The translations under genes were made by a program, and so were the position numbers. Positions 1-64,000 of a stretch of DNA of 64,000 nucleotides are shown in pieces (the first letter of the stretch is position 1; every line of letters starts with the position of its first letter). Under the pieces are notes generated by a model. That model ran no database searches, was not told the DNA's origin, and worked only from the letters and a program-made list of their open reading frames with translations. The DNA is from Arachis hypogaea (taxonomy: Eukaryota; Streptophyta; Magnoliopsida; Fabales; Fabaceae), in the NCBI RefSeq assembly GCF_003086295.3, contig NC_092053.1, positions 86,241,671-86,305,670 on the forward strand. Reading direction: 5' to 3'.

Positions 1-2
1 TT

Positions 3-1172
3 CCATCATCAACTCAGCAACAGACAGAGAACTCTGAACAAAATGCTTCTAATTTAGCAAATCTAGTCTCTGATCTATCTAAGGCCACTGTAAGTTTCAT
101 GAATGAAACAAGGTCTTCCATTAGAAATTTGGAAGCACAAGTGGGCCAGCTGAGTAAAAGGATCACTGAAATCCCTCCTAGTACTCTCCCAAGCAATACA
201 GAAGAGAACCCAAAAGGAGAGTGCAAGGCCATTGACATAAGCGCCATGGCCGAACCTGTGAGGAGAGGAGAGGACGTGAATCCCAAGGAGGAAGACCTCC
301 TGGGACGTCCAGTGATCAATAAGGAGCTTCCCTCTGAGAAACCAAAGGAATCTGAGACTCATCTAGAGACCATAGAGATTCCATTGAACCTCCTTATGCC
401 CTTCATGAGCTCTGATGAGTATTCCTCTTCTGAAGAGAATGAGGATGTCACTGAAGAGCAAACTGCCAAGTTTCTTGGTGCAATCATGAAGCTAAATGAC
501 AAATTATTTGGCATTGATGCTTGGGAAGTTGAACCTCCCTTGTTCATCAATGAACTAAGTGATCTAGATCAACTGACATTGCCTCAGAAGAGACAGGATC
601 CTGGAAAGTTCATAATCCCTTGTACCATAGGCACCATGATCTTTAAGGCTCTGTGTGACCTTGGTTCAGGAATAAACCTCATGCCCCTCTCTGTCATAGA
701 GAAACTGGGAATCTATGGGGTGCAAGCTGCTAAAATCTCACTAGAGATGGCAGACAGCTCAAGAAAACAGGCTTATGGACAAGTAGAAGATGTATTAGTA
801 AAGGTTGAGGGCCTTTACATACCTACTGATTTCATAGTCCTGGATACTGGAAAGAAAGAGGATGAATCCATCATCCTAGGAAGACCTTTCCTGGCCACAG
901 CAAGAGCTGTGATTGATGTTGACAGAGGTGAAATAGTCCTTCAATGGAATGAGAACTCCCTTGTATTCAAAACTCAAGGATCTCCCTCTGCAACCATGGG
1001 GAGGAAGCAGGAAAAGCTTCTCTCCAAGCAGAGTCAACCAGAGCCCTCACAGTCAAACTCTAAGTTTGGTGTTGGGAGGCCACAACCAAACTCTAAGTTT
1101 GGTGTTGAACTCCCATATCCAAACTCTAAGTTTGGTGTTGGAGAGTCTCAACAAAGCTCTGCACATCTGTGA
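3..1172 (+). CDS. R1 gag (C-terminal part) fused to aspartic protease
   Basis: The frame is open from the window edge; codon 99 is only the first internal ATG. The first part is polar, Gag C-terminal sequence that aligns by eye with the R6 Gag at 47161-48117. The retroviral-type aspartic protease follows, with active-site motif CDLGSGINLMP at 654-686 (most relatives here have DLGA or DLGAC) and the conserved ILGRPFLATARAVID near 877-921. No CCHC zinc knuckle is visible. After the protease the frame enters a Gln/Ser/Pro-rich tail with three 33-bp repeats encoding NSKFGV, then stops at 1170-1172. RT and integrase are absent. No premature stop is present, so this copy could still make a Gag-Pro protein; that is inference. 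Confidence 0.85.
   Translation, partial: PSSTQQQTENSEQNASNLANLVSDLSKATVSFMNETRSSIRNLEAQVGQLSKRITEIPPSTLPSNTEENPKGECKAIDISAMAEPVRRGEDVNPKEEDLLGRPVINKELPSEKPKESETHLETIEIPLNLLMPFMSSDEYSSSEENEDVTEEQTAKFLGAIMKLNDKLFGIDAWEVEPPLFINELSDLDQLTLPQKRQDPGKFIIPCTIGTMIFKALCDLGSGINLMPLSVIEKLGIYGVQAAKISLEMADSSRKQAYGQVEDVLVKVEGLYIPTDFIVLDTGKKEDESIILGRPFLATARAVIDVDRGEIVLQWNENSLVFKTQGSPSATMGRKQEKLLSKQSQPEPSQSNSKFGVGRPQPNSKFGVELPYPNSKFGVGESQQSSAHL
1056..1140 (+). repeat. Three coding copies of the AACTCTAAGTTTGGTGTTG word (33-bp period)
   Basis: Copies start at 1056, 1088 and 1121 and are read as N-S-K-F-G-V. The same word without coding function lies next to the 3' LTR and in other non-coding positions. R2 (20064-20160) and R6 (46258-46355, reverse strand) carry the same triplicate at the end of their main ORF. 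Confidence 0.9.
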
Positions 1173-1191
1173 GGCTCCATGAGAGCCCACT

Positions 1192-1240
1192 GTCAAGCTA
1201 TTGACATTAAAGAAGCGCTTGTTGGGAGGCAACCCAATGT
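1192..1240 (+). promoter_or_regulatory. Conserved post-stop block with GCGCTTGTTGGGAGGCAACC
   Basis: It starts 20 bp after the main ORF stop. It contains GTCAAGCTA, GACATTAAAGAAGCGCTT and the inverted repeat TTGGG/CCCAA around AGGCAA. Nearly the same block follows the main ORF in R2, R3 and R6. Function is unknown: RNA structure, splice acceptor region or translation element are all possible. Confidence 0.6.
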
Positions 1241-1373
1241 TTATCTAATTCTTATTTTTTGTTTTTCATATTTTCTTAGGTTCATGATCATGTGGAGTCA
1301 CAAAATAAATATAAAAATTGAAAACAGAATCAAAAACAGCAGAAGAAAAATCACACCCTGGAGGAGCATCTGT

Positions 1374-1545
1374 CTGGCGTTCAGCGCCAGAACAGAGCAT
1401 GGTTCTGGCGCTGAACGCCCAAAATGGGCATCTTCTGGGCGCTGAACGCCAGAACAGGCATGGTTCTGGCGTTCAACGCCAGAAATGGCACACAGATGGG
1501 CGTTGAACGCCCAAAATGGCCACCAACCTGGCGCTGAACGCCCAG
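1374..1545. repeat. Palindromic word array TGGCGTTNAACGCCA (R1 pol-ORF2 spacer)
   Basis: About six imperfect copies of a 15-17 bp palindrome such as CTGGCGTTCAACGCCAG and GGGCGTTGAACGCCC, separated by 15-20 bp of A-rich spacer (for example AAATGGCACACAGAT). Each copy can fold as a hairpin on either strand. The same word occurs in the R1 LTR (4756-4864). Confidence 0.9.
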
Positions 1546-1606
1546 AGTTGGATACAAAGGCATTTTTACATGCCTAATGGGTGCAGGGATGTAAATCCTT
1601 GAACAC

Positions 1607-1693
1607 CTCAGGATCTGTGGACCCCACAGGATCCACTCAGGATCTGTGGACCCCACAGGATCCACTCAGGATCTGTGGACCCCACAGGATCCC
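1607..1693. repeat. 29-bp tandem repeat, three copies
   Basis: The unit begins CTCAGGATCTGTGGACCCCA and ends with GGATCCA; copies start at 1607, 1636 and 1665. R2 has one copy near 20632-20658 and R6 has about one and a half on the reverse strand near 45699-45756, so copy number varies within the family. Confidence 0.9.
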
Positions 1694-1894
1694 CACCTAC
1701 CTCCACTCACTTCTTCTCACCACTCTCTTTTACACAACCCCATAAACACTCTTCCCTAAAAACCCCTCACCAATCACCTCAATCTCTCTTCCCCATAAAC
1801 CTACCTCATAAACTCCACCTACCTTCAAAATTCAAAACCAATTTCCCACCCAAACCCACCCATATGGCCGAAACTTAACCCCCCCTCCCTTCCC

Positions 1895-1903
1895 TATATA
1901 AAG
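1895..1903 (+). promoter_or_regulatory. Internal TATA box upstream of R1 ORF2
   Basis: TATATAAAG in a C-rich leader, 191 bp before the ORF2 ATG. R6 has the same box in the same place (45449-45459, reverse strand). A C/T-rich stretch typical of plant 5' leaders follows. It suggests a separate ORF2 transcript; transcription itself is not shown. Confidence 0.55.
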
Positions 1904-2020
1904 ACCTCCATTCTTCATCAAATTCACACAACACACCCCTCTACACTCTCCTTAGCCGAAACCACATCTCCCTCTCCCTCTCCATATTTCTTCTTCTTCT
2001 TCTTCTATTTCTTTTGTTTA

Positions 2021-2057
2021 TTGCTCGAGGGCGAACAATATTCTAAGTTTGGTGTGG
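2021..2057 (+). promoter_or_regulatory. R1 internal hairpin-PPT cassette
   Basis: Hairpin TTGCTCG-AGGG-CGAACAA (one mismatch), then TTCTAAGTTTGGTGTGG. It lies between the internal TATA box and the ORF2 ATG. Same layout as the cassette next to the 3' LTR (4343-4380). Confidence 0.6.
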
Positions 2058-2093
2058 TAAAAGCATAAGCTTTTTGTTTTTCCATTACCATTG

Positions 2094-3242
2094 ATGGCAT
2101 CTAAGACCGGAGAATCCTCTAGAAGAGGGAAAGGGAAGATAAAAGCTTCCACATCTGAGTCATGGGAGATGGAAAGGTTCATCTCCAAAGCCCATCAAGA
2201 CCACTTCTATGATGTTGTGGCCAAGAAGAAGGTGATCCCTGAGGTCCCTTTTGAACTCAAAAGAAATGAGTATCCGGAGATCCGACATGATATTCAAAGA
2301 AGAGGTTGGGAAGTTCTAACAAATCCCATCCAACAAGTCGGCATCCTAATGGTTCAAGAATTCTATGCCAATGCATGGATCACCAAGAACCATGATCAAA
2401 GTAAGAACCCGGATCCAAAGAACTATGTTACAATGGTTCGGGGGAAATACTTAGATTTTAGTCCGGAGAATGTGAGGTTGGCGTTTAACTTGCCATACAT
2501 GGAAGAGAACGCACGCCCCTACACAAGGAGAGTCAACTTTGATCAAAGGTTGGACCAAGTCCTTATGGACATATGTGTAGAAGGAGCTCAATGGAAGATT
2601 GACTCCAAAGGCAAGCCGGTTCAACTAAGAAGATTGGACCTCAAGCCTATAGCTAGAGGATGGTTGGAGTTCATTCAATGCTCAATCATTCCCACTAGCA
2701 ACCGGTCTGAAGTTACTATAGACCGGGCCATCATGATCCATAGCATCATGATTGGAGAAGAGGTGGAAGTTCATGAGATTATACCTCAAGAACTCTACAA
2801 GGTGGCTGACAAATCCTCCACTATGGCAAGGTTAGCCTTTCCTCACCTCATCTGCCACCTATGCAATTCAGCTGGGATTGACATAGATGGAGATATCCTC
2901 ATCAAAGAGGACAAGCCCATCACTAAGAAAAAGATGGAGCAAACAAGAGAGCCCACTCATGGAGCTCAAGAGGCGCAAGAAGCTCATCACCATGAGATTC
3001 CGGAAATGCCTCAAATGCACTTTCCTCCACAAAATTATTGGGAGCAAATCAACACCTCCCTAGAAGAATTGAGTTCCAATATGGGACAACTAAGGGTGGA
3101 ACATCAAGAGCACTTGATCATGCTGCATGAAATAAGAGAAGATCAAAAGGCAATAAGGGTGGAGCAACAAAGACAAGGAAGAGACATAGAAGAGCTCAAG
3201 GACATCATTGGTTCCTCAAGAAGGAAACGCCACCATCACTAA
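2094..3242 (+). CDS. R1 ORF2: plant retrotransposon-associated protein after pol
   Basis: Intact frame of about 382 residues. ATG 2094 is chosen; the TTG just upstream is not needed. The N-terminus is Lys/Ser-rich (GKGKIK). A central conserved region includes YPEIRHDIQRRGW, LMVQEFYANAW, FSPENVRLAFNLP and WLEFIQ, which I recognise as the 'putative plant transposon protein' family found in Athila-like elements. Residues about 310-370 are Glu/Gln/Arg-rich and look like a coiled coil; the end is basic, RRKRHHH. No signal peptide or transmembrane segment is visible, so it does not look like a viral envelope protein despite its env-like position. R6 has a broken copy and R2 only the last 38 codons. 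Role unknown; RNA or Gag binding would be a guess. Confidence 0.8.
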   Translation: MASKTGESSRRGKGKIKASTSESWEMERFISKAHQDHFYDVVAKKKVIPEVPFELKRNEYPEIRHDIQRRGWEVLTNPIQQVGILMVQEFYANAWITKNHDQSKNPDPKNYVTMVRGKYLDFSPENVRLAFNLPYMEENARPYTRRVNFDQRLDQVLMDICVEGAQWKIDSKGKPVQLRRLDLKPIARGWLEFIQCSIIPTSNRSEVTIDRAIMIHSIMIGEEVEVHEIIPQELYKVADKSSTMARLAFPHLICHLCNSAGIDIDGDILIKEDKPITKKKMEQTREPTHGAQEAQEAHHHEIPEMPQMHFPPQNYWEQINTSLEELSSNMGQLRVEHQEHLIMLHEIREDQKAIRVEQQRQGRDIEELKDIIGSSRRKRHHH

Positions 3243-4342
3243 GGTGGAGTCATTCCTTGTTCTTGCTTTCTCTGTTTTTCGTTTTCTATGTTATGTGCTT
3301 AGCTATGTTTGTGTCTTCATTACATGATCATTAGTAGTTAGTAACTTTGTCTTAAAGATATGAATGTCCTATGAATCCATCACCTCTCTTAAAAAAAATG
3401 TTTTAATTCAAAAGAACAAGAAGTACATGAGTTTCGAATTTATCCTTGAACTTAGCTTAATTATATTGATGTGGTGACAACGCTTCTTGTTTTCCGAATG
3501 TATGCTTGAACAGTGCATATGTCTTTTGAAGTTGTTGTTTAAGAATGTTAAATATGTTGGCTCTTGAAAGAATGATGACTAGGAGACATGTTATTCGATA
3601 ATCTGAAAAATCATAAAAATGATTCTTGAAGCAAGAAAAAGCAGCAAAGAACAAAGCTTGCAAAAAAAAAAAAAAAAGAAAAAAAAAGGGGCGAAAATAG
3701 AAAAAAAAATCATAAAAATAGAAAGAAAAAGAAAAAGCAAGCAGAAAAAGCCAATAACCCTTAAAACCAAAAGGCAAGGGCAAATAAAAAGGATCCCAAG
3801 GCTTTGAGCATCAGTGGATAGGAGGGCCTAAAGGAATAACATCCTGGTCTAAGCGGCTAAACCAAGCTGTCCCTAACCATGTGCTTGTGGCGTGTAGGTG
3901 TCAAGTGAAAACTTGAGACTGAGCGGTTAAAGTCAAGGTCCAAAGCAAAAGAAGAGTGTGCTTAAGAACCCTGGACACCTCTAATTGGGGACTTTAGCAA
4001 AGCTGAGTCACAATCTGAAAAGGTTCACCCAATTATGTGTCTGTGGCATTTATGTATCCGGTGGTAAATACTGGAAAACAAAGTGCTTAGGGCCACGGCC
4101 AAGACTCATAAAGAAGCTGTATTCAAGAATCATCATACTGAACTAGGAGAGTCAATAACACTATTCGAAATCTGAAGTTCCTATAGATGCCAATCATTCT
4201 AAATTTCAATGGATAAAGTGAGATGCCAAAACTATTCAAGAGGCAAAAAGCTATAAGTCCCGCTCATATGATTGAAACTATGTTTCATTGATAGTTTGGA
4301 ATTTATAGTATATTCTCTTCTTTTTATCCTATTTGATTTTCA
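3243..4342 (+). other. R1 3' untranslated region
   Basis: No gene seen. It holds an A-rich run (about 3661-3730), then a region with two related segments around GTGCTTGTGGCGT (3891) and GTGTCTGTGGCAT (4038). Conserved almost base for base in R2 (20950-22049) and R6 (42996-44104). Confidence 0.7.
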
Positions 4343-4380
4343 GTTGCTTGGGGACAAGCAACAATTTAAGTTTGGTGTTG
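4343..4380 (+). promoter_or_regulatory. R1 terminal hairpin-PPT cassette
   Basis: Perfect hairpin GTTGCTTG-GGGA-CAAGCAAC (4343-4362), then AATTTAAGTTTGGTGTTG ending exactly at the LTR. Position fits the plus-strand primer (polypurine tract), although the word is only G-rich with several T residues. Confidence 0.7.
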
Positions 4381-4755
4381 TGATGAGCGGATAATTTATA
4401 CGCTTTTTGGCATTGTTTTTAATATATTTTTAGTAGGATCTAGTTACTTTTAGGGATGTTTTCATTAGTTTTTATGTTAAATTCACATTTCTGGACTTTA
4501 CTATGAGTTTGTGTGTTTTTCTGTGATTTCAGGTATTTTCTGGCTGAAATTGAGGGACTTGAGCAGAAATCAGATTCAGAGGTTGAAAAAGGACTGCTGA
4601 TGCTGTTGGATTCTGAACTCCCTGCACTCAAAGTAGATTTTCTGGAGCTACAAAACTCAAAATGGCGCGCTTTCAATTGCGTTGGAAAGTAGACATCCAG
4701 GGCTTTCCAGCAATATATAATAGTCCATACTTTGGCCAAGAATTGACGATGTAAA

Positions 4756-4864
4756 CTGGCGTTCAACGCCAGCCTTCTGCCCAAATCTGGCGTCCAGCGC
4801 CAGAAAAGGATCCAAAATCAGAGTTGAACGCCCAAACTGGCACAGAAACTGGCGTTCAACTCCA
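4756..4864. repeat. Palindromic word array TGGCGTTNAACGCCA in R1 LTR
   Basis: Copies include CTGGCGTTCAACGCCAG, CTGGCGTCCAGCGCCAG, GAGTTGAACGCCC and CTGGCGTTCAACTCC. Same word as in the R1 spacer, about 100 bp upstream of the TATA box. Confidence 0.85.
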
Positions 4865-4980
4865 CAAATGGCCTCTGCACGTGCAACACTCAGACTCAGC
4901 CCAAACACACACCAAGTGGGCCCAGGAAGTGGATTTAGGCATCAAATACTTACTCATGTAAACCCTAGTAGCTAGTTTAT

Positions 4981-4988
4981 TATAAATA
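4981..4988 (+). promoter_or_regulatory. TATA box of R1 LTR
   Basis: TATAAATA in GTTTATTATAAATAGGACC, a typical plant TATA context. The R6 LTR has it too (42350-42357, reverse strand). Confidence 0.55.
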
Positions 4989-6051
4989 GGACCCTTTACT
5001 AGTCTCTTTGAAAATCTTTGGTCTCAGTTTTATTCCATTAGTCATCTTAGGAGACTATTGATCTCGTCTAGGGGGCTGGCCATCTCGGCCATGCCTGGAC
5101 CTTCACTTATGTATTTTCAACGGTAGAGTTTCTACACTCCATAGATTAAGGTGTGGAGCTCTGCTGTTCCTCAAAGATTAATGCAAAGTACTACTATTTT
5201 CTATTCAATTCTTCTTATTTCTCTTCTAAGATATCTATTCGCACCCAAGAACGTGATGAAGGTGATGATTATGTGTGACGCTCATCACCATTCTCCCCTA
5301 TGAACGCGTGCCTGACAAACACTTCTGTTCTACATGAATTAAGCTAGAATGAGTATCTCTTAGATCTCCTAACCAGAATCTTCGTGGCGTAAGCTAGAAT
5401 GATGGCGGCATTCAAGAGAATCTGGAAGGTCTAAACCTGTCTGTGGTATTCTGAGTAGGATTCAATGATTGAATGACTGTGACGAGCTTCAAACTCGCGA
5501 GTGCTGGGCGTTAGTGACAGACGCAAAAGGAGGGTGAATCCTATTCCAGCATGATCGAGAACCGACAGATGAATAGCCGTGCCGTGACAGGGTGCGTGAG
5601 CATATGATTCACTGAGAGGAGGGGATGTAGCCACTGACAACGGTGATGCCCTTGCATACAGCCAGCCATGGAAAGGAGTAAGACTGATTGGATGAAGATA
5701 GCAGGAAAGCAGAGGTTCAGAGGAACGAAAAGCATCTCCATTCGCTTATCTGAAATCCCTGCCAATGAATCTACATAAGTATCTCTATCCCTTTTATTGT
5801 TTATTTTAATCTAATAAAGTATCATGTTTAAATCCGCCTGACTGAGATTTACAAGGTGACCATAGCTTGCTTCAAGCCAACAATCTCTGTGGGATCGACC
5901 CTTACTCACGTAAGGTTTATTACTTGGACGACCCAGTACACTTGCTGGTTAGTTGAACGGAGTTGTGTCCACACATAGTAAAGAGCCATAATAATGATTC
6001 CATACAATAACAAAGAGTACTACATTAATGTGATCATAATTTCGTGCACCA

Positions 6052-7009
6052 CCTAGGTTACTAGTTTAGCATTTAAACAACTTTTAGAGATTTATTTTGC
6101 ATCTCATGACATTTTTTTAGATCTGAACTTTGTACTCTTTGACGGCATGAGTCTCTAAACTCCATTGTTGGGGGTGAGGAGCTCTGCAGCGTCTTGATGA
6201 ATTAATGCAATTATCTCTGTTTTCCATTCAAACACGCTTGTTCCTATCTAAGATGTTCATTCGCGCTTCACTATGAAGAAGGTGATGATCCGTGACACTC
6301 ATCACCTTCCTCAATCCATGAACGTGTGCCTGACAACCACCTCCATTCTACATCAAATTGAATGAGTATCTCTTAGATTTCTTAATCAGAATCTTCGTGG
6401 TATAAGCTAGAATTGATGGCGGCATTCATGAGAATCCAGAAAGTCTAAACCTTGTCTGTGGTATTCTGAGTAGGATTCAAGGATTGAATGGCTGTGATGA
6501 GCTTCAAACTCGCGATTGTTGGGCGTAGTGACAGACGCAAAAGAATCAAGGAATTCTATTCCGACATGATCGAGAACCAACAGATGATTAGCTGTGCTGT
6601 GACAGAGCATTTGGACCATTTTCACTGAGAGGACGGGAAGTAGCCATTGACAACGGTGACACCTTACATACAGCTTTCCATGGAAGGAGCCTTGCGTGTA
6701 TGAAGAGGAGTACAAGAGAAAAACTAAAATAAAGAAGACAAAGCATCTCCAAAACCCCAACATATTCTCCATTATTGAGTAACAAGTATTTGTTTCATGC
6801 TCTTTTATTCCTTGCAATCAAATTTGATAAGTGAATTGTTTTATTGTTTTCCTGACTAAGAGTTACAAGGTAACCATAGATTGCTTCAAGCCAACAATCT
6901 CCGTGGGATCGACCTTTACTCACGTAAGGTATTACTTGGACGACCTAGTGCACTTGTTGGTTAGTTGTGCGAATTTGTGAAGAATTGTGATTTCTAATTT
7001 CGTGCACCA
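6052..7009 (+). repeat. R2 5' LTR, 3' portion (958 bp)
   Basis: Matches 22641-23598 of the 3' LTR over its whole length and ends CGTGCACCA before the PBS. The first about 550 bp lie left of R1, outside the window. Confidence 0.9.
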
Positions 7010-7015
7010 AGTTTT

Positions 7016-7032
7016 TGGCGCCGTTGCCGGGG
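7016..7032 (+). promoter_or_regulatory. R2 primer binding site, tRNA-Asp
   Basis: TGGCGCCGTTGCCGGGG is the exact complement of the 3' end of plant tRNA-Asp (GUC) with CCA. It starts six bases after the LTR end. Confidence 0.9.
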
Positions 7033-7842
7033 ATTATTTGAGTTTGAACAACTGACGGTGAATCCTGTTGCTTAGATTAGGAAAATTTTGTCTTTTGGGT
7101 CAGAGTCTTTTATATTCTTTTCAAAAAAAAAAATAATAAAAAAAATAAAAATAAAAAAATATTTTTTCTTAGTTATTAAAAATATTTTTCAAAACAAGTG
7201 TTACATTTACTGCCCATTTGGCTAGAGCGTTGGTCTGTGTTCTTGGTAAATTGGGTACCTTCTTTTTAAAATTATTTTTCAAAAATAATTTTTACATTAA
7301 ATCTTGTGCCAAACTTTAAGTTTGGTGTTTTCTTGTTGATTTTTCTTTGGTTTTGGAAAAATCTTATTTTGGTTTTCTAAAAATTTTAAGTTTGGTGTTC
7401 TTTCTTCATGTTCTTGTGTTCTTGTGAATCTTCAAAGTGTTCTTGAGTTTTCCTTGTGTCTTGATCTTAAAATTTTTAAGTTTGGTATTCCTTGGTGTTT
7501 TCCCTCCAAAATTTTTGAAAACAAGGAGCATTAGATCTAAAAATTTTAAATCTTGTGCTATCTTATTATTTTTCTCTCTCCTCTTTAAATTCAAAAATAT
7601 CTTTTCTCCCTATTTTAAAGCAAATTTTCGAAATTTACCTTTAAAATTCAGATTTTTATTTCAAAATTTAAAACCTTTTTCAAAAATCATCATATCCTTT
7701 TCAAAACTTCCTAACCACTTTCTCTCTCCTCATTTTTTTCGAAAATCTTCACCCATTTTTATTTATTTTATTTTTGAAATAAATAAATAAATAAATAAAT
7801 AAATAAAAATAATTTTTTTTACATCATCTCCCTTTCTCCATC
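7033..7842 (+). other. R2 leader between PBS and gag
   Basis: AT-rich and non-coding. It holds three copies of TTTAAGTTTGGTGTT-like words (7316, 7386, 7477) and an AAAT run (7777-7808) just before the gag ATG. The related R8 leader keeps the word copies. Short ORFs here have no family features. Confidence 0.7.
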
Positions 7843-8850
7843 ATGGATCTAAGTGGAAATGAACAGTCTAGAAGGACTCTGGGGTCATATGCTAACCCCT
7901 CTACTGCTTCATATGGGAGTAGTATCTGCATACCTTCCATTGGAGTCAGTAGCTTTGAGTTGAATCCTCAGCTCATTATCATGGTGCAGCAAAGCTGCCA
8001 GTATTTTGGTCTTCCACAGGAAGAACCTACAGAGTTTCTGGCACAGTTTTTACAAATTGCTGACACAGTACATGATAAGGAAGTAGATCATGATGTCTAC
8101 AGATTATTACTGTTCCCATTTGCTGTAAAAGACCAAGCCAAGAGGTGGTTGAATAACCAACCTAAGGCTAGCATAAGGACATGGAAACAGCTGACAGAAA
8201 AATTCCTGAATCAATACTTTCCTCCAAAACGGATGACACAGCTAAGGCTGGACATCCAAGGCTTTAAACAAGGAGATAATGAATCTCTTTATGATGCCTG
8301 GGAGAGATACAGAGAGATGCTATGAAAATACCCCTCTGAAATGCTTTCAGAGTGGGTTCAGTTAGACATCTTCTATTATGGGCTTACAGAAAGGGCTCAG
8401 ATTTCTCTAGATTACTCAGCTGGTGGATCTATCCACATGAGAAAGACAATTGAAGAAGCTCAAGAGCTCATTGATACAGTTGCCAGAAATCAGCATCTGT
8501 ACCTAAGCAGTGACCCTTCCATGAAAGAAAAGGCTAAAACAGTAACTGCTGAACTCAGTCCTGTAGAACAAGCTGCTGAATTCAATCAGCAATTGGACTT
8601 TCTAACAAAGCAGTTAGCCGAATTTAAGGATAGACTACAAGAGACAAGGATGACTAATATAAATATGGAAGTACAATTAAAGCAAACAAAGCAGCAGCTG
8701 TCAAAACAAATAACAGAAGAATGCCAAGCAGTTCAATTAAGAAGTGGGAAAACATTAAATACCCCACCTCAAGGCAGCAGGAAGCCAAGAAATGAGCAAA
8801 CCACCCAAAATCCATCTGAGGACAGTAAGAGCCCGGGGAAAAATAATTAT

Positions 8851-9021
8851 GGCATTAAAACGCCAGAAATTGGGTGGAAGGCTGGCGCTGAACGCCCAGA
8901 CCATGCTCAGGACTGGCGTTCAACGCCAGAAACAAGCAAGGAACTGGCGTTGAACGCCCAAAAGAAGCACAGTTCTGGCGTTCAGACGCCAGGAACAGAT
9001 GAGGAGTTGGCGTCTAACGCC
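8851..9021. repeat. Palindromic word array inside R2 gag coding sequence
   Basis: Five copies of TGGCGTTNAACGCCA-like words in frame, read as WRSTPETS, ELALNAQ, SGVQTPG and similar. R8 gag has the same (59670-59783). The word contains no stop codon in the frames used. Confidence 0.88.
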
Positions 9022-10664
9022 ACTCCAGCTTCCAACCCTGGCTTTCAAATGCCAGTGAGGGATCAGACACCTGCAAGTGCTGATAATAAATCCCTCAAGA
9101 AGGCTTCTCAACCTACCTCTGTGGGAAATAAACCTGCAGCAACTAAGGTTGAGGAATACAAAGCCAAGATGCCTTATCCTCAAAAACTCCGCAAAGAGGA
9201 GCAGGATAAGCAGTTCGCCCACTTTGCAGACTATCTTAGGAATCTTGAAATAAAGATTCTGTTTGCAGAGGCACTTGAGCAAATACCCTCTTATGCCAAG
9301 TTCATGAAAGATATCTTGAGTCATAAGAAGGATTGGAGAGAAACTGAAAGAGTTCTCCTCACTGAAGAATGCAGTGCAGTCATTCTGAAAAGCTTCCTAG
9401 AAAAGCTTAAAGATCCCGGGAGCTTTATGATACCATGCATATTAGAGGGTAACTGCACCAAGACAGCTCTATGTGATCTTGGGGCAAGCATCAACCTAAT
9501 CCCTGCATCCACTATCAGAAAGCTTGGCTTGACTGAAGAGGTCAAACCAACCCGGATCTGTCTTCAACTTGCTGATGGCTCCATTAAATACCCATCAGGC
9601 ATAATTGAGGACATGATTGTCAAGGTTGGGCCATTTGCCTTCCCTACTGACTTTGTAGTGCTGGAAATGGAGGAGCACAAGAGTGCAACTCTCATTCTAG
9701 GAAGACCATTCCTAGCAACTGGACGAACCCTCATTGACGTCCAAAAAGGGGAGATAACCCTGAGAGTCAATGAGGATGAGTTTAAGTTGAATGTTGTCAA
9801 AGCTATGCAACATCCAGACACATCAGACGACTGCCTGGGCGTTGATATTATTGACTCCCTGGTGGAAAAGGTCCATATGACTGAGAGTCTCGAATTAGAG
9901 CTAGAGGACATTTTTAAAGATGTTCAGCCTGATCTGGAGGAACCAGAGGAAATAAAAGAACCTCTGAAAACTCCTCAGGAAGAGGAGGAACCTCTTAAAC
10001 CCGAGCTCAAACCACTACCACCATCCCTAAAATATGCATTTCTGGGAGAAGGTGACACTTTTCCTGTAATCATAAGCTCTGCTTTAGGGCCACAGGAAGA
10101 GAAAGCACTAATTTAGGTGCTAAGGACACACAAGACAGCTCTTGGGTGGTCCATAAGTGATCTTAAGGGTATTAGCCCAGCCAGATGCATGCACAAGATC
10201 CTATTGGAGGATGATGCTAAGCCAGTGGTTCAACGACAGAGGCGGCTAAATCCCGCCATGAAGGAGGTGGTGCAGAAAGAGGTCACTAAGTTACTAGAGG
10301 CTGGGATTATCTATCCTATTTCTGATAGCCCCTGGGTGAGCCCTGTCCATATTGTCCCTAAGAAGGGAGGAATGACAGTGGTTCGTAATGAAAAGAATGA
10401 ACTGGTTTCTACAAGAACAGTTACAGGGTGGCGTATGTGTATTGACTACAGAAGGCTCAATACAGCCACCAGGAAGGATCATTTTCCTTTACCATTCATA
10501 GACCAGATGCTAGAGAGACTAGCAGGTCATGAATATTACTGCTTTTTAGATGGCTATTCAGGTTACAACCAAATTGCAGTAGATCCTCAGGACCAAGAGA
10601 AAACAGCATTCACATGTCCTTCTGGAGTGTTTGCCTACAGAAGGATGCCTTTTGGTCTGTGTAA

Positions 10665-10669
10665 TGCAC
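10665..10669. repeat. Left target-site duplication of R3 (TGCAC)
   Basis: TGCAC before the R3 5' LTR equals TGCAC after the 3' LTR (19006-19010). Taking out R3 and one copy puts the R2 RT frame back in register. Confidence 0.95.
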
Positions 10670-10936
10670 TGATGCCAGGGCATTTTGGCCAGTTTCATTG
10701 ACCTTTTCTTTACTATTTTTAAGGTAGTTTCATGCATTTTCTTAGGAAATAAGCTAGTTTTGGGTAGATATTCACTTACATCTTGATTCAAGCAAACATT
10801 GTGCACTTTACATGATTTCATGAGAATTTTGCATGAATTATATAATAAATTGGATGATGCATGATCCCATGATTAAGAGCAAGACTTTGATGTACTTTGT
10901 TTGATTGATTTCAGGCCAAAAGAAGAAGAGAAGAAG

Positions 10937-11520
10937 CCACGTTAGTGGCTACGTTAGTTACACTAATGTGGGCACTAACGTGGAAGGAAGGAAAGCCCCA
11001 ACGTTAGTGAGAAAAGTTCGTGGCATTAACTTTGAAGAAAGAGAATTTGAGCCAACGTTAGTGACACTTAACATTATCACTAACGTTGGCCAATGCTCAC
11101 AAGTGGCCACGTTAGAGTCCACGTTAACTTAGTTAACGTGGCCTCTAACGTTAAAAGGGGGAAAGGAAGCAAACGTTAGTGACATTCAACATTGTCACTA
11201 ACGTTGGCCTAAGTGCACAATGCCACGTTAACTCCCACGTTAACTTGGTTAACGTGGAAGCTAACGTGAAGAGGCAAGAGTGGTCGACAACGTTAGTGAC
11301 ACTCAACATTGTCACTAACGTTGGAAGCAACCACATATCCCAAGAAGCCATGTTAACTCCCACGTTAACCTAGTTAACGTGGAAGTTAACGTGAAGAAGA
11401 AGAAGTTGTTGACAACGTTAGTGACACCAAAAATTGTCACTAACGTTGCCAACACAAGCCACAAAGAGCCACGTTAACTCCCACGTTAACTTAGTTAACG
11501 TGGTAGTTAACGTGGGCAAA
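10937..11520. repeat. Palindromic modules AACGTTAGTGACA/TGTCACTAACGTT in R3 5' LTR
   Basis: Two hairpin types alternate. One has 13-bp arms AACGTTAGTGACA and TGTCACTAACGTT with a short loop; the other is CACGTTAAC-NNN-GTTAACGTG. The first type starts at 11054, 11172, 11289 and 11414, giving a higher-order period of about 117-125 bp. Arms are kept while loops and linkers vary. Confidence 0.9.
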
Positions 11521-11559
11521 AGTCCCACCTGGCAGCTTGACCCTGCCTTCTTCAAACAA

Positions 11560-12056
11560 GAATAACTTGAACCACAAAACTCCAAATGAAGTGCTTCCAG
11601 TGGCATTGGAAAGTAGGATTCCAGATCTTTCCAAGCATATATGGCACTACATGGTTGACACTAAATTTGAGGGAGAAAACCTGCCCCGAAGGTGCAATGA
11701 TGAACATGATATCAGCCTGTATTTTGGCCAACTGACCTCTTCACCTTCCAAGAAGTATAACTCGAATTGTAGAGCTCCAAATGATGCGCTTCCAAAAGCA
11801 TTGGAAAGTAGACATCCAGGGCTTTCCAACAATATATAATAGTATGGGGTGGACACGAAGTTTGAGCTTCAGAAACATGAAAATCGCTGGCGTTATTGGC
11901 AATCAACATTTCCAGTAATGTTGGCATATATGCCAGCGACCATGTCCACTTCAGAGGAGCATAACTTGAGTTACAGAGGTCCAATTGAGGTGATTCCAGT
12001 TGCGTTAGAAAGCTGACATTCAGAGATTTCCAACGATATATAATACTCTATGGTGG
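11560..12056 (+). repeat. Three copies of the shared LTR module in R3 5' LTR
   Basis: Copies at about 11560-11662, 11750-11843 and 11958-12056. Each runs ATAACTTGAG...CCAAATGA...GGAAAGTAG/CTGACATTC...CTTTCCAA...ATATATAATA. The same module occurs in LTRs of R1, R2, R6, R8 and R9. Confidence 0.75.
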
Positions 12057-12358
12057 GCATGAAATTAAAGCACAAACAAGAGGCATCTTTTAAGCCCCAA
12101 AAACACCAACTGGGTAGCAAGTGCAACGTTAGCCACAATAACTTTAGCACTAACGCCACACTTGTAGCGTTTGTTTGGCTAACTTTGGCACTAACTTTAG
12201 CACCTAGACCTCAACTTGACTCACTTCTCTCTCAAGTCCACTTCAAAGCTCAAGCAAGCAAGCCCACAATTGTCAACCAATCAAGGCCACAAGAAGCATC
12301 TAGAATATGAATTTTCATTTAATTGTAATTTGCTTTCATTTTGTAATTTAGGAGAGCC

Positions 12359-12367
12359 TATATAAAG
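12359..12367 (+). promoter_or_regulatory. TATA box of R3 5' LTR
   Basis: TATATAAAG in GAGCCTATATAAAGGCC; repeated in the 3' LTR at 18008-18016. Best candidate promoter of R3. Confidence 0.65.
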
Positions 12368-13362
12368 GCCTTAGTTTTTACATTGAAATCATCTTAGGCT
12401 ATACTGGGGAACTCTGGAGAATTTGGGAATTAGGGGATTAAAGAGGGGTCTTCGGACTCCCTTCCCTCACCGACTTTTCCTTTTCTTTCTTTGTACTTTT
12501 CATTTATGAATTTTGAAGTTTTATTTTTAGTTTTTATCTTCATCTTTATTTTTCTGCACTTTCTTTCTTTTCTATTTTTGTAGAGCAATGATCAACTAAC
12601 TCTTTACATTGGGTTAGAGAGCTCAATTGTGATTCAATGGATCAATTGTAGTTCTTATTCTTCTTCTCCTTTCTTTTCTCTTGATTTTACTTGAAAGCTT
12701 TCGGTCTTCATCCAATTGGGTAGTTATCTTGGAAAAGGAGCTATTCAGACTTGGATCTCTTTTGAACCTTGAAAGAGGAATGAAGAGATCAAGCTAGAAA
12801 TGCTTTCTCATGCTGGACCAAATTGGGTTTGGATGGATATGTGACTATAATCGTCTCAATACCTGGTTTGGGAAATGCATGTGGTATAATCAGTGACCAC
12901 ACTTCATCTCTTCTCATGAGCAATTGACCAAGGAATTGGCTATTGATCAAGATTTGAGAGATTGAATTGCAAGAAATTGTAATTCGATCAATTAAGATTG
13001 CCAAGGAGATCAATGAGTGCATTGATTGAGGAAGAGATGAGAATGAACTTGATCCGGAGGATTGCAATATCTCTTGATCCCAATGTTCATTTTATTTTTA
13101 GTTCTTACATTTACTTTTCTTGCCATTTTACTTTTCTGCACTTTATTGCTTTCTTTACTTTTCTGTCAATTTACATTTCCTTGTTACTTATCACTCCATT
13201 ATGATTCGTCTAACTAGGATAATCAATTAACCATTGATTGCTTAATCCGTTAATCTCTGTGGGATTCGACCTCACTCTATTGTGAGTTTTACTTGACGAC
13301 AATTCGGTATACTTGCCGAAGGGAGATTTGTTGAGAGACAAGTTTTTCGTGCATCAAGTTTA

Positions 13363-13379
13363 TGGCGCCGTTGCCGGGG
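13363..13379 (+). promoter_or_regulatory. R3 primer binding site, tRNA-Asp
   Basis: TGGCGCCGTTGCCGGGG, an exact tRNA-Asp 3'-end complement, six bases after the LTR end. Confidence 0.92.
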
Positions 13380-13526
13380 ATTAATCGTGATTAACAAACT
13401 ACCAGTTGATTGATTTACTAGATTAGACACTTTTCTTTTGTCTTTATTTTCTTTTGCTTCTTTATTTTCTTTTGCTAACCAACTGTTTGTGATATTGCCT
13501 CACTGGGAATTTCCTCATCTGTGACA

Positions 13527-14597
13527 ATGGAGATTCCAATTTCTTTTGGTGATTATTGTTTGAGACAGAGCTTTCTGCAGGAAAGAAAGGAGCATCCATC
13601 ATATTTTAGTCAATCAAATTTCATGGGAAACTCTCCACCACCACAGAATGATTCACTTTACTATGCTCATGGTGGGTGGGAGTATCAAGAACATGAAATG
13701 GGGTACTTTCCAGAGCCACAGAATGGTCCATATCTTGGTGAAATTGATCACTACTCAAGTTGTGGCTGGGAAGATCATAATCAAAGAGATTTCACTCATT
13801 CATACCCCATTCATCAAGAGCCATCACCTCTCAATTATACAACCTCACCTCCAAGTTTCACATGCCTAAATCCTTCATCATTTGAGTATGCCTCAGCACA
13901 AAAGTCTATCCAAAATCCATACAATTCATTTCACCATCCACAAAACTCAACCCACTACCCACAAGAGTCATACCACTTTCAGAACACACAACCACAAAAC
14001 AACCAATTCCATTCACAAACCAACCCCGCCCAACCATTACAACCTACCCAACCACCTTTAGATAGACTTGCTAGGATGGAACTCTTCATGGAAGAGCTCA
14101 AAAGAAGTAGAGAAGAAGAGAGACTCACTAGGATAGAACTCCTCCTTGAAGAAATAATAAAGACAAATGAAGAGGAGAAAATAGCAAGAAGGGACCATGA
14201 AGAAAACTTGAGATAGAATGCACAACTCTATTCTGAAGAACAATTCATTGAAGAGCTGAGAGCACGAAGAGAGACCACTTCACTCTCTCCAGAAACAGAG
14301 GAGTTCATTCAAAGGTCAAGAACAAATGAGGAAGTCAATCAAGGGAGCCCATACTCCAATGAAACAGAGAGTTGCATAGAAGGTGAGTTCATTGAACCAC
14401 CAATTCAAGAAATTCTTGATGAAGATGATGCTCCACCCATCACACAATACCCAAGTCCTGAAATCAAGGTGGTAAAGGCAAGCAACATGAACACTAACAA
14501 AAGGATGGTGAACAAGAAAAGAAGGACAATATTCATGAAGAAGAAAAGGTCAACCAAAAGCCATCCCACCCCTACCCCAACAAGCAAGTTTACTTAA
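13527..14597 (+). pseudogene. R3 sole ORF: Pro/Gln/His-rich gag-like protein with one stop
   Basis: ATG 13527. The frame is open to 14597 except for TAG at 14214-14216, so about 230 codons before and 126 after. The first half is rich in Tyr, His, Pro, Gln and Asn (for example WEYQEHEMGYF, SYPIHQEPSPLNY). The second half has repeated RMELFMEELKRSREEERLTR-like segments, likely coiled coil, and ends with a Lys/Arg-rich stretch (KKRRTIFMKKKRS). There is no Gag core, zinc knuckle or protease motif. I do not recognise the family. Position after the PBS and the basic tail suggest a structural or RNA-binding role; that is inference. Confidence 0.65.
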
Positions 14598-14725
14598 GCT
14601 AACAACAGAAGAAGGCTTGCTGGGGAGAGGCACTCAAAACAAGGGGCATTAACTGGCTCCTCTTTCCTCTTGAGGTCATTCCTCTTAACAAACTGGAAGA
14701 AGAGGAAGAAAGTCGTGAACAACAT

Positions 14726-14770
14726 GTCAAGCTAATGACATTAAAAGAGCGCTTGTTGGGAGGCAACCCA
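14726..14770 (+). promoter_or_regulatory. Conserved post-stop block in R3
   Basis: GTCAAGCTAATGACATTAAA, then GAGCGCTTGTTGGGAGGCAA. It is kept although R3 has lost all pol genes, so it is unlikely to be part of a pol protein. Confidence 0.65.
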
Positions 14771-15113
14771 ACCGTAGGTAACATTTCCTTGCTTTGCTTA
14801 GTTTACTTTCAATAATTTGGCATATGATTGCACTCTAAGTTTGGTGTTGCCATGCAACAATTTGATTTTCAATCTTCACTGGGTACTTGCAACATTCTAA
14901 ATTGACAGTGGCACACTAAGTTTGGTGTTGCCACTTAACTTTCATGCAAAGTACCATGCCAACACCACTCATTAATGCAATCACATTGTCTCTGTTTTAC
15001 TTCTTGTGCTTTTGTTGTATCCTTAACCTTGCTTGCTGAAACACATGCATACTCACACTTCATTCTAAGACATTCATGATCCATCATGAACCCCGTCACC
15101 ACTGTTTTAATTG

Positions 15114-15152
15114 TTGCTTAAGTATAAGCAATCATTCTATGTCTGGTGTGGG
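15114..15152 (+). promoter_or_regulatory. R3 internal hairpin-PPT cassette
   Basis: Perfect hairpin TTGCTTA-AGTA-TAAGCAA followed by TTCTATGTCTGGTGTGGG. Corresponds to the internal cassettes of R1, R2 and R6. Confidence 0.6.
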
Positions 15153-16268
15153 AAGGGGAAGAATAGGAGGAAAAGGGCAACAATGATGAAGATAAGATAT
15201 AAGGTGGTAAAGTTCCTTTCTCCTCTTACTTATTTCCAGCACTTTAATTTGCATGATTGTCTTCTATGTTCTTTGTATGTATGTGTGCTTTCTCCTTGAG
15301 AATAAGCATGTCAATTCTGTCTTTGAAACTTTTTATTGATTAAGGCTGTGTTTTCTAGCCTGAATGTCATTACTGCATCCTTACTTTGCTTACTAGTATG
15401 CTTGTCCCTTTGAATCAAATGAAAAGAGAATGAGAGTTTTTAAAGACCAGAGAGGAGTTCATACTATGGAGTAAGTTCATGAGTTTGTGGTATGATCATA
15501 AGTTAGCTAAGTTGGTTCAACCACAAGGTGGGAAGACAACTATCTGTCCTGAATCATATGCTTGAAACACACCCCATGAAACTAGCTAAATAATAAGATC
15601 CTAATAAGAAAAAGGGAAAGAACAATGAAAGTGAAAAAAAAAATAAAAGAAAAAGAGTAAGCAATAAGGCTAGGCACCAATGATTTTAATCTTGAGGCAA
15701 GTGTCTGTGGTGCTCCTGTGTGAGGGATCTACTTGGATGAATAAGCTCTTAGGGGTGCCTTATCACTTGGTAACTTGGGTTAACTAACCCGGGATTATCA
15801 GCTGAAAGTCCACTATCAAGAGTAACCCTCACTACAGAGCATTTAGTAACCCAAAGAGGTGCTGGACACCAAGGTCTCAAGAAAGAAAACAAATAAACTA
15901 TGTGCCTGTGGTGTGTATGTATGGGGGAGAGACTTGAGCAAGTAAGTCCTTAGGGGTGCTTCAACACCTAGCACCTTGAACCAACTGGTTCGGGAGTGTT
16001 GGCTGAAAGCTTATTTTAAAGAGTTGCCCCCTTACAGAGCACTTAGCTTAAGAACAAAAATAAGCCCTAAAATGACAACAAAAGGATCAATGAATAAAAG
16101 TCTCATGGGATGCAATCACAGTGAGTATTCTAGGACATGATAAAGGTCTGAAAGCTAGGAATGAACCTAAGTTGCTATGCACGAAACCACCATAAAACCA
16201 GGGACATGACTTCCACAAGAATGACTCATTTCTCTTGGCATTCCATTCATCATTCTCTTGTTCCAGTA

Positions 16269-16305
16269 CTTGCTTAGGGACAAGCAAGCTTTAAGTTTGG
16301 TGTTG
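16269..16305 (+). promoter_or_regulatory. R3 terminal hairpin-PPT cassette
   Basis: Hairpin CTTGCTT-AGGGAC-AAGCAAG, then CTTTAAGTTTGGTGTTG ending at the 3' LTR; same layout as R1, R2 and R6. Confidence 0.7.
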
Positions 16306-19005
16306 TGATGCCAGGGCATTTTGGCCAGTTTCATTGACCTTTTCTTTACTGTTTTTAAGGTAGTTACATGCATTTTCTTAGGAAATAAGCTAGTTTTGGG
16401 TAGATATTCACTTACATCTTGATTTAAGCAAACATTGTGCACTTTACATGATTTCATGAGAATTTTGCATGAATTATATAATAAATTGGATGATGCATGA
16501 TCCCATGATTAAGAGCAAGACTTTGATGTACTTTATTTGATTAATTTCAGGCCAAAAGAAGAAGAGAAGAAGCCATGTTAGTGGCTACGTTAGTTACACT
16601 AATGTGGGCACTAACGTGGAAGGAAGGAAAGCCCTAACGTTAGTGAGAAAAGTTAGTGGCATTAACTTTGAAGAAAGAGAATTTGAGCCAACGTTAGTGA
16701 CACTTAACATTATCACTAATGTTGGCCAATGCTCACAAGTGGCCACGTTAGAGTCCACGTTAACTTAGTTAACGTGGCCTCTAACGTTAAAAGGGGGAAA
16801 GGAAGCAAACGTTAGTGACATTCAATATTGTCACTAAGGTTGGCCTAAGTGCACAATGCCACGTTAACTCCCACGTTAACTTGGTTAACATGGAAGCTAA
16901 CGTGAAGAGGCAAGAGTGGTCGACAACGTTAGTGACACCCAATATTGTCACTAACGTTGGAAGCAACCACATATCCCCAAGAAGCCACGTTAACTCCCAC
17001 GTTAACCTAGTTAACTCCCACGTTAACGTGGAAGTTAACTTGAAGAAGAAGAAGTTGTCGACAACGTTAGTGACACCAAACATTGTCACTAACGTTGCCA
17101 ACACAAGCCACAAAGAGCCACGTTAACTCCCACGTTAACTTAGTTAACGTGGTAGTTAACGTGGGCAAAAGTCCCACCTGGCAGCTTGACCATGCCTTCT
17201 TCAAACAAAAATAACTTGAGCCACAAAACTCCAAATGAGGTGATTCCAGTGGAATTGGAAAGTAGGATTCCAGATCTTTCCAAGCATATATGGCACTACA
17301 TGGTTGACACTAAATTTGAGGGAGAAAACCTGCCCCGAAAGTGCAATGATGAACATGGTATCAGCCTGTATTTTGGCCAACTGACCTCTTCACATTCCAA
17401 GAAGTATAACTCGAGTTGTAGAGCTTCAAATGATGCGCTTCCAAAAGCATTGGAAAGTAGACATCCAGGGCTTTTCAACAATATATAATAGTATGGGGTG
17501 GACACTAAGTTTGAGCTTCAGAAACATGAAAATTGCTGGCGTTATTGGCAATCAACATTTCCAGTAATGTTGGCATATATGCCAGCGACCATGTCCACTT
17601 CAAAGGAGCATAACTTGAGTTACAGAGGTCCAATTGTGGTGATTCCAGTTGCGTTAGAAAGCTGACATTCAGAGCTTTCCAACGATATATAATAATCTAT
17701 AGTGGGTATGAAATTGGAGCACAAACAAGAGGCATCTTTTAAGCCCCAAAAGTACCAACTGGGCAGCAAGTGCAACGTTAGCCACAATAACTTTAGCACT
17801 AACGCCACACTTGTAGCGTTAGTTTGGCTAACTTTGGCACTAACTTTAGCACCTAGACCTCAACTTGACTCACTTCTCTCTCAAGTCCACTTCAAAGCTC
17901 AAGCAAGCAAGCCCACAATTGTCAACCAATCAAGGCCACAAGAAGCATCTAGAATAGGAATTTTCATTTAATTGTAATTTGCTTTCATTTTGTAATTTAG
18001 GAGAGCCTATATAAAGGCCTTAGTTTTTACATTGAAATCATCTTAGGCTATACTGGGGAACTCTGGAGAATTTGGGAATTAGGGGATTGAAGAGGGGTCT
18101 TCGGACTCCCTCCCCTCACCGACTTTTCCTTTTCTTTCTTTGTACTTTTCATTTATGAATTTTGAAGTTTTATTTTTAGTTTTTATCTTCATCTTTATTT
18201 TTCTGCACTTTCTTTCTTTTCTATTTTTGTAGAGCAATGATCAACTAACTCTTTACATTGGGTTAGAGAGCTCTATTGTGATTCAATGGATCAATTGTAG
18301 TTCTTATTCTTCTTCACCTTTCTTTTCTCTTGATTTTACTTGAAAGCTTTTGGTCTTCATCCAATTGGGTAGTTATCTTGGAAAAGGAGCTATTCAGACT
18401 TGGATCTCTTTTGAACCTTGAAAGAGGAATGAAGAGATCAAGCTAGAAATGCTTTCTCATGCTGGACCAAATTGGGTTTGGATGGATATGTGACTATAAT
18501 CCTCTCAATACCTGGTTTGGGAAATGCATGTGGTATAATCAGTGACCACACTTCATCTCTTCTGATGAGCAATTGACCAAGGAATTGGCTATTGATCAAG
18601 ATTTGAGAGATTGAATTGCAAGAAATTGTAATTCGATCAATTAAGATTGCCAAGGAGATCAATGAGTGCATTGATTGAGGAAGAGATGAGAATGAACTTG
18701 ATCCGGAGGATTGCAATATCTCTTGATCCCAATGTTCATTTTATTTTTAGTTCTTACATTTACTTTTCTTGCCATTTTACTTTTCTGCACTTTATTGCTT
18801 TCTTTACTTTTCTGTCAATTTATATTTCCTTGTTACTTATCACTCCATTATGATTCGTCTAACTAGGATAATCAATTAACCATTGATTGCTTAATCCGTT
18901 AATCTCTGTGGGATTCGACCTCACTCTATTGTGAGTTTTACTTGACGACAATTCGGTATACTTGCCGAAGGGAGATTTGTTGAGAGACAAGTTTTCCGTG
19001 CATCA
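16306..19005 (+). repeat. R3 3' LTR (2,700 bp)
   Basis: Second copy of 10670-13356 with the same ends. It includes palindrome modules (about 16580-17170), three shared modules (about 17210-17705) and a TATA box (18008-18016). One extra GTTAACTCCCACGTTAAC unit near 17000-17030 makes it longer than the 5' copy. Confidence 0.93.
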
Positions 19006-19010
19006 TGCAC
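19006..19010. repeat. Right target-site duplication of R3 (TGCAC)
   Basis: Matches 10665-10669. Confidence 0.95.
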
Positions 19011-20182
19011 CTACAACCTTTCAGAGGTGCATGCTCTCTATCTTCTCTGATATGGTAGAGAAGTTTCTAGAAGTCTTCATGGATGACTTTTTAGTATTTG
19101 GAGACTCATTCAGCTCCTGCCTTAACCATTTAGCACTTGTTCTGAAAAGATGCCAAGAGACCAACCTAGTTTTAAACTGGGAAAAATGTCACTTTATGGT
19201 GACTGAAGGGATTGTCCTTGGGCATAAAATTTCAAACAAGGGAATAGAGGTGGATCAAGGTAAAGTTAAAGTAATTGAAAAATTACCACCACCGTTCAAT
19301 GTTAAGGCAATCAGAAGCTTTCTAGGGCATGCAGGATTCTATAGGAGGTTTATAAAAGATTTTTCAAAAATTGCAAAACCTCTGAGCAATCTGCTAGCTG
19401 CTGACATGCCATTTGTGTTTGACACAAAGTGTCTGCAGGCGTTTGAGACCCTGAAAGCTAAGCTGGTCACAGCACCAGTTATTTCTGCACCAGACTGGAC
19501 ATTACCATTCGAACTAATGTGTGATGCCAGTGACCATACCATTGGTGCAGTATTAGGACAGAGGCATAACAAGATTCTGCATGTCATTTATTATGCTAGC
19601 AGTGTTTTAAATGATGCCCAGAAAAATTACACAACCACAGAAAAAAAATTACTTGCAGTGGTTTATGCCATTGACAAGTTTAGATCCTACTTAGTAGGAT
19701 CAAAAGTAATTGTGTACACTGACCATGCTGCTCTTAAATATCTACTCACAAAGCAGGATTCAAAGCCCAGGCTCATAAGATGGGTGTTGCTTCTGCAAGA
19801 GTTTGATATAGAAATAAGAGACAGAAAAGGGACAGAGAATCAAGTAGCTGATCACCTGTCCCGGATAGAACTAGTAGCAGGAGCATCCCTCCCTCCTACT
19901 GAGATCTTTGAAACCTTTCCGGATGAGCAATTGTTTGCTATTCAGGAAGCTCTGTGGTTTACAGACATTGCAAACTATAAGACACAAGGTTCTCCTTCTG
20001 TAACCATGGAGAGGAAGAATGAAAAGCTTTTCTCACTACAGAGTCAACCAAAGCCCCCACAGTCAAACTCTAAGTTTGGTGTTGGGAGGCCACAACCAAA
20101 CTCTAAGTTTGGTGTTGAACCCCCACATTCAAACTCTAAGTTTGGTGTTGGGAGGTCCCAACCTTGCTCTGATTATCTGTGA
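19011..20182 (+). pseudogene. R2 RT (C-terminal part) and RNase H, ending in the NSKFGV tail
   Basis: Continuation of the R2 pol frame after R3. The RT catalytic motif [10 protein letters not shown] is intact (near 19078), followed by [17 protein letters not shown]. RNase H shows [38 protein letters not shown] and NQVADHLSR, so all expected acidic residues are seen. After LWFTDIANY, where relatives continue into the integrase zinc domain, the frame passes directly into [13 protein letters not shown] and three NSKFGV repeats, then stops at 20180-20182. Integrase is absent. This half has no internal stop; the gene is broken by upstream stops and by R3. An ATG at 18962 belongs to LTR sequence. 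Confidence 0.9.
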
Positions 20183-20201
20183 GGCTCCATGAGAGCTCAC
20201 T

Positions 20202-20250
20202 GTCAAGCTATTGACATTAAAGAAGCGCTTATTGGGAGGCAACCCAATGT
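20202..20250 (+). promoter_or_regulatory. Conserved post-stop block in R2
   Basis: Same block as in R1, with AGCGCTTATTGGGAGGCAAC, 20 bp after the stop codon. Confidence 0.6.
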
Positions 20251-20393
20251 TATTTAATTATATCTATTTATTTTCCATGGCTATTTTATGTTTTCTTTAG
20301 GTTGATGATCATGTGAAGTCACAAAAACAAATGGAAATTCAAAAACAGAATGAAAAACAGCATGAAAAATAGCACACCCTAGAGGAAGATCAT

Positions 20394-20571
20394 TCTGGCG
20401 TTTAAACGCCAGAAACAAGCATCTGTCTGGCGTTTAACGCCAGAAACAAGCACCAAGCTGGCATTTAACGCCAGAAACAAGCATCAGTCTGGCGTTAAAT
20501 GCCAGAAACAGGCTACATTTGGGCGTTTAATGCCAGAAACAGGCAGCAGTCTGGCGTTAAATGCCAGGATT
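20394..20571. repeat. Palindromic word array in R2 spacer
   Basis: Six copies of CTGGCGTTTAACGCCAG-like words (several TGGCGTTAAATGCCA) with AAACAAGCA-type spacers. Same place as 1374-1545 in R1. Confidence 0.9.
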
Positions 20572-20752
20572 GCACAGTAAGGGCATTTTGTACGCCTAAT
20601 TGGAGCAGGGATGCTAAATCCTTGACCCCACTGGATCTGTGGACCCCACAGGATCCCCACCTACCTCACCATTCAAATTCAAACCATTCCCCCCCCCAAA
20701 CCCACCCATTCACACACTTCCATCTCCTCCATCTTCTCCACTTCTTTCTTCT

Positions 20753-20791
20753 TTTGCTCGAGGACGAGCAAACCTTCTAAGTTTGGTGTGG
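20753..20791 (+). promoter_or_regulatory. R2 internal hairpin-PPT cassette
   Basis: Perfect hairpin TTTGCTCG-AGGA-CGAGCAAA, then CCTTCTAAGTTTGGTGTGG. It is kept although the ORF2 it precedes is deleted. Confidence 0.65.
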
Positions 20792-20820
20792 TAAAAGCAT
20801 TGCTTTTGTTTTTCCATAAT

Positions 20821-20949
20821 TCAGTGGTAGAGCAATTAACTGCAGATCAAAGAGCTATGAGGAAAGAGCAACAAAGGCAAAGAAGAGACATAGAGGGGCT
20901 CAAGAGCGCCATTGGTTCTTCAAGAAGAGGAAGACACCACCCTCATTAA
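20821..20949 (+). pseudogene. R2 ORF2 remnant (last about 40 codons)
   Basis: Reads EQLTADQRAMRKEQQRQRRD...GSSRRGRHHPH and stops at 20947-20949, matching the R1 ORF2 C-terminus. About 1 kb present in R1 from the ATG to this point is missing. Confidence 0.8.
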
Positions 20950-22049
20950 GGTGGACCCATTCCTTAATCTCCTTGTTCTTATTTTCCTGTTTTTCGTTTA
21001 CTATGCTTCATGTTTAACTATATTTGTGTCTTTACTATATGATCACTAGTACCTAAGTGTCTATGTCTTAAAGATATGAATGTCCTATGAATCCATCACC
21101 TTTCTTAAATGAAAATTATTTTCTGAAAAAGAAAAAGAAGTACATGAATTTTGAATTTTAAAATAGTTTAATTATTTTGATGTGGTGGCAATACTTTTTG
21201 TTTTCTGAATGAATGCTTGAACAGTGCATATATCTTTTGAATTTGTTGTTTATGAATGTTAAAATTGTTGGCTCTTGAAAGAATGATGAAAAAGGAGAAA
21301 TGTTATTTGATAATCTGAAAAATCATAAAAATGATTCTTGAAGCAAGAAAAAGCAGTGAAGAACAAAGCTTGCAGAAAAAAAAAAATACAAAAAAAAAAA
21401 GAGAAAAAGCAAGCAGAAAAAGCCAAAAGCTCTTTAAACCAAAAGGCAAGAGCAAAAAGCCAATAGCCCTTAAAACCAAAAGGCAAGGGTAATAAAAAGG
21501 ATCCAAGACTTTGAGCATCAGTGGATAGGAGGGCCTAAAGGAATAAAATCCTAGCCTTAGCGGCTAAACCAAGCTGTCCCTAACCATGTGCTTGTGGCGT
21601 GAAGGTGTCAAGTGAAAACTTGAGACTGAGCGGTTAAAGTCGAGGTCCAAAGCAAAAAAACAGAGTGTGCTTAAGAACCCTGGACACCTCTAATTGGGGA
21701 CTTTAGCAAAGCTGAGTCACAATCTGAAAAGGTTCACCCAGTTATGTGTCTGTAGCATATATGTATCTGGTGGTAATACTGGAAAACAGAGTGCTTAGGG
21801 CCACGGCCAAGACTCATAAAGTAGCTGTGTTCAAGAATCAACATACTGAACTAAGAGAATCAATAACACTATCTAAATTCTGAGTTCCTATAGATGCCAA
21901 TAATTCTGAACTTCAAAGGATAAAGTGAGATGCCAAAACTGTTCAGAAGCAAAAAGCTAATAGCCCCGCTCATCTAATTAACACTGATCTTCATAGATGT
22001 TTTTGGAATTCATTGTATATTCTCTTATTTTTATCCTACTTTGTTTTTA
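20950..22049 (+). other. R2 3' untranslated region
   Basis: No gene. Collinear with 3243-4342 of R1, including the A-rich run (about 21376-21410) and the GTGCTTGTGGCGT segment. Confidence 0.7.
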
Positions 22050-22087
22050 GTTGCTTGGGGACAAGCAACAATTTAAGTTTGGTGTTG
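22050..22087 (+). promoter_or_regulatory. R2 terminal hairpin-PPT cassette
   Basis: Perfect hairpin GTTGCTTG-GGGA-CAAGCAAC, then AATTTAAGTTTGGTGTTG up to the LTR. Confidence 0.7.
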
Positions 22088-23598
22088 TGATGAGCGGATA
22101 ATTTATACGCTTTTTGGCATTGTTTTTACTTAGTTTTAGTATGATTTAGTTGGTTTTTGGTATATTTTTATTAGTTTTTAATTAAAAATCACATTTCTGG
22201 ATTTTACTATGAGTTTGTGTGTTTTTCTGTGATTTCAGGTATTTTCTGGCTGAAATTGAGGGAGCTGAGCAAAAATCTGATTCAGGCTGAAAAAAGACTG
22301 CTGATGCTGTTGGATTCTGACCTCCCTGCACTCAAAGTAGATTTTCTGGAGCTACAGAACTCCAAATGGCGCGCTCTCAATTGCGTTGGAAAGTAGACAT
22401 CCAGGGCTTTCCAGAAATATATAATAGTCTATACTTTGCTCAAGTATAGACGACGTAAACTGGCGCCAGAAACAGGTTACAAGTTAGAGTTCAACGCCAG
22501 AAACAGGTTACAACCTGGCGTTGAACGCCCAAAACAGCCCAGGCACGTGAGAAGCTTAAGTCTCAGCCCTAGCACACACCAAGTGGGCCCCAGAAGTGGA
22601 TTTCTGCACTATCTATCATAGTTTACTCATTTTCTGTAAACCTAGGTTACTAGTTTAGTATTTAAACAACTTTTAGAGATTTATTTTGCATCTCATGACA
22701 TTTTTTTAGATCTGAACTTTGTACTCTTTGACGGCATGAGTCTCTAAACTCCATTGTTGGGGGTGAGGAGCTCTGCAGCGTCTTGATGAATTAATGCAAT
22801 TATCTCTGTTTTCCATTCAAACACGCTTGTTCCTATCTAAGATGTTCATTCGCGCTTCACTATGAAGAAGGTGATGATCCGTGACACTCATCACCTTACT
22901 CAATCCATGAACGTGATCCTGACAACCACCTCTGTTCTACATCAGATTGAATGAGTATCTCTTAGATTTCTTAATCAGAATCTTCGTGGTATAAGCTAGA
23001 ATTGATGGCGGCATTCATGAGAATCCGGAAAGTCTAAACCTTGTCTATGGTATTCCGAGTAGGATTCAAGGATTGAATGGCTGTGATGAGCTTCAAACTT
23101 GCGATTGTTGGGTGTAGTGACAGACGCAAAAGAATCAAGGGATTCTATTTCGACATGATTGAGAACCAACAGATGATTAGCCGTGTTGTGACAGAGCATT
23201 TGGACCATTTTCACTGAGAGGACGGGAAGTAGCCATTGACAACGGTGACACCTTACATACAGCTTGCCATGGAAGGAGCCTTGCGTGTATGAAGAGGAGT
23301 ACAAGAGAAAAACTGAAATAAAGAAGACAAAGCATCTCCAAAACCTCAACATATTCTCCATTATTGAGTAACAAGTATTTGTTTCATGCTCTTTTATTCC
23401 GTGTAATCAAATTTGATAAGTGAATTATTTTATTGTTTTCCTGACTAAGAGTTACAAGGTAACCATAGATTGCTTCAAGCCAACAATCTCCGTGGGATTG
23501 ACCCTTACTCACGTAAGGTATTACTTGGACGACCTAGTGCACTTGCTGGTTAGTTGTGCGAATTTGTGAAGAATTGTGATTTCCAATTTCGTGCACCA
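22088..23598 (+). repeat. R2 3' LTR (1,511 bp)
   Basis: Starts TGATGAGCGGATAATTTATA, ends AATTTCGTGCACCA. It carries the shared module (about 22346-22433) and a short palindrome array (22460-22530). Its start matches R1, but the part after about 22620 is a different sequence. Confidence 0.9.
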
Positions 23599-25317
23599 GA
23601 GCCACAACGGATCACTTTGCATGAGCAAGGAGCTCCGGATATCATACTTCAACCTTTGCAAGCAAGGTATCCCACCCTTGATCCAAACTTTGAGTTGAAG
23701 AGTAGCTTGATAAATCTACTTCCTAAGTATCATGGGTTGCTGGGTCAAGACTCCATCCGACATCTAAGAAATTTTCAAGTTGCTTGTTCTACGGCCCGAA
23801 GGCATGGAGCCGATGAGTTGGCTATTATGGTTTTTGCCTTCCCTTTCTCTCTTGAAGGGCAAGCAAAGATGTGGTTTTATTCACAACCGGATGAGATTGT
23901 GACCAATTGAGATTTCTTGAGAAGAGAGTTTCTAGATAAGTTCTTCCCACCGTAGAAGACCGACTACATCCGGAAGGAGATTTCGGGTATAATGCAAAAG
24001 GACCAAGAGAATTTGTATGAGTATTGGACTCGGTTCAAGAGGCTATTGGAATCTTGTCCACACCATGGATTGAACACTCACTTGCTCATTAGTTACTTCA
24101 CCAGAGGTCTTTGTGCGGAAGATAGAAGATTTCTCACCGCTTCTAGTGGCGGTTCCGTTTCAAAGAACAAGACGGAAGGAGAAGCTTGGAAATTGATAAA
24201 TGATGTTGCCGAGGCTACACAACATGTAAGGGTGAGAAGTAATCCTCTCAAGGGTGTGATAGAACCATCCCCTTCCGAAGCAAGCTTAACCAAGGCGCTT
24301 GGGGACATGACGACTATCCTCATGCAAATACAAAAAGATCAAATGGAATACTACTCAATCCAAGTCATCCAAGCCCCACCTCAAGTTGCTCAACTTGAAG
24401 GCCCTCTTAGAATTTGTGGTTTGTGCTCTAGCACTACACATTACACCGATCAATGCCATCAAATTCAAGAGGAGCATGCCCTTGTCGTGGCCAATGTGAA
24501 TTATAACAACCGTCCGCCCTATTCTTCTCAAAGCCAAAATAACTACTCTCATGGTAGTAATCAAAATCAACGGTGGAGGGATAATGCACAAGGGAGCAAT
24601 CAAAACCAAAGATGGAATAACTCTTTTTCTCATTACAACAACAACCAATCTTCATCTCAATATCACCATAACAACAATAACCACCAAGCCAACCAAAATC
24701 ACCACAACCAAAACCAAAATAACTACACCAAATACCAAGCACCACACTATAGATAACAATCCAACCAATCCTCTTCATCTTCCACCAATCAATTTGATGA
24801 GCTTAGAGCCGTAATGGGGAAACGGGATGAGAGCTACAAGGCTCAATTCGATACCATGGGTGCTCAATTGGCCAATCTTACCGACATGATTTCGAAGATG
24901 TCCATGTCCTCCTCCAACAACACCAACCAACCCTCAAGCTCTTCTAGCCTTCCTTTCCAACCCCAACCAAACCCCAAGGGCAGTCTCAATGCCATCACTC
25001 TACGGTCGGGGACTACATTAGAGGAGATACCTCCTAGGGTCATAGAAGACATTCATGAGGAAGAAGTGGTTGTTGAAGCTCTGCATGAAGAAGAGGAGGT
25101 AGACAAAAGGCATGATGAAGAAGGAGTAAGCCTTAAGGAACCCAAGAGGAAAGCTATAGTGGATGAGTCAATTCCTATCCCATTCCCTTCCTTGGTGAAG
25201 AAAGCAAAGAAGACCCCGGAATTTGATTTGAACATGCTTCAAGTGTTCAAGAAAGTTGAGGTAACCATACCACTTCTTGATGCTATCCAACAAATTCTGA
25301 AGTACACACAAGGATAG
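23599..25317 (+). pseudogene. R4 gag with CCHC zinc knuckle
   Basis: Starts inside gag after R2. The frame has stops at 23908-23910 (TGA), 23953-23955 (TAG), 24754-24756 (TAA) and 25315-25317. Gag core words are FPFSLEGQAKMWFY and LYEYWTRFKRLLESCPHHG. The zinc knuckle CGLCSSTTHYTDQC (C-X2-C-X4-H-X4-C, near 24415) is complete. An Asn/Gln/His-rich linker follows. Near 25310-25330, sequence is missing relative to R5 and the frame shifts before protease. An integrated relic, not expressible as one protein. Confidence 0.85.
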
Positions 25318-25327
25318 GATAGGAGAG

Positions 25328-27246
25328 ATGGAGATGTTATCCTTGGTTAGTTCAATTTCTTCCTTGATGGAACCTATTCCAAAGAAATGTGGTGACCCTG
25401 GACCTTGTTTGGTGTCTTGTTGTATTGGTGGGTGTACTTTTCATGACTGTATGTGTGACCTAGGAGCTTGCGTAAGCATCATGCCACTTTCTATTTTTGT
25501 GCGGTTGAATTTAGCTCCATTAAAGAAGTCGGCGGCGACGTTTGCCTTAGCTGATAAGAGTGTAATCACTGTGATGGAAATAGCAGAAGATGTACTTGTG
25601 GCAATCAAGGACTTGGTCTTTCCGGTTGACTTTTACATCCTTGAAATGCCTTCAACGGAATATAGAAGCTCATCCTCCGTTCTACTTGATAGACCCTTCC
25701 TCAAGACCTCTAAATTCAAGTTAGATACCTTCACCGGCACATATTCCTTTGAGGTTGGAGACAAGACTATCAAGTTCAATTTGGAAGAAGCCATGAAGCA
25801 TCCTCCCGAAGAGCATTTCATTCTCCGATGTGATGTAATCGATGAAGTGGTAGCGGAAGTGCGAGAAGAAGACCATAGCAAGTTGTGCTACCATATTATT
25901 GAAGAGACGGATGACCAAGAGGATGAACAAGAGAAAGTTGTTGAGAGTGAACTCCGTGAGCTTGATGAAAAGGAACCCCAACTTGAGGCAAAGAGTGAAT
26001 TGAAGCCTCTTCTATCTCACTTGAAGTATGCTTTCTTAGAGGATGACCAAAAGTTTCCAGTCATTATTGCTAGTGAGCTTTCTAGTGAAGAAGAAGAAAA
26101 GCTCCTAGATGTCCTAAGGAAGTACAAGAAGGCAATTGGTTGGAGCCTAGCTGATATTGTGGGATTGACCCTCACAAGTACATGCATCGTATATTTCTCC
26201 AAGAGGGAGCTAGGCCGGTTAGGCAACCGCAAAGGAAGCTCAACCCGACCATCCTTGATGTGGTAAAGTAGGAGGTCACTAGGCTACTTGATGCGGGTAT
26301 CATATACCCAATTTTTGACAGTAAATGGGTGAGTCCGGTTCAGGTTGTTCCCAAGAAATCAGGCATCACTGCGGTTAAAAAGGATGATGGTGAAGTGGTC
26401 ACTAAGAGAGTACAAAATGCGTGGCGAGTGTGCATCGATTATAGAAGATTGAACGCCGCTACAAGAAAGGACCACTACCCTTTGCCCTTTATCGATCAGA
26501 TGTTGGACCGTTTGGTGGGTAAATCCCATTATTGCTTTCTTGATGGATTCACTGGTTACTTCCAGATTCACATTGCTCCTGAAGATCAGGAAAAGACAAC
26601 ATTCACTTGCCCTTTTGGCACCTTTGCCTACAAAAAGATGCCATTTGGACTATTTAATGCACTTGCTACCTTTCAGCGGTGTATGACCAGTGTCTTTTCC
26701 GATCTAATGGAGAATTTTCTGGGGGTCTTTATGGATGACTTCAGTATTTATGGAACTTCATTTGATTGTTACTTAGAGAACGTGGCCAAAGTCTTAGCTA
26801 GATGTGTTGACACTAACCTTGTCTTAAATTTTGAAAAATGTCACTTTATGGTAAGGAAAGGTATAGTGTTAGGACATGTGGTATCTAGTGAAGGTATTTC
26901 AGTAGACCCGGCCAAGGTCGATGTTATCACCACTTTACCTCACCCTTCATCTATGAGGGAGGTCCGCTCGTTTTTGGGACATGCAGGATTTTACAGGCGC
27001 TTTATCAAAGATATCAGCAAAATTGCTTTGCCATCGTCGTGCCTACTCCAAAAAGATGTGGACTTTGAGTTTGACAGTGCATGTGTGAAAGCGTTTGAAG
27101 AGTTAAGGAGAGTTCTTATCACAGCACCGATTGTGCGAGGCCCCAACTGGACGCTGCCATTCGAGATAATGTGCGATGCATCAAACCATGCTGTAGGTGC
27201 CGCGCTTGCACAGCATGATGGTAAACTCCCTTATGTCATCGCTTAC
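25328..27246 (+). pseudogene. R4 protease, RT and start of RNase H
   Basis: Protease motif CDLGACVSIMPLS is near 25455. The frame shifts near 26170 (after SLADIVG) and has a TAG near 26269. RT then reads well: VCIDYRRLNAATRKDHYPLPFI, MPFGLFNA (usual Cys replaced by Phe) and FMDDFSIYG with both Asp present (near 26730). RNase H begins [17 protein letters not shown] and is cut by R5 after VIAY. Multiple breaks make it inactive. Confidence 0.87.
27242..27246. repeat. Left target-site duplication of R5 (CTTAC)
   Basis: CTTAC precedes the R5 LTR and is repeated at 39990-39994. It falls in the Ala-Tyr codons of R4 RNase H, which continue after R5 with Ser-Ser-Lys-Thr-Leu-Asp. Confidence 0.95.
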
Positions 27247-28716
27247 TGATGGGAAGCAGAAGCTGGTGAATTAAAAATTTATTAAAATGGTTACGTTGCG
27301 AGTATAGTTCTTAACTCACCGAAAATCTGCCTATCAATTTAGAAATATGTCACAGAGAGTTTAAATTAAAATTACTGGGAGTTTTAAGTCCCAGGTCGTC
27401 TCCCAACGAGTTGCAGAAAAGTGTGCTGTTTTATTAATCAGATGTTCCAAGAAGTTGAGCTAAGTAAATTGGAATTTAAATTGAGGAATTTTAAATAATA
27501 TAAATAAAAGCCTTGACTGGGAATTGATCAGTTAGAATCTCTATCATTGATGGAGTGATTTTTTAAGATTGATTTATAATTAACAGTTACTCTGTTTGGT
27601 TATTCTTTACTAGGTAAGGAAAAGTCAAACAAGTTGGACTGCCAAATCTATTCACGAGTTACAACCCACTTAGTTCAAAGGGATTGGCGTTGGTGACAGG
27701 ATAGCAATCCAACATTTAACCCTATAAATTTCTCCTTCGATCCTTCCAACTCAAGAGTTCCTTTTAATCAACTCCCTATCAAGTAATGAAACTACTCACA
27801 CATTGTAAATAAAGAATCCATGGCACATAAAAGGGAATTAAAAGAAGACATGATTGTTGGAATTGAAATTGAATTAAAAAGAAATAATCCTTGCATTAAA
27901 TAATCATAAAAGTATCTGAATGACAAAATTGAACATAACAAGAACATGGAAGAATAGAACCAAGTTAAGAGAACAAACTAGAATGATGAAGTCTTGATGA
28001 GGAAATAACTCTTCTCATTGTTCCAATGCTAAGATCAATTGAAAATTAAAATCCTAAAAACTAGAGAGAAAAACCTAAGAGAGTGAAAAACTAGATCTAA
28101 AACTACTGAATGAATGTGTGTGTTGTTTCTGCATATTCTCTGACTCTAGTCTGCTGTTCCGGGCCGAAAACTGGGCCGAAATAAGGTCCAAAATCGCCCC
28201 CATCGAATTATGCAGATTATGCAGATCGCACATGTCACGCGATCGCGTCATCCATGCGGACGCGTCTCTTGCGCTTTTTCCTCTCCACGCGTTCGTGTCG
28301 TCTACGCTACCGCGTCACTTGTGCTTTCCAATCCGCGCGGCCGCGCAAGCCATGCGGCCGCATCACTGCGATTTGCGCTCCTTCGCGCGGTCGCGTGAGC
28401 CATGCGACCGCGTCACTTCTCGCTGGTTATCTCCTCAAATTCTTGTGTTCCTTCCATTTTTGCTAGCTTCCTCTCCAATCTCCATCTCATTCATGCCCTA
28501 TAAGGCCTGAAACACTTGACACACAGATCACGGCATCGAATGGAATAAAGGAGAGTTAAAAGTAAATAATTAAAGTCTCTAGGAAGCAATTTTCAAACAT
28601 GTATTGAATTTAGGAAGGAAATCTAAATGCATGCTAAATTGATGAATAAGTTGGCAAGGATCATGACAAAACCATACAATTAAACACAATATAAACCATA
28701 AAATAGTGGTTTATCA
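27247..28716 (-). repeat. R5 3' LTR
   Basis: On the + strand it starts TGATGGGAAGCAGAAGCTGG and ends GTGGTTTATCA. It contains a palindrome array at about 28236-28415. The left end touches CTTAC. Confidence 0.93.
28236..28415. repeat. ACGCGNNCGCGT word array in R5 3' LTR
   Basis: Words such as CACGCGATCGCGTC, GCGCGGCCGCGCA and GCGCGGTCGCGTGA, about 25-35 bp apart. Very CpG-rich in AT-rich surroundings. Confidence 0.88.
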
Positions 28717-28755
28717 ACCTCCCCACACTTAAACATTAGCATGTCCTCATGCTAA
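28717..28755 (-). promoter_or_regulatory. R5 terminal hairpin-PPT cassette
   Basis: Read on the minus strand: perfect hairpin TTAGCATG-AGGA-CATGCTAA, then TGTTTAAGTGTGGGGAGGT touching the LTR. The purine-rich end is a convincing polypurine tract. Confidence 0.85.
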
Positions 28756-30146
28756 ATTGAAGGAGACAAGGAAATAAGTATGAACATGCAGAAACTCATG
28801 AAATGCAATGCAATCCTACGTATATAAATAAATGCAACTATATGATTATTGTCCACTTGATCAAAAGTAAATAAGCCTTTCAAAACAGTTACAAATCAAA
28901 TTCCACTAATTCTATCATTATACAATAAAACTGATAAAAGTGCAAGAAGATAGCTTATGAAGGCAGGAAACATGAAAATTCAAGCATTGAACCCTCACTG
29001 ATAATGTATGTACGCTCTAATCTCTAGTGTATAGGGTAATCACTCAATTCTTTTCTAGTCATATTTTCTAACTTTTATTTTTCTCTTAACCAATCAACAA
29101 CAGTTAATATACCAATGCAAACATCATGAGGTCTTTTCAGGGTTGTAATGGGGCCAAGGTGCAGGTAAGGATATACATATGGCTAAGTGAGCTTTATAAA
29201 TTGAATCTTTAATTAACTTAAGCTCTCACCTAATATACATATATTCTATATACTTTTAAATTCATGCTTAGCTACCCATAATTCCCTTTTTCAACCCATA
29301 CTCATGTTTCAACTTTGTATTTTAATTCTATCATATGTGCATTGATCTTTGAATTCTGAATTTAACATTGGGGTAATTTTGTCCCCTTATTTATTGATTT
29401 TTTTTAAATAAATAAAGCTTATCAATGCACATAGATTTTTCATTCTCATATCTTCACATGAGTAGGTATCCAAATTCCCTTTAAATTTTCATGACACATT
29501 CCCTCAACAACTTTTGTTCCCACAATTTCCCATACTTAACTAGCACACACAATTCTATCTTAAGCTAACCAAAGATTCAATTTGGGATATATAATTGTTT
29601 TTCAGCTTAAGGTTAGTAATGTGGTAAAATATAGAACAAATGGGGTTTCAAAGGCTCAAAGTGGTTAACAAGGGTAATTGAAAAGGGTAGGCTTGATTTG
29701 GATAAGTGAGTTTAAACAAATAATGGCCTCAATCATGTGCAAGCGTGTAAATATAATAAATATTGGACATATAAGATAAAACAAAATATAGATTACAATC
29801 ATAGAGAAGTAAACACACAAGAATAAAATGATTATGGTTAAATAATGTAACCATACATAAAGGCTTAAATCTTTCACAGGTTGTGTGTTCTTTAGCTCAA
29901 ACATCATGTTTCAAATACAACTCAAGCAGATTTATCATAAAAATTTTTGAAAAATTAGTGAAATTTTATTCCAAAGATAGATTTTTAAACAAAACTTATT
30001 GTCTTTTCAATCAAGTAGAACATGCATGCAACTATTCTAACCTATGCAGTTTATTCTATTCTATAAAAGAAAGAAAATCTAACTAAAATATCCTAATTAT
30101 TGGTGCCAGAGAAGAGAATTTACCTCTAGAAGTCAGGTACTAACCG
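28756..30146 (-). other. R5 3' untranslated region
   Basis: AT-rich, no gene seen. Collinear parts exist in R7 (48707-49283) and R9 (61971-63253). Confidence 0.7.
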
Positions 30147-30184
30147 ACCTCCCCACACTTAAGGCTTTGCACCGTCCTCGGTGC
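30147..30184 (-). promoter_or_regulatory. R5 internal hairpin-PPT cassette, overlapping the ORF2 end
   Basis: Minus strand: perfect hairpin GCACCG-AGGA-CGGTGC inside the last ORF2 codons (TEDGA), then CTTAAGTGTGGGGAGGT. A second full PPT-like tract 1.4 kb upstream of the terminal one. Confidence 0.75.
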
Positions 30185-31412
30185 CATCTGTCAGGAACAG
30201 GGGTGGGCTGGTGGCAGTATCTCCACAGTCGGGATCATCATGGCTCCCGGTGCTGGTAAAAGAAGTGGAGTCCGGGGTGTCTGAGTCTCTGAAGCGTCCC
30301 TTGAGTAGCTCCTTGAGGTGTTTGAATCGGCGCTCGTTACGGTGCTCTCTCATCTTAGCTTTCAGTTCATGCCGATCTAATTTTTCAAGTATCTGCTGGA
30401 GCAATTTCTCGGTTGTAGATGCTTGTGGTGTTGAAGAAGAAATATCTTCAACTGGCTCAGTAGGCTGGCTTGTAGTGGCTGCTGAAAGTCTGAGGTATTC
30501 CCCGTGAGGGACATATTGATCATCCCGTGGAAGCATGGCTTTGGTGTCCCCAGCTCTGTAGGAGACTCCGGCTGCTGAGACAAGATCTGAGGCCAAGGCG
30601 GGCAAAGGTAAGTTGCCCGCAATTTATACGTGTTCCATAGCATTCCGGATGTGTCTTGAAAGATTCAGAGGTTGGTCTGTAAGGATGCACTATAGTAGAA
30701 CAGCCATGTCTGCAGTGAAGGAGGACTCATGAGTGCTCGGAAAGACGTAATGGGACATGATCTGTGCCCATACGCGAGCCTCCAAGGTAAGTACGGAAGC
30801 CAAGATTTCCTTAGGGCGGGTACGGTGGTATCCCTAAATCCAACGGCTGCCAGGTAATGCAATGACTCTGAGAACGGAGTCCCAGTCAAATTGGTATCTC
30901 TGGCGCTGAAGGGAGGCTTCTTGAAAAGTGTCCATTCCTGCTAGAATAGGGGGAAGACTCAGAACTTGCTGAATGGCCTCTTCTATGATGGGGACTTGCT
31001 TCTGCCGGACATAAACAGACTACAGGGTCGGTATGTAGAAGTTGGAGTAGAACTCAACTACCCAAGAGAGATTGACCTTCCTTGGCTGTTTCCGTAGGAA
31101 AACCCATTGTCTTCGCTCAATTTGCGGCTCAACAAAGGTGGCAATATTGGACGGGAGGATAAGAAGGTATTCATTGTTATAGTTCTTTTCTGCCAGGATG
31201 GGGAACATCTGCTCACAGTAGCAATTGGAAAATCGCATAGCGTCCTTTGCTGGAAAGGCTTTCTCCTTTTCGTCAACCTTTATTATCCTCTTGACTCGTT
31301 TTGTTGAGGGCTTGACTGCGGTTGAAGAAGGCTCTGCCACTAATGCTCTTTTAGTTCCCCTTCTTGCTGGTGGTCTGGAAGTTGCTTTCTCCTTTCCTTT
31401 CTTGGTGGCCAT
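30159..31412 (-). pseudogene. R5 ORF2 (MATKKGKEK type), broken
   Basis: ATG at 31410-31412. The N-terminus MATKKGKEKATSRPPARRG is basic, then KVDEKEKAFPAKDAMRF, FPILAEKNYNNEYLL and LSWVVEFYSNFY, which parallel the R1 ORF2 region around LMVQEFYANAW. A TAG at 31021-31023 (CAG in R7) and later frame changes break it. The C-terminal part, from MPALASDLVSAAGVSYRAGD, ends in a Lys/Glu/Arg-rich likely coiled coil (KLLQQILEKLDRHELKAKMR) and stops at 30159. No membrane segment within the ORF after this ATG. Role unknown. Confidence 0.72.
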
Positions 31413-32194
31413 CCTGAAAGAAGGGAAGAGAAAGAAAATTAAATGCAAAGAGAGATACAGCAAGGAAGGAAACGGAAAAGAGGGTGAATGATGCACAGTA
31501 AAATGTAGATGACATTAACACATGCTCTCAAGTACATATGAAAAGCCATCAATGGGAAATAGCTAGTGCATAAAAAGACAAGTGAATGCAAGGTGTTTAT
31601 TGGCATGCTGGCAAAGGGCATGAGTAGCATAGGCCAAGCATTACTTTGTAACAAACCATCACGTTTGTATTGACAATTGAATTCAATTAATAAAATAATA
31701 GGGGAAAGTTGTGAAAAGCAAGCATTGAATAGTATAGGAACATAGAGAAGTGCATAATGCCACATGGGCTTTTTCACAAACACATAGCATGCATGTTAAA
31801 CAAGATGTAAAAAGTATGAAATTGAACGTGCAAGCAATCCCCTAAAAAATAATAATAATAATTGTCAAATAAATTGTAACAAGTCACAAGCATATGGTGA
31901 GGGATAATGACTCAAAAAATTTCTAACACCATGTAAAAAGGGAAAAGAAGAATAAAGAAAATAAAAGTTTGAAAAGAAAAAGAAAAGAAAAAGAAAATAA
32001 TAATATATACATAATATAATAAGAATGATAGAAAAGAGAAGAAGGAAGAAGAAGGTAAAACCTTGTTAATGGAGGAGAGAGAGAGAGAGTGAGATAGAAA
32101 GGAGAAGGGGGAAAGAAGAAGGAAGGAGGGAAAAGAAAAATTAGGATTTGAAGGAAAGAAAGATAAGATAATTTGGCAATTGGGGTTTAGCTGT
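31413..32194 (-). other. R5 leader upstream of ORF2
   Basis: No gene. On the minus strand it is strongly pyrimidine-rich (TTCTTTTCTTTTTC-type runs near 31940-32160). No clear TATA box, unlike R1 and R6. Confidence 0.55.
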
Positions 32195-32725
32195 GCGGCG
32201 CATGCGACACGGCCGCGGAAGGCACGCATTCGCGTGGGTACGCATCAGGGAAGGGGACGCGATCGCGTCTGTCCCGCGGTCGCGTGACCTATGTTGCGTT
32301 GCTGACGCGAGTGCAGCCTCGCTCCAGCACAACTCTCTGTTTGATTCATTTTAATTGCCAAAATTGGGTGACGCGATCGCGTGGGTCACGCAATCGCATG
32401 AGTGTGCGTTATAAAATGGGGGACGCAGCCGCGTTAGCAACGCGGTCACGTGACAAGGATTGTGCTTCCAGCACCAATCCAGCACCATTCTCGCACAATA
32501 TAGCATTGTGCACCCCTTTACGTCGAAAATGCAGGGCACGCGGCCGCGTGAGGCACGCGGTCGCGTGGGAGGCCATGATGTCCAAGCGACGCGGTCGCGT
32601 GGAGTAATTTGTGCCATTGGCACGACTCCAGCGCTCCTCCTGCGTAACTTTCTGTTCATTTTTATTTTTCTTTACTCCTCCTGCCACGCGGACGCGTCGC
32701 TGGTGCGATCGCGTCGCGCGGTGAA
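32195..32725. repeat. ACGCGNNCGCGT word array in R5 pol-ORF2 spacer
   Basis: About fifteen words such as GACGCGATCGCGTC, CACGCGGTCGCGTGG and CACGCGGACGCGTCG separated by ordinary sequence. It is in the same place as the TGGCGTT arrays of R1, R2 and R6, and the word matches the R5 LTR array. Confidence 0.9.
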
Positions 32726-32908
32726 ATTTTAATATTTTTTTTAGAGAAATATAAAGACATGTAATTGAAAGAGCACGGAAGCACTAATAAAGAGAAGAGT
32801 TATTAAAGAAGAAAAACTAAAAGTGAAGAAAGGAACGATCATACCGCGGTGGGTTGTCTCCCACCAAGCACTTTGCTTTTACGTCCGTAAGTTGGACGCT
32901 CTACTAGC

Positions 32909-34664
32909 TCAATCTGCTGCTATGTGGGGATCTTCCAAGTGGAAGATCTCAAGCTCCTTATTTTTCTGCACCTTCTCACCATGGTACAGCTTTAGGCGGT
33001 GTCCATTAACCTTAATAAGTTCAGAACTTGAAGGATGGCTTAGGTGATAAACTCCGTACGGTTTAGCCTTCTCTATTCTGTATGGACCTTCCCATTTTGA
33101 TCTCAACTTACCGGGCCTGAGCTTCAGTCGAGATTTGTAAAGGAGAAAAAAAATCTCCAGGTTGGAACTCTCTCTTCTTGATGTTTTGATCATGCACAAC
33201 TTTCATCTTTTCCTTGTATATTCTGGAGTTCTCATAAGCTTCTAGGCGAAGGTTCTCCAGTTCCTGTAGTTGCAACTTTCTTTCAGTTCCGGCTTTCTCA
33301 ATTTCCATGTTGCACTCCTTAACTACCCAGAAGGATCTGTGTTCGATTTCAACTGGAAGATGGAAAACTTTTCCATAAACTAGGCGAAAGGGACTCATCC
33401 AAATGGGTGTCTTGTATGCTGTTCTGTATGCCCACAGTGCATCTTGTAGTCTGGTGCTCCAGTCTTTTCTATGAGGCTTCACTATCTTCTGCAAGATACG
33501 CTTAATTTCTCTGTTTGACACCTCGGCTTGCCCATTAGTTTGGGGCTGGTAAGCTGTTGCAACTTTATGGATTATCCCATGCTTCTTCATCAAGCCTGTT
33601 AGTCTCCTGTTACAAAAATGGATGCCTTGATCACTCACGATCGCTCGTGGTGATCCAAAGTGGCATATAATATGGTTTCTCACAAAGGAAACAACAGTGT
33701 TAGCATTATCAGTGCGGGTAGGAATTGCTTCCACCCATTTGGAAACATAATCCACAGCTAACAATATATAAAAATATCCACTAGAATTTGGGAATGGACC
33801 CATGAAGTCAATGCCCCATACATAAAAAATTTCACAGAAAAGCATATATTGTTGAGGCATCTCATCCCTCTTGGATATGTTACCAAATTTCTGGCATGGG
33901 TGACAAGATTTACAAAACTCAGCAGCATCTCTAAAAAGAGTAGGCCACCAGAATCCGCAGTCTAAGATCTTTCTAGCTGTTCTTTGAGGGCCAAAGTGTC
34001 CTCCACTCTCAGATGAGTGACAGGCCTCTAAAATGGACTGGAATTCTGATTGAGGCACACAACGTCTAATTATCTGGTCAGCGCCACATCTCCATAAATA
34101 TGGGTCATCCCATATATAATATTTAGACTCGCTTTTCAGCTTGTCTCTTTGATGTTTAGAAAAATGTGGAGGAAATGTGCGGCTAACTAAATAATTAGCA
34201 ATAGGTGCGTACCAAGGGACTACCTCAGATACTGCTTGCAGGTTGTCAAAAGGAAAATTATCATCTATAGGAGTAGAATCATCCTTAATATGTTCAAGGC
34301 GACTCATGTGGTCTGCTACTAAATTTTGATTACCACTCCTATCCTTTATTTCTAAATCAAATTCTTGTAACAGCAGTATCCAACGTATAAGTCTTGGTTT
34401 GGATTCCTTTTTAGCTAATAAATACTTTAGATCTGCATGGTCCGAATACACTACTACTATAGTACCAAGTAAATAAGCTCGGAATTTATCCAGAGCAAAA
34501 ACAATAGCAAGTAGCTCTTTCTCAGTAGTAGTATAATTGGACTGGGCAGTGTCTAAAGTCTTAGACGCATAGGCAATAACAAAAGGATCCTTACCTTCAC
34601 GCTGAGCCAGCGCTGCTCCTACTGCATGGTTGGAAGCGTCGCACATGATTTCAAACAGCTGGCT
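32909..34664 (-). pseudogene. R5 RNase H and integrase
   Basis: Same frame as the upstream ORF, separated from it by one TGA. RNase [50 protein letters not shown]. Integrase zinc domain: [12 protein letters not shown] and CKSCHPCQK. Core: [19 protein letters not shown] and [12 protein letters not shown], so the D, D, E triad is intact with the D-35-E spacing. Near 33143-33155 a run of eight or nine A (T on the coding strand) shifts the frame, and the integrase C-terminal domain ([14 protein letters not shown]...) continues in another frame to 32909. Both breaks are single-step changes. Confidence 0.9.
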
Positions 34665-37600
34665 TCAGTCGGGTCCTCTCACAATTGGGGCTTGAGTTAG
34701 AGCAGTCTTCAGCTCATTAAATGCTTGTTTGCAATCTTCACTGAACTCGAACTCAATGTCCTTCTGCAGTAATCTGGATAAGGGAAGTGCCACCATACTA
34801 AAGTCCTTAATAAATCTCCTGTAGAAACCTGCATGGCCAAGGAACGAATGGACTTCCCTCACAGAAGAGGGGTAAGGTAAACTAGAAATAACATTCACCT
34901 TCGTTGGGTCTACAAAAATGCCATTATTAGATACCACATGTCCTAATACAATTCCTTGCTTTACCATGAAGTGGCATTTTTCAAAATTGAGTACAAGGTT
35001 TGTATTAACACATCTATCTAATACTCTAGATAATCCATCTAAGCAAAGGTTAAAAGAATCACCATAAACGCTAAAATCGTCCATAAAAACTTCTATACAG
35101 TCCTCAATAAGATCAGAGAAAAGACTCATCATGCACCTTTGGAAGGTGGCTGGTGCATTGCACAAGCCAAAGGGCATTCTCTTATAAGCATAAGTCCCAA
35201 AAGGACATGTAAAAGTAGTCTTTTCCTGATCCTCAGGAGCTATATGAATCTGGAAATAACCCGTGTAACCATCTAGAAAGCCATAATGTGATTTACCTGA
35301 CAAGCGATCCAGCATTTGATCAATGAATGGAAGTGGGTAGTGATCCTTACGGGTAGCTTGGTTGAGACGCCTGTAATCAATGCAGACTCTCCAAGCATTC
35401 TGAACTCTAGTTGCTATGAGCTCTCCATGCTCATTCTTCACAGTAGTGACTCCGGACTTCTTGGGCACCACTTGTACTGGGCTTACCCATTCACTGTCTG
35501 AAATGGGATATATGATACCGGCTTCCAATAATCTGGTCACTTCCTTTTTGACAACTTCTAAGATGGTAGGATTCAATCTTCTTTGTGGTTGACAGACAGG
35601 TCTTGCTCCCTCTTCTAAAAATATTATGTGCTCGCATACTTGAGGGTCGATTCCCACTATGTCTGCCAAACTCCACCCAATTGCTTTCTTATGCTTCCTC
35701 AGCACATCAAGTAACTGCTCTTCTTGTTGAGAAGTCAGTTCTCTTGCAATAATAACCGGAAGCTTCTGCTCATCCTCAAGGTAAGCATATTTGAGATGTG
35801 GAGGGAGAGGTTTCAATTCTAACTGTTGATCATGGATAGGCTCTGGATTATCTGGGGCTTGCGAAAATGGCGAAGTGTTCTCATTGTCAGTTAAGAGGGT
35901 CCCCACACTTGGATCTTGTCTAGTGTGCTTCTCTTCAAACTCTTCTTTTTGAACTTCAGCCACACTCTCGTCTATGACATCACACTGGAAGATAGAACGA
36001 TCTTCTGGGGGGTTGTCAATGACTCCATTCAGATTGAAGATCACTATGCGGCCATCTATTTCAAAGGAGTATGTTCCTGAAAAAGCTTCCAATTTGAATT
36101 TTGATGTCTTCAGGAATGGTCTTCCAAGTAGGATTGATGATGGCTTATCTGAATCATTATGGGGCATCTCCAAGATATAAAAATCAGTGGGAAATGTGAG
36201 CCCTTTAATGTTCACCAAAACATCTTCAGCAACTCCAGCCACTGTAATAATGCTTTTATCTGCTAACACAAAACGAGCTGCCGACCTCTTTAAGGGAGGG
36301 AGCCTTAAAATATCATATATAGACAAAGGCATTATACTGACACATGCTCCTAAATCACACATGCAATCATAAATTACTACACCACCAATAGTACAACTAA
36401 CTATGCAAGGACCTGGATCACTACATTTTTCAGGTAATCCTCCCATTAAAGCAAATATAGAACTACCTAAAGGAATAGTTTCTAATTCATTAATTTTGTC
36501 TTTATGGATACATAAGTCTTTTAGAAACTTTGCATATTTAGGTACCTGCTGAATAACATCAAAAAGGGGAACAGTTACCTTAACCTTTTTGAATATTTCT
36601 ACCATTTTAGGATCAGGTTCCAGCTGCTTCCTGGGCTTCCTTGCAAGTTGTGGAAACAGAATGGGAGTAGTGTTTTCTGTGGTGCCTGTGCCTTTTGGTG
36701 CTTCTTTCTGTGGTTGAGCTATCTCTTCTTCAGCCATGTCCTGTATATCCTCTTCCTCTTCGACATCTTCGATTTCCACCACCTCTTCAGCTGAGGCGTA
36801 TTCTGGTGAGCTTGGTTCTTCCTGATTCCTCTCCTGCAGTGTGGTTCCGGACCTCAGGGTGATGGCATTAATGCCTCCTTTCGGATTGGGTAATGGTTGA
36901 GAGGGGATTCCAGTGGTGCTTGAAGGTTGGTTACTGGAATTTCGTGCTGAACCAAGTTGTGTCAATAAAGCTTGTAGAGTAGAGGTGAAACCATTCAGAC
37001 TGGCGTTAATATTGTTCACGATGGTGTTTTCCATGGCCAGTTGTCTTTTCTCAAAAGCTTGTAATAAATCTTCATTAGAAGATACAGAAGAATGAGTAAA
37101 CTGAGAGGTTTGCTGCTGATTGTTCGGTGGTCCTTGGTTTTGCCTCAGGTGAGGTACTCGGTAAGGTTGATTTTGCTGCCTGTTGTTGTTATTATTCCAC
37201 CTCTGATTTCCCTGATTATCTCTGCCTCCCTTATTATTGTTGTCCCTCCATTTCTGGTTTGAATTGTTCTGCCATCCATGGTTATTATTTCCACTTTGAT
37301 TGTACCCTTGGTTGGGGCGGTCATAGAAGTTGTGAGTGGATGCCACCATGTTGTCTTCTTGTTGGAGCTGCGGGCATTCATCAGTGTAGTGGCTGTAATC
37401 AGCACAAATTCCGCAAATTCTTTGTGGAACTAGTTGTTGGTTTTGCTGCGGTTGAGTTTGCTGAGCTTGTTGATTCAACTGCATTTGCTTCAGCAGGTTG
37501 CTCATCTCACAGATGCTTCGATTTAGAGCAGCAGTCTCTATGCCAGAAGATACTTCTGCAACGGCTTTTGAACGACCTTGCTTCTGTCTGTGGGTCTGAG

Positions 37601-38402
37601 TAGATTCAGCTAAATCACTGATCAATTGCCAAGCTTCATCAGTGGTCTTGTACTTCTTCATAGACCCATTGCTGGCACTTTCCAATGTGGTCTTATCTTG
37701 GGGCCTCATACCTTGTGTGATATAGCTGAGTAGCACGATCTTGTCAATCATGTGGTGGGGGAATGCTTCCAGAAGATTATTGAAGCGCTCCCAGTATTCA
37801 AAGAGAGTCTCATTGTCGTCCTGAACAATTGTAGAGATATCCTTCCTCAGTTTATCAGTAACTTCAGATGGAAAGAATTTCTCCAGAAACTCCTTTCTGA
37901 GTGTATCCCAGTTGGATACATTTGCTAGAGGTTGAGTGTAGTACCACTCTCTTGCTTTTCCCTCAAGAGAGCACGGAAAAGCTTTCAGCAGAATTGAAGT
38001 TTCATCAGTGCCATCACTCCTGACAGTAGAACAGGCTGCCTGGAAATCTCTCAAGTGCTTGATAGGCTCTTGAGCAGGTAGGCCATGAAACTTGGGCATC
38101 AAATTCAGCAGTGCGGTCTTTATTTCAAAATCTGTAGCTACCGCTGGATGATGCACTTGAAATGGTTGCATTGTAAAATCAGGAGCTCCTTCCTCCTGAA
38201 TGGTAACTCTTCTAGCTGCCATGTTTTCTGCATGTAAAACAACCGAATCAGTAGTACGGGGGCTGGTTTCTTCCTCAGATTCACTTTCAGATCCGCTCTC
38301 AGAGCGGACTAACCTACGCTGTTCTCGCATTATTCGTGAAATAGACCTTTCAATTTCAGGATCGAATATTAGCAAGTGCGGATCAGGAAGTGAACACGTC
38401 AT
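34665..38402 (-). CDS. R5 gag-protease-RT polyprotein
   Basis: Open frame of 1,245 codons from ATG 38402. Gag core at about residues 110-235 (FPCSLEGKAREWYY, FLEKFFPSEVTDKLRKD). CCHC knuckle CGICADYSHYTDEC at about 330-343, then an Asn/Gln-rich stretch. A Glu-rich linker precedes protease, whose motif CDLGACVSIMPLS has its Asp at residue 683. RT has VCIDYRRLN, MPFGLCNAPATFQRCM and FMDDFSVYGD (about 1106-1109), all intact. The ORF ends at TGA 34665-34667, where R7 has TGG. It lies 93 bp after the PBS. Maturation enzymes and RT could be made from it; RNase H and integrase could not without readthrough. Confidence 0.92.
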   Translation of the reverse strand: MTCSLPDPHLLIFDPEIERSISRIMREQRRLVRSESGSESESEEETSPRTTDSVVLHAENMAARRVTIQEEGAPDFTMQPFQVHHPAVATDFEIKTALLNLMPKFHGLPAQEPIKHLRDFQAACSTVRSDGTDETSILLKAFPCSLEGKAREWYYTQPLANVSNWDTLRKEFLEKFFPSEVTDKLRKDISTIVQDDNETLFEYWERFNNLLEAFPHHMIDKIVLLSYITQGMRPQDKTTLESASNGSMKKYKTTDEAWQLISDLAESTQTHRQKQGRSKAVAEVSSGIETAALNRSICEMSNLLKQMQLNQQAQQTQPQQNQQLVPQRICGICADYSHYTDECPQLQQEDNMVASTHNFYDRPNQGYNQSGNNNHGWQNNSNQKWRDNNNKGGRDNQGNQRWNNNNNRQQNQPYRVPHLRQNQGPPNNQQQTSQFTHSSVSSNEDLLQAFEKRQLAMENTIVNNINASLNGFTSTLQALLTQLGSARNSSNQPSSTTGIPSQPLPNPKGGINAITLRSGTTLQERNQEEPSSPEYASAEEVVEIEDVEEEEDIQDMAEEEIAQPQKEAPKGTGTTENTTPILFPQLARKPRKQLEPDPKMVEIFKKVKVTVPLFDVIQQVPKYAKFLKDLCIHKDKINELETIPLGSSIFALMGGLPEKCSDPGPCIVSCTIGGVVIYDCMCDLGACVSIMPLSIYDILRLPPLKRSAARFVLADKSIITVAGVAEDVLVNIKGLTFPTDFYILEMPHNDSDKPSSILLGRPFLKTSKFKLEAFSGTYSFEIDGRIVIFNLNGVIDNPPEDRSIFQCDVIDESVAEVQKEEFEEKHTRQDPSVGTLLTDNENTSPFSQAPDNPEPIHDQQLELKPLPPHLKYAYLEDEQKLPVIIARELTSQQEEQLLDVLRKHKKAIGWSLADIVGIDPQVCEHIIFLEEGARPVCQPQRRLNPTILEVVKKEVTRLLEAGIIYPISDSEWVSPVQVVPKKSGVTTVKNEHGELIATRVQNAWRVCIDYRRLNQATRKDHYPLPFIDQMLDRLSGKSHYGFLDGYTGYFQIHIAPEDQEKTTFTCPFGTYAYKRMPFGLCNAPATFQRCMMSLFSDLIEDCIEVFMDDFSVYGDSFNLCLDGLSRVLDRCVNTNLVLNFEKCHFMVKQGIVLGHVVSNNGIFVDPTKVNVISSLPYPSSVREVHSFLGHAGFYRRFIKDFSMVALPLSRLLQKDIEFEFSEDCKQAFNELKTALTQAPIVRGPD

Positions 38403-38495
38403 TTGACGGAAGAAACATACAGCTCATAGTAGCAAAATTAAATAAAATACAAATAAATAAATTCTAATTAATAAAATTAGCACTCTATTGCAACT

Positions 38496-38512
38496 CCCCA
38501 GCAACGGCGCCA
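38496..38512 (-). promoter_or_regulatory. R5 primer binding site, tRNA-Asp
   Basis: The reverse complement reads TGGCGCCGTTGCTGGGG, one mismatch to tRNA-Asp, a few bases from the LTR end at 38518. Confidence 0.9.
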
Positions 38513-38517
38513 AAAAT

Positions 38518-39989
38518 TGATGGGAAGCAGAAGCTGGTGAATTAAAAATTTATTAAAATGGTTACGTTGCCAGTATAGTTCTTAACTCACCGAAAATCTG
38601 CCTATCAATTTAGAAATATGTCACAGAGAGTTTAAATTAAAATTACTGAGAGTTTTAAGTCCCAGGTCGTCTCCCAACGAGTTGCAGAAAAGTGTGCTGT
38701 TTTATTAATCAGATGTTCCAAGAAGTTGAGCTAAGTAAATTGGAATTTAAATTGAGGAATTTTAAATAATATAAATAAAATCCTTGACTAGGAATTGATC
38801 AGTTAGAATCTCTATCATTGATGGAGTGATTTTTTAAGATTGATTTATAATTAACGGTTACTCTGTTTGGTTATCCTTTACTAGGTAAGGGAAAGTCAAA
38901 CAAGTTGGACTGCCAAATCTATTCACGAGTTACAACCCACTTAGTTCAAAGGGATTGGCGTTGGTGATAGGATAGCAATCCAACATTTAACCCAACTATA
39001 AATTTCTCCTTCGATCCTTCTAACTCAAGAGTTCCTTTTAATCAACTCCCTATCAAGTAATGAAACTACCACGCATTGTAAATAAAGAATCCATGGCACA
39101 TAAAAGGGAATTAAAAGAAAACATGATTGTTGGAATTGAAATTGAATTAAAAAGAAATAATCCTTGCATTAAATAATCATAAAAGTATCTGAATGATAAA
39201 ATTGAACATAACAAGAACATGGAAGAATAGAACCAAGTTAAGAGAACAAACTAGAATGATGAAGTCTTGATGAGGAAATAACTCTTCTCACTGTTCCAAT
39301 GCTAAGATCAATTGAAAATTAAAATCCTAAAAACTAGAGAGAAAAACCTAAGAGAGTGAAAAACTAGATCTAAAACTACTGAATGAATGTGTGTGTTGTT
39401 TCTGCATATTCTCTGACTCTAGTTTGCTGTTCCGGGCCGAAAACTGGGCCAAAATAAGGTCCAAAATCGCCCCCATCGAATTCTGCAGATTATGCAGATT
39501 GCACATGTCACGCGATCGCGTCATCCATGCGGACGTGTCGCTTGCGCTTTTTCCTCTCCACGCATTCGCGTCGTCCACGCTACCGCGTCACTTGCGCTTT
39601 CCAATCCGCGCGGCCGCGCAAGCCATGCGGCCGCGTCGCTGCGATTTGCGCTCCTTCGCGCGGTCGCGTGAGCCATGCGACCGCGTCACTTCTCGCTGGT
39701 TATCTCCTCAAATTCTTGTGTTCCTTCCATTTTTGCTAGCTTCCTCTTCAATCTCCATCTCATTCATGCCCTATAAGGCCTGAAACACTTGACACACAGA
39801 TCACGGCATCGAATGGAATAAAGGAGAATTAAAAGTAAATAATTAAAGTCTCTAGGAAGCAATTTTCAAACATGTACTGAATTTAGGAAGGAAATCTAAA
39901 TGCATGCTAAATTGATGAATAAGTGGGCAAGGATCATGACAAAACCACACAATTAAACACAATATAAAGTATAAAATAGTGGTTTATCA
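38518..39989 (-). repeat. R5 5' LTR
   Basis: Second copy of 27247-28716, with the ACGCGNNCGCGT array at about 39509-39689. Differences are mostly transitions, many at CpG words. Confidence 0.93.
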
Positions 39990-39994
39990 CTTAC
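39990..39994. repeat. Right target-site duplication of R5 (CTTAC)
   Basis: Matches 27242-27246. Confidence 0.95.
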
Positions 39995-41240
39995 TCTTCT
40001 AAAACACTAGATGTAGCACAATCCAACTATACCACTACGGAAAAGGAATTCCTAGCTATTGTTCATGCTTTAGATAAATTAAGATCTTATTTGCTAGGGT
40101 CCAAGATAGTGGTATACACAGATCATGCAGCTTTAAAGTACTTATTGACAAAGAATGAGTCAAAACCAAGACTCATAGGTTGGATCTTGCTTTTGCAAGA
40201 ATTCGACAATGAGATTAGGGACCGGAGTGGGTCTCAAAACTTGGTTGCGGATCATTTAAGCCGCCTTGAGAATTTAAAATTTGACCCATTTTTGATCAAT
40301 GACTCATTCCCATTGGATAGTTTACATGCTGTGTCGGATAGCTTTCCTTGGTTTGCTCCAATGGCGAACTACTTGGTTGCGAAAATCTTCCCTCTCAACT
40401 TTTCTAAAAACCAAAGGGACAAGTTGACGAGTGATTCCAAATACTACATTTGGGATGACCTTCACTTGTGGAAGAGGGGAGTGGACCAAGTAATTCGAAG
40501 GTGTGTGCCAGAATCTGAAATTCAACCTATTCTTGAAGCTTGCCATTCGTCCGAATGTGGTGGCCACTTTGGCCCACAAAGGACAGCTAAAAAGGTGTTG
40601 GATTCTGGATTCTGGTGGCCAACCTTATTCAAGGATGCTAACCGATTTTGTGTGTCTTGCCATCAGTGTCAGAAGTCGGGAAACACATCCCAAAGGGATG
40701 AGATGCCTCAGTAACCTATGTTATTTTGTGAGATATTTGATGTATGGGGCATTGACTTTATGGGACCATTTCCCAATTCAAGTCGGTATCTATATATTCT
40801 ATTAGTGGTTGGCTACGTGTCAAAGTGGGTAGAAGTAATACTTACCCGCTTTGACGACACCAATACCGTCATTTCTTTTGTTAGAAATCACATTGTATGC
40901 CGTTATGGGTCGCCACGAGCAATCATGAGTGACCAAGGATCCCACTTTTGTAACAGGAGAGTAGAGGCACTGCTCAAGCACTATGAGGTATTGCATAAGG
41001 TTGCAACTGCTTATCATCCGCAAACCAACGGACAAGCGAAAGTATCCAACCGGGAGATTAAGAGAATCTTGGAGAAAGTGGTCAATCCATAAAGGAAGGA
41101 TTGGAGCTTCTGGTTAGGAGATGCACTACGGGCGTATAGGACGGCCTACAAGACTCCGTTAGGGATGAGTCCCTTCCGGGTCGTCTATGGTAAGGCATGC
41201 CACCTTCCGGTAGAAATTGAGCATAGAGCCTAATAGGCGG
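39995..41240 (+). pseudogene. R4 RNase H (rest) and integrase
   Basis: Continues from 27246 in phase: [38 protein letters not shown]. Integrase zinc domain [12 protein letters not shown] and CVSCHQCQ. Core has DFMGPFPNS and [11 protein letters not shown], but the third catalytic residue is Lys (GQAKVSN) where R5 and R7 have Glu (GQAEVS), at the expected D-35-E position. Stops at 40712-40714 (TAA), near 41090 (TAA) and two adjacent stops near 41231. Sequence similarity to integrase ends near 41240, where R6-linked sequence begins. Inactive. Confidence 0.88.
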
Positions 41241-41290
41241 TTGGTATGCAAAATTGTTACTCAGGTTGTGAATTATTATTCGAAATTAAT
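41241..41290. other. Junction between R4 integrase and R6 PBS region
   Basis: About 50 bp matching neither integrase nor LTR. Most likely the start of a leader after the PBS, joined to R4 by deletion. Confidence 0.4.
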
Positions 41291-41291
41291 T

Positions 41292-41308
41292 CCCTGGCAA
41301 TGGCACCA
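41292..41308 (-). promoter_or_regulatory. Decayed tRNA-Asp primer binding site
   Basis: CCCTGGCAATGGCACCA differs from the tRNA-Asp end at three positions, all C-to-T or G-to-A. It follows the LTR on the side away from R6 gag. Confidence 0.65.
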
Positions 41309-41313
41309 AAAAC

Positions 41314-42957
41314 GGATGCACAAAACCATGGTCTAAACATATCTTCACAACTTCGCATAACTAACCAGCAAGTGCACTGGGTCGTCCAAGTAATAAACCT
41401 TACGTGAGTAAGGGTCGATCCCACGGAGATTGTTGGTATGAAGCAAGCTATTGTCACCTTGTAAATCTCAGTCAGGCGGATATAAAATAGTTATGGAGTT
41501 TTCGAAATTAATACTAAAATAAGGATAGAAATACTTATGTAAATCATTGGTGAGAATTTTAGATAAGCGTATGGAGATGCATTCATTCCTCTGAACCTCT
41601 GCTTTCCTGCTGTCTTCATCCAATCAGTCTTACTCCTTTCTATGGCTGGCTTTGTGTAAGGATGTCACCGGTGCCAATGGCTACTTTCAATCCTCTCAGG
41701 AAAATGGTCCAAATGCTCTGTCACAGCATGACTAATCGTCTGGAGGCATCACCCTTGTCGTTGGTTGCATCCTATTCCTCTCTGTGAAAATGGTCCGATG
41801 CGCTGTCACTGCATGGCTAATCATCTTGGAGGTTCTCGATCATACTGGAATAGAATTTACTATCCTTTTGCGTCTGTCACTACGCCTAGCACTCGCGAGT
41901 TTGGAGTTCGTCACAGTCATTCAATCCCAAAGTCCTACTCGGAATACCACGGACAAGGTTTAGACTTTCCGGACTCTCATGAATGCCGCCATCAATCTAG
42001 CTTATACCACGAAGATTCTGATTAAGAGATCTAAGAGATACTCATTCAATCTAATGTAGAACGGAAGTCGTTGTCAGGCACGCGTTCATAGGGAATGATG
42101 ATGATTGTCACGTTCATCACATTCAGGTTGAAGTGCGAATGAATATCTTAGAAACTGAATAAGTTGAATTGAATAGAAAACAGTAGTACTTTGCATTAAT
42201 CCTTGAGGAACAGCAGAGCTCCACACCTTAATCTATGGAGTGCAGAAACTCTACCGTTGGAAATACATAAGTGATAATGGATTTCATTGGTCTCGGCCCC
42301 AGAGGGGAACCGGAGTAACCAAGACTACGAATACAATGATAAAAAGTTCTATTTATAATAAACTAGTCACTAGGGTTTACAGAAGTAAGTAATTGATGCA
42401 TAAATCCACTTCTGAGGCCCACTTGGTGTGTGCTTGGGCTGAGCTTAAAGTCTACACGTGGAGAGGTCATTCTTGGAGTTGAACGCCAGCTTTTGTGCCA
42501 GTTTGGGCGTTGAACTCCACTTTGCAACTTGTTTCTGGCGCTGGACGCCAGAATTGGGCAGAGAGCTGGCGTTGAACGCCAGTTTGCGTCATCTAAAATT
42601 GGGCAAAGTATGAACTATTATATATTGCTGGAAAGCCCTGGATGTCTACTTTCCAATGCAATTGAAAGCGCGCCATTTTGAGTTCTGTAGCTCCAGAAAA
42701 TCCATTTTGAGTGCAGGGAGGTCAGAATCCAACAGCATCAGCAGTCCTTCTTCAACCTCTGAATCTGATTTTTGCTCAAGTCCCTCCATTTCAGCCAGAA
42801 AATACCTGAAATCACAGAAAAACACACAAACTCATAGTAAAGTCCAGAAATGTGAATTTAACATAAAAAATAATGAAAACATCCCTAAAAGTAACTAGAT
42901 TCTACTAAAAACATACTAAAAACAATGCCAAAAAGCGTATAAATTATCCGCTCATCA
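41314..42957 (-). repeat. R6 LTR (about 1,644 bp), internal sequence on both sides
   Basis: The minus strand starts TGATGAGCGGATAATTTATA at 42957. TATA box at 42350-42357, palindrome array at 42475-42583, shared module at about 42612-42706. It is R1-type. The 3' UTR and cassette abut one end, a PBS the other. Confidence 0.85.
42475..42583. repeat. Palindromic word array in R6 LTR
   Basis: TTGAACGCCAGC, GGGCGTTGAACTCC, CTGGCGCTGGACGCCAG and CTGGCGTTGAACGCCAG; same place as in the R1 LTR. Confidence 0.85.
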
Positions 42958-42995
42958 CAACACCAAACTTAAATTGTTGCTTGTCCCCAAGCAAC
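42958..42995 (-). promoter_or_regulatory. R6 terminal hairpin-PPT cassette
   Basis: Minus strand: perfect hairpin GTTGCTTG-GGGA-CAAGCAAC, then AATTTAAGTTTGGTGTTG up to the LTR. Confidence 0.7.
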
Positions 42996-44104
42996 TGAAA
43001 ATCAAATAGGATAAAAAGAAGAGAATATACTATAAATTCCAAACTATCAATGAAACATAGCTCCAATCAAATGAGCGGGACTTATAGCTTTTTGCCTCTT
43101 GAATAGTTCTGGCATCTCACTTTATCCATTGATGTTCAGAATGATTGGCATCTATAGGAACTCAGAGTTCAGATAGTGTTATTGATTCTCCTAGTTCAGT
43201 ATGATGATTCTTGAACACATCTATTTTATGAGTCTTGGCCGTGGCCCTAAGCACCTTGTTTTCCAGTATTACCACCGGATACATAAATGCCACAAACACA
43301 TAACTGGGTGAACCTTTTCAGATTGTGACTCAGCTTTGCTAAAGTCCCCAATTAGAGGTGTCCAGGGTTCTTAAGCACACTCTTTTTTTTGCTTTGGACC
43401 TTGACTTTAACCGCTCAGTCTCACGTTTTCACTTGACACCTACACGCCACAAGCACATGGTTAGGGACAGCTTAGTTTAGCCGCTTAGACCAGGATTTTA
43501 TTCCTGTAGGCCCTCCTATCCACTGATGCTCAAAGCCTTGGGATCCTCTTTATTTACCCTTGACTTTTGGTTTTAAGGGTTATTGGCTTTTTGCTCTTGC
43601 CTCTTGGTTTTAAGAGCTTTTGGCTTTTTCTGCTTGCTTTTTCTTTCTATTTTTTTTCGCCTATTTTATTTTATTTTTTCTGCAAGCTTTGTTCTTTGCT
43701 GCTTTTTCTTGCTTCAAGAATCATTTTTATGATTTTTCAGATTATCAAATAACATGTCTCCTAGTCATCATTCTTTCAAGAGCCAACATATTTAACATTC
43801 TTAAACAACAACTTCAAAAGACATATGCACTGTTCAAGCATACATTCAGAAAACAAAAAGCATTGTCACCATATCAATATAATTAAACTAAGTTCAAGGA
43901 TAAATTCAAAACTCATGTACTTCTTGTTCTTTTGAATTAAAACATTTTTCATTTAAGAGGGGTGATAGATTCATAGGACATTCATAACTTTAAGACAAAG
44001 TTACTAACTACTAATGATCATGTAATGAAGACACAAACATAGATAAGCACTTAACATAGAGAAAACAAAAAACAGAAGAAATAAGAACAAGGAATGAATC
44101 CACC
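42996..44104 (-). other. R6 3' untranslated region
   Basis: No gene. Collinear with 3243-4342 of R1. Confidence 0.7.
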
Positions 44105-45253
44105 TTAGTGATGGTGGCGTTTCCTTCTTGAGGAACCAATGATGTCCTTGAGCTCTTCTATGTCTCTTCCTTGTCTTTGTTGCTCCTCCCTCATTGCTTT
44201 TTGATCTTCTCTAATTTCATGAAGGATGATGGAGTGCTCTTGATGTTCCACCCTTAATTGTCCCATGTTGGAACTTAATTCTCCTAGGGAGGTGTTGATT
44301 TTCTTCCAATAGTTTTGTGGAGGAAAATGCATATGAGGCATCTCCGGGATCTCATGGTGATGAGCTTCCTGCGCCTCTTGAGCTCCATGAATGGGCTCTC
44401 TTGCTTGCTCCATTTTTTTTCTTAGTGATGGGCTTCTCTTTCTCAATGTGAATGTCTCCTTCTATGGAAGCTCCAGTTGAGTAACATAGATGGCAGATAA
44501 GATGAGGAAAAGCTAGCCATGCCCCAGGAGAGGGCTTTTCGGCTATTTTGTAGAGTTCAAGGGAGATGACTTCATGAACCTCTACTTCTTCTCCAATCAT
44601 GATGCTATGGATCATGATGGCCCGATCCACAGTAACTTCAGATCGGTTGCTAGTGGGGATGATGGAGCGTTGGATGAACTCCAACCATCCTCTAGCCACA
44701 GGCTTGAGGTCCAATCTTCTTAGTTGAACCGGCTTGCCTTTGGAGTCAATCTTCCATTGAGCTCCTTCCACACATATGTCCATGAGGACTTGGTCCAACC
44801 TTTGATTAAAGTTGACCCTTCTAGTGTAGGGGCGTTCATCTCCTTGCATCATAGGCAAGTTAAACGCCAACCTCACATTTTCCGGACTAAAATCCAAGTA
44901 TTTCCCCCGAACCATTGTAACATAGTTCTTTGGATCCGCGTTCTTACTTTGATCATGGTTCTTGGTGATCCATGCATTGGCATAGAACTCTTGAACCATT
45001 AGGATGCCGACTTGTTGGATGGGATTTGTTAAAACTTCCCGACCTCTTCTTTGAATTTCATGTCGGATCTCCGGATACTCATTTCTTTTGAGTTTGAAAG
45101 GGACCTCGGGGATCACCTTCTTCTTGGCCACAACATCATAGAAGTGGTCTTGATGAGCTTTGGAGATGAATCTTTCCATCTCCCATTACTCGGAGGTGGA
45201 AGTTTTTGTCTTCCCTTTCCCTTTTCTAGAGGATTCTCCGGTCTTAGGTGCCA
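44105..45253 (-). pseudogene. R6 ORF2, broken copy of R1 ORF2
   Basis: ATG at 45251-45253 (MAPKTGESSRKGKGKTK). A TAA at 45186-45188 replaces the Ser codon of R1. The frame then follows R1 closely (YPEIRHEIQRRGREVL, LMVQEFYANAW, FSPENVRLAFNLP, WLEFIQRSI) until a run of A near 44412-44420 shifts it. The coiled-coil end continues in the new frame to GSSRRKRHHH at 44105. Otherwise nearly the same length as R1. Confidence 0.85.
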
Positions 45254-45309
45254 TCAATGGTAATGGAAAAACAAAAAGCTTATGCTTTTACCATACCAAA
45301 CTTAGAATA

Positions 45310-45327
45310 TTGCTCGCCCTCGAGCAA
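45310..45327 (-). promoter_or_regulatory. R6 internal hairpin (cassette)
   Basis: Minus strand: perfect TTGCTCG-AGGG-CGAGCAA, followed by TTCTAAGTTTGGTATGG at about 45290-45306. Confidence 0.6.
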
Positions 45328-45448
45328 GAAAATAAAGAATTAGATGAAGAAGAAGAAGAAGAAAAGATGGAGAAGAGGGGGGAGGTGTGTTTTGGCCAAG
45401 AAGAGAAGAGAGGGTTGTGTTGTGTGAAAATGAGGAAGAATGGAGGGC

Positions 45449-45459
45449 TTTATATAGGG
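45449..45459 (-). promoter_or_regulatory. Internal TATA box upstream of R6 ORF2
   Basis: Minus strand CCTATATAAAG, the same as 1893-1903 in R1, about 200 bp before the ORF2 ATG. Confidence 0.55.
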
Positions 45460-45815
45460 AAGGGAGGGGGGGTTAAGGTTCGGCCATATGGGTGGGTTTG
45501 GGTGGGAAATTGATTTGAATTTTGAAGGTAGGTGGAGTTTATTGGGTAGGTTTACGGGGAAGAGTGGGTGGATGTGAGTGGTGAAGGGTTAATAGGGAAG
45601 AGAGATGGAGGTGATAGGTGAAGGGTTTTGGGGAAGAGTGTTTATTGGGAATAGAGGATGATTGAGAAGAGAGAAGAGAGTGAGTGGAGGTAGGTGGGGA
45701 TCCTGTGGGGTCTACAGATCCTGAGATGATCCTGTGGGGTCCACAGATCCTGAGGTGTTCAAGGATTTACAACCTTGCACCAAATTAGGCATGTAAAATG
45801 CCCTTGCACACAACT

Positions 45816-46036
45816 CTGGGCGTTCAGCGCCAGGTTGGTGCCCATTTGTTGCCCATTTCTGGCGTTGAACGCCAGAACCATGCTTGTTCTGGGCGTTCAG
45901 TGCCAGCTCTTCTCCAGGGTGCAATTCTGGCGTTCAGCGCCCAGATGCTGCCCATTTTGTGCGTTCAGCGCCCAGATACTGCCCATTTTGGGCGTTCAGC
46001 ACCAGAACCATGCTCTGTTCTGGCGTTGAACGCCAA
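45816..46036. repeat. Palindromic word array in R6 spacer
   Basis: About eight imperfect TGGCGTTNAACGCCA words, two more than in R1, so the array changes copy number within the family. Confidence 0.9.
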
Positions 46037-46163
46037 ACAGGTGCTTCCTCCAGGGTGTGATTTTTCTTCCGCTGTTTTTGATTCTGTTTATAAATTTTTC
46101 GTTTATTTTGTGACTCCACATGATCATGAACCTATGAAAAGAAAAATAAAATTAAATAAATAA

Positions 46164-46213
46164 ACATTGGGTTGCCTTCCAACAAGCGCTTCTTTAATGT
46201 CAATAGCTTGACA
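46164..46213 (-). promoter_or_regulatory. Conserved post-stop block in R6
   Basis: Minus strand GACATTAAAGAAGCGCTTGT then TGGAAGGCAACCCAA, about 20 bp after the main ORF stop. Confidence 0.6.
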
Positions 46214-46231
46214 GTGGGCTCTCATGGAGCT

Positions 46232-48522
46232 TCACAGATGTGCAGAGCTTTGTTGAGACCTCCCAACACCAAACTTAGAGTTTGGATATGGGGGTTTGAC
46301 ACCAAACTTAGAGTTTGGTTGTGGCCTCCCAACACCAAACTTAGAGTTTGACTGTGGGGGCTTTGGTTGACTCTGCTTTGAGAGAAGCTTTTTCTGCTTC
46401 CTCTCCATGAATGCAGAGAGAGATCCTTGAGTTGTAAACACAAGGTTGTCCTTATTTAATTGAAGGATCAATTCTCCTCTGTCCACATCAATCACAGCTC
46501 TTGCTGTGGCTAGGAAAGGTCTTCCTAGGATGATGGATTCATCCTCTTCCTTTCCAGTATCCAGGACTATGAAATCAGCAGGGATGTAAAGGCCTTCAAC
46601 CTTTACTAACACGTCCTCTACTTGTCCATAAGCCTGTTTTCTTGAATTGTCTGCCATCTCTAATGAGATTTTAGCAGCTTGCACCCCATAGATTCCCAGT
46701 TTCTCTATTACAGAGCCTTAAAGATCATGGTGCCTATGGTACAAGGTATTATGAACTTTCCAGGATCCTGTCTCTTCTGAGACAATGTCAGTTGATCCAG
46801 ATCACTTAGCTCATTGGTGAACAAGGGAGGTTCATCTTCCCAAGTTTCAATACCAAATAATTTGGCATTTAGCTTCATGATTGCACCAAGGAACTTGGCA
46901 GCTTGCTCTTCAGTAACATCCTGATTCTCTTCAGAAGAGGAATACTCATCAGAGCTCATGAATGGCATAAGGAGGTTCAATGGAATCTCTATGGTCTCTA
47001 GATGAGTCTCAGATTCCTTAGGTTCCTCAGAGGGAAGCTCCTTATTGATCACTGGACATCCCAGGAGGTCTTCCTCCTTGGGATTCACGTCTTTCTTTTC
47101 CTCTCTAGGTTCGGCCGTGTTGACTATGTCAATGGCCTTACACTCTTCTTTTGGATTCTCTTATGTATTGCTTGGGAGAGTACTAGGAGGGATTTCAGTG
47201 ATCCTTTTACTCAGCTGGCCCACTTGTGCTTCCAAATTTCTAATGGAAGACCTTGTTTCATTCATGAAACTCACAGTGGCCTTAGATAGATCAGAGACTA
47301 AATTTGCTAAGCTAGATGGATTCTGCTCAGAATTCTCTGTCTGTTGCTGAGTGGATGATGGAAAAGGCTTGCTATTGCTAAACCTGTTTCTTCCACCATT
47401 ATTAAAGCCTTGTTGAGGCTTTTGATCCTTCCATGAGAGATTTGGGTGATTTCTCCATGATGGATTGTAGGTGTTTCCATATGGTTCACCCATGTATTTT
47501 AACTCTGCTATTGCAGGGTTCTCAGGATAATAAGCTTCTTCCTCAGAAGATGCCTCTTGAGTACTGTTGGATGCAGCTTGCATTCCATTCAGACTCTGAG
47601 AAATCATATTGACTTGCTGAGTCAATATTTTATTTTGAGCCAATATGGCATTCAGAGTATCAAATTTAAGAACTCCCTTCTTCATAGGCGTCCCATTACT
47701 CACAGGATTCCTTTCAGAAGTGTACATAAACTGGTTATTAGCAACCATGTCAATGAGTTTTTGAGCTTCTGCAGGCGTTTTCTTTAGGTGAATGGATCCA
47801 CCTGCAGAAGTATCCAATGACATCTTTGATAGCTCAGATAAACCATCATAGAATATATCCAGGATGGTCCATTCTGAAAGCATGTTAGAAGGACACTTTT
47901 TGGTCAGCTGCTTGTATCTTTCCCAACCTTCATAGAGGGATTCACCTTCTTTCTGTCTGAAGGTTTGAACATCAGCTCTAAGCTTGCTCAGCTTTTGAGG
48001 AGGAAAGAACTTGGCTAAGAAAGCCGTGACCAGCTTATCCCAAGAGTTCAGGCTGTCTTTGGATTGAGAGTCCAACCATATTCTAGCTCTGTCTCTTACA
48101 GCAAAAGGGAAAAGCATGAGCCTGTAGACTTCAGAATCTACTCCATTAGTCTTAACAGTATCACAGATCTACAAGAATTCAGTTAAGAACTGAAAATGAT
48201 CTTCAGATGGAAGTCCATGAAACTTGCAGTTCTGCTACATCAGAGAAACTAGCTGAGGTTTCAGCTCAAAATTGTTTGCTCCAATGGTAGGAATGGAGAT
48301 GCTTCTTCCATGTAAATTGGAATTAGGTGCAGTAAAGTCACCAAGCATTCTCCTTGCATTATTGTTGTTGGGTTCGGCTGCCATCTCCTTTACTTGTTCG
48401 AAATTTTCAATAAGGTTGTCTCTGGATTGTTGTAATTTAGCTTCTCTTAGTTTTCTCTTCAGAGTCCTTTCAGGTTCTGGATCAGCTTCAATAAGAATGC
48501 CTTTTTCTTTGTCCCTGCTCAT
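46232..48522 (-). pseudogene. R6 gag-protease with NSKFGV tail
   Basis: ATG 48522 (MSRDKEKGILIEADPEPE). In-frame stops at 48235-48237 and 48169-48171 (TAG), and at 47161-47163 (TAA where R1 has GAA). The Gag core is clear: MLFPFAVRDRARIWL, FLAKFFPPQKLSKLR, ESLYEGWERYKQL. No zinc knuckle seen. Near 46708, about 40 bp present in R1 are missing; this removes the protease active-site DLG motif and shifts the frame. The C-terminal part (46684-46232) keeps ILGRPFLATARAVID and three NSKFGV repeats. Inactive protease, broken Gag. Confidence 0.88.
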
Positions 48523-48668
48523 AAGAAAGAGAAGAGAAAAAGAAAAGAAGAGGAATCCTCTATGTCACAGTAAAGAGGTTCCTTATTGTTAGTAGAAGAA
48601 GAAAAGGAATAGGGGTGAAGAAGAATGAAGAATCCAAACACAAAGGTGATGATAGGAGCAGAGATGTG

Positions 48669-48706
48669 AGATGAAGAGAAGTGTTAGTAGATGAAGAGAA
48701 GTGTTA
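48669..48706. repeat. Junction duplication between R6 and R7
   Basis: AGATGAAGAGAAGTGTTA occurs twice, 20 bp apart (48669-48686 and 48689-48706), exactly where R6 gag leader sequence changes to R7 3' UTR. Looks like end-joining filler or slippage. Confidence 0.7.
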
Positions 48707-49283
48707 AGCTGACCAATGATTCAATTTGGGATATTACTTATTTTTCTGCTTAAGGCTAGTAATGTAGTAAAATATAGAATAAAGGGGATTTAAAAGGCTC
48801 AAAGTCGGCTAACAAAGGTGAATGGAAGGGTAGGCTATTTGGGGTAAGTGAGTTAATAAAATAATGGCCTCAATCATATGCATGCATATAATACATTAAA
48901 TATTGGACATATATGATGGAACAAAATATAGATCACAATCATAGAGAAGCAAACACACAAGAATAAAAAATTTTATGGTTGAATAGTGCAACCATTTTAT
49001 TAGGCTCAAGTCTCACAGGTTGTGTGTTCTAGCTTTTAACTATGTTCCAAATACAACTTTCTAAACAAGTTTAACGCAAAAGTTTTGATTTAAATTAGTG
49101 AATTTTTTTTTAAAATAGGGTCTTAAAAAGAAACTTATTATTTTCAACCAGTTAGAACATGCATGCAAATAACCTATTACTATGCACTTTTATTCTATCC
49201 TAACAAAAGAAAAATAAAATAAATATCCTATTTTATTGGTGTTTAAGGAAGAAAAATTACCTCTGGAAGTCAGGTACTGACCG
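48707..49283 (-). other. R7 3' untranslated region (partial)
   Basis: No gene. Collinear with about 29560-30146 of R5. Confidence 0.7.
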
Positions 49284-49321
49284 ACCTCCCCACACTTAAA
49301 GCTTCGCACCGTCCTCGGTAC
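49284..49321 (-). promoter_or_regulatory. R7 internal hairpin-PPT cassette
   Basis: Minus strand: GTACCG-AGGA-CGGTGC (one mismatch), then CTTTAAGTGTGGGGAGGT. Confidence 0.65.
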
Positions 49322-50561
49322 CATCAGTCAGGAACAACGGGGGGCTGGTAGCAGCATCTCCACAATCGGGACCGTCATGGCTCCCTATGCTGGTAAATGA
49401 AGTGGAGTCCGGGGTGTCTGGGTCTTCTTTAGGTGGGTGGTGATCAACAAGCAGCTTCTTGAGGTATGTAAATCTGCGCTTGTTACGGCGCTCTCTTTGC
49501 TTTTCTTTCCGTTCAATCCGGTCTAGTCTCTCAATTATCTGATGGAGCAGTTAGTTTGTTGAGGGTGCTTGTAATGTAGGAAGAGAAGGAATATCTTCGG
49601 CCAGTTCTGCAGGCCGGCTATGAATGGCTGCTGGAGGTCTGATATATTTCCCATTAGGGACGTACTGATAATCCCGTGGAATCATAGCCTTGGTGTCCCC
49701 AGCTCTGTAGGAGACTTCGGCTGTTGAGACTAGATCTGAAACTAAGGCTGGAAAAGGTAGGTTGCCCGCAATCTGTACGTGTCCCATAGCATGCTTAATG
49801 TGTCTTGGTAAATTGAGGTGCTAGTCTGTAAGGATACACCAAAGTAGAACAGCTATGTCTACAGTGAAGGAGGACTCGTGAGTGCTCGAAAAGACGTAAT
49901 GGGACATAATCTGTGCCCATACTCGAGCCTCCAAGGTGAGTGCTGAAGCTATGATTCCCTTAGGTCGGGATTGATGGTATCCGTTTATCCATATGCTGCC
50001 AGGATGTGCTATAACTCTGAGAACGGCGTCCTAGTCAAATTAGTATGTCTGGCGCTTGAGTGAGGCTTCTTGAAATGCGTCCAATCCTTTTGGAGCAGGG
50101 GGAAGATCTAAAGCTCGCTGAATGGCCTCTTCAGTTGTGGGGACTTGCTTCTGACGGACATAGACCGACTGCATGGTTGTAATGTAAAAATTGGAGTAGA
50201 ATTCAACTACCCATGATAGATTAACCTGTCGTTGCTGTCTCCGTAGGAATCCCTAATGTCTTCGCTGAATGCGGGGCTCGACAAATTCAACAATGTTGGT
50301 CGGGAGGATGAGAAGGTGTTTGTTATTGTAATTCCTCTCAGCCAGGATAGGGAACATCTGCTCATAGTAGCAGTTAGGAAACCGCGCAGTGTCCTTTGCT
50401 GGGAAAGCTTTTTCTTTTTCATCGACCTTGATGATCCTCTTGATTCGTTTTGTTGAGGGCTTTACTGCTGTTGAAGATGGCTCTGCCACTAATGTTCTTT
50501 CAGTTCCTTTCCTTGCTGGTGGTTTGGGATTTGCTTTCTCTTTACCTTTCCTGGTGGCCAT
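49296..50561 (-). pseudogene. R7 ORF2 (MATRKGKEK type), broken
   Basis: ATG at 50559-50561. MATRKGKEKANPKPPARKG, KVDEKEKAFPAKDTARF and FPILAERNYNNKHLL match R5. A stop after VEPRIQRRH (50253) and several later breaks interrupt it. The part from SDLVSTAEVSYRAGDTKAM and the ending TEDGAKL, with stop at 49296-49298, can be followed. Confidence 0.72.
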
Positions 50562-51411
50562 CTTAAAAAGGGAAAAAGTAAGTAACTTTAAAAGTTTAAG
50601 GGTTAGAGCAAGGAAGAGAAGGATACAAGTGATAATCAATGCACGGTAAAGAAGGATGTCGTTAACACATGGTCGCGAATCCATGTGAAAAGTTCATCAA
50701 TAGAAATATAGCAAGTGCATGTGAGGGCAAATGAATGCAAGATGTTTATTGGCATGCCGGCAAAGGCATGAGTAGCATAGATCAAGCATTAAATGTCCAA
50801 GTTAGATTACCAACCCTTTCAAACTAACAACCTGTTTGTATTGACAATTATATTTAATTAATAAAATATAAAAGAGGTTTTGTGAAAAACAGGCATTAGA
50901 GTAGTAGAATAGAATAATTTGAAATAATGTGCAATGCCATACGGGCTTTTTCACAAACACTTAGCATGCATGGTAAATATGTTATAGAAAGTATCAAATT
51001 GAAGTAATATTAATTGTCAAACAATTCCACAATAATTCACAAGCAAAATATAAAAGAAAATAATTACCCAATAAAATTTCTAACACCAATTAAAGTAAGA
51101 AAAAGAAAAGAAAAAGAAAGAAAAAGTAAATATAGATAATGAAAGTAAAAAGAAAAAGAAGAAGAAAACATAAATAAAAATAATAAAGGAAAAGTAAAAA
51201 GTAAATAAAAAAAGAAAAGAACCTTGATAATGGATGTGAAAAAATAATAAGGGAGGAGAAAGTAAAAAGTGAGAAAGAATAAGGAAGGAAGAAGAAAGAA
51301 GAAAGAAATAATAAGGGAAAGAAAAGATTTGAATTTGGAGAAGAAAAGATAAGATATCTTGGCTGATCTGGATAAGCTGTACGTCGCATATGACACGGAC
51401 GATAATTTCAG
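50562..51411 (-). other. R7 leader upstream of ORF2
   Basis: No gene. The minus strand is pyrimidine-rich (51080-51330), as in R5; long hydrophobic ORFs here come from T-rich sequence. Confidence 0.6.
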
Positions 51412-51912
51412 GTGACGCGGACGCGTGGAACACGCGATCGCGTGGCCTGATTTGTGCTATTGGCGCAAGTGCAGCCTCGCATTCGCACAACTCTCTGTTT
51501 TAAATGCAATTTGCCAAAAGTCTAGGTGACGTATTCGCGTGGGTGACGCGGACGCGTGAATGGCCATATTTTGAAAATGATGTGGCTGCGTGGGGCACGC
51601 GGTCGCGTGGGGCACGCGGTCGCGTGGTAGGGCTTTTGCTTCTAGCATCAATCCAGCCCAACTCCATCATAACTTGCTGGCATACACCTCTTTACATCGA
51701 TTTTGCAGGGCCACGCGGTCGCATGGGTGACGCGGACGCGTGGGGAGGCTATTTTTCAAATGACGCGGACGCGTCAGCAACGCGGTCGCGTGGGCATGTT
51801 TGTGCCTAAGGCACGCCTCCAACCACGCTTTCGCGTGACTCTCTACTTCTCTTCTTCTTAGTTTTTAATGCACTATGACGCGGACGCGTCAGCGACGCTG
51901 GCGCGTCGCGTG
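51412..51912. repeat. ACGCGNNCGCGT word array in R7 spacer
   Basis: Words such as GACGCGGACGCGTGG, CACGCGATCGCGTGG and CACGCGGTCGCGTGG, more than ten copies, some directly repeated (51596-51625). Same place as in R5. Confidence 0.9.
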
Positions 51913-52122
51913 CCTCTCTCTCTCTTTTTTTTTATGCAGCATGCAGATGCAAATGCAGGCTCTATGCAGTTATATGCAGAGGTTATAAGAAGAGTCATTA
52001 ACAAAAACAAAAATAGAATAAAGTAAAATGAAACTAAGACTTAAACGGAACGATCAGACTATGGTGTGTTGTCTCCCACCTAGCACTTTGCTTTTATGTC
52101 CTTAAGTTGGACGTCTTCAGGC

Positions 52123-53868
52123 TCATTCTGCTTTTGTTGGTGGGTCTTCCAAGAGAAAAACCTTTAGCTCTTTGTGATCCTTCATCTTCTCTCCATGATA
52201 AAGCTTCAGGCGATGTCCAATGACCTTTAAGAATTTGGAGCTAGAAGGATGACGTAGGTGAAAAACTCCGTATGGCTCTGCCTTTTCTACTCTGTAGGGG
52301 GCTTCCCATCTTGACCTTAGTTTTCCTGGCATAAGCCTCAGTCTGGAGTTATAAAGAAGAACTAACTCCCCTGGTCTGAATTTTCTCCTTTTAATGTGCT
52401 TGTCATGGACAACCTTCATCTTCTCTTTGTATTGCCTGGAATTGTCATATGTTTCTAGTTGAAGATTCTCTAATTCTGCTAGTTGCAGCTTTCTTTCAGC
52501 ACCAGATTCTTCATAATTCATATTGGATTCCCTTACAGCTCAGAAGGCCTTGTGTTCCACCTCCACTGGAAGGTGGCAAGCCTTTCCGTACACTAAGCAG
52601 AAGGTGCTCATCCTGATAGGTGTTTTGTATGCTGTTCTATATGCCCAGAGTGCATCTTGTAGCCTAGCACTCCAATCTTTCCTATGGGGCTTTACTATCT
52701 TCTTCAAAATGTGTTTAATTTCTCTGTCAGACACTTCTGCTTGTCCATTGGTTTGGGGGTGATAAGCTGTTGCTACTTTATGAACTATCCCATGCTTCTT
52801 CAGTAATCTTGTTAGTCTCCTGTTACAAAAGTGAGTGCCTTGATTGCTCACGATTGCTCATTGTGATCCAAAGCGATAGATAATATGGTTTCTAACAAAA
52901 GAAACAACAGTGTTAGCGTCATCAGTACGGGTAGGAATTGGTTCCACCCATTTAGAAACATAATCTACATCTAACAGTATATAAAGGTAACCATTAGAAT
53001 TTGGAAATAGACCCATGAAGTCAATGCCCCAAACATAAAGAATTTCACAGAAAAGTATAATCTGTTGAGGCATCTCATCCCTCTTGGATATATTACCAAA
53101 TCTTTGGCATGGGGAACACGATTTACAATATTCAGCAGCATCTTTAAAAAGAGTAGGCCACCAGAATCCACAATCTAAGATTTTTCTAGCTGTTCTTTGA
53201 GGGCCAAAATGTCCTCCACTCTCAGATGAGTGGCATGCCTTTAAAATGGACTGGAATTCTGATTGCGGTACACATCTTCTAATTACCTGGTCAGCACCAC
53301 ATCTCCACAAATATGGATCATCACATATAAAATATTTAGACTCACTTTTCAGCATGTCACTTTGACGTTTATTAAAATTTGGAGGGGATGTATGGCTAAC
53401 TAGATAATTAACTACAGGTGCATACCAAGGAACTACTTCGGATACTGCGTGCAGGCTATCAAAGGGAAAAGTATCATTGATAGGAGTGGAGTCATCCTTA
53501 ATGTGCTCAAGGCGACTCAATTGGTCTGCCACTAAATTCTGGTTACCACTCCTGTCCTTAATTTCTAAATCAAATTCTTGCAGTAGCAATATCCAACATA
53601 TCAACCTTGGTTTGGACTCTTTTTTAGCTAATAAATATTTTAGGGCTGCATGGTCTGAGTATACTACTACCTTAGTACCAAGTAAATAGGCTCAGAATTT
53701 ATCCAGAGCAAAAACAATAGCAAGAAGCTCTTTTTCAATAGTAGTATAATTAGATTGAGCAGCATCTAATATTTTAGATGCATAAGCGATTACGAAAGGA
53801 TCTTTACCTTCGCGTTGGGCCAGTGCTACTCCTACTTCATGGTTGGAAGCATCACACATAATTTCAAA
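52123..53868 (-). pseudogene. R7 RNase H and integrase
   Basis: Continues the RT frame after a stop at 53869-53871. RNase H has MCDASNHEVGVALAQ and [16 protein letters not shown] at 53692-53694. The integrase zinc domain is present ([19 protein letters not shown]). In the core the first Asp (DFMGLFPNS) and the Glu ([11 protein letters not shown]) remain, but the second Asp is Asn ([11 protein letters not shown]). Stops also at 52858-52860 and near 52535. The C-terminal LMPGKLRSRWEAPYRVEKAEP ends at 52123. Catalytically dead. Confidence 0.88.
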
Positions 53869-55988
53869 TTACTGGCTCCAGTCTGGTCCTCTCACAATCG
53901 GAGCTTGAGTCAGGGCGATCTTTAGCTTATCAAATGCTTTCATGCAATCTTCACTGAATTTGAATTCGATATCTTTCTGTAGTAATCTGGATAAAGGTAA
54001 TGCTACCTTACTGAAGTCCTTAATGAATCTCCTGTAAAAACCTGCATGGCCAAGGAACGAACGGACTTCCCTCACAGAGGAGAGGTAAGGTAAACTAGAA
54101 ATAACATCCACCTTTACTGGATCTACTGAAATACCAGTTTTAGAGATAACATGTCCTAGAACAATCCCTTGTTTTACCATAAAATGACATTTTTCAAAAT
54201 TCAATACAAGGTTTGAATTAACACACCTGTCTAAGACTCTAGCTAAACTATCGAAGCAAAAGTCAAATGAATCACCATATATGCTAAAATAATCCATAAA
54301 CACTTCCATACAATTCTCAATAAGATCTGAAAAGATACTCATCATGCATCTTTGGAAAGTAGCAGGTGCATTACATAAGCCAAAAGGCATCCTTTTATAT
54401 GCATACGTTCCAAAGGGACATGTAAAAGTGGTCTTCTCCTGATGTTTAGAAGCTATATGAATTTGAAAATATCCTGTATAACCATCTAAAAAGCAATAAT
54501 GGGATTTACCTGACAGGCGATCGAGCATCTGATCAATAAATGGCAAGGGATAATGATCCTTGCGAGTATCTTGGTTGAGACGCCTATAGTCAATGCAAAC
54601 CCTCCATGAATTCTCCACTCTAGTTGTCAGGAGCTCTCCATGCTCATTCTTTATTGTTGTGACTCCAGGCTTCTTGGGCACTACTTGTACTGGACTGACC
54701 CATTTACTGTCTGAGATGGGGTAAATGATATCTGCTTCAAGTAGCCTGGTTACTTCTTTCTTGACAACTTCTAAGATGGTTGGATTCAATCTTCTTTGGG
54801 GTTGACGGATGGGTTTTGATTCCTCTTCTAAATATATTCTGTGCTCACAAACTTGAGGACTGATGCCTACTATATCCGCCAAGCTCTATCCAATTGCTCT
54901 CTTATGTTTTCTCAGCACACTAAGCAGTTGCTCTTCCTGTTGAGAAGTGAGTTTCCTTGCAATGATGACTGGGAACTTCTAATTATCCTCAAGGTAAGCA
55001 TACTTGAGGTATGGAGGAAGGGGCTTCAAATCCAATTTCTACTCAAGGCTAGGTTTTGGATTATCCGGGGCTAGTGGTAATGGTAAAGTGTCTTCATTAT
55101 GTTCAGAAGGTGTCCCCACACTTGGAGCTTGCTCCATGTGCTTCTCTTCTAACTCTTCTTGGTGAACTTCAGATACAGTTTCATCAATGATGTCGCACTG
55201 GAAGATAAAATGATCTTTCGGAGGGTGATTCATAGCTTCAATTAAACTGAACTTTACTGTTCTACCATCTATCTCAAAGGAGTAAGTTCCTGAGAATGCA
55301 TCCAACTTGAACTTTGAAGTCTTCAGGAATGGTCTTCCAAGCAAGATTGATGATGGTCTTCCTGAGTCATTAGGGAGCATTTCCAGGATATAAAAGTCGA
55401 TGGGAAAGGTGAGCCCCTTAATGCTCACTAATACATCTTCAGTAATTCCAATTACTGTAATAATGCTTTTATCTGCTAACACAAAATGAGCTGCCGACCT
55501 TTTTAATGGAGGGAGCCTTAGAGTATCATATATAGACAATGGCATTATACTAACACACGCTCCTAAGTCACACATGCAATCAGAAAATATTACACCTCCA
55601 ATGGTACAGTTAACCATGCATGGACCTGGATCACTACATTTTTCAGGTATACTTCCCATTAAAGCAGAGATAGAACAACCTAAAGGAATCGTTTCTAACT
55701 CATTAATTTTATCTGTATGAATGCATAAATCTTTTAGAAATTTGGCATATTTAAGTACTTGCTAAATAACATCAAAAAGGGGAACAGTTATCTCAACCTT
55801 TTTGAAAATTTCTACCATTATGGGATCAAGTTCCATCTGCTTTCTGGACTTCCTTGCAAGGTGTGGAAATGGGATAGGAATGGCGCCACTTGTTTCTTCA
55901 GTATCCTTTGGTACGTCATTCCTTTGTTGAGTTACTTCTTCCTCAACCTTGTCTTGTACTTCCTCTTCAGCATCTTCCATTTCAGCAT
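53869..55988 (-). pseudogene. R7 gag end, protease and RT
   Basis: A single phase from 55980. Stops at 55762-55764 (TAG), 55039-55041, near 54978 and at 54885-54887 (TAG for TGG). Protease motif CDLGACVSIMPLS is intact (near 55555). RT has VCIDYRRLN and MPFGLCNAPATFQRCM, but the catalytic box reads FMDYFSIYG: the second Asp is Tyr (54289-54291). Gag is cut by R8 at 55989. Confidence 0.88.
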
Positions 55989-57530
55989 TGATGAGCGGAT
56001 AATTTATACGCTTTTTGGCATTGTTTTTACATAGTTTTTAGTATGATTTAGTTAGTTTTTACTATTTTTTATTAGTTTTTATGCAAAATTCACATTTCTG
56101 GGCTTTACTATGAGTTTGTGTGTTTTTTTGTGATTTCAGGTATTTTCTGGCTGAAATTGAGGGACCTGAGCAAATTCTGATTCAGTGGCTGAAAAAGGAC
56201 TGCAAATGCTGTTGGATTCTGACCTCCCTGCACTCGAAATGGATTTTCTGGAGCTACAGAAGTCCAAATGGTGCGCTCTCAATTGCGTTGGAAAGTAGAC
56301 ATCTAGGGCTTTCAAGAAATATATAATAGTTTATACTTTGCCCGAGTTTAGATGATGCAAACTGGCGTTCAACGCCAGTTCTCTGCTCTATTCTGGCGTT
56401 AAACGCCAAAAACAGGTTACAAGTTGGAGTTAAACGCCCAAAACAGGTTACAACCTGGCGTTTAACTCCAGAAACAGCCTAGGCACGTGTAAAGCTCAAG
56501 TCTCAACCCCAGCACACACCAAGTGGGCCCCGGAAGTGGATTTATGCACTATCTATCTTCGTTTACTCATTTTCTGTAAACCTAGGTTACTAGTTTAGTA
56601 TTTAAACAACTTTTAGAGATTTATTATGTACCTCATGACATTTTCACGTTTTACATTGTATCTCTACGACATGAGTCTCTAAACTCCATGATTGGGGTGA
56701 GGAGCTCTGCTGTGTCTCGATGAATTAATGTAATTACTTCTGTTTTTTATTCAATCACGCTTGTTTCTATTCTAAGATACTCGCTTGTACTTAACCGTGA
56801 TGAACATGATAATCCGTGACACTCATCATCATTCTCAACCTATGAATGTGTGCCTGACAACCATTTCTATTCTACCTTAGATTGAGTGTGTATCTTTTAG
56901 CCTCTTGGTTCATAATCAGAGTCTTCGTGGTATAAGCTAGGATTATTGGTGGCCATTCCTGAGATCCGGAAAGTCTAAACCTTGTCTGTGGTATTCCGAG
57001 TAGGATCTGAGAGGGGATGACTATGACGAGCTTCAAACTCACGAGTGCTAGGCGTAGTGACAGACACAAAAGGATCAATGGATCCTATTCCAACATGAGT
57101 GAGAACCGACAGATGATTAGCCATACGGTGACAGCACATTTGGACCATTTTCACTGAGAGGATGGATGGTAATCATTGACAACGGTGATCCACCAACATA
57201 CAGCTTGCCATGGAAGGAGCCTTGCGTGCATGAAGAAGAAGACAGTAGGAAAGTAGAGATTCAGAAGACAGAGCATCTCCAAAACCTCAATCTGTTCTCC
57301 ATTACTACATAACAAGTACTATTTAATTTATGCTTTTTACTCTTCATAAATATAATCACTCTTATCATTGATCTCCTGACTAAGAATTACAAAATAACCA
57401 TAGCTTGCTTCAAGCCGACAATCTCCGTGGGATCGACCCTTACTCACGTAAGGTATTACTTGGACGACCCAGTGCACTTGCTGGTTAGTGGTACGAGTTG
57501 TAAAAAGTGTGATTTACAATTCGTGCACCA
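55989..57530 (+). repeat. R8 5' LTR (1,542 bp)
   Basis: Starts TGATGAGCGGATAATTTATA and ends ATTCGTGCACCA. Shared module at about 56246-56333, palindrome array at 56361-56471. After about 56577 it matches the R2 LTR. Confidence 0.92.
56361..56471. repeat. Palindromic word array in R8 LTR
   Basis: ACTGGCGTTCAACGCCAGT, TCTGGCGTTAAACGCCA, GAGTTAAACGCCC and CTGGCGTTTAACTCC; longer than in the R2 LTR. Confidence 0.85.
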
Positions 57531-57536
57531 AATTTT

Positions 57537-57553
57537 TGGCGCTGTTGCCGGGG
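57537..57553 (+). promoter_or_regulatory. R8 primer binding site, tRNA-Asp
   Basis: TGGCGCTGTTGCCGGGG, one C-to-T mismatch to the tRNA-Asp complement. Confidence 0.88.
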
Positions 57554-58646
57554 ATTGTTCGTGTTTGAACAACTGACGGTTCATCTTGTTACTTAGATTA
57601 GGAAAATTTTGTCTTTGGGTCAGAGTCTTTTATTTTCGTTTCAAAAATTTTTCAAAAAATTTATTATTTGTCGTTATTAATCTTTAGAGTTTTTCTGTTT
57701 GAGTTTAGTTTTATATTTTAAGTTTGGTGTCAATTGTATGTTTTTATTCTCCCTTAAATTTTCGAATTTGTGTTGATTGTTCTTTCTTGATCTTCAAGTT
57801 GTTCTTGCTAATTATCTTGTTTGATCTTTAGTTTTTTCCTGTCATGTGTCTTTTCTCGGTTTTCTTGTGCGTTTTCAACTTATCAGTTTTCAAAAAAAAT
57901 TTATACATTAAATACCTTTATTAAAACACTTTAAATTTATAGCTCAATTGGCTAGAGCAGTGTGCTTATGTTCTTGGTAATTGGGAATTTTCCTTTTAAA
58001 ACTTTTTCAAAAATAATTTTTCTTTGATTAAATCTCATTTCAAACTTTTAAGTTTGGTGTTCGCTTGTTAATTTTTTATTTTCGAAAAATTATTTTTAGT
58101 TTTCTAAAAGTTTTAAGTTTGGTGTTCTTTTTATGTTCTTGTGAGTCTTCAAAGTGTTCTTAAGTCTTCTTAGTGTTTCGATCTTAAAATCTTTAAGTTT
58201 GGTGTTCCTTGGTGTTTTCCCTCCAAAACTTTCGAAAAGCAAGGAGCATTAGATTTAAAAATTTTAAGTCTTGTGTCATCTTATTGTTTTTCTCTTTCCT
58301 CATTAAATTCAAAAATATCTTTTCTCTTTAATTTAAATTGAATTTTCGAAAATTTCTTTTAAAAATTCAGACTTTTATTTTAAAAATCAAATCTTTTCAA
58401 AATTCAAAATCTTTTTCAAAAATCATATCCAAAGTTTTTCAAATTTTCTCAATTAAGTAATTATTTTCACTTTCAAAATTATTTTTTCTCTAAGTTTTTG
58501 AAATTTACATTTTAATATCTCATTATTTTATTTTATTTTATCTTATTATTTTTATTTATCTTAATAATTTGGTTTGTTCTACTTCAATAAAATAAAAACA
58601 AAAATATATTTTCTTTGCAATTCATATCAACTTTATTTTATCCATC
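57554..58646 (+). other. R8 leader
   Basis: T-rich, no gene. TTTAAGTTTGGTGTT-like words near 57718, 58049, 58112 and 58193. Confidence 0.7.
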
Positions 58647-60476
58647 ATGGATCTAAGTGGAAATGAACAGTCCAGAAGGACTCTGGGATCATATGCTAAT
58701 CCTACTACTGCTGCAAATGGAAGTAGTATTTGTTTACCTCCCATCAAAGCAGGTAGTTTTGAGCTAAATCCTTAGCTCATTGTCATGGTGCAGCAAAACT
58801 GCAAGTATTCCGGTCTTCCACAGGAAGAACCTACTGAGTTTCTGGCACAATTCTTGTAAATTGCTGACATAGTACGTGACAAGGAGTTAGATCAGGATGT
58901 ATACAGACTGTTACTGTTTCCGTTTGCTATAAAAGATCAAGCTAAGAGGTGGTTAAATAACCAACCCACAGCAAGCATAAGAACATGGAAACAGTTATCA
59001 GACAAATTCCTGAATCAATATTTCCCCCCAAAAAGGATGACACAGCTAAGGCTGGACATCCAAGGCTTTAAACAAGAGGATAATGAATCCCTTTATAATG
59101 CCTGGGAGAGGTACAGAGGGATGCTATGGAAATGCCCCTCTGAAATGTTTTGAGAATGGGTGCAATTAGATATCTTCTACTATGGGCTTACAGAAAGAGC
59201 TCAGATATCTCTAGACCACTCAGCTGGTGGATCTATACACATGAGAAAAACTATTGAAGAGGCTCAAGAGCTTATTGATATAGTTGCTAGAAATCAGCAT
59301 CTGTACATAAGTAGTAGGTCCTCCATAAAAGAAGAAGCCAAAGCAGTGTCTACTGAACTTGGTCTTCCAGAACAAGTTGCTGAACTCAATCAACAATTGT
59401 GTTTTCTAACAAAATAGCTAGCAGAATTCAAGGAGATGCTACAAGACACTAAAAATGCTAATAAAAATAAGGAAGCACAATTGAATCAAACAAAACAGCA
59501 GTTATCAATGCAAATAACAGAAGAGTGCCAGGAGTTCAATTAAGAAGTGGAAAAACATTAAATACCTCACTTCAGAGCAGCAGAAAGCCAAGGAAAGAAC
59601 AACTGACAGAGGATGAGCAAAATATTATCCAAAATCCCTCTGAGGATAGTAAGGGCCCAGAGAGGAACAACTCTGGCGTTCAAACGCCAGAAACAGGCAA
59701 GGAGTTGGCGTCAAACGCCCAATGGAAGCTCAGTTCTGGTGTTCAAACGCCAGAAACAGGCAAGAAGTTCGCGTCCAACGCCAATCAAGCTTCTAACCCT
59801 AGCATCCAAATGCCAGTGAGGGATCAGACACACACAAGTGCTGATAGCAACCCCTCTAAAAAGGCTTCTCCAACCACCTCTGTAGGAAATAAACCTGCAG
59901 CAACTAAGGTTGAGGAATAGAAAGCCAAGATACCTTATCCTCAAAAACTCCGCCAGGAGGAACTGGATAAGCAATTTTCCCGCTTTGCATACTATCTCAG
60001 GACTCTTGAAATAAATATTCCGTTTGCAGAGGCACTTGAGCAAATACCCTCTTATGCCAAGTTCATGAAAGAGATCTTGAGTCATAAGAAGGATTGGAGA
60101 GAAACTGAAAGAGTTCTCCTCACTGAAGAATGCAGTGCAGTCATTCTGAAAAGCTTCCCAGAAAAGCTTAAAGATCCTAGGAGCTTTATGATACCATGCA
60201 TATTAGAGGATAATTGCACCAAGACAGCTTTATGTGATCTTGGGGCAAGCATCAACCTAATACATGCATCCACTATCAGAAAGCTTGGTCAAACTAAAGA
60301 AGTCAAACCAACCCGAATATGTCTCTAACTTGCTGATGGCTCCATTAAATACCCATCAGGCATGATTGAAGACATGATTGTCAGGGTTGGGCCATTCGCC
60401 TTCCCCACTGACTTTGTAGTGCTAGAAATGGAGGAGCACAAGAGTGCTACTCTCATTCTAGGAAGACCTTTCCTAG
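58647..60476 (+). pseudogene. R8 gag-protease, heavily broken
   Basis: ATG 58647 (MDLSGNEQSRRTLGSYAN), similar to R2 throughout. Stops at 58773-58775 (TAG for CAG), 58857-58859 (TAA for CAA), near 59151 (TGA), 59416 (TAG), 59918 (TAG) and 60328 (TAA), plus a frame change near 59525. Gag core RLLLFPFAIKDQAKRWL. Palindrome-encoded segment at 59670-59783. Protease motif CDLGASINLIH near 60233. Ends at R9 within ILGRPFL. Confidence 0.87.
59670..59783. repeat. Palindromic word array inside R8 gag
   Basis: CTGGCGTTCAAACGCCAG twice, TTGGCGTCAAACGCCCA and TCGCGTCCAACGCCA; same place as 8851-9021 in R2 gag. Confidence 0.85.
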
Positions 60477-61931
60477 TGACGTTGGGATTTTTGCCAGTAA
60501 AGAATTTTATAAAAACAGTCGCGTTGTAGGTATAGTTTCTAGACCAACAGAAATCCCTTTCGTACAAACGTTTTGGTTGTCACAAGTAACAAACCCCTAA
60601 ATAAATTAATAACCGAAGTATTTAAACCTCGGGTCGTCTTCTCAAGGAAATGCAGGGAAGTATGTTCTTATTATTGGTTATGAAGACTATAAATTGGGGG
60701 TTTTGAAAGTAAGGAAGCAGTATGTTGAATGATAAGAAGAATAAAATAAATAAATAACTATAAAATAGACTCTTAGCAAGGTATGAAAACTGGAAGTCCT
60801 ATCCTGGTTATCCTTATCAATTGTAATGAGAATTGGATTTTTCTCCCACTTTGTTAACCTCTAACTATGAAGGTAAGTTAAGTGGATGATTTAATTTTTA
60901 TTCCTCAAGTCCTAGTCTTTCCTTGGAAAAAGTCAGAGTTATTGGAATTCGAATTAATTCTTGAAGAATTCCAATTTTCAATCAACAATGAGTTTGATAA
61001 CTCAAGAGTCACCAATTATTTAACCAAAGCCAAAAGGGAAAATATCTAAATTAAATTAAAAGCATTCATAAATCTGAAACACATCAAATTGCATTTAAAC
61101 ATAAAAGGAAGTCCTAACATGGAAAGATTTATGAATCAAATGGGCAACATAAGTGATTAACAAATAAAAGTATTAGAGTATCTAAAAGTAGAAGAGAAAT
61201 ATAAATTGAAGAACATTGAACCTGTGATGAAGAAGAAATAATCCTAAATCCTAAAACTAAATCCTAAGAGAGAGGAGAGAACCTCTCTCTCTAAAAACTA
61301 CATCTACTCCTAAAATTGTGAATGTGAAAGCTTGTTTATGAATGGATGCATCCCCCCACTTTATAGCCTCTAATATGTGTTTTCTGGGCCGCAAACTGGG
61401 TCAGAAACAGCCCAGAATTCGCTGGTTGCGAATTCAAACATGCTGATTTTTCGTCACTGCGATGCGGCCACATGGAGCACGCGTTCGCGTTACCTAGAAT
61501 CAGAGAAACTATAAAATATTATATATAAAATCGAAGCCTCGGGCGTTAGCTTTCCAACGCAACTAGAACCGCGTCGTTTGGACCTCTGTAGCTAAAGTTA
61601 TAGCCGTTTGAGTGCGAGAGGGTCAGGCTGACAGCTTTGCAGTTTCTTCAGTTTCTTGTATTCCTTCCACTTTTGCATGCTTCCTTTCCATCATCTAAGC
61701 CATTCCTGTTCTGTAATCTCTGAAAACACTTAACACACATATCAAGGCATCGAATGGTAATAAGATAGGATTAAAATTAGCTAAATTAAGATAAAAAAAA
61801 CATGTTTTCAATCATAGCACAAAATCAGGAAGGAAAATATAAAACATGCAAATTGTATGAATAAGTGGGTGAAAGATTGATAAAATCCACTCAATTGAGC
61901 ACAAGATAAACCATAAAATAGTGGTTTATCA
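60477..61931 (-). repeat. R9 3' LTR (1,455 bp)
   Basis: On the + strand it starts TGACGTTGGGATTTTTGCCA and ends GTGGTTTATCA. The body differs from the R5 LTR. It carries the shared module (about 61511-61603, reversed) and only a short CpG segment (61456-61490). Confidence 0.88.
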
Positions 61932-61970
61932 ACCTCCCCACACTTAAACATTAGCATGTCCTCATGCTAA
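61932..61970 (-). promoter_or_regulatory. R9 terminal hairpin-PPT cassette
   Basis: Minus strand: perfect hairpin TTAGCATG-AGGA-CATGCTAA, then TGTTTAAGTGTGGGGAGGT at the LTR. Confidence 0.85.
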
Positions 61971-62419
61971 GCTCAAGAGAAGCTATAAAAGCGTCTAGGG
62001 TTAGTCACTCTAACTCTCAAGTGTCTAGGGTTAATCACTCTACTCTTCTCTAGTCATGCTTTCTAAACTTTGTTCTTCATCTAACCAATCAACAAAAATT
62101 TAATGTACCAATGCAAACATCATGAGGTCTTTTCAAGGTTGTAATGGGGCTAAGGTAAGGGTGAGGGTATATATATATATGGCTAAGTGAGCTATATAAA
62201 GTGAATCCTTGATTAGTCTAAGATCTCACCTAACATATACATACTTTATATAATTTAAAATGCTTTACCTAGCTATCCAAATTTTTCCCACTTTTATATT
62301 ACATGCTCATGTATCAAACTTATTTTTTGAATTTTGTCCCATGTGCATTGATTCTTTTTATTTTTCATTTGGGGTAATATTATTTTTCTCTTTTTTTTTG
62401 TATCCCCTTATTTAATTAC

Positions 62420-62422
<3 letters not shown>

Positions 62423-62483
<61 letters not shown>
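62423..62483. repeat. (AT)n microsatellite, about 30 units
   Basis: A pure AT run followed by about 16 T. R5 has only a short T run at the matching place, so the run grew after the two separated. Confidence 0.95.
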
Positions 62484-62498
<15 letters not shown>

Positions 62499-63101
62499 CA
62501 ATGCACATGGTAATTTAATTATTTTGATTTGATATGAGCATGTTTCCCAAATTTTCAAATAACTTATTCAATTTAATTCCCTACTTTTTCATATCATCCC
62601 ATGTTCCCATAAAATTCCCCACACTTAAATTATACACAATATCTAACTTAAGCTAACCAAGGATTCAACTTGGGATTTTTAATTTGTTTTTCTGCTTAAG
62701 GCTAGTAATGTGGTTATAAAACAGAACAAATTGGAATTAAAAGGCTCAAAGTGGCTGACAAGAGTGATTTAAAGGGTAGGCTTATTTGGGATAAGTGAGC
62801 TAAAATCAAACAATGGCCTCAATCATATGCAAGCATGCACATTAAACATTGGACATATAAAATGGAACAAAGCAAAGATTGCAATTATAGAGAAGAAAAC
62901 ACACAAGAATAAAAATTTATGGTTAAATAATGTAACCATGTAAATAAGCTCAAAATCTCACAGGTTGTGTGTTCTTTGGCTCAAAAACCATGTTCCAAAT
63001 ACAACTTCTGAAAAAAAAATTTGTTTCAATTTAAATTAGTGAAATACTATAAAAATTTCTTGAAAAAGAAAATATTACTTCAACCAAGTGGTAAAATATG
63101 C

Positions 63102-63201
63102 AAAAAATCAAACAAATATGCAATTAAATATGCAAATGCAGCAATTAACAAAAAAAATCAAACAAATATGCAATTAAATATGCAAATGCAGCAATTAACA
63201 A
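63102..63201. repeat. 50-bp tandem duplication
   Basis: The unit AAAAAATCAAACAAATATGC... occurs twice, nearly identical, at 63102-63151 and 63152-63201. Confidence 0.9.
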
Positions 63202-63253
63202 AGAAAATATTGGTGTTGAAAAGAAGGTAACTAACCCATGGAGATCGGTATCG

Positions 63254-63290
63254 ACCTCCCCACACTTAAAGATTGCACCGTCCTCGGTGC
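63254..63290 (-). promoter_or_regulatory. R9 internal hairpin-PPT cassette
   Basis: Minus strand: perfect hairpin GCACCG-AGGA-CGGTGC, then CTTTAAGTGTGGGGAGGT. Kept despite the deletion of ORF2. Confidence 0.75.
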
Positions 63291-63402
63291 ATGCTGAGAT
63301 GTGCAGGTGGACGGGTTGTGGTTCCTCAGCTGAGACTCTTTTTGTTCCTTTCCTTGCCGGTGTTTTGGGAGCAGCTTTCTCTTTACCCTTCTTGGTGGCC
63401 AT
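63274..63402 (-). pseudogene. R9 ORF2 with the middle deleted
   Basis: ATG at 63400-63402; MATKKGKEKAAPKTPARKG as in R5. After about 30 codons it jumps to the last codons (CTEDGA), losing more than 1 kb, and one base fewer at the end removes the usual stop. Confidence 0.75.
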
Positions 63403-64000
63403 ACTGAAAAGGGAAGAAGAAAGTAACTTAAATTCAAAGGGGTAGAGCAAGGAAGAGAATAGGAGAGGTGGTAAGTAATGCACATTAAAAGATAAATGAT
63501 GTTGACACATGGTCATGACTACATGTGAAAAATCATAAACGGGAATATAGCAGTGCATATGAAGATAATTAAATGCAAGATGTTTATTGGCATGCAGGCA
63601 AAGGCATAAGTAGCATAGATCAAGCATTTAATGTCCAATTTAAATTACCAAGTCTTTTATACTAATGACCTGTTTGTAATAACAATTATATTTAAGTAAT
63701 AAAATATAAAAAGGGTTTTGTGAAAAGCAAGCATTAAGAGTAGTAGAATAAAAAAAATTTAAAAATAGTACACAATGTCATACGGGCGTTTTCACAAACA
63801 CATAGCATGCATGTTGAATAAGCTATTGAAAGTATTAAATTGAACATGCAAGTAACCTTTTTAAAAAGTAATATATAATTGTAAACCAATTTCGTCAATT
63901 AATCCACAAAAATATAGGAAATAGTGACCCAAATAAATTTCCACCACCAATGAAAATAATGCAATGAATGAAAGTATACAAATAAATAAAATAAAATGAA
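63403..64000 (-). other. R9 leader upstream of ORF2
   Basis: AT-rich; no gene seen. Similar to 31413-31900 of R5. Confidence 0.6.

Follow-up and report, generated by a model that had tools for sequence, protein, structure and literature searches.

The closest described relatives of the structure reported here are found in Athila4 of Arabidopsis and Calypso of soybean, env-bearing Ty3/gypsy elements whose linker, which runs from pol to the 3' LTR, contains one more plus-strand primer site (PPT), as PMC2829016 cites from Wright & Voytas 2002. According to the same source, an involvement in reverse transcription was suggested by Havecker et al. for the PPT-like repeats that env elements have close to their 3' LTR. 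Sireviruses also display repeated PPT-like words in their linker, and the inverted repeat at their PPT is thought to aid primer formation; as described in PMC2829016, this PPT is AGGGGGAG, located at the loop edge of an inverted repeat which extends into the LTR, and the upstream PPTs are without such a repeat. Ty1 and HIV-1 possess an extra functional PPT, a tested coding-region copy inside the element which provides a second plus-strand start (PMC2829016). PPTs share no common consensus (PMC3185511), and the choice of primer sites by reverse transcriptases is not fully settled.

The window, that is the whole stretch of 64,000 nucleotides of Arachis hypogaea under analysis, is a nest of LTR retrotransposons in which the word abutting the 3' LTR recurs further inside the element, both copies being preceded by a hairpin. 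The cassette formed by hairpin and word likely belongs to the plus-strand priming machinery. The additional word is placed between pol and the 3' LTR of elements of the same lineage as Athila4 and Calypso. The cited description of the Athila4/Calypso site includes no hairpin, whereas the extra copy in the peanut window has a covarying stem and, unlike that site as described, is also kept in env-less and pol-less elements. The extra PPT is therefore already published; a covarying hairpin marking both PPTs was not found in the PPT and Athila literature searched, but may be mentioned in Wright & Voytas 2002 or Havecker 2004 (PMC463057). Unlike in Sireviruses, the words are AAGTTTGGTGTTG or AAGTGTGGGGAGG, and the hairpin lies entirely on the upstream side of the word and is present at the internal copy too; the Sirevirus-type AGGGGGAG octamer with an enclosing inverted repeat before the LTR was not found in the window cassettes. 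The sequence-only reading had placed the internal copy 1-2.3 kb upstream of the terminal one and likened it to the central PPT of lentiviruses. The measured distance is 1.2-2.3 kb and the site does hold an internal copy of the 3' PPT word, but it is not central, so that the lentiviral comparison is loose; with respect to the Ty1 and HIV-1 sites as summarized in PMC2829016, the putative site differs by this proximity to the 3' LTR and by its hairpin.

Two elements, R1 (forward strand) and R6 (reverse strand), contain gag/protease sequence and an env-like ORF with the domain PF20167, which we take to be the Athila env-like protein; neither RT nor integrase was found in them. R2 (forward strand) is interrupted by R3, whose inter-LTR span of 2.95 kb contains no Pfam-recognised ORF and neither gag-pol nor env homology. 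R5 (reverse strand) displays both LTRs and gag-pol; R7 and R9 are its relatives, and the 3' end of R7 was not found. Target-site duplications (TSDs) of 5 bp flank R3 (TGCAC) and R5 (GTAAG). The primer binding string TGGCGCCGTTGCCGGGGA, presumably a match to tRNA-Asp, or a near copy of it, is located 3' of the 5' LTR in R2, R3, R5 and R8. In Calypso and Diaspora the 5' LTR is followed, at about 5 nt, by a PBS with complementarity to tRNA-Asp (PMC1142308). Some Athila/Calypso/Diaspora members are without the env-like third ORF. Two traits of this Ty3/gypsy group were thus observed, the PBS after the 5' LTR and an env-like third ORF after pol, the evidence on RT lineage being Pfam RT and RNase H matches only. 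PF20167 was detected in R1, R6 and the sampled loci L064 and L066, and stop-free pieces of R5 and R7 gave weak partial matches (E 7e-05, 4e-07 and 1.7e-09, below the curated cut-off).

2091..3242, forward strand: env-like ORF of R1 (PF20167, Transposase_32), starting about 35 nt past the internal word
10670..19005, forward strand: R3, non-autonomous LTR element with both cassettes kept; LTRs 97.5% alike, TSD TGCAC, PBS

The cassettes of the window are as follows.

2021..2057, forward strand: R1 internal cassette; hairpin 2021-2038 (one C·A mismatch), word AAGTTTGGTGTGG 2045-2057
4343..4380, forward strand: R1 terminal cassette; hairpin 4343-4362, word 4368-4380, 3' LTR from 4381
15114..15151, forward strand: R3 internal cassette; hairpin 15114-15131, word variant ATGTCTGGTGTGG 15139-15151
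16269..16305, forward strand: R3 terminal cassette; hairpin 16269-16288 (A·C at the loop), word 16293-16305, 3' LTR from 16306
20753..20791, forward strand: R2 internal cassette; hairpin 20753-20772, word 20779-20791
22050..22087, forward strand: R2 terminal cassette; hairpin 22050-22069, word 22075-22087, 3' LTR from 22088
28718..28755, reverse strand: R5 terminal cassette; hairpin 28755-28736, word 28730-28718, 3' LTR from 28716 (TSD GTAAG)
30148..30184, reverse strand: R5 internal cassette; hairpin 30184-30169, word 30160-30148, overlapping the last codons and stop of a broken env-like ORF
42958..42995, reverse strand: R6 terminal cassette; hairpin 42995-42976, word 42970-42958
45291..45327, reverse strand: R6 internal cassette; hairpin 45327-45310, word AAGTTTGGTATGG 45303-45291
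49285..49321, reverse strand: R7 internal cassette; hairpin 49321-49306 (one T·G pair), word 49297-49285
61933..61970, reverse strand: R9 terminal cassette; hairpin 61970-61951, word 61945-61933
63255..63291, reverse strand: R9 internal cassette; hairpin 63291-63274, word 63267-63255

These are the 13 positions, in seven elements, which had been proposed from the letters alone, and all 13 were confirmed. Each cassette consists of the hairpin, 4-8 nt, then the word. Stems of 6-8 bp had been announced; ten are perfect at that length and three have a single flaw, namely a C·A mismatch (R1 internal), a T·G pair (R7 internal) and an A·C at the loop (R3 terminal), the stem of R6 internal, sister of R1 internal, being intact. 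Perfect stems of at least 6 bp at the cassette spacing occur at 2.0% of window positions versus 11 of the 13 cassette sites. The loops are AGGA, GGGA, AGGG or AGTA, much as predicted, and cassette loops are nearly always purine. The proposed division of the words by element also held, with two variants (R3 internal ATGTCTGGTGTGG, R6 internal AAGTTTGGTATGG). Their description as polypurine suits AAGTGTGGGGAGG (11/13 purine) but is loose for the AAGTTTGGTGTTG group, where only 7/13 letters are purine. Internal and terminal words are the identical 13-mer in R5 and R9, and differ by one letter in R1 and R2, two in R6 and three in R3. The word type, TTTGGTGT or TGTGGGG, is common to both copies within an element and the stems differ, as if one enzyme reads the word and the stem needs only to pair.

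The sequence-only reading had noted that the stems differ with pairing kept and took this to suggest selection for structure; such selection is well supported by shuffle tests on the window and on genomic copies, in which relatedness is ignored. In the window (13 rows, 10 distinct), 92.1% of the cells are paired versus 63.7% after shuffling, and 21 cells are changed on both sides versus 7.0; neither value was reached in 500 shuffles. Shifting the partner by 1-3 columns lowers pairing to 21-47%. Two other window measures are unremarkable: the number of pairs showing a double change (7 versus 4.9, 32/500 as high) and that of pair types (11 versus 9.2, 93/500 as high). The larger set comprises the window and loci L052-L119; its 103 rows, in which at least one place appears twice, reduce to 47 distinct hairpins. 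Among the latter, 84.0% of the cells are paired versus 55.0% shuffled (0/1000, highest shuffle 60.9%), doubly changed cells number 110 versus 39.6 (highest 58), and extra Watson-Crick types 17 versus 10.6 (highest 15); these shuffles take no account of relatedness, and 20 windows in the set were picked for the common stem. The count of pairs with a double change is not discriminating here (795/1000 as high). The cassette hairpin as a real, kept structure is thus strongly supported. Folding of single sequences gives a modest signal: of the 13 cassettes 10 were folded, and the minimum-energy structure contains the hairpin in 7 of these, with z ranging from +0.76 to -4.06.

The genome containing the window (2.557 Gb) was searched for further copies. 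For the stem class TTGCTYGAGGACRAGCAA, 39,021 exact copies were counted, versus 0 for the reversed control. At its variable pair, C-G was counted 13,785 times, T·G 691, C·A 654 and T-A 23,891 (the last by subtraction), so that 96.6% of the class is Watson-Crick at this pair. Two stem versions therefore dominate the class, as would be expected of an ancient sequence inherited from a common source and multiplied by copying, with no present function. Such a history is scarcely credible as the explanation, because fully paired 7-bp stems exist in nine different versions and the shuffles, with relatedness ignored, never reach the observed pairing. The single-change copies were also compared as a means to tell RNA from DNA pairing: T·G is not commoner than C·A genome-wide, and the counts favour neither. 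Inverted repeats pair in DNA as well, and the similar counts would agree with an element acting at the DNA level, as a cruciform or palindromic site in cDNA or chromosome. We regard this as improbable, since the stem letters vary between families, unlike a protein-bound palindrome, and since the cassette is strand-polar (lead, stem, word) and located at an RNA step; equal T·G and C·A counts are moreover also given by post-insertion decay. Any difference between T·G and C·A would be masked by such decay.

The arrangement of the copies was analysed on samples. Among the first 100 TTGCTYGAGGACRAGCAA places, 30 neighbouring pairs have the same orientation and lie no more than 3.5 kb apart, and one pair has opposite orientations; 15 of the 30 have the C-G stem upstream and the T-A stem downstream, and none the reverse order. 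Twenty windows of 10 kb were taken around TTGCTYGAGGACRAGCAA places, partly chosen since they were already listed as pairs. Their internal stem is mostly TTTGCTYG/CRAGCAAA and their terminal stem GTTGCTTG/CAAGCAAC; the outermost pair consequently differs too, T-A versus G-C. A second pattern, defined by loop, closing base, one 3'-arm letter set, spacing and word, matched 19,398 places (reversed control 3), and 60 of 100 listed places were sampled (40 + 20) without choosing for pairing. In the first 40, which favoured unusual 3' arms and hence tend to be damaged copies, pairs 1-7 are Watson-Crick in 40, 34, 30, 33, 38, 35 and 33 places and pair 8 is paired in only 11, so that the stem of this group is mostly 7 bp. 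In the other 20, all seven inner pairs are present in 17, T·G counted. Outside plants, viral contigs gave 42 pattern matches, none with such a hairpin, and one exact hairpin match with no word nearby, all of which were taken as chance; no encoded relative of the gag-pol piece was found in viral contigs, and the one pattern searched in prokaryote contigs had no match.

The terminal word runs directly into the LTR, with one T between in the R5 group. Contact of this cassette with the 3' LTR, as first proposed, is borne out, the LTR being proven by TSDs in R3 and R5, and the terminal word therefore occupies the required plus-strand primer (PPT) site. An internal partner accompanies 19 of the 21 terminal copies with enough upstream sequence in the 20 windows, which were partly picked as pairs; some partners are damaged, and two more terminal copies are too near a window edge. 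In this sample, intact elements do not mostly lack the internal copy. The two terminal copies without a partner are L054, a truncated copy, and L053. In the AAGTGTGGGG group, 8 of 14 internal sites, taken from the first 40 places blind to the 3' side, have an LTR-abutting word within 2.1 kb, and in six of these the stem reaches at least 6 bp.

In R1 and R6 the internal cassette precedes the env-like ORF, and in R5 and R7 it falls within the last codons of that ORF. Its hairpin starts about 73 nt before the start of an ORF in R1, L057, L058, L060, L064 and L066; this ORF is PF20167 in R1, L064 and L066, whose ORFs were scanned for domains. Such proximity could suit a 5' UTR hairpin for expression of an env-like mRNA, and mere coding constraint could be invoked in the AAGTGTGGGG group, where the loop GAGGAC is read as Glu-Asp codons and a stop follows within 12 codons in 28 of 44 distinct sites labelled internal (of which L084 and L109 look like damaged terminal copies) versus 0 of 9 labelled terminal. 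The flanking residues of this coding group, however, mostly change in step with the pairing (T before EDG 14, I before EDD 9, T before EDR 5; the other 16/44 mixed or damaged). R2 and R9 have lost most of the env-like ORF and keep both cassettes; L059 and L069 have both cassettes and RT, RNase H and integrase domains, with no ORF of at least 90 aa wholly between the cassettes. Being kept without the env-like ORF and placed differently by group, the internal copy is not only an env signal. Either env-related account is very improbable, and as sole cause both are ruled out by the env-less elements and the non-coding LTR-side copies. The position of the internal hairpin could also be read as a pause or template-switch site which halts RT and favours recombination swapping the env-like module. 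Env modules have moved between Athila families in Arabidopsis, according to PMC2410132, and pausing increases strand transfer, according to PMC3185654; this account is nevertheless quite improbable, since the site precedes the env-like ORF in one group and ends it in another, is kept in env-less elements, and leaves the terminal copy unexplained.

The word AAGTTTGGTGT occurs 104 times in 264 kb, and the reversed word once. Cassettes account for 44 of these copies, an immediate CAAACT..AAGTTTG inverted repeat for 37, and 23 are elsewhere; the 60 copies outside cassettes are distributed over the 5' leader, the linker and 11-codon repeats towards the end of a gag/protease or RT ORF. Being present without the cassette hairpin as well, the word may have another job. 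This distribution, together with the nearly constant purine loops, would agree with an RNA signal of general use that is present two or more times, such as Gag/nucleocapsid binding, packaging or a dimer site, in which the hairpin presents a bound word. We consider such a signal rather unlikely, since in the elements examined the hairpin is found at two places, one of them at the PPT/LTR junction, a position needless for packaging.

With modest confidence, we infer instead that Athila/Calypso-type LTR retrotransposons use the cassette twice, as a module for plus-strand priming. Its parts are, in order, a lead rich in pyrimidines, a hairpin of 7-8 bp closed by a purine tetraloop (mostly AGGA), a short spacer and then the putative primer word. 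The LTR-side copy would be the PPT that must initiate plus-strand DNA and the internal copy the extra PPT known from Athila4 and Calypso, for which a role as second priming site fits the anatomy. The hairpin would act in the genomic RNA during minus-strand synthesis, where it may halt or position the reverse transcriptase in such a manner that RNase H spares the word and cuts its 3' edge; the internal copy would give a second plus-strand start.

A stricter form of the priming model, in which the stem stalls RT and the RNase H, trailing at a fixed distance, cuts where the word ends, is possible but doubtful. The cut site would then be set by distance from the structure instead of by the purine tract, and the primer word may accordingly be GT-rich; each element would employ this device twice. 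Of the 28 distinct terminal copies, 22 have a stem of at least 6 bp. In 15 of these 22 the LTR begins 18 nt from the base of the stem, and the distance is 17-21 nt throughout; the remaining six copies, that of R3 included, have damaged stems in the register used. In HIV RT, 18 bp of RNA/DNA separate the polymerase and RNase H active sites, as stated in PMC3185654, a match which is suggestive only; the corresponding value for Ty3 RT, a nearer relative, is about 13 bp, as given in PMC5371799, and with a Ty3-like spacing the cut would fall inside the word. Pausing at the PPT has likewise been proposed for HIV as a route to the RNase H cut at PPT-U3, as outlined in PMC3185654; stiff A-tracts cause the pause in that model, whereas here the upstream hairpin would.

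If the priming reading is true, the cassette would be a natural case of structure helping to set a primer, in a repeat group that is very abundant in this genome (one stem class has 39,021 exact copies). The cassette also marks the inner boundary of the 3' LTR, and non-autonomous elements can be paired with possible helpers on the basis of their word.

Single folds had suggested that the pyrimidine tract upstream pairs with the word in an outer helix. This helix was not supported against shuffled upstream sequence, with a median rank of 114/200 for 27 rows labelled internal and 95/200 for 17 labelled terminal, a few rows being mislabelled or chance (L052 7691 is terminal, L066 4065 chance). 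The tract itself is present at both sites: the 30 nt upstream of the stem are 72% pyrimidine in 26 copies labelled terminal, one of which is really internal, and 75% in 46 internal copies.

The Athila/Calypso-type copies R1 (window 1-5967) and R6 (window 48117-41290) both retain gag/protease and the env-like third ORF; RT and integrase were searched for in these two copies and none was found. In this respect they resemble the Arabidopsis Athila elements without pol that are described in PMC2410132. A TATA-like string, CTATATAAA, lies in R1 at window 1894-1902, about 120 nt upstream of the internal cassette, and a similar string is present in L064, a stretch retrieved from elsewhere in the genome. 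Judged from sequence, it is as though the env-like ORF carried its own promoter. In R5 (minus strand), a splice-acceptor-like TTTCAG|GATGG at window ~31413 precedes the start of the env-like ORF, where splicing is possible.

The primer word and its letters also recur outside the cassettes, as listed below.

Copies of the PPT word or its letters outside the cassettes
Window 1062-1140: 11-codon (N)SKFGV repeat
Window 20072-20150: 11-codon (N)SKFGV repeat
Window 46342-46264: 11-codon (N)SKFGV repeat
Window 7318-7490, sense: R2 leader, two exact copies and one variant of AAGTTTGGTGT
Window 57720-58207, sense: R8 leader, four copies of AAGTTTGGTGT
Window 62626; L120:719; L123:713; L128:714: hairpin-less AAGTGTGGG(G/A)

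The 11-codon unit is repeated in tandem close to the 3' end of the gag/protease or RT ORF, encodes (N)SKFGV in the letters of the PPT word, and is present as well in the genomic stretches L055, L057, L058, L060, L062, L063, L065 and L071. The leader copies occupy the interval between PBS and gag and are all sense-oriented. The hairpin-less word belongs to the second element group (the R5/R7/R9 kind) and is located ~590-640 nt 3' of the internal cassette. Separately, repeats in both direct and inverted orientation, a few hundred nt long, are present within the R3 LTR (window 11019-11515).
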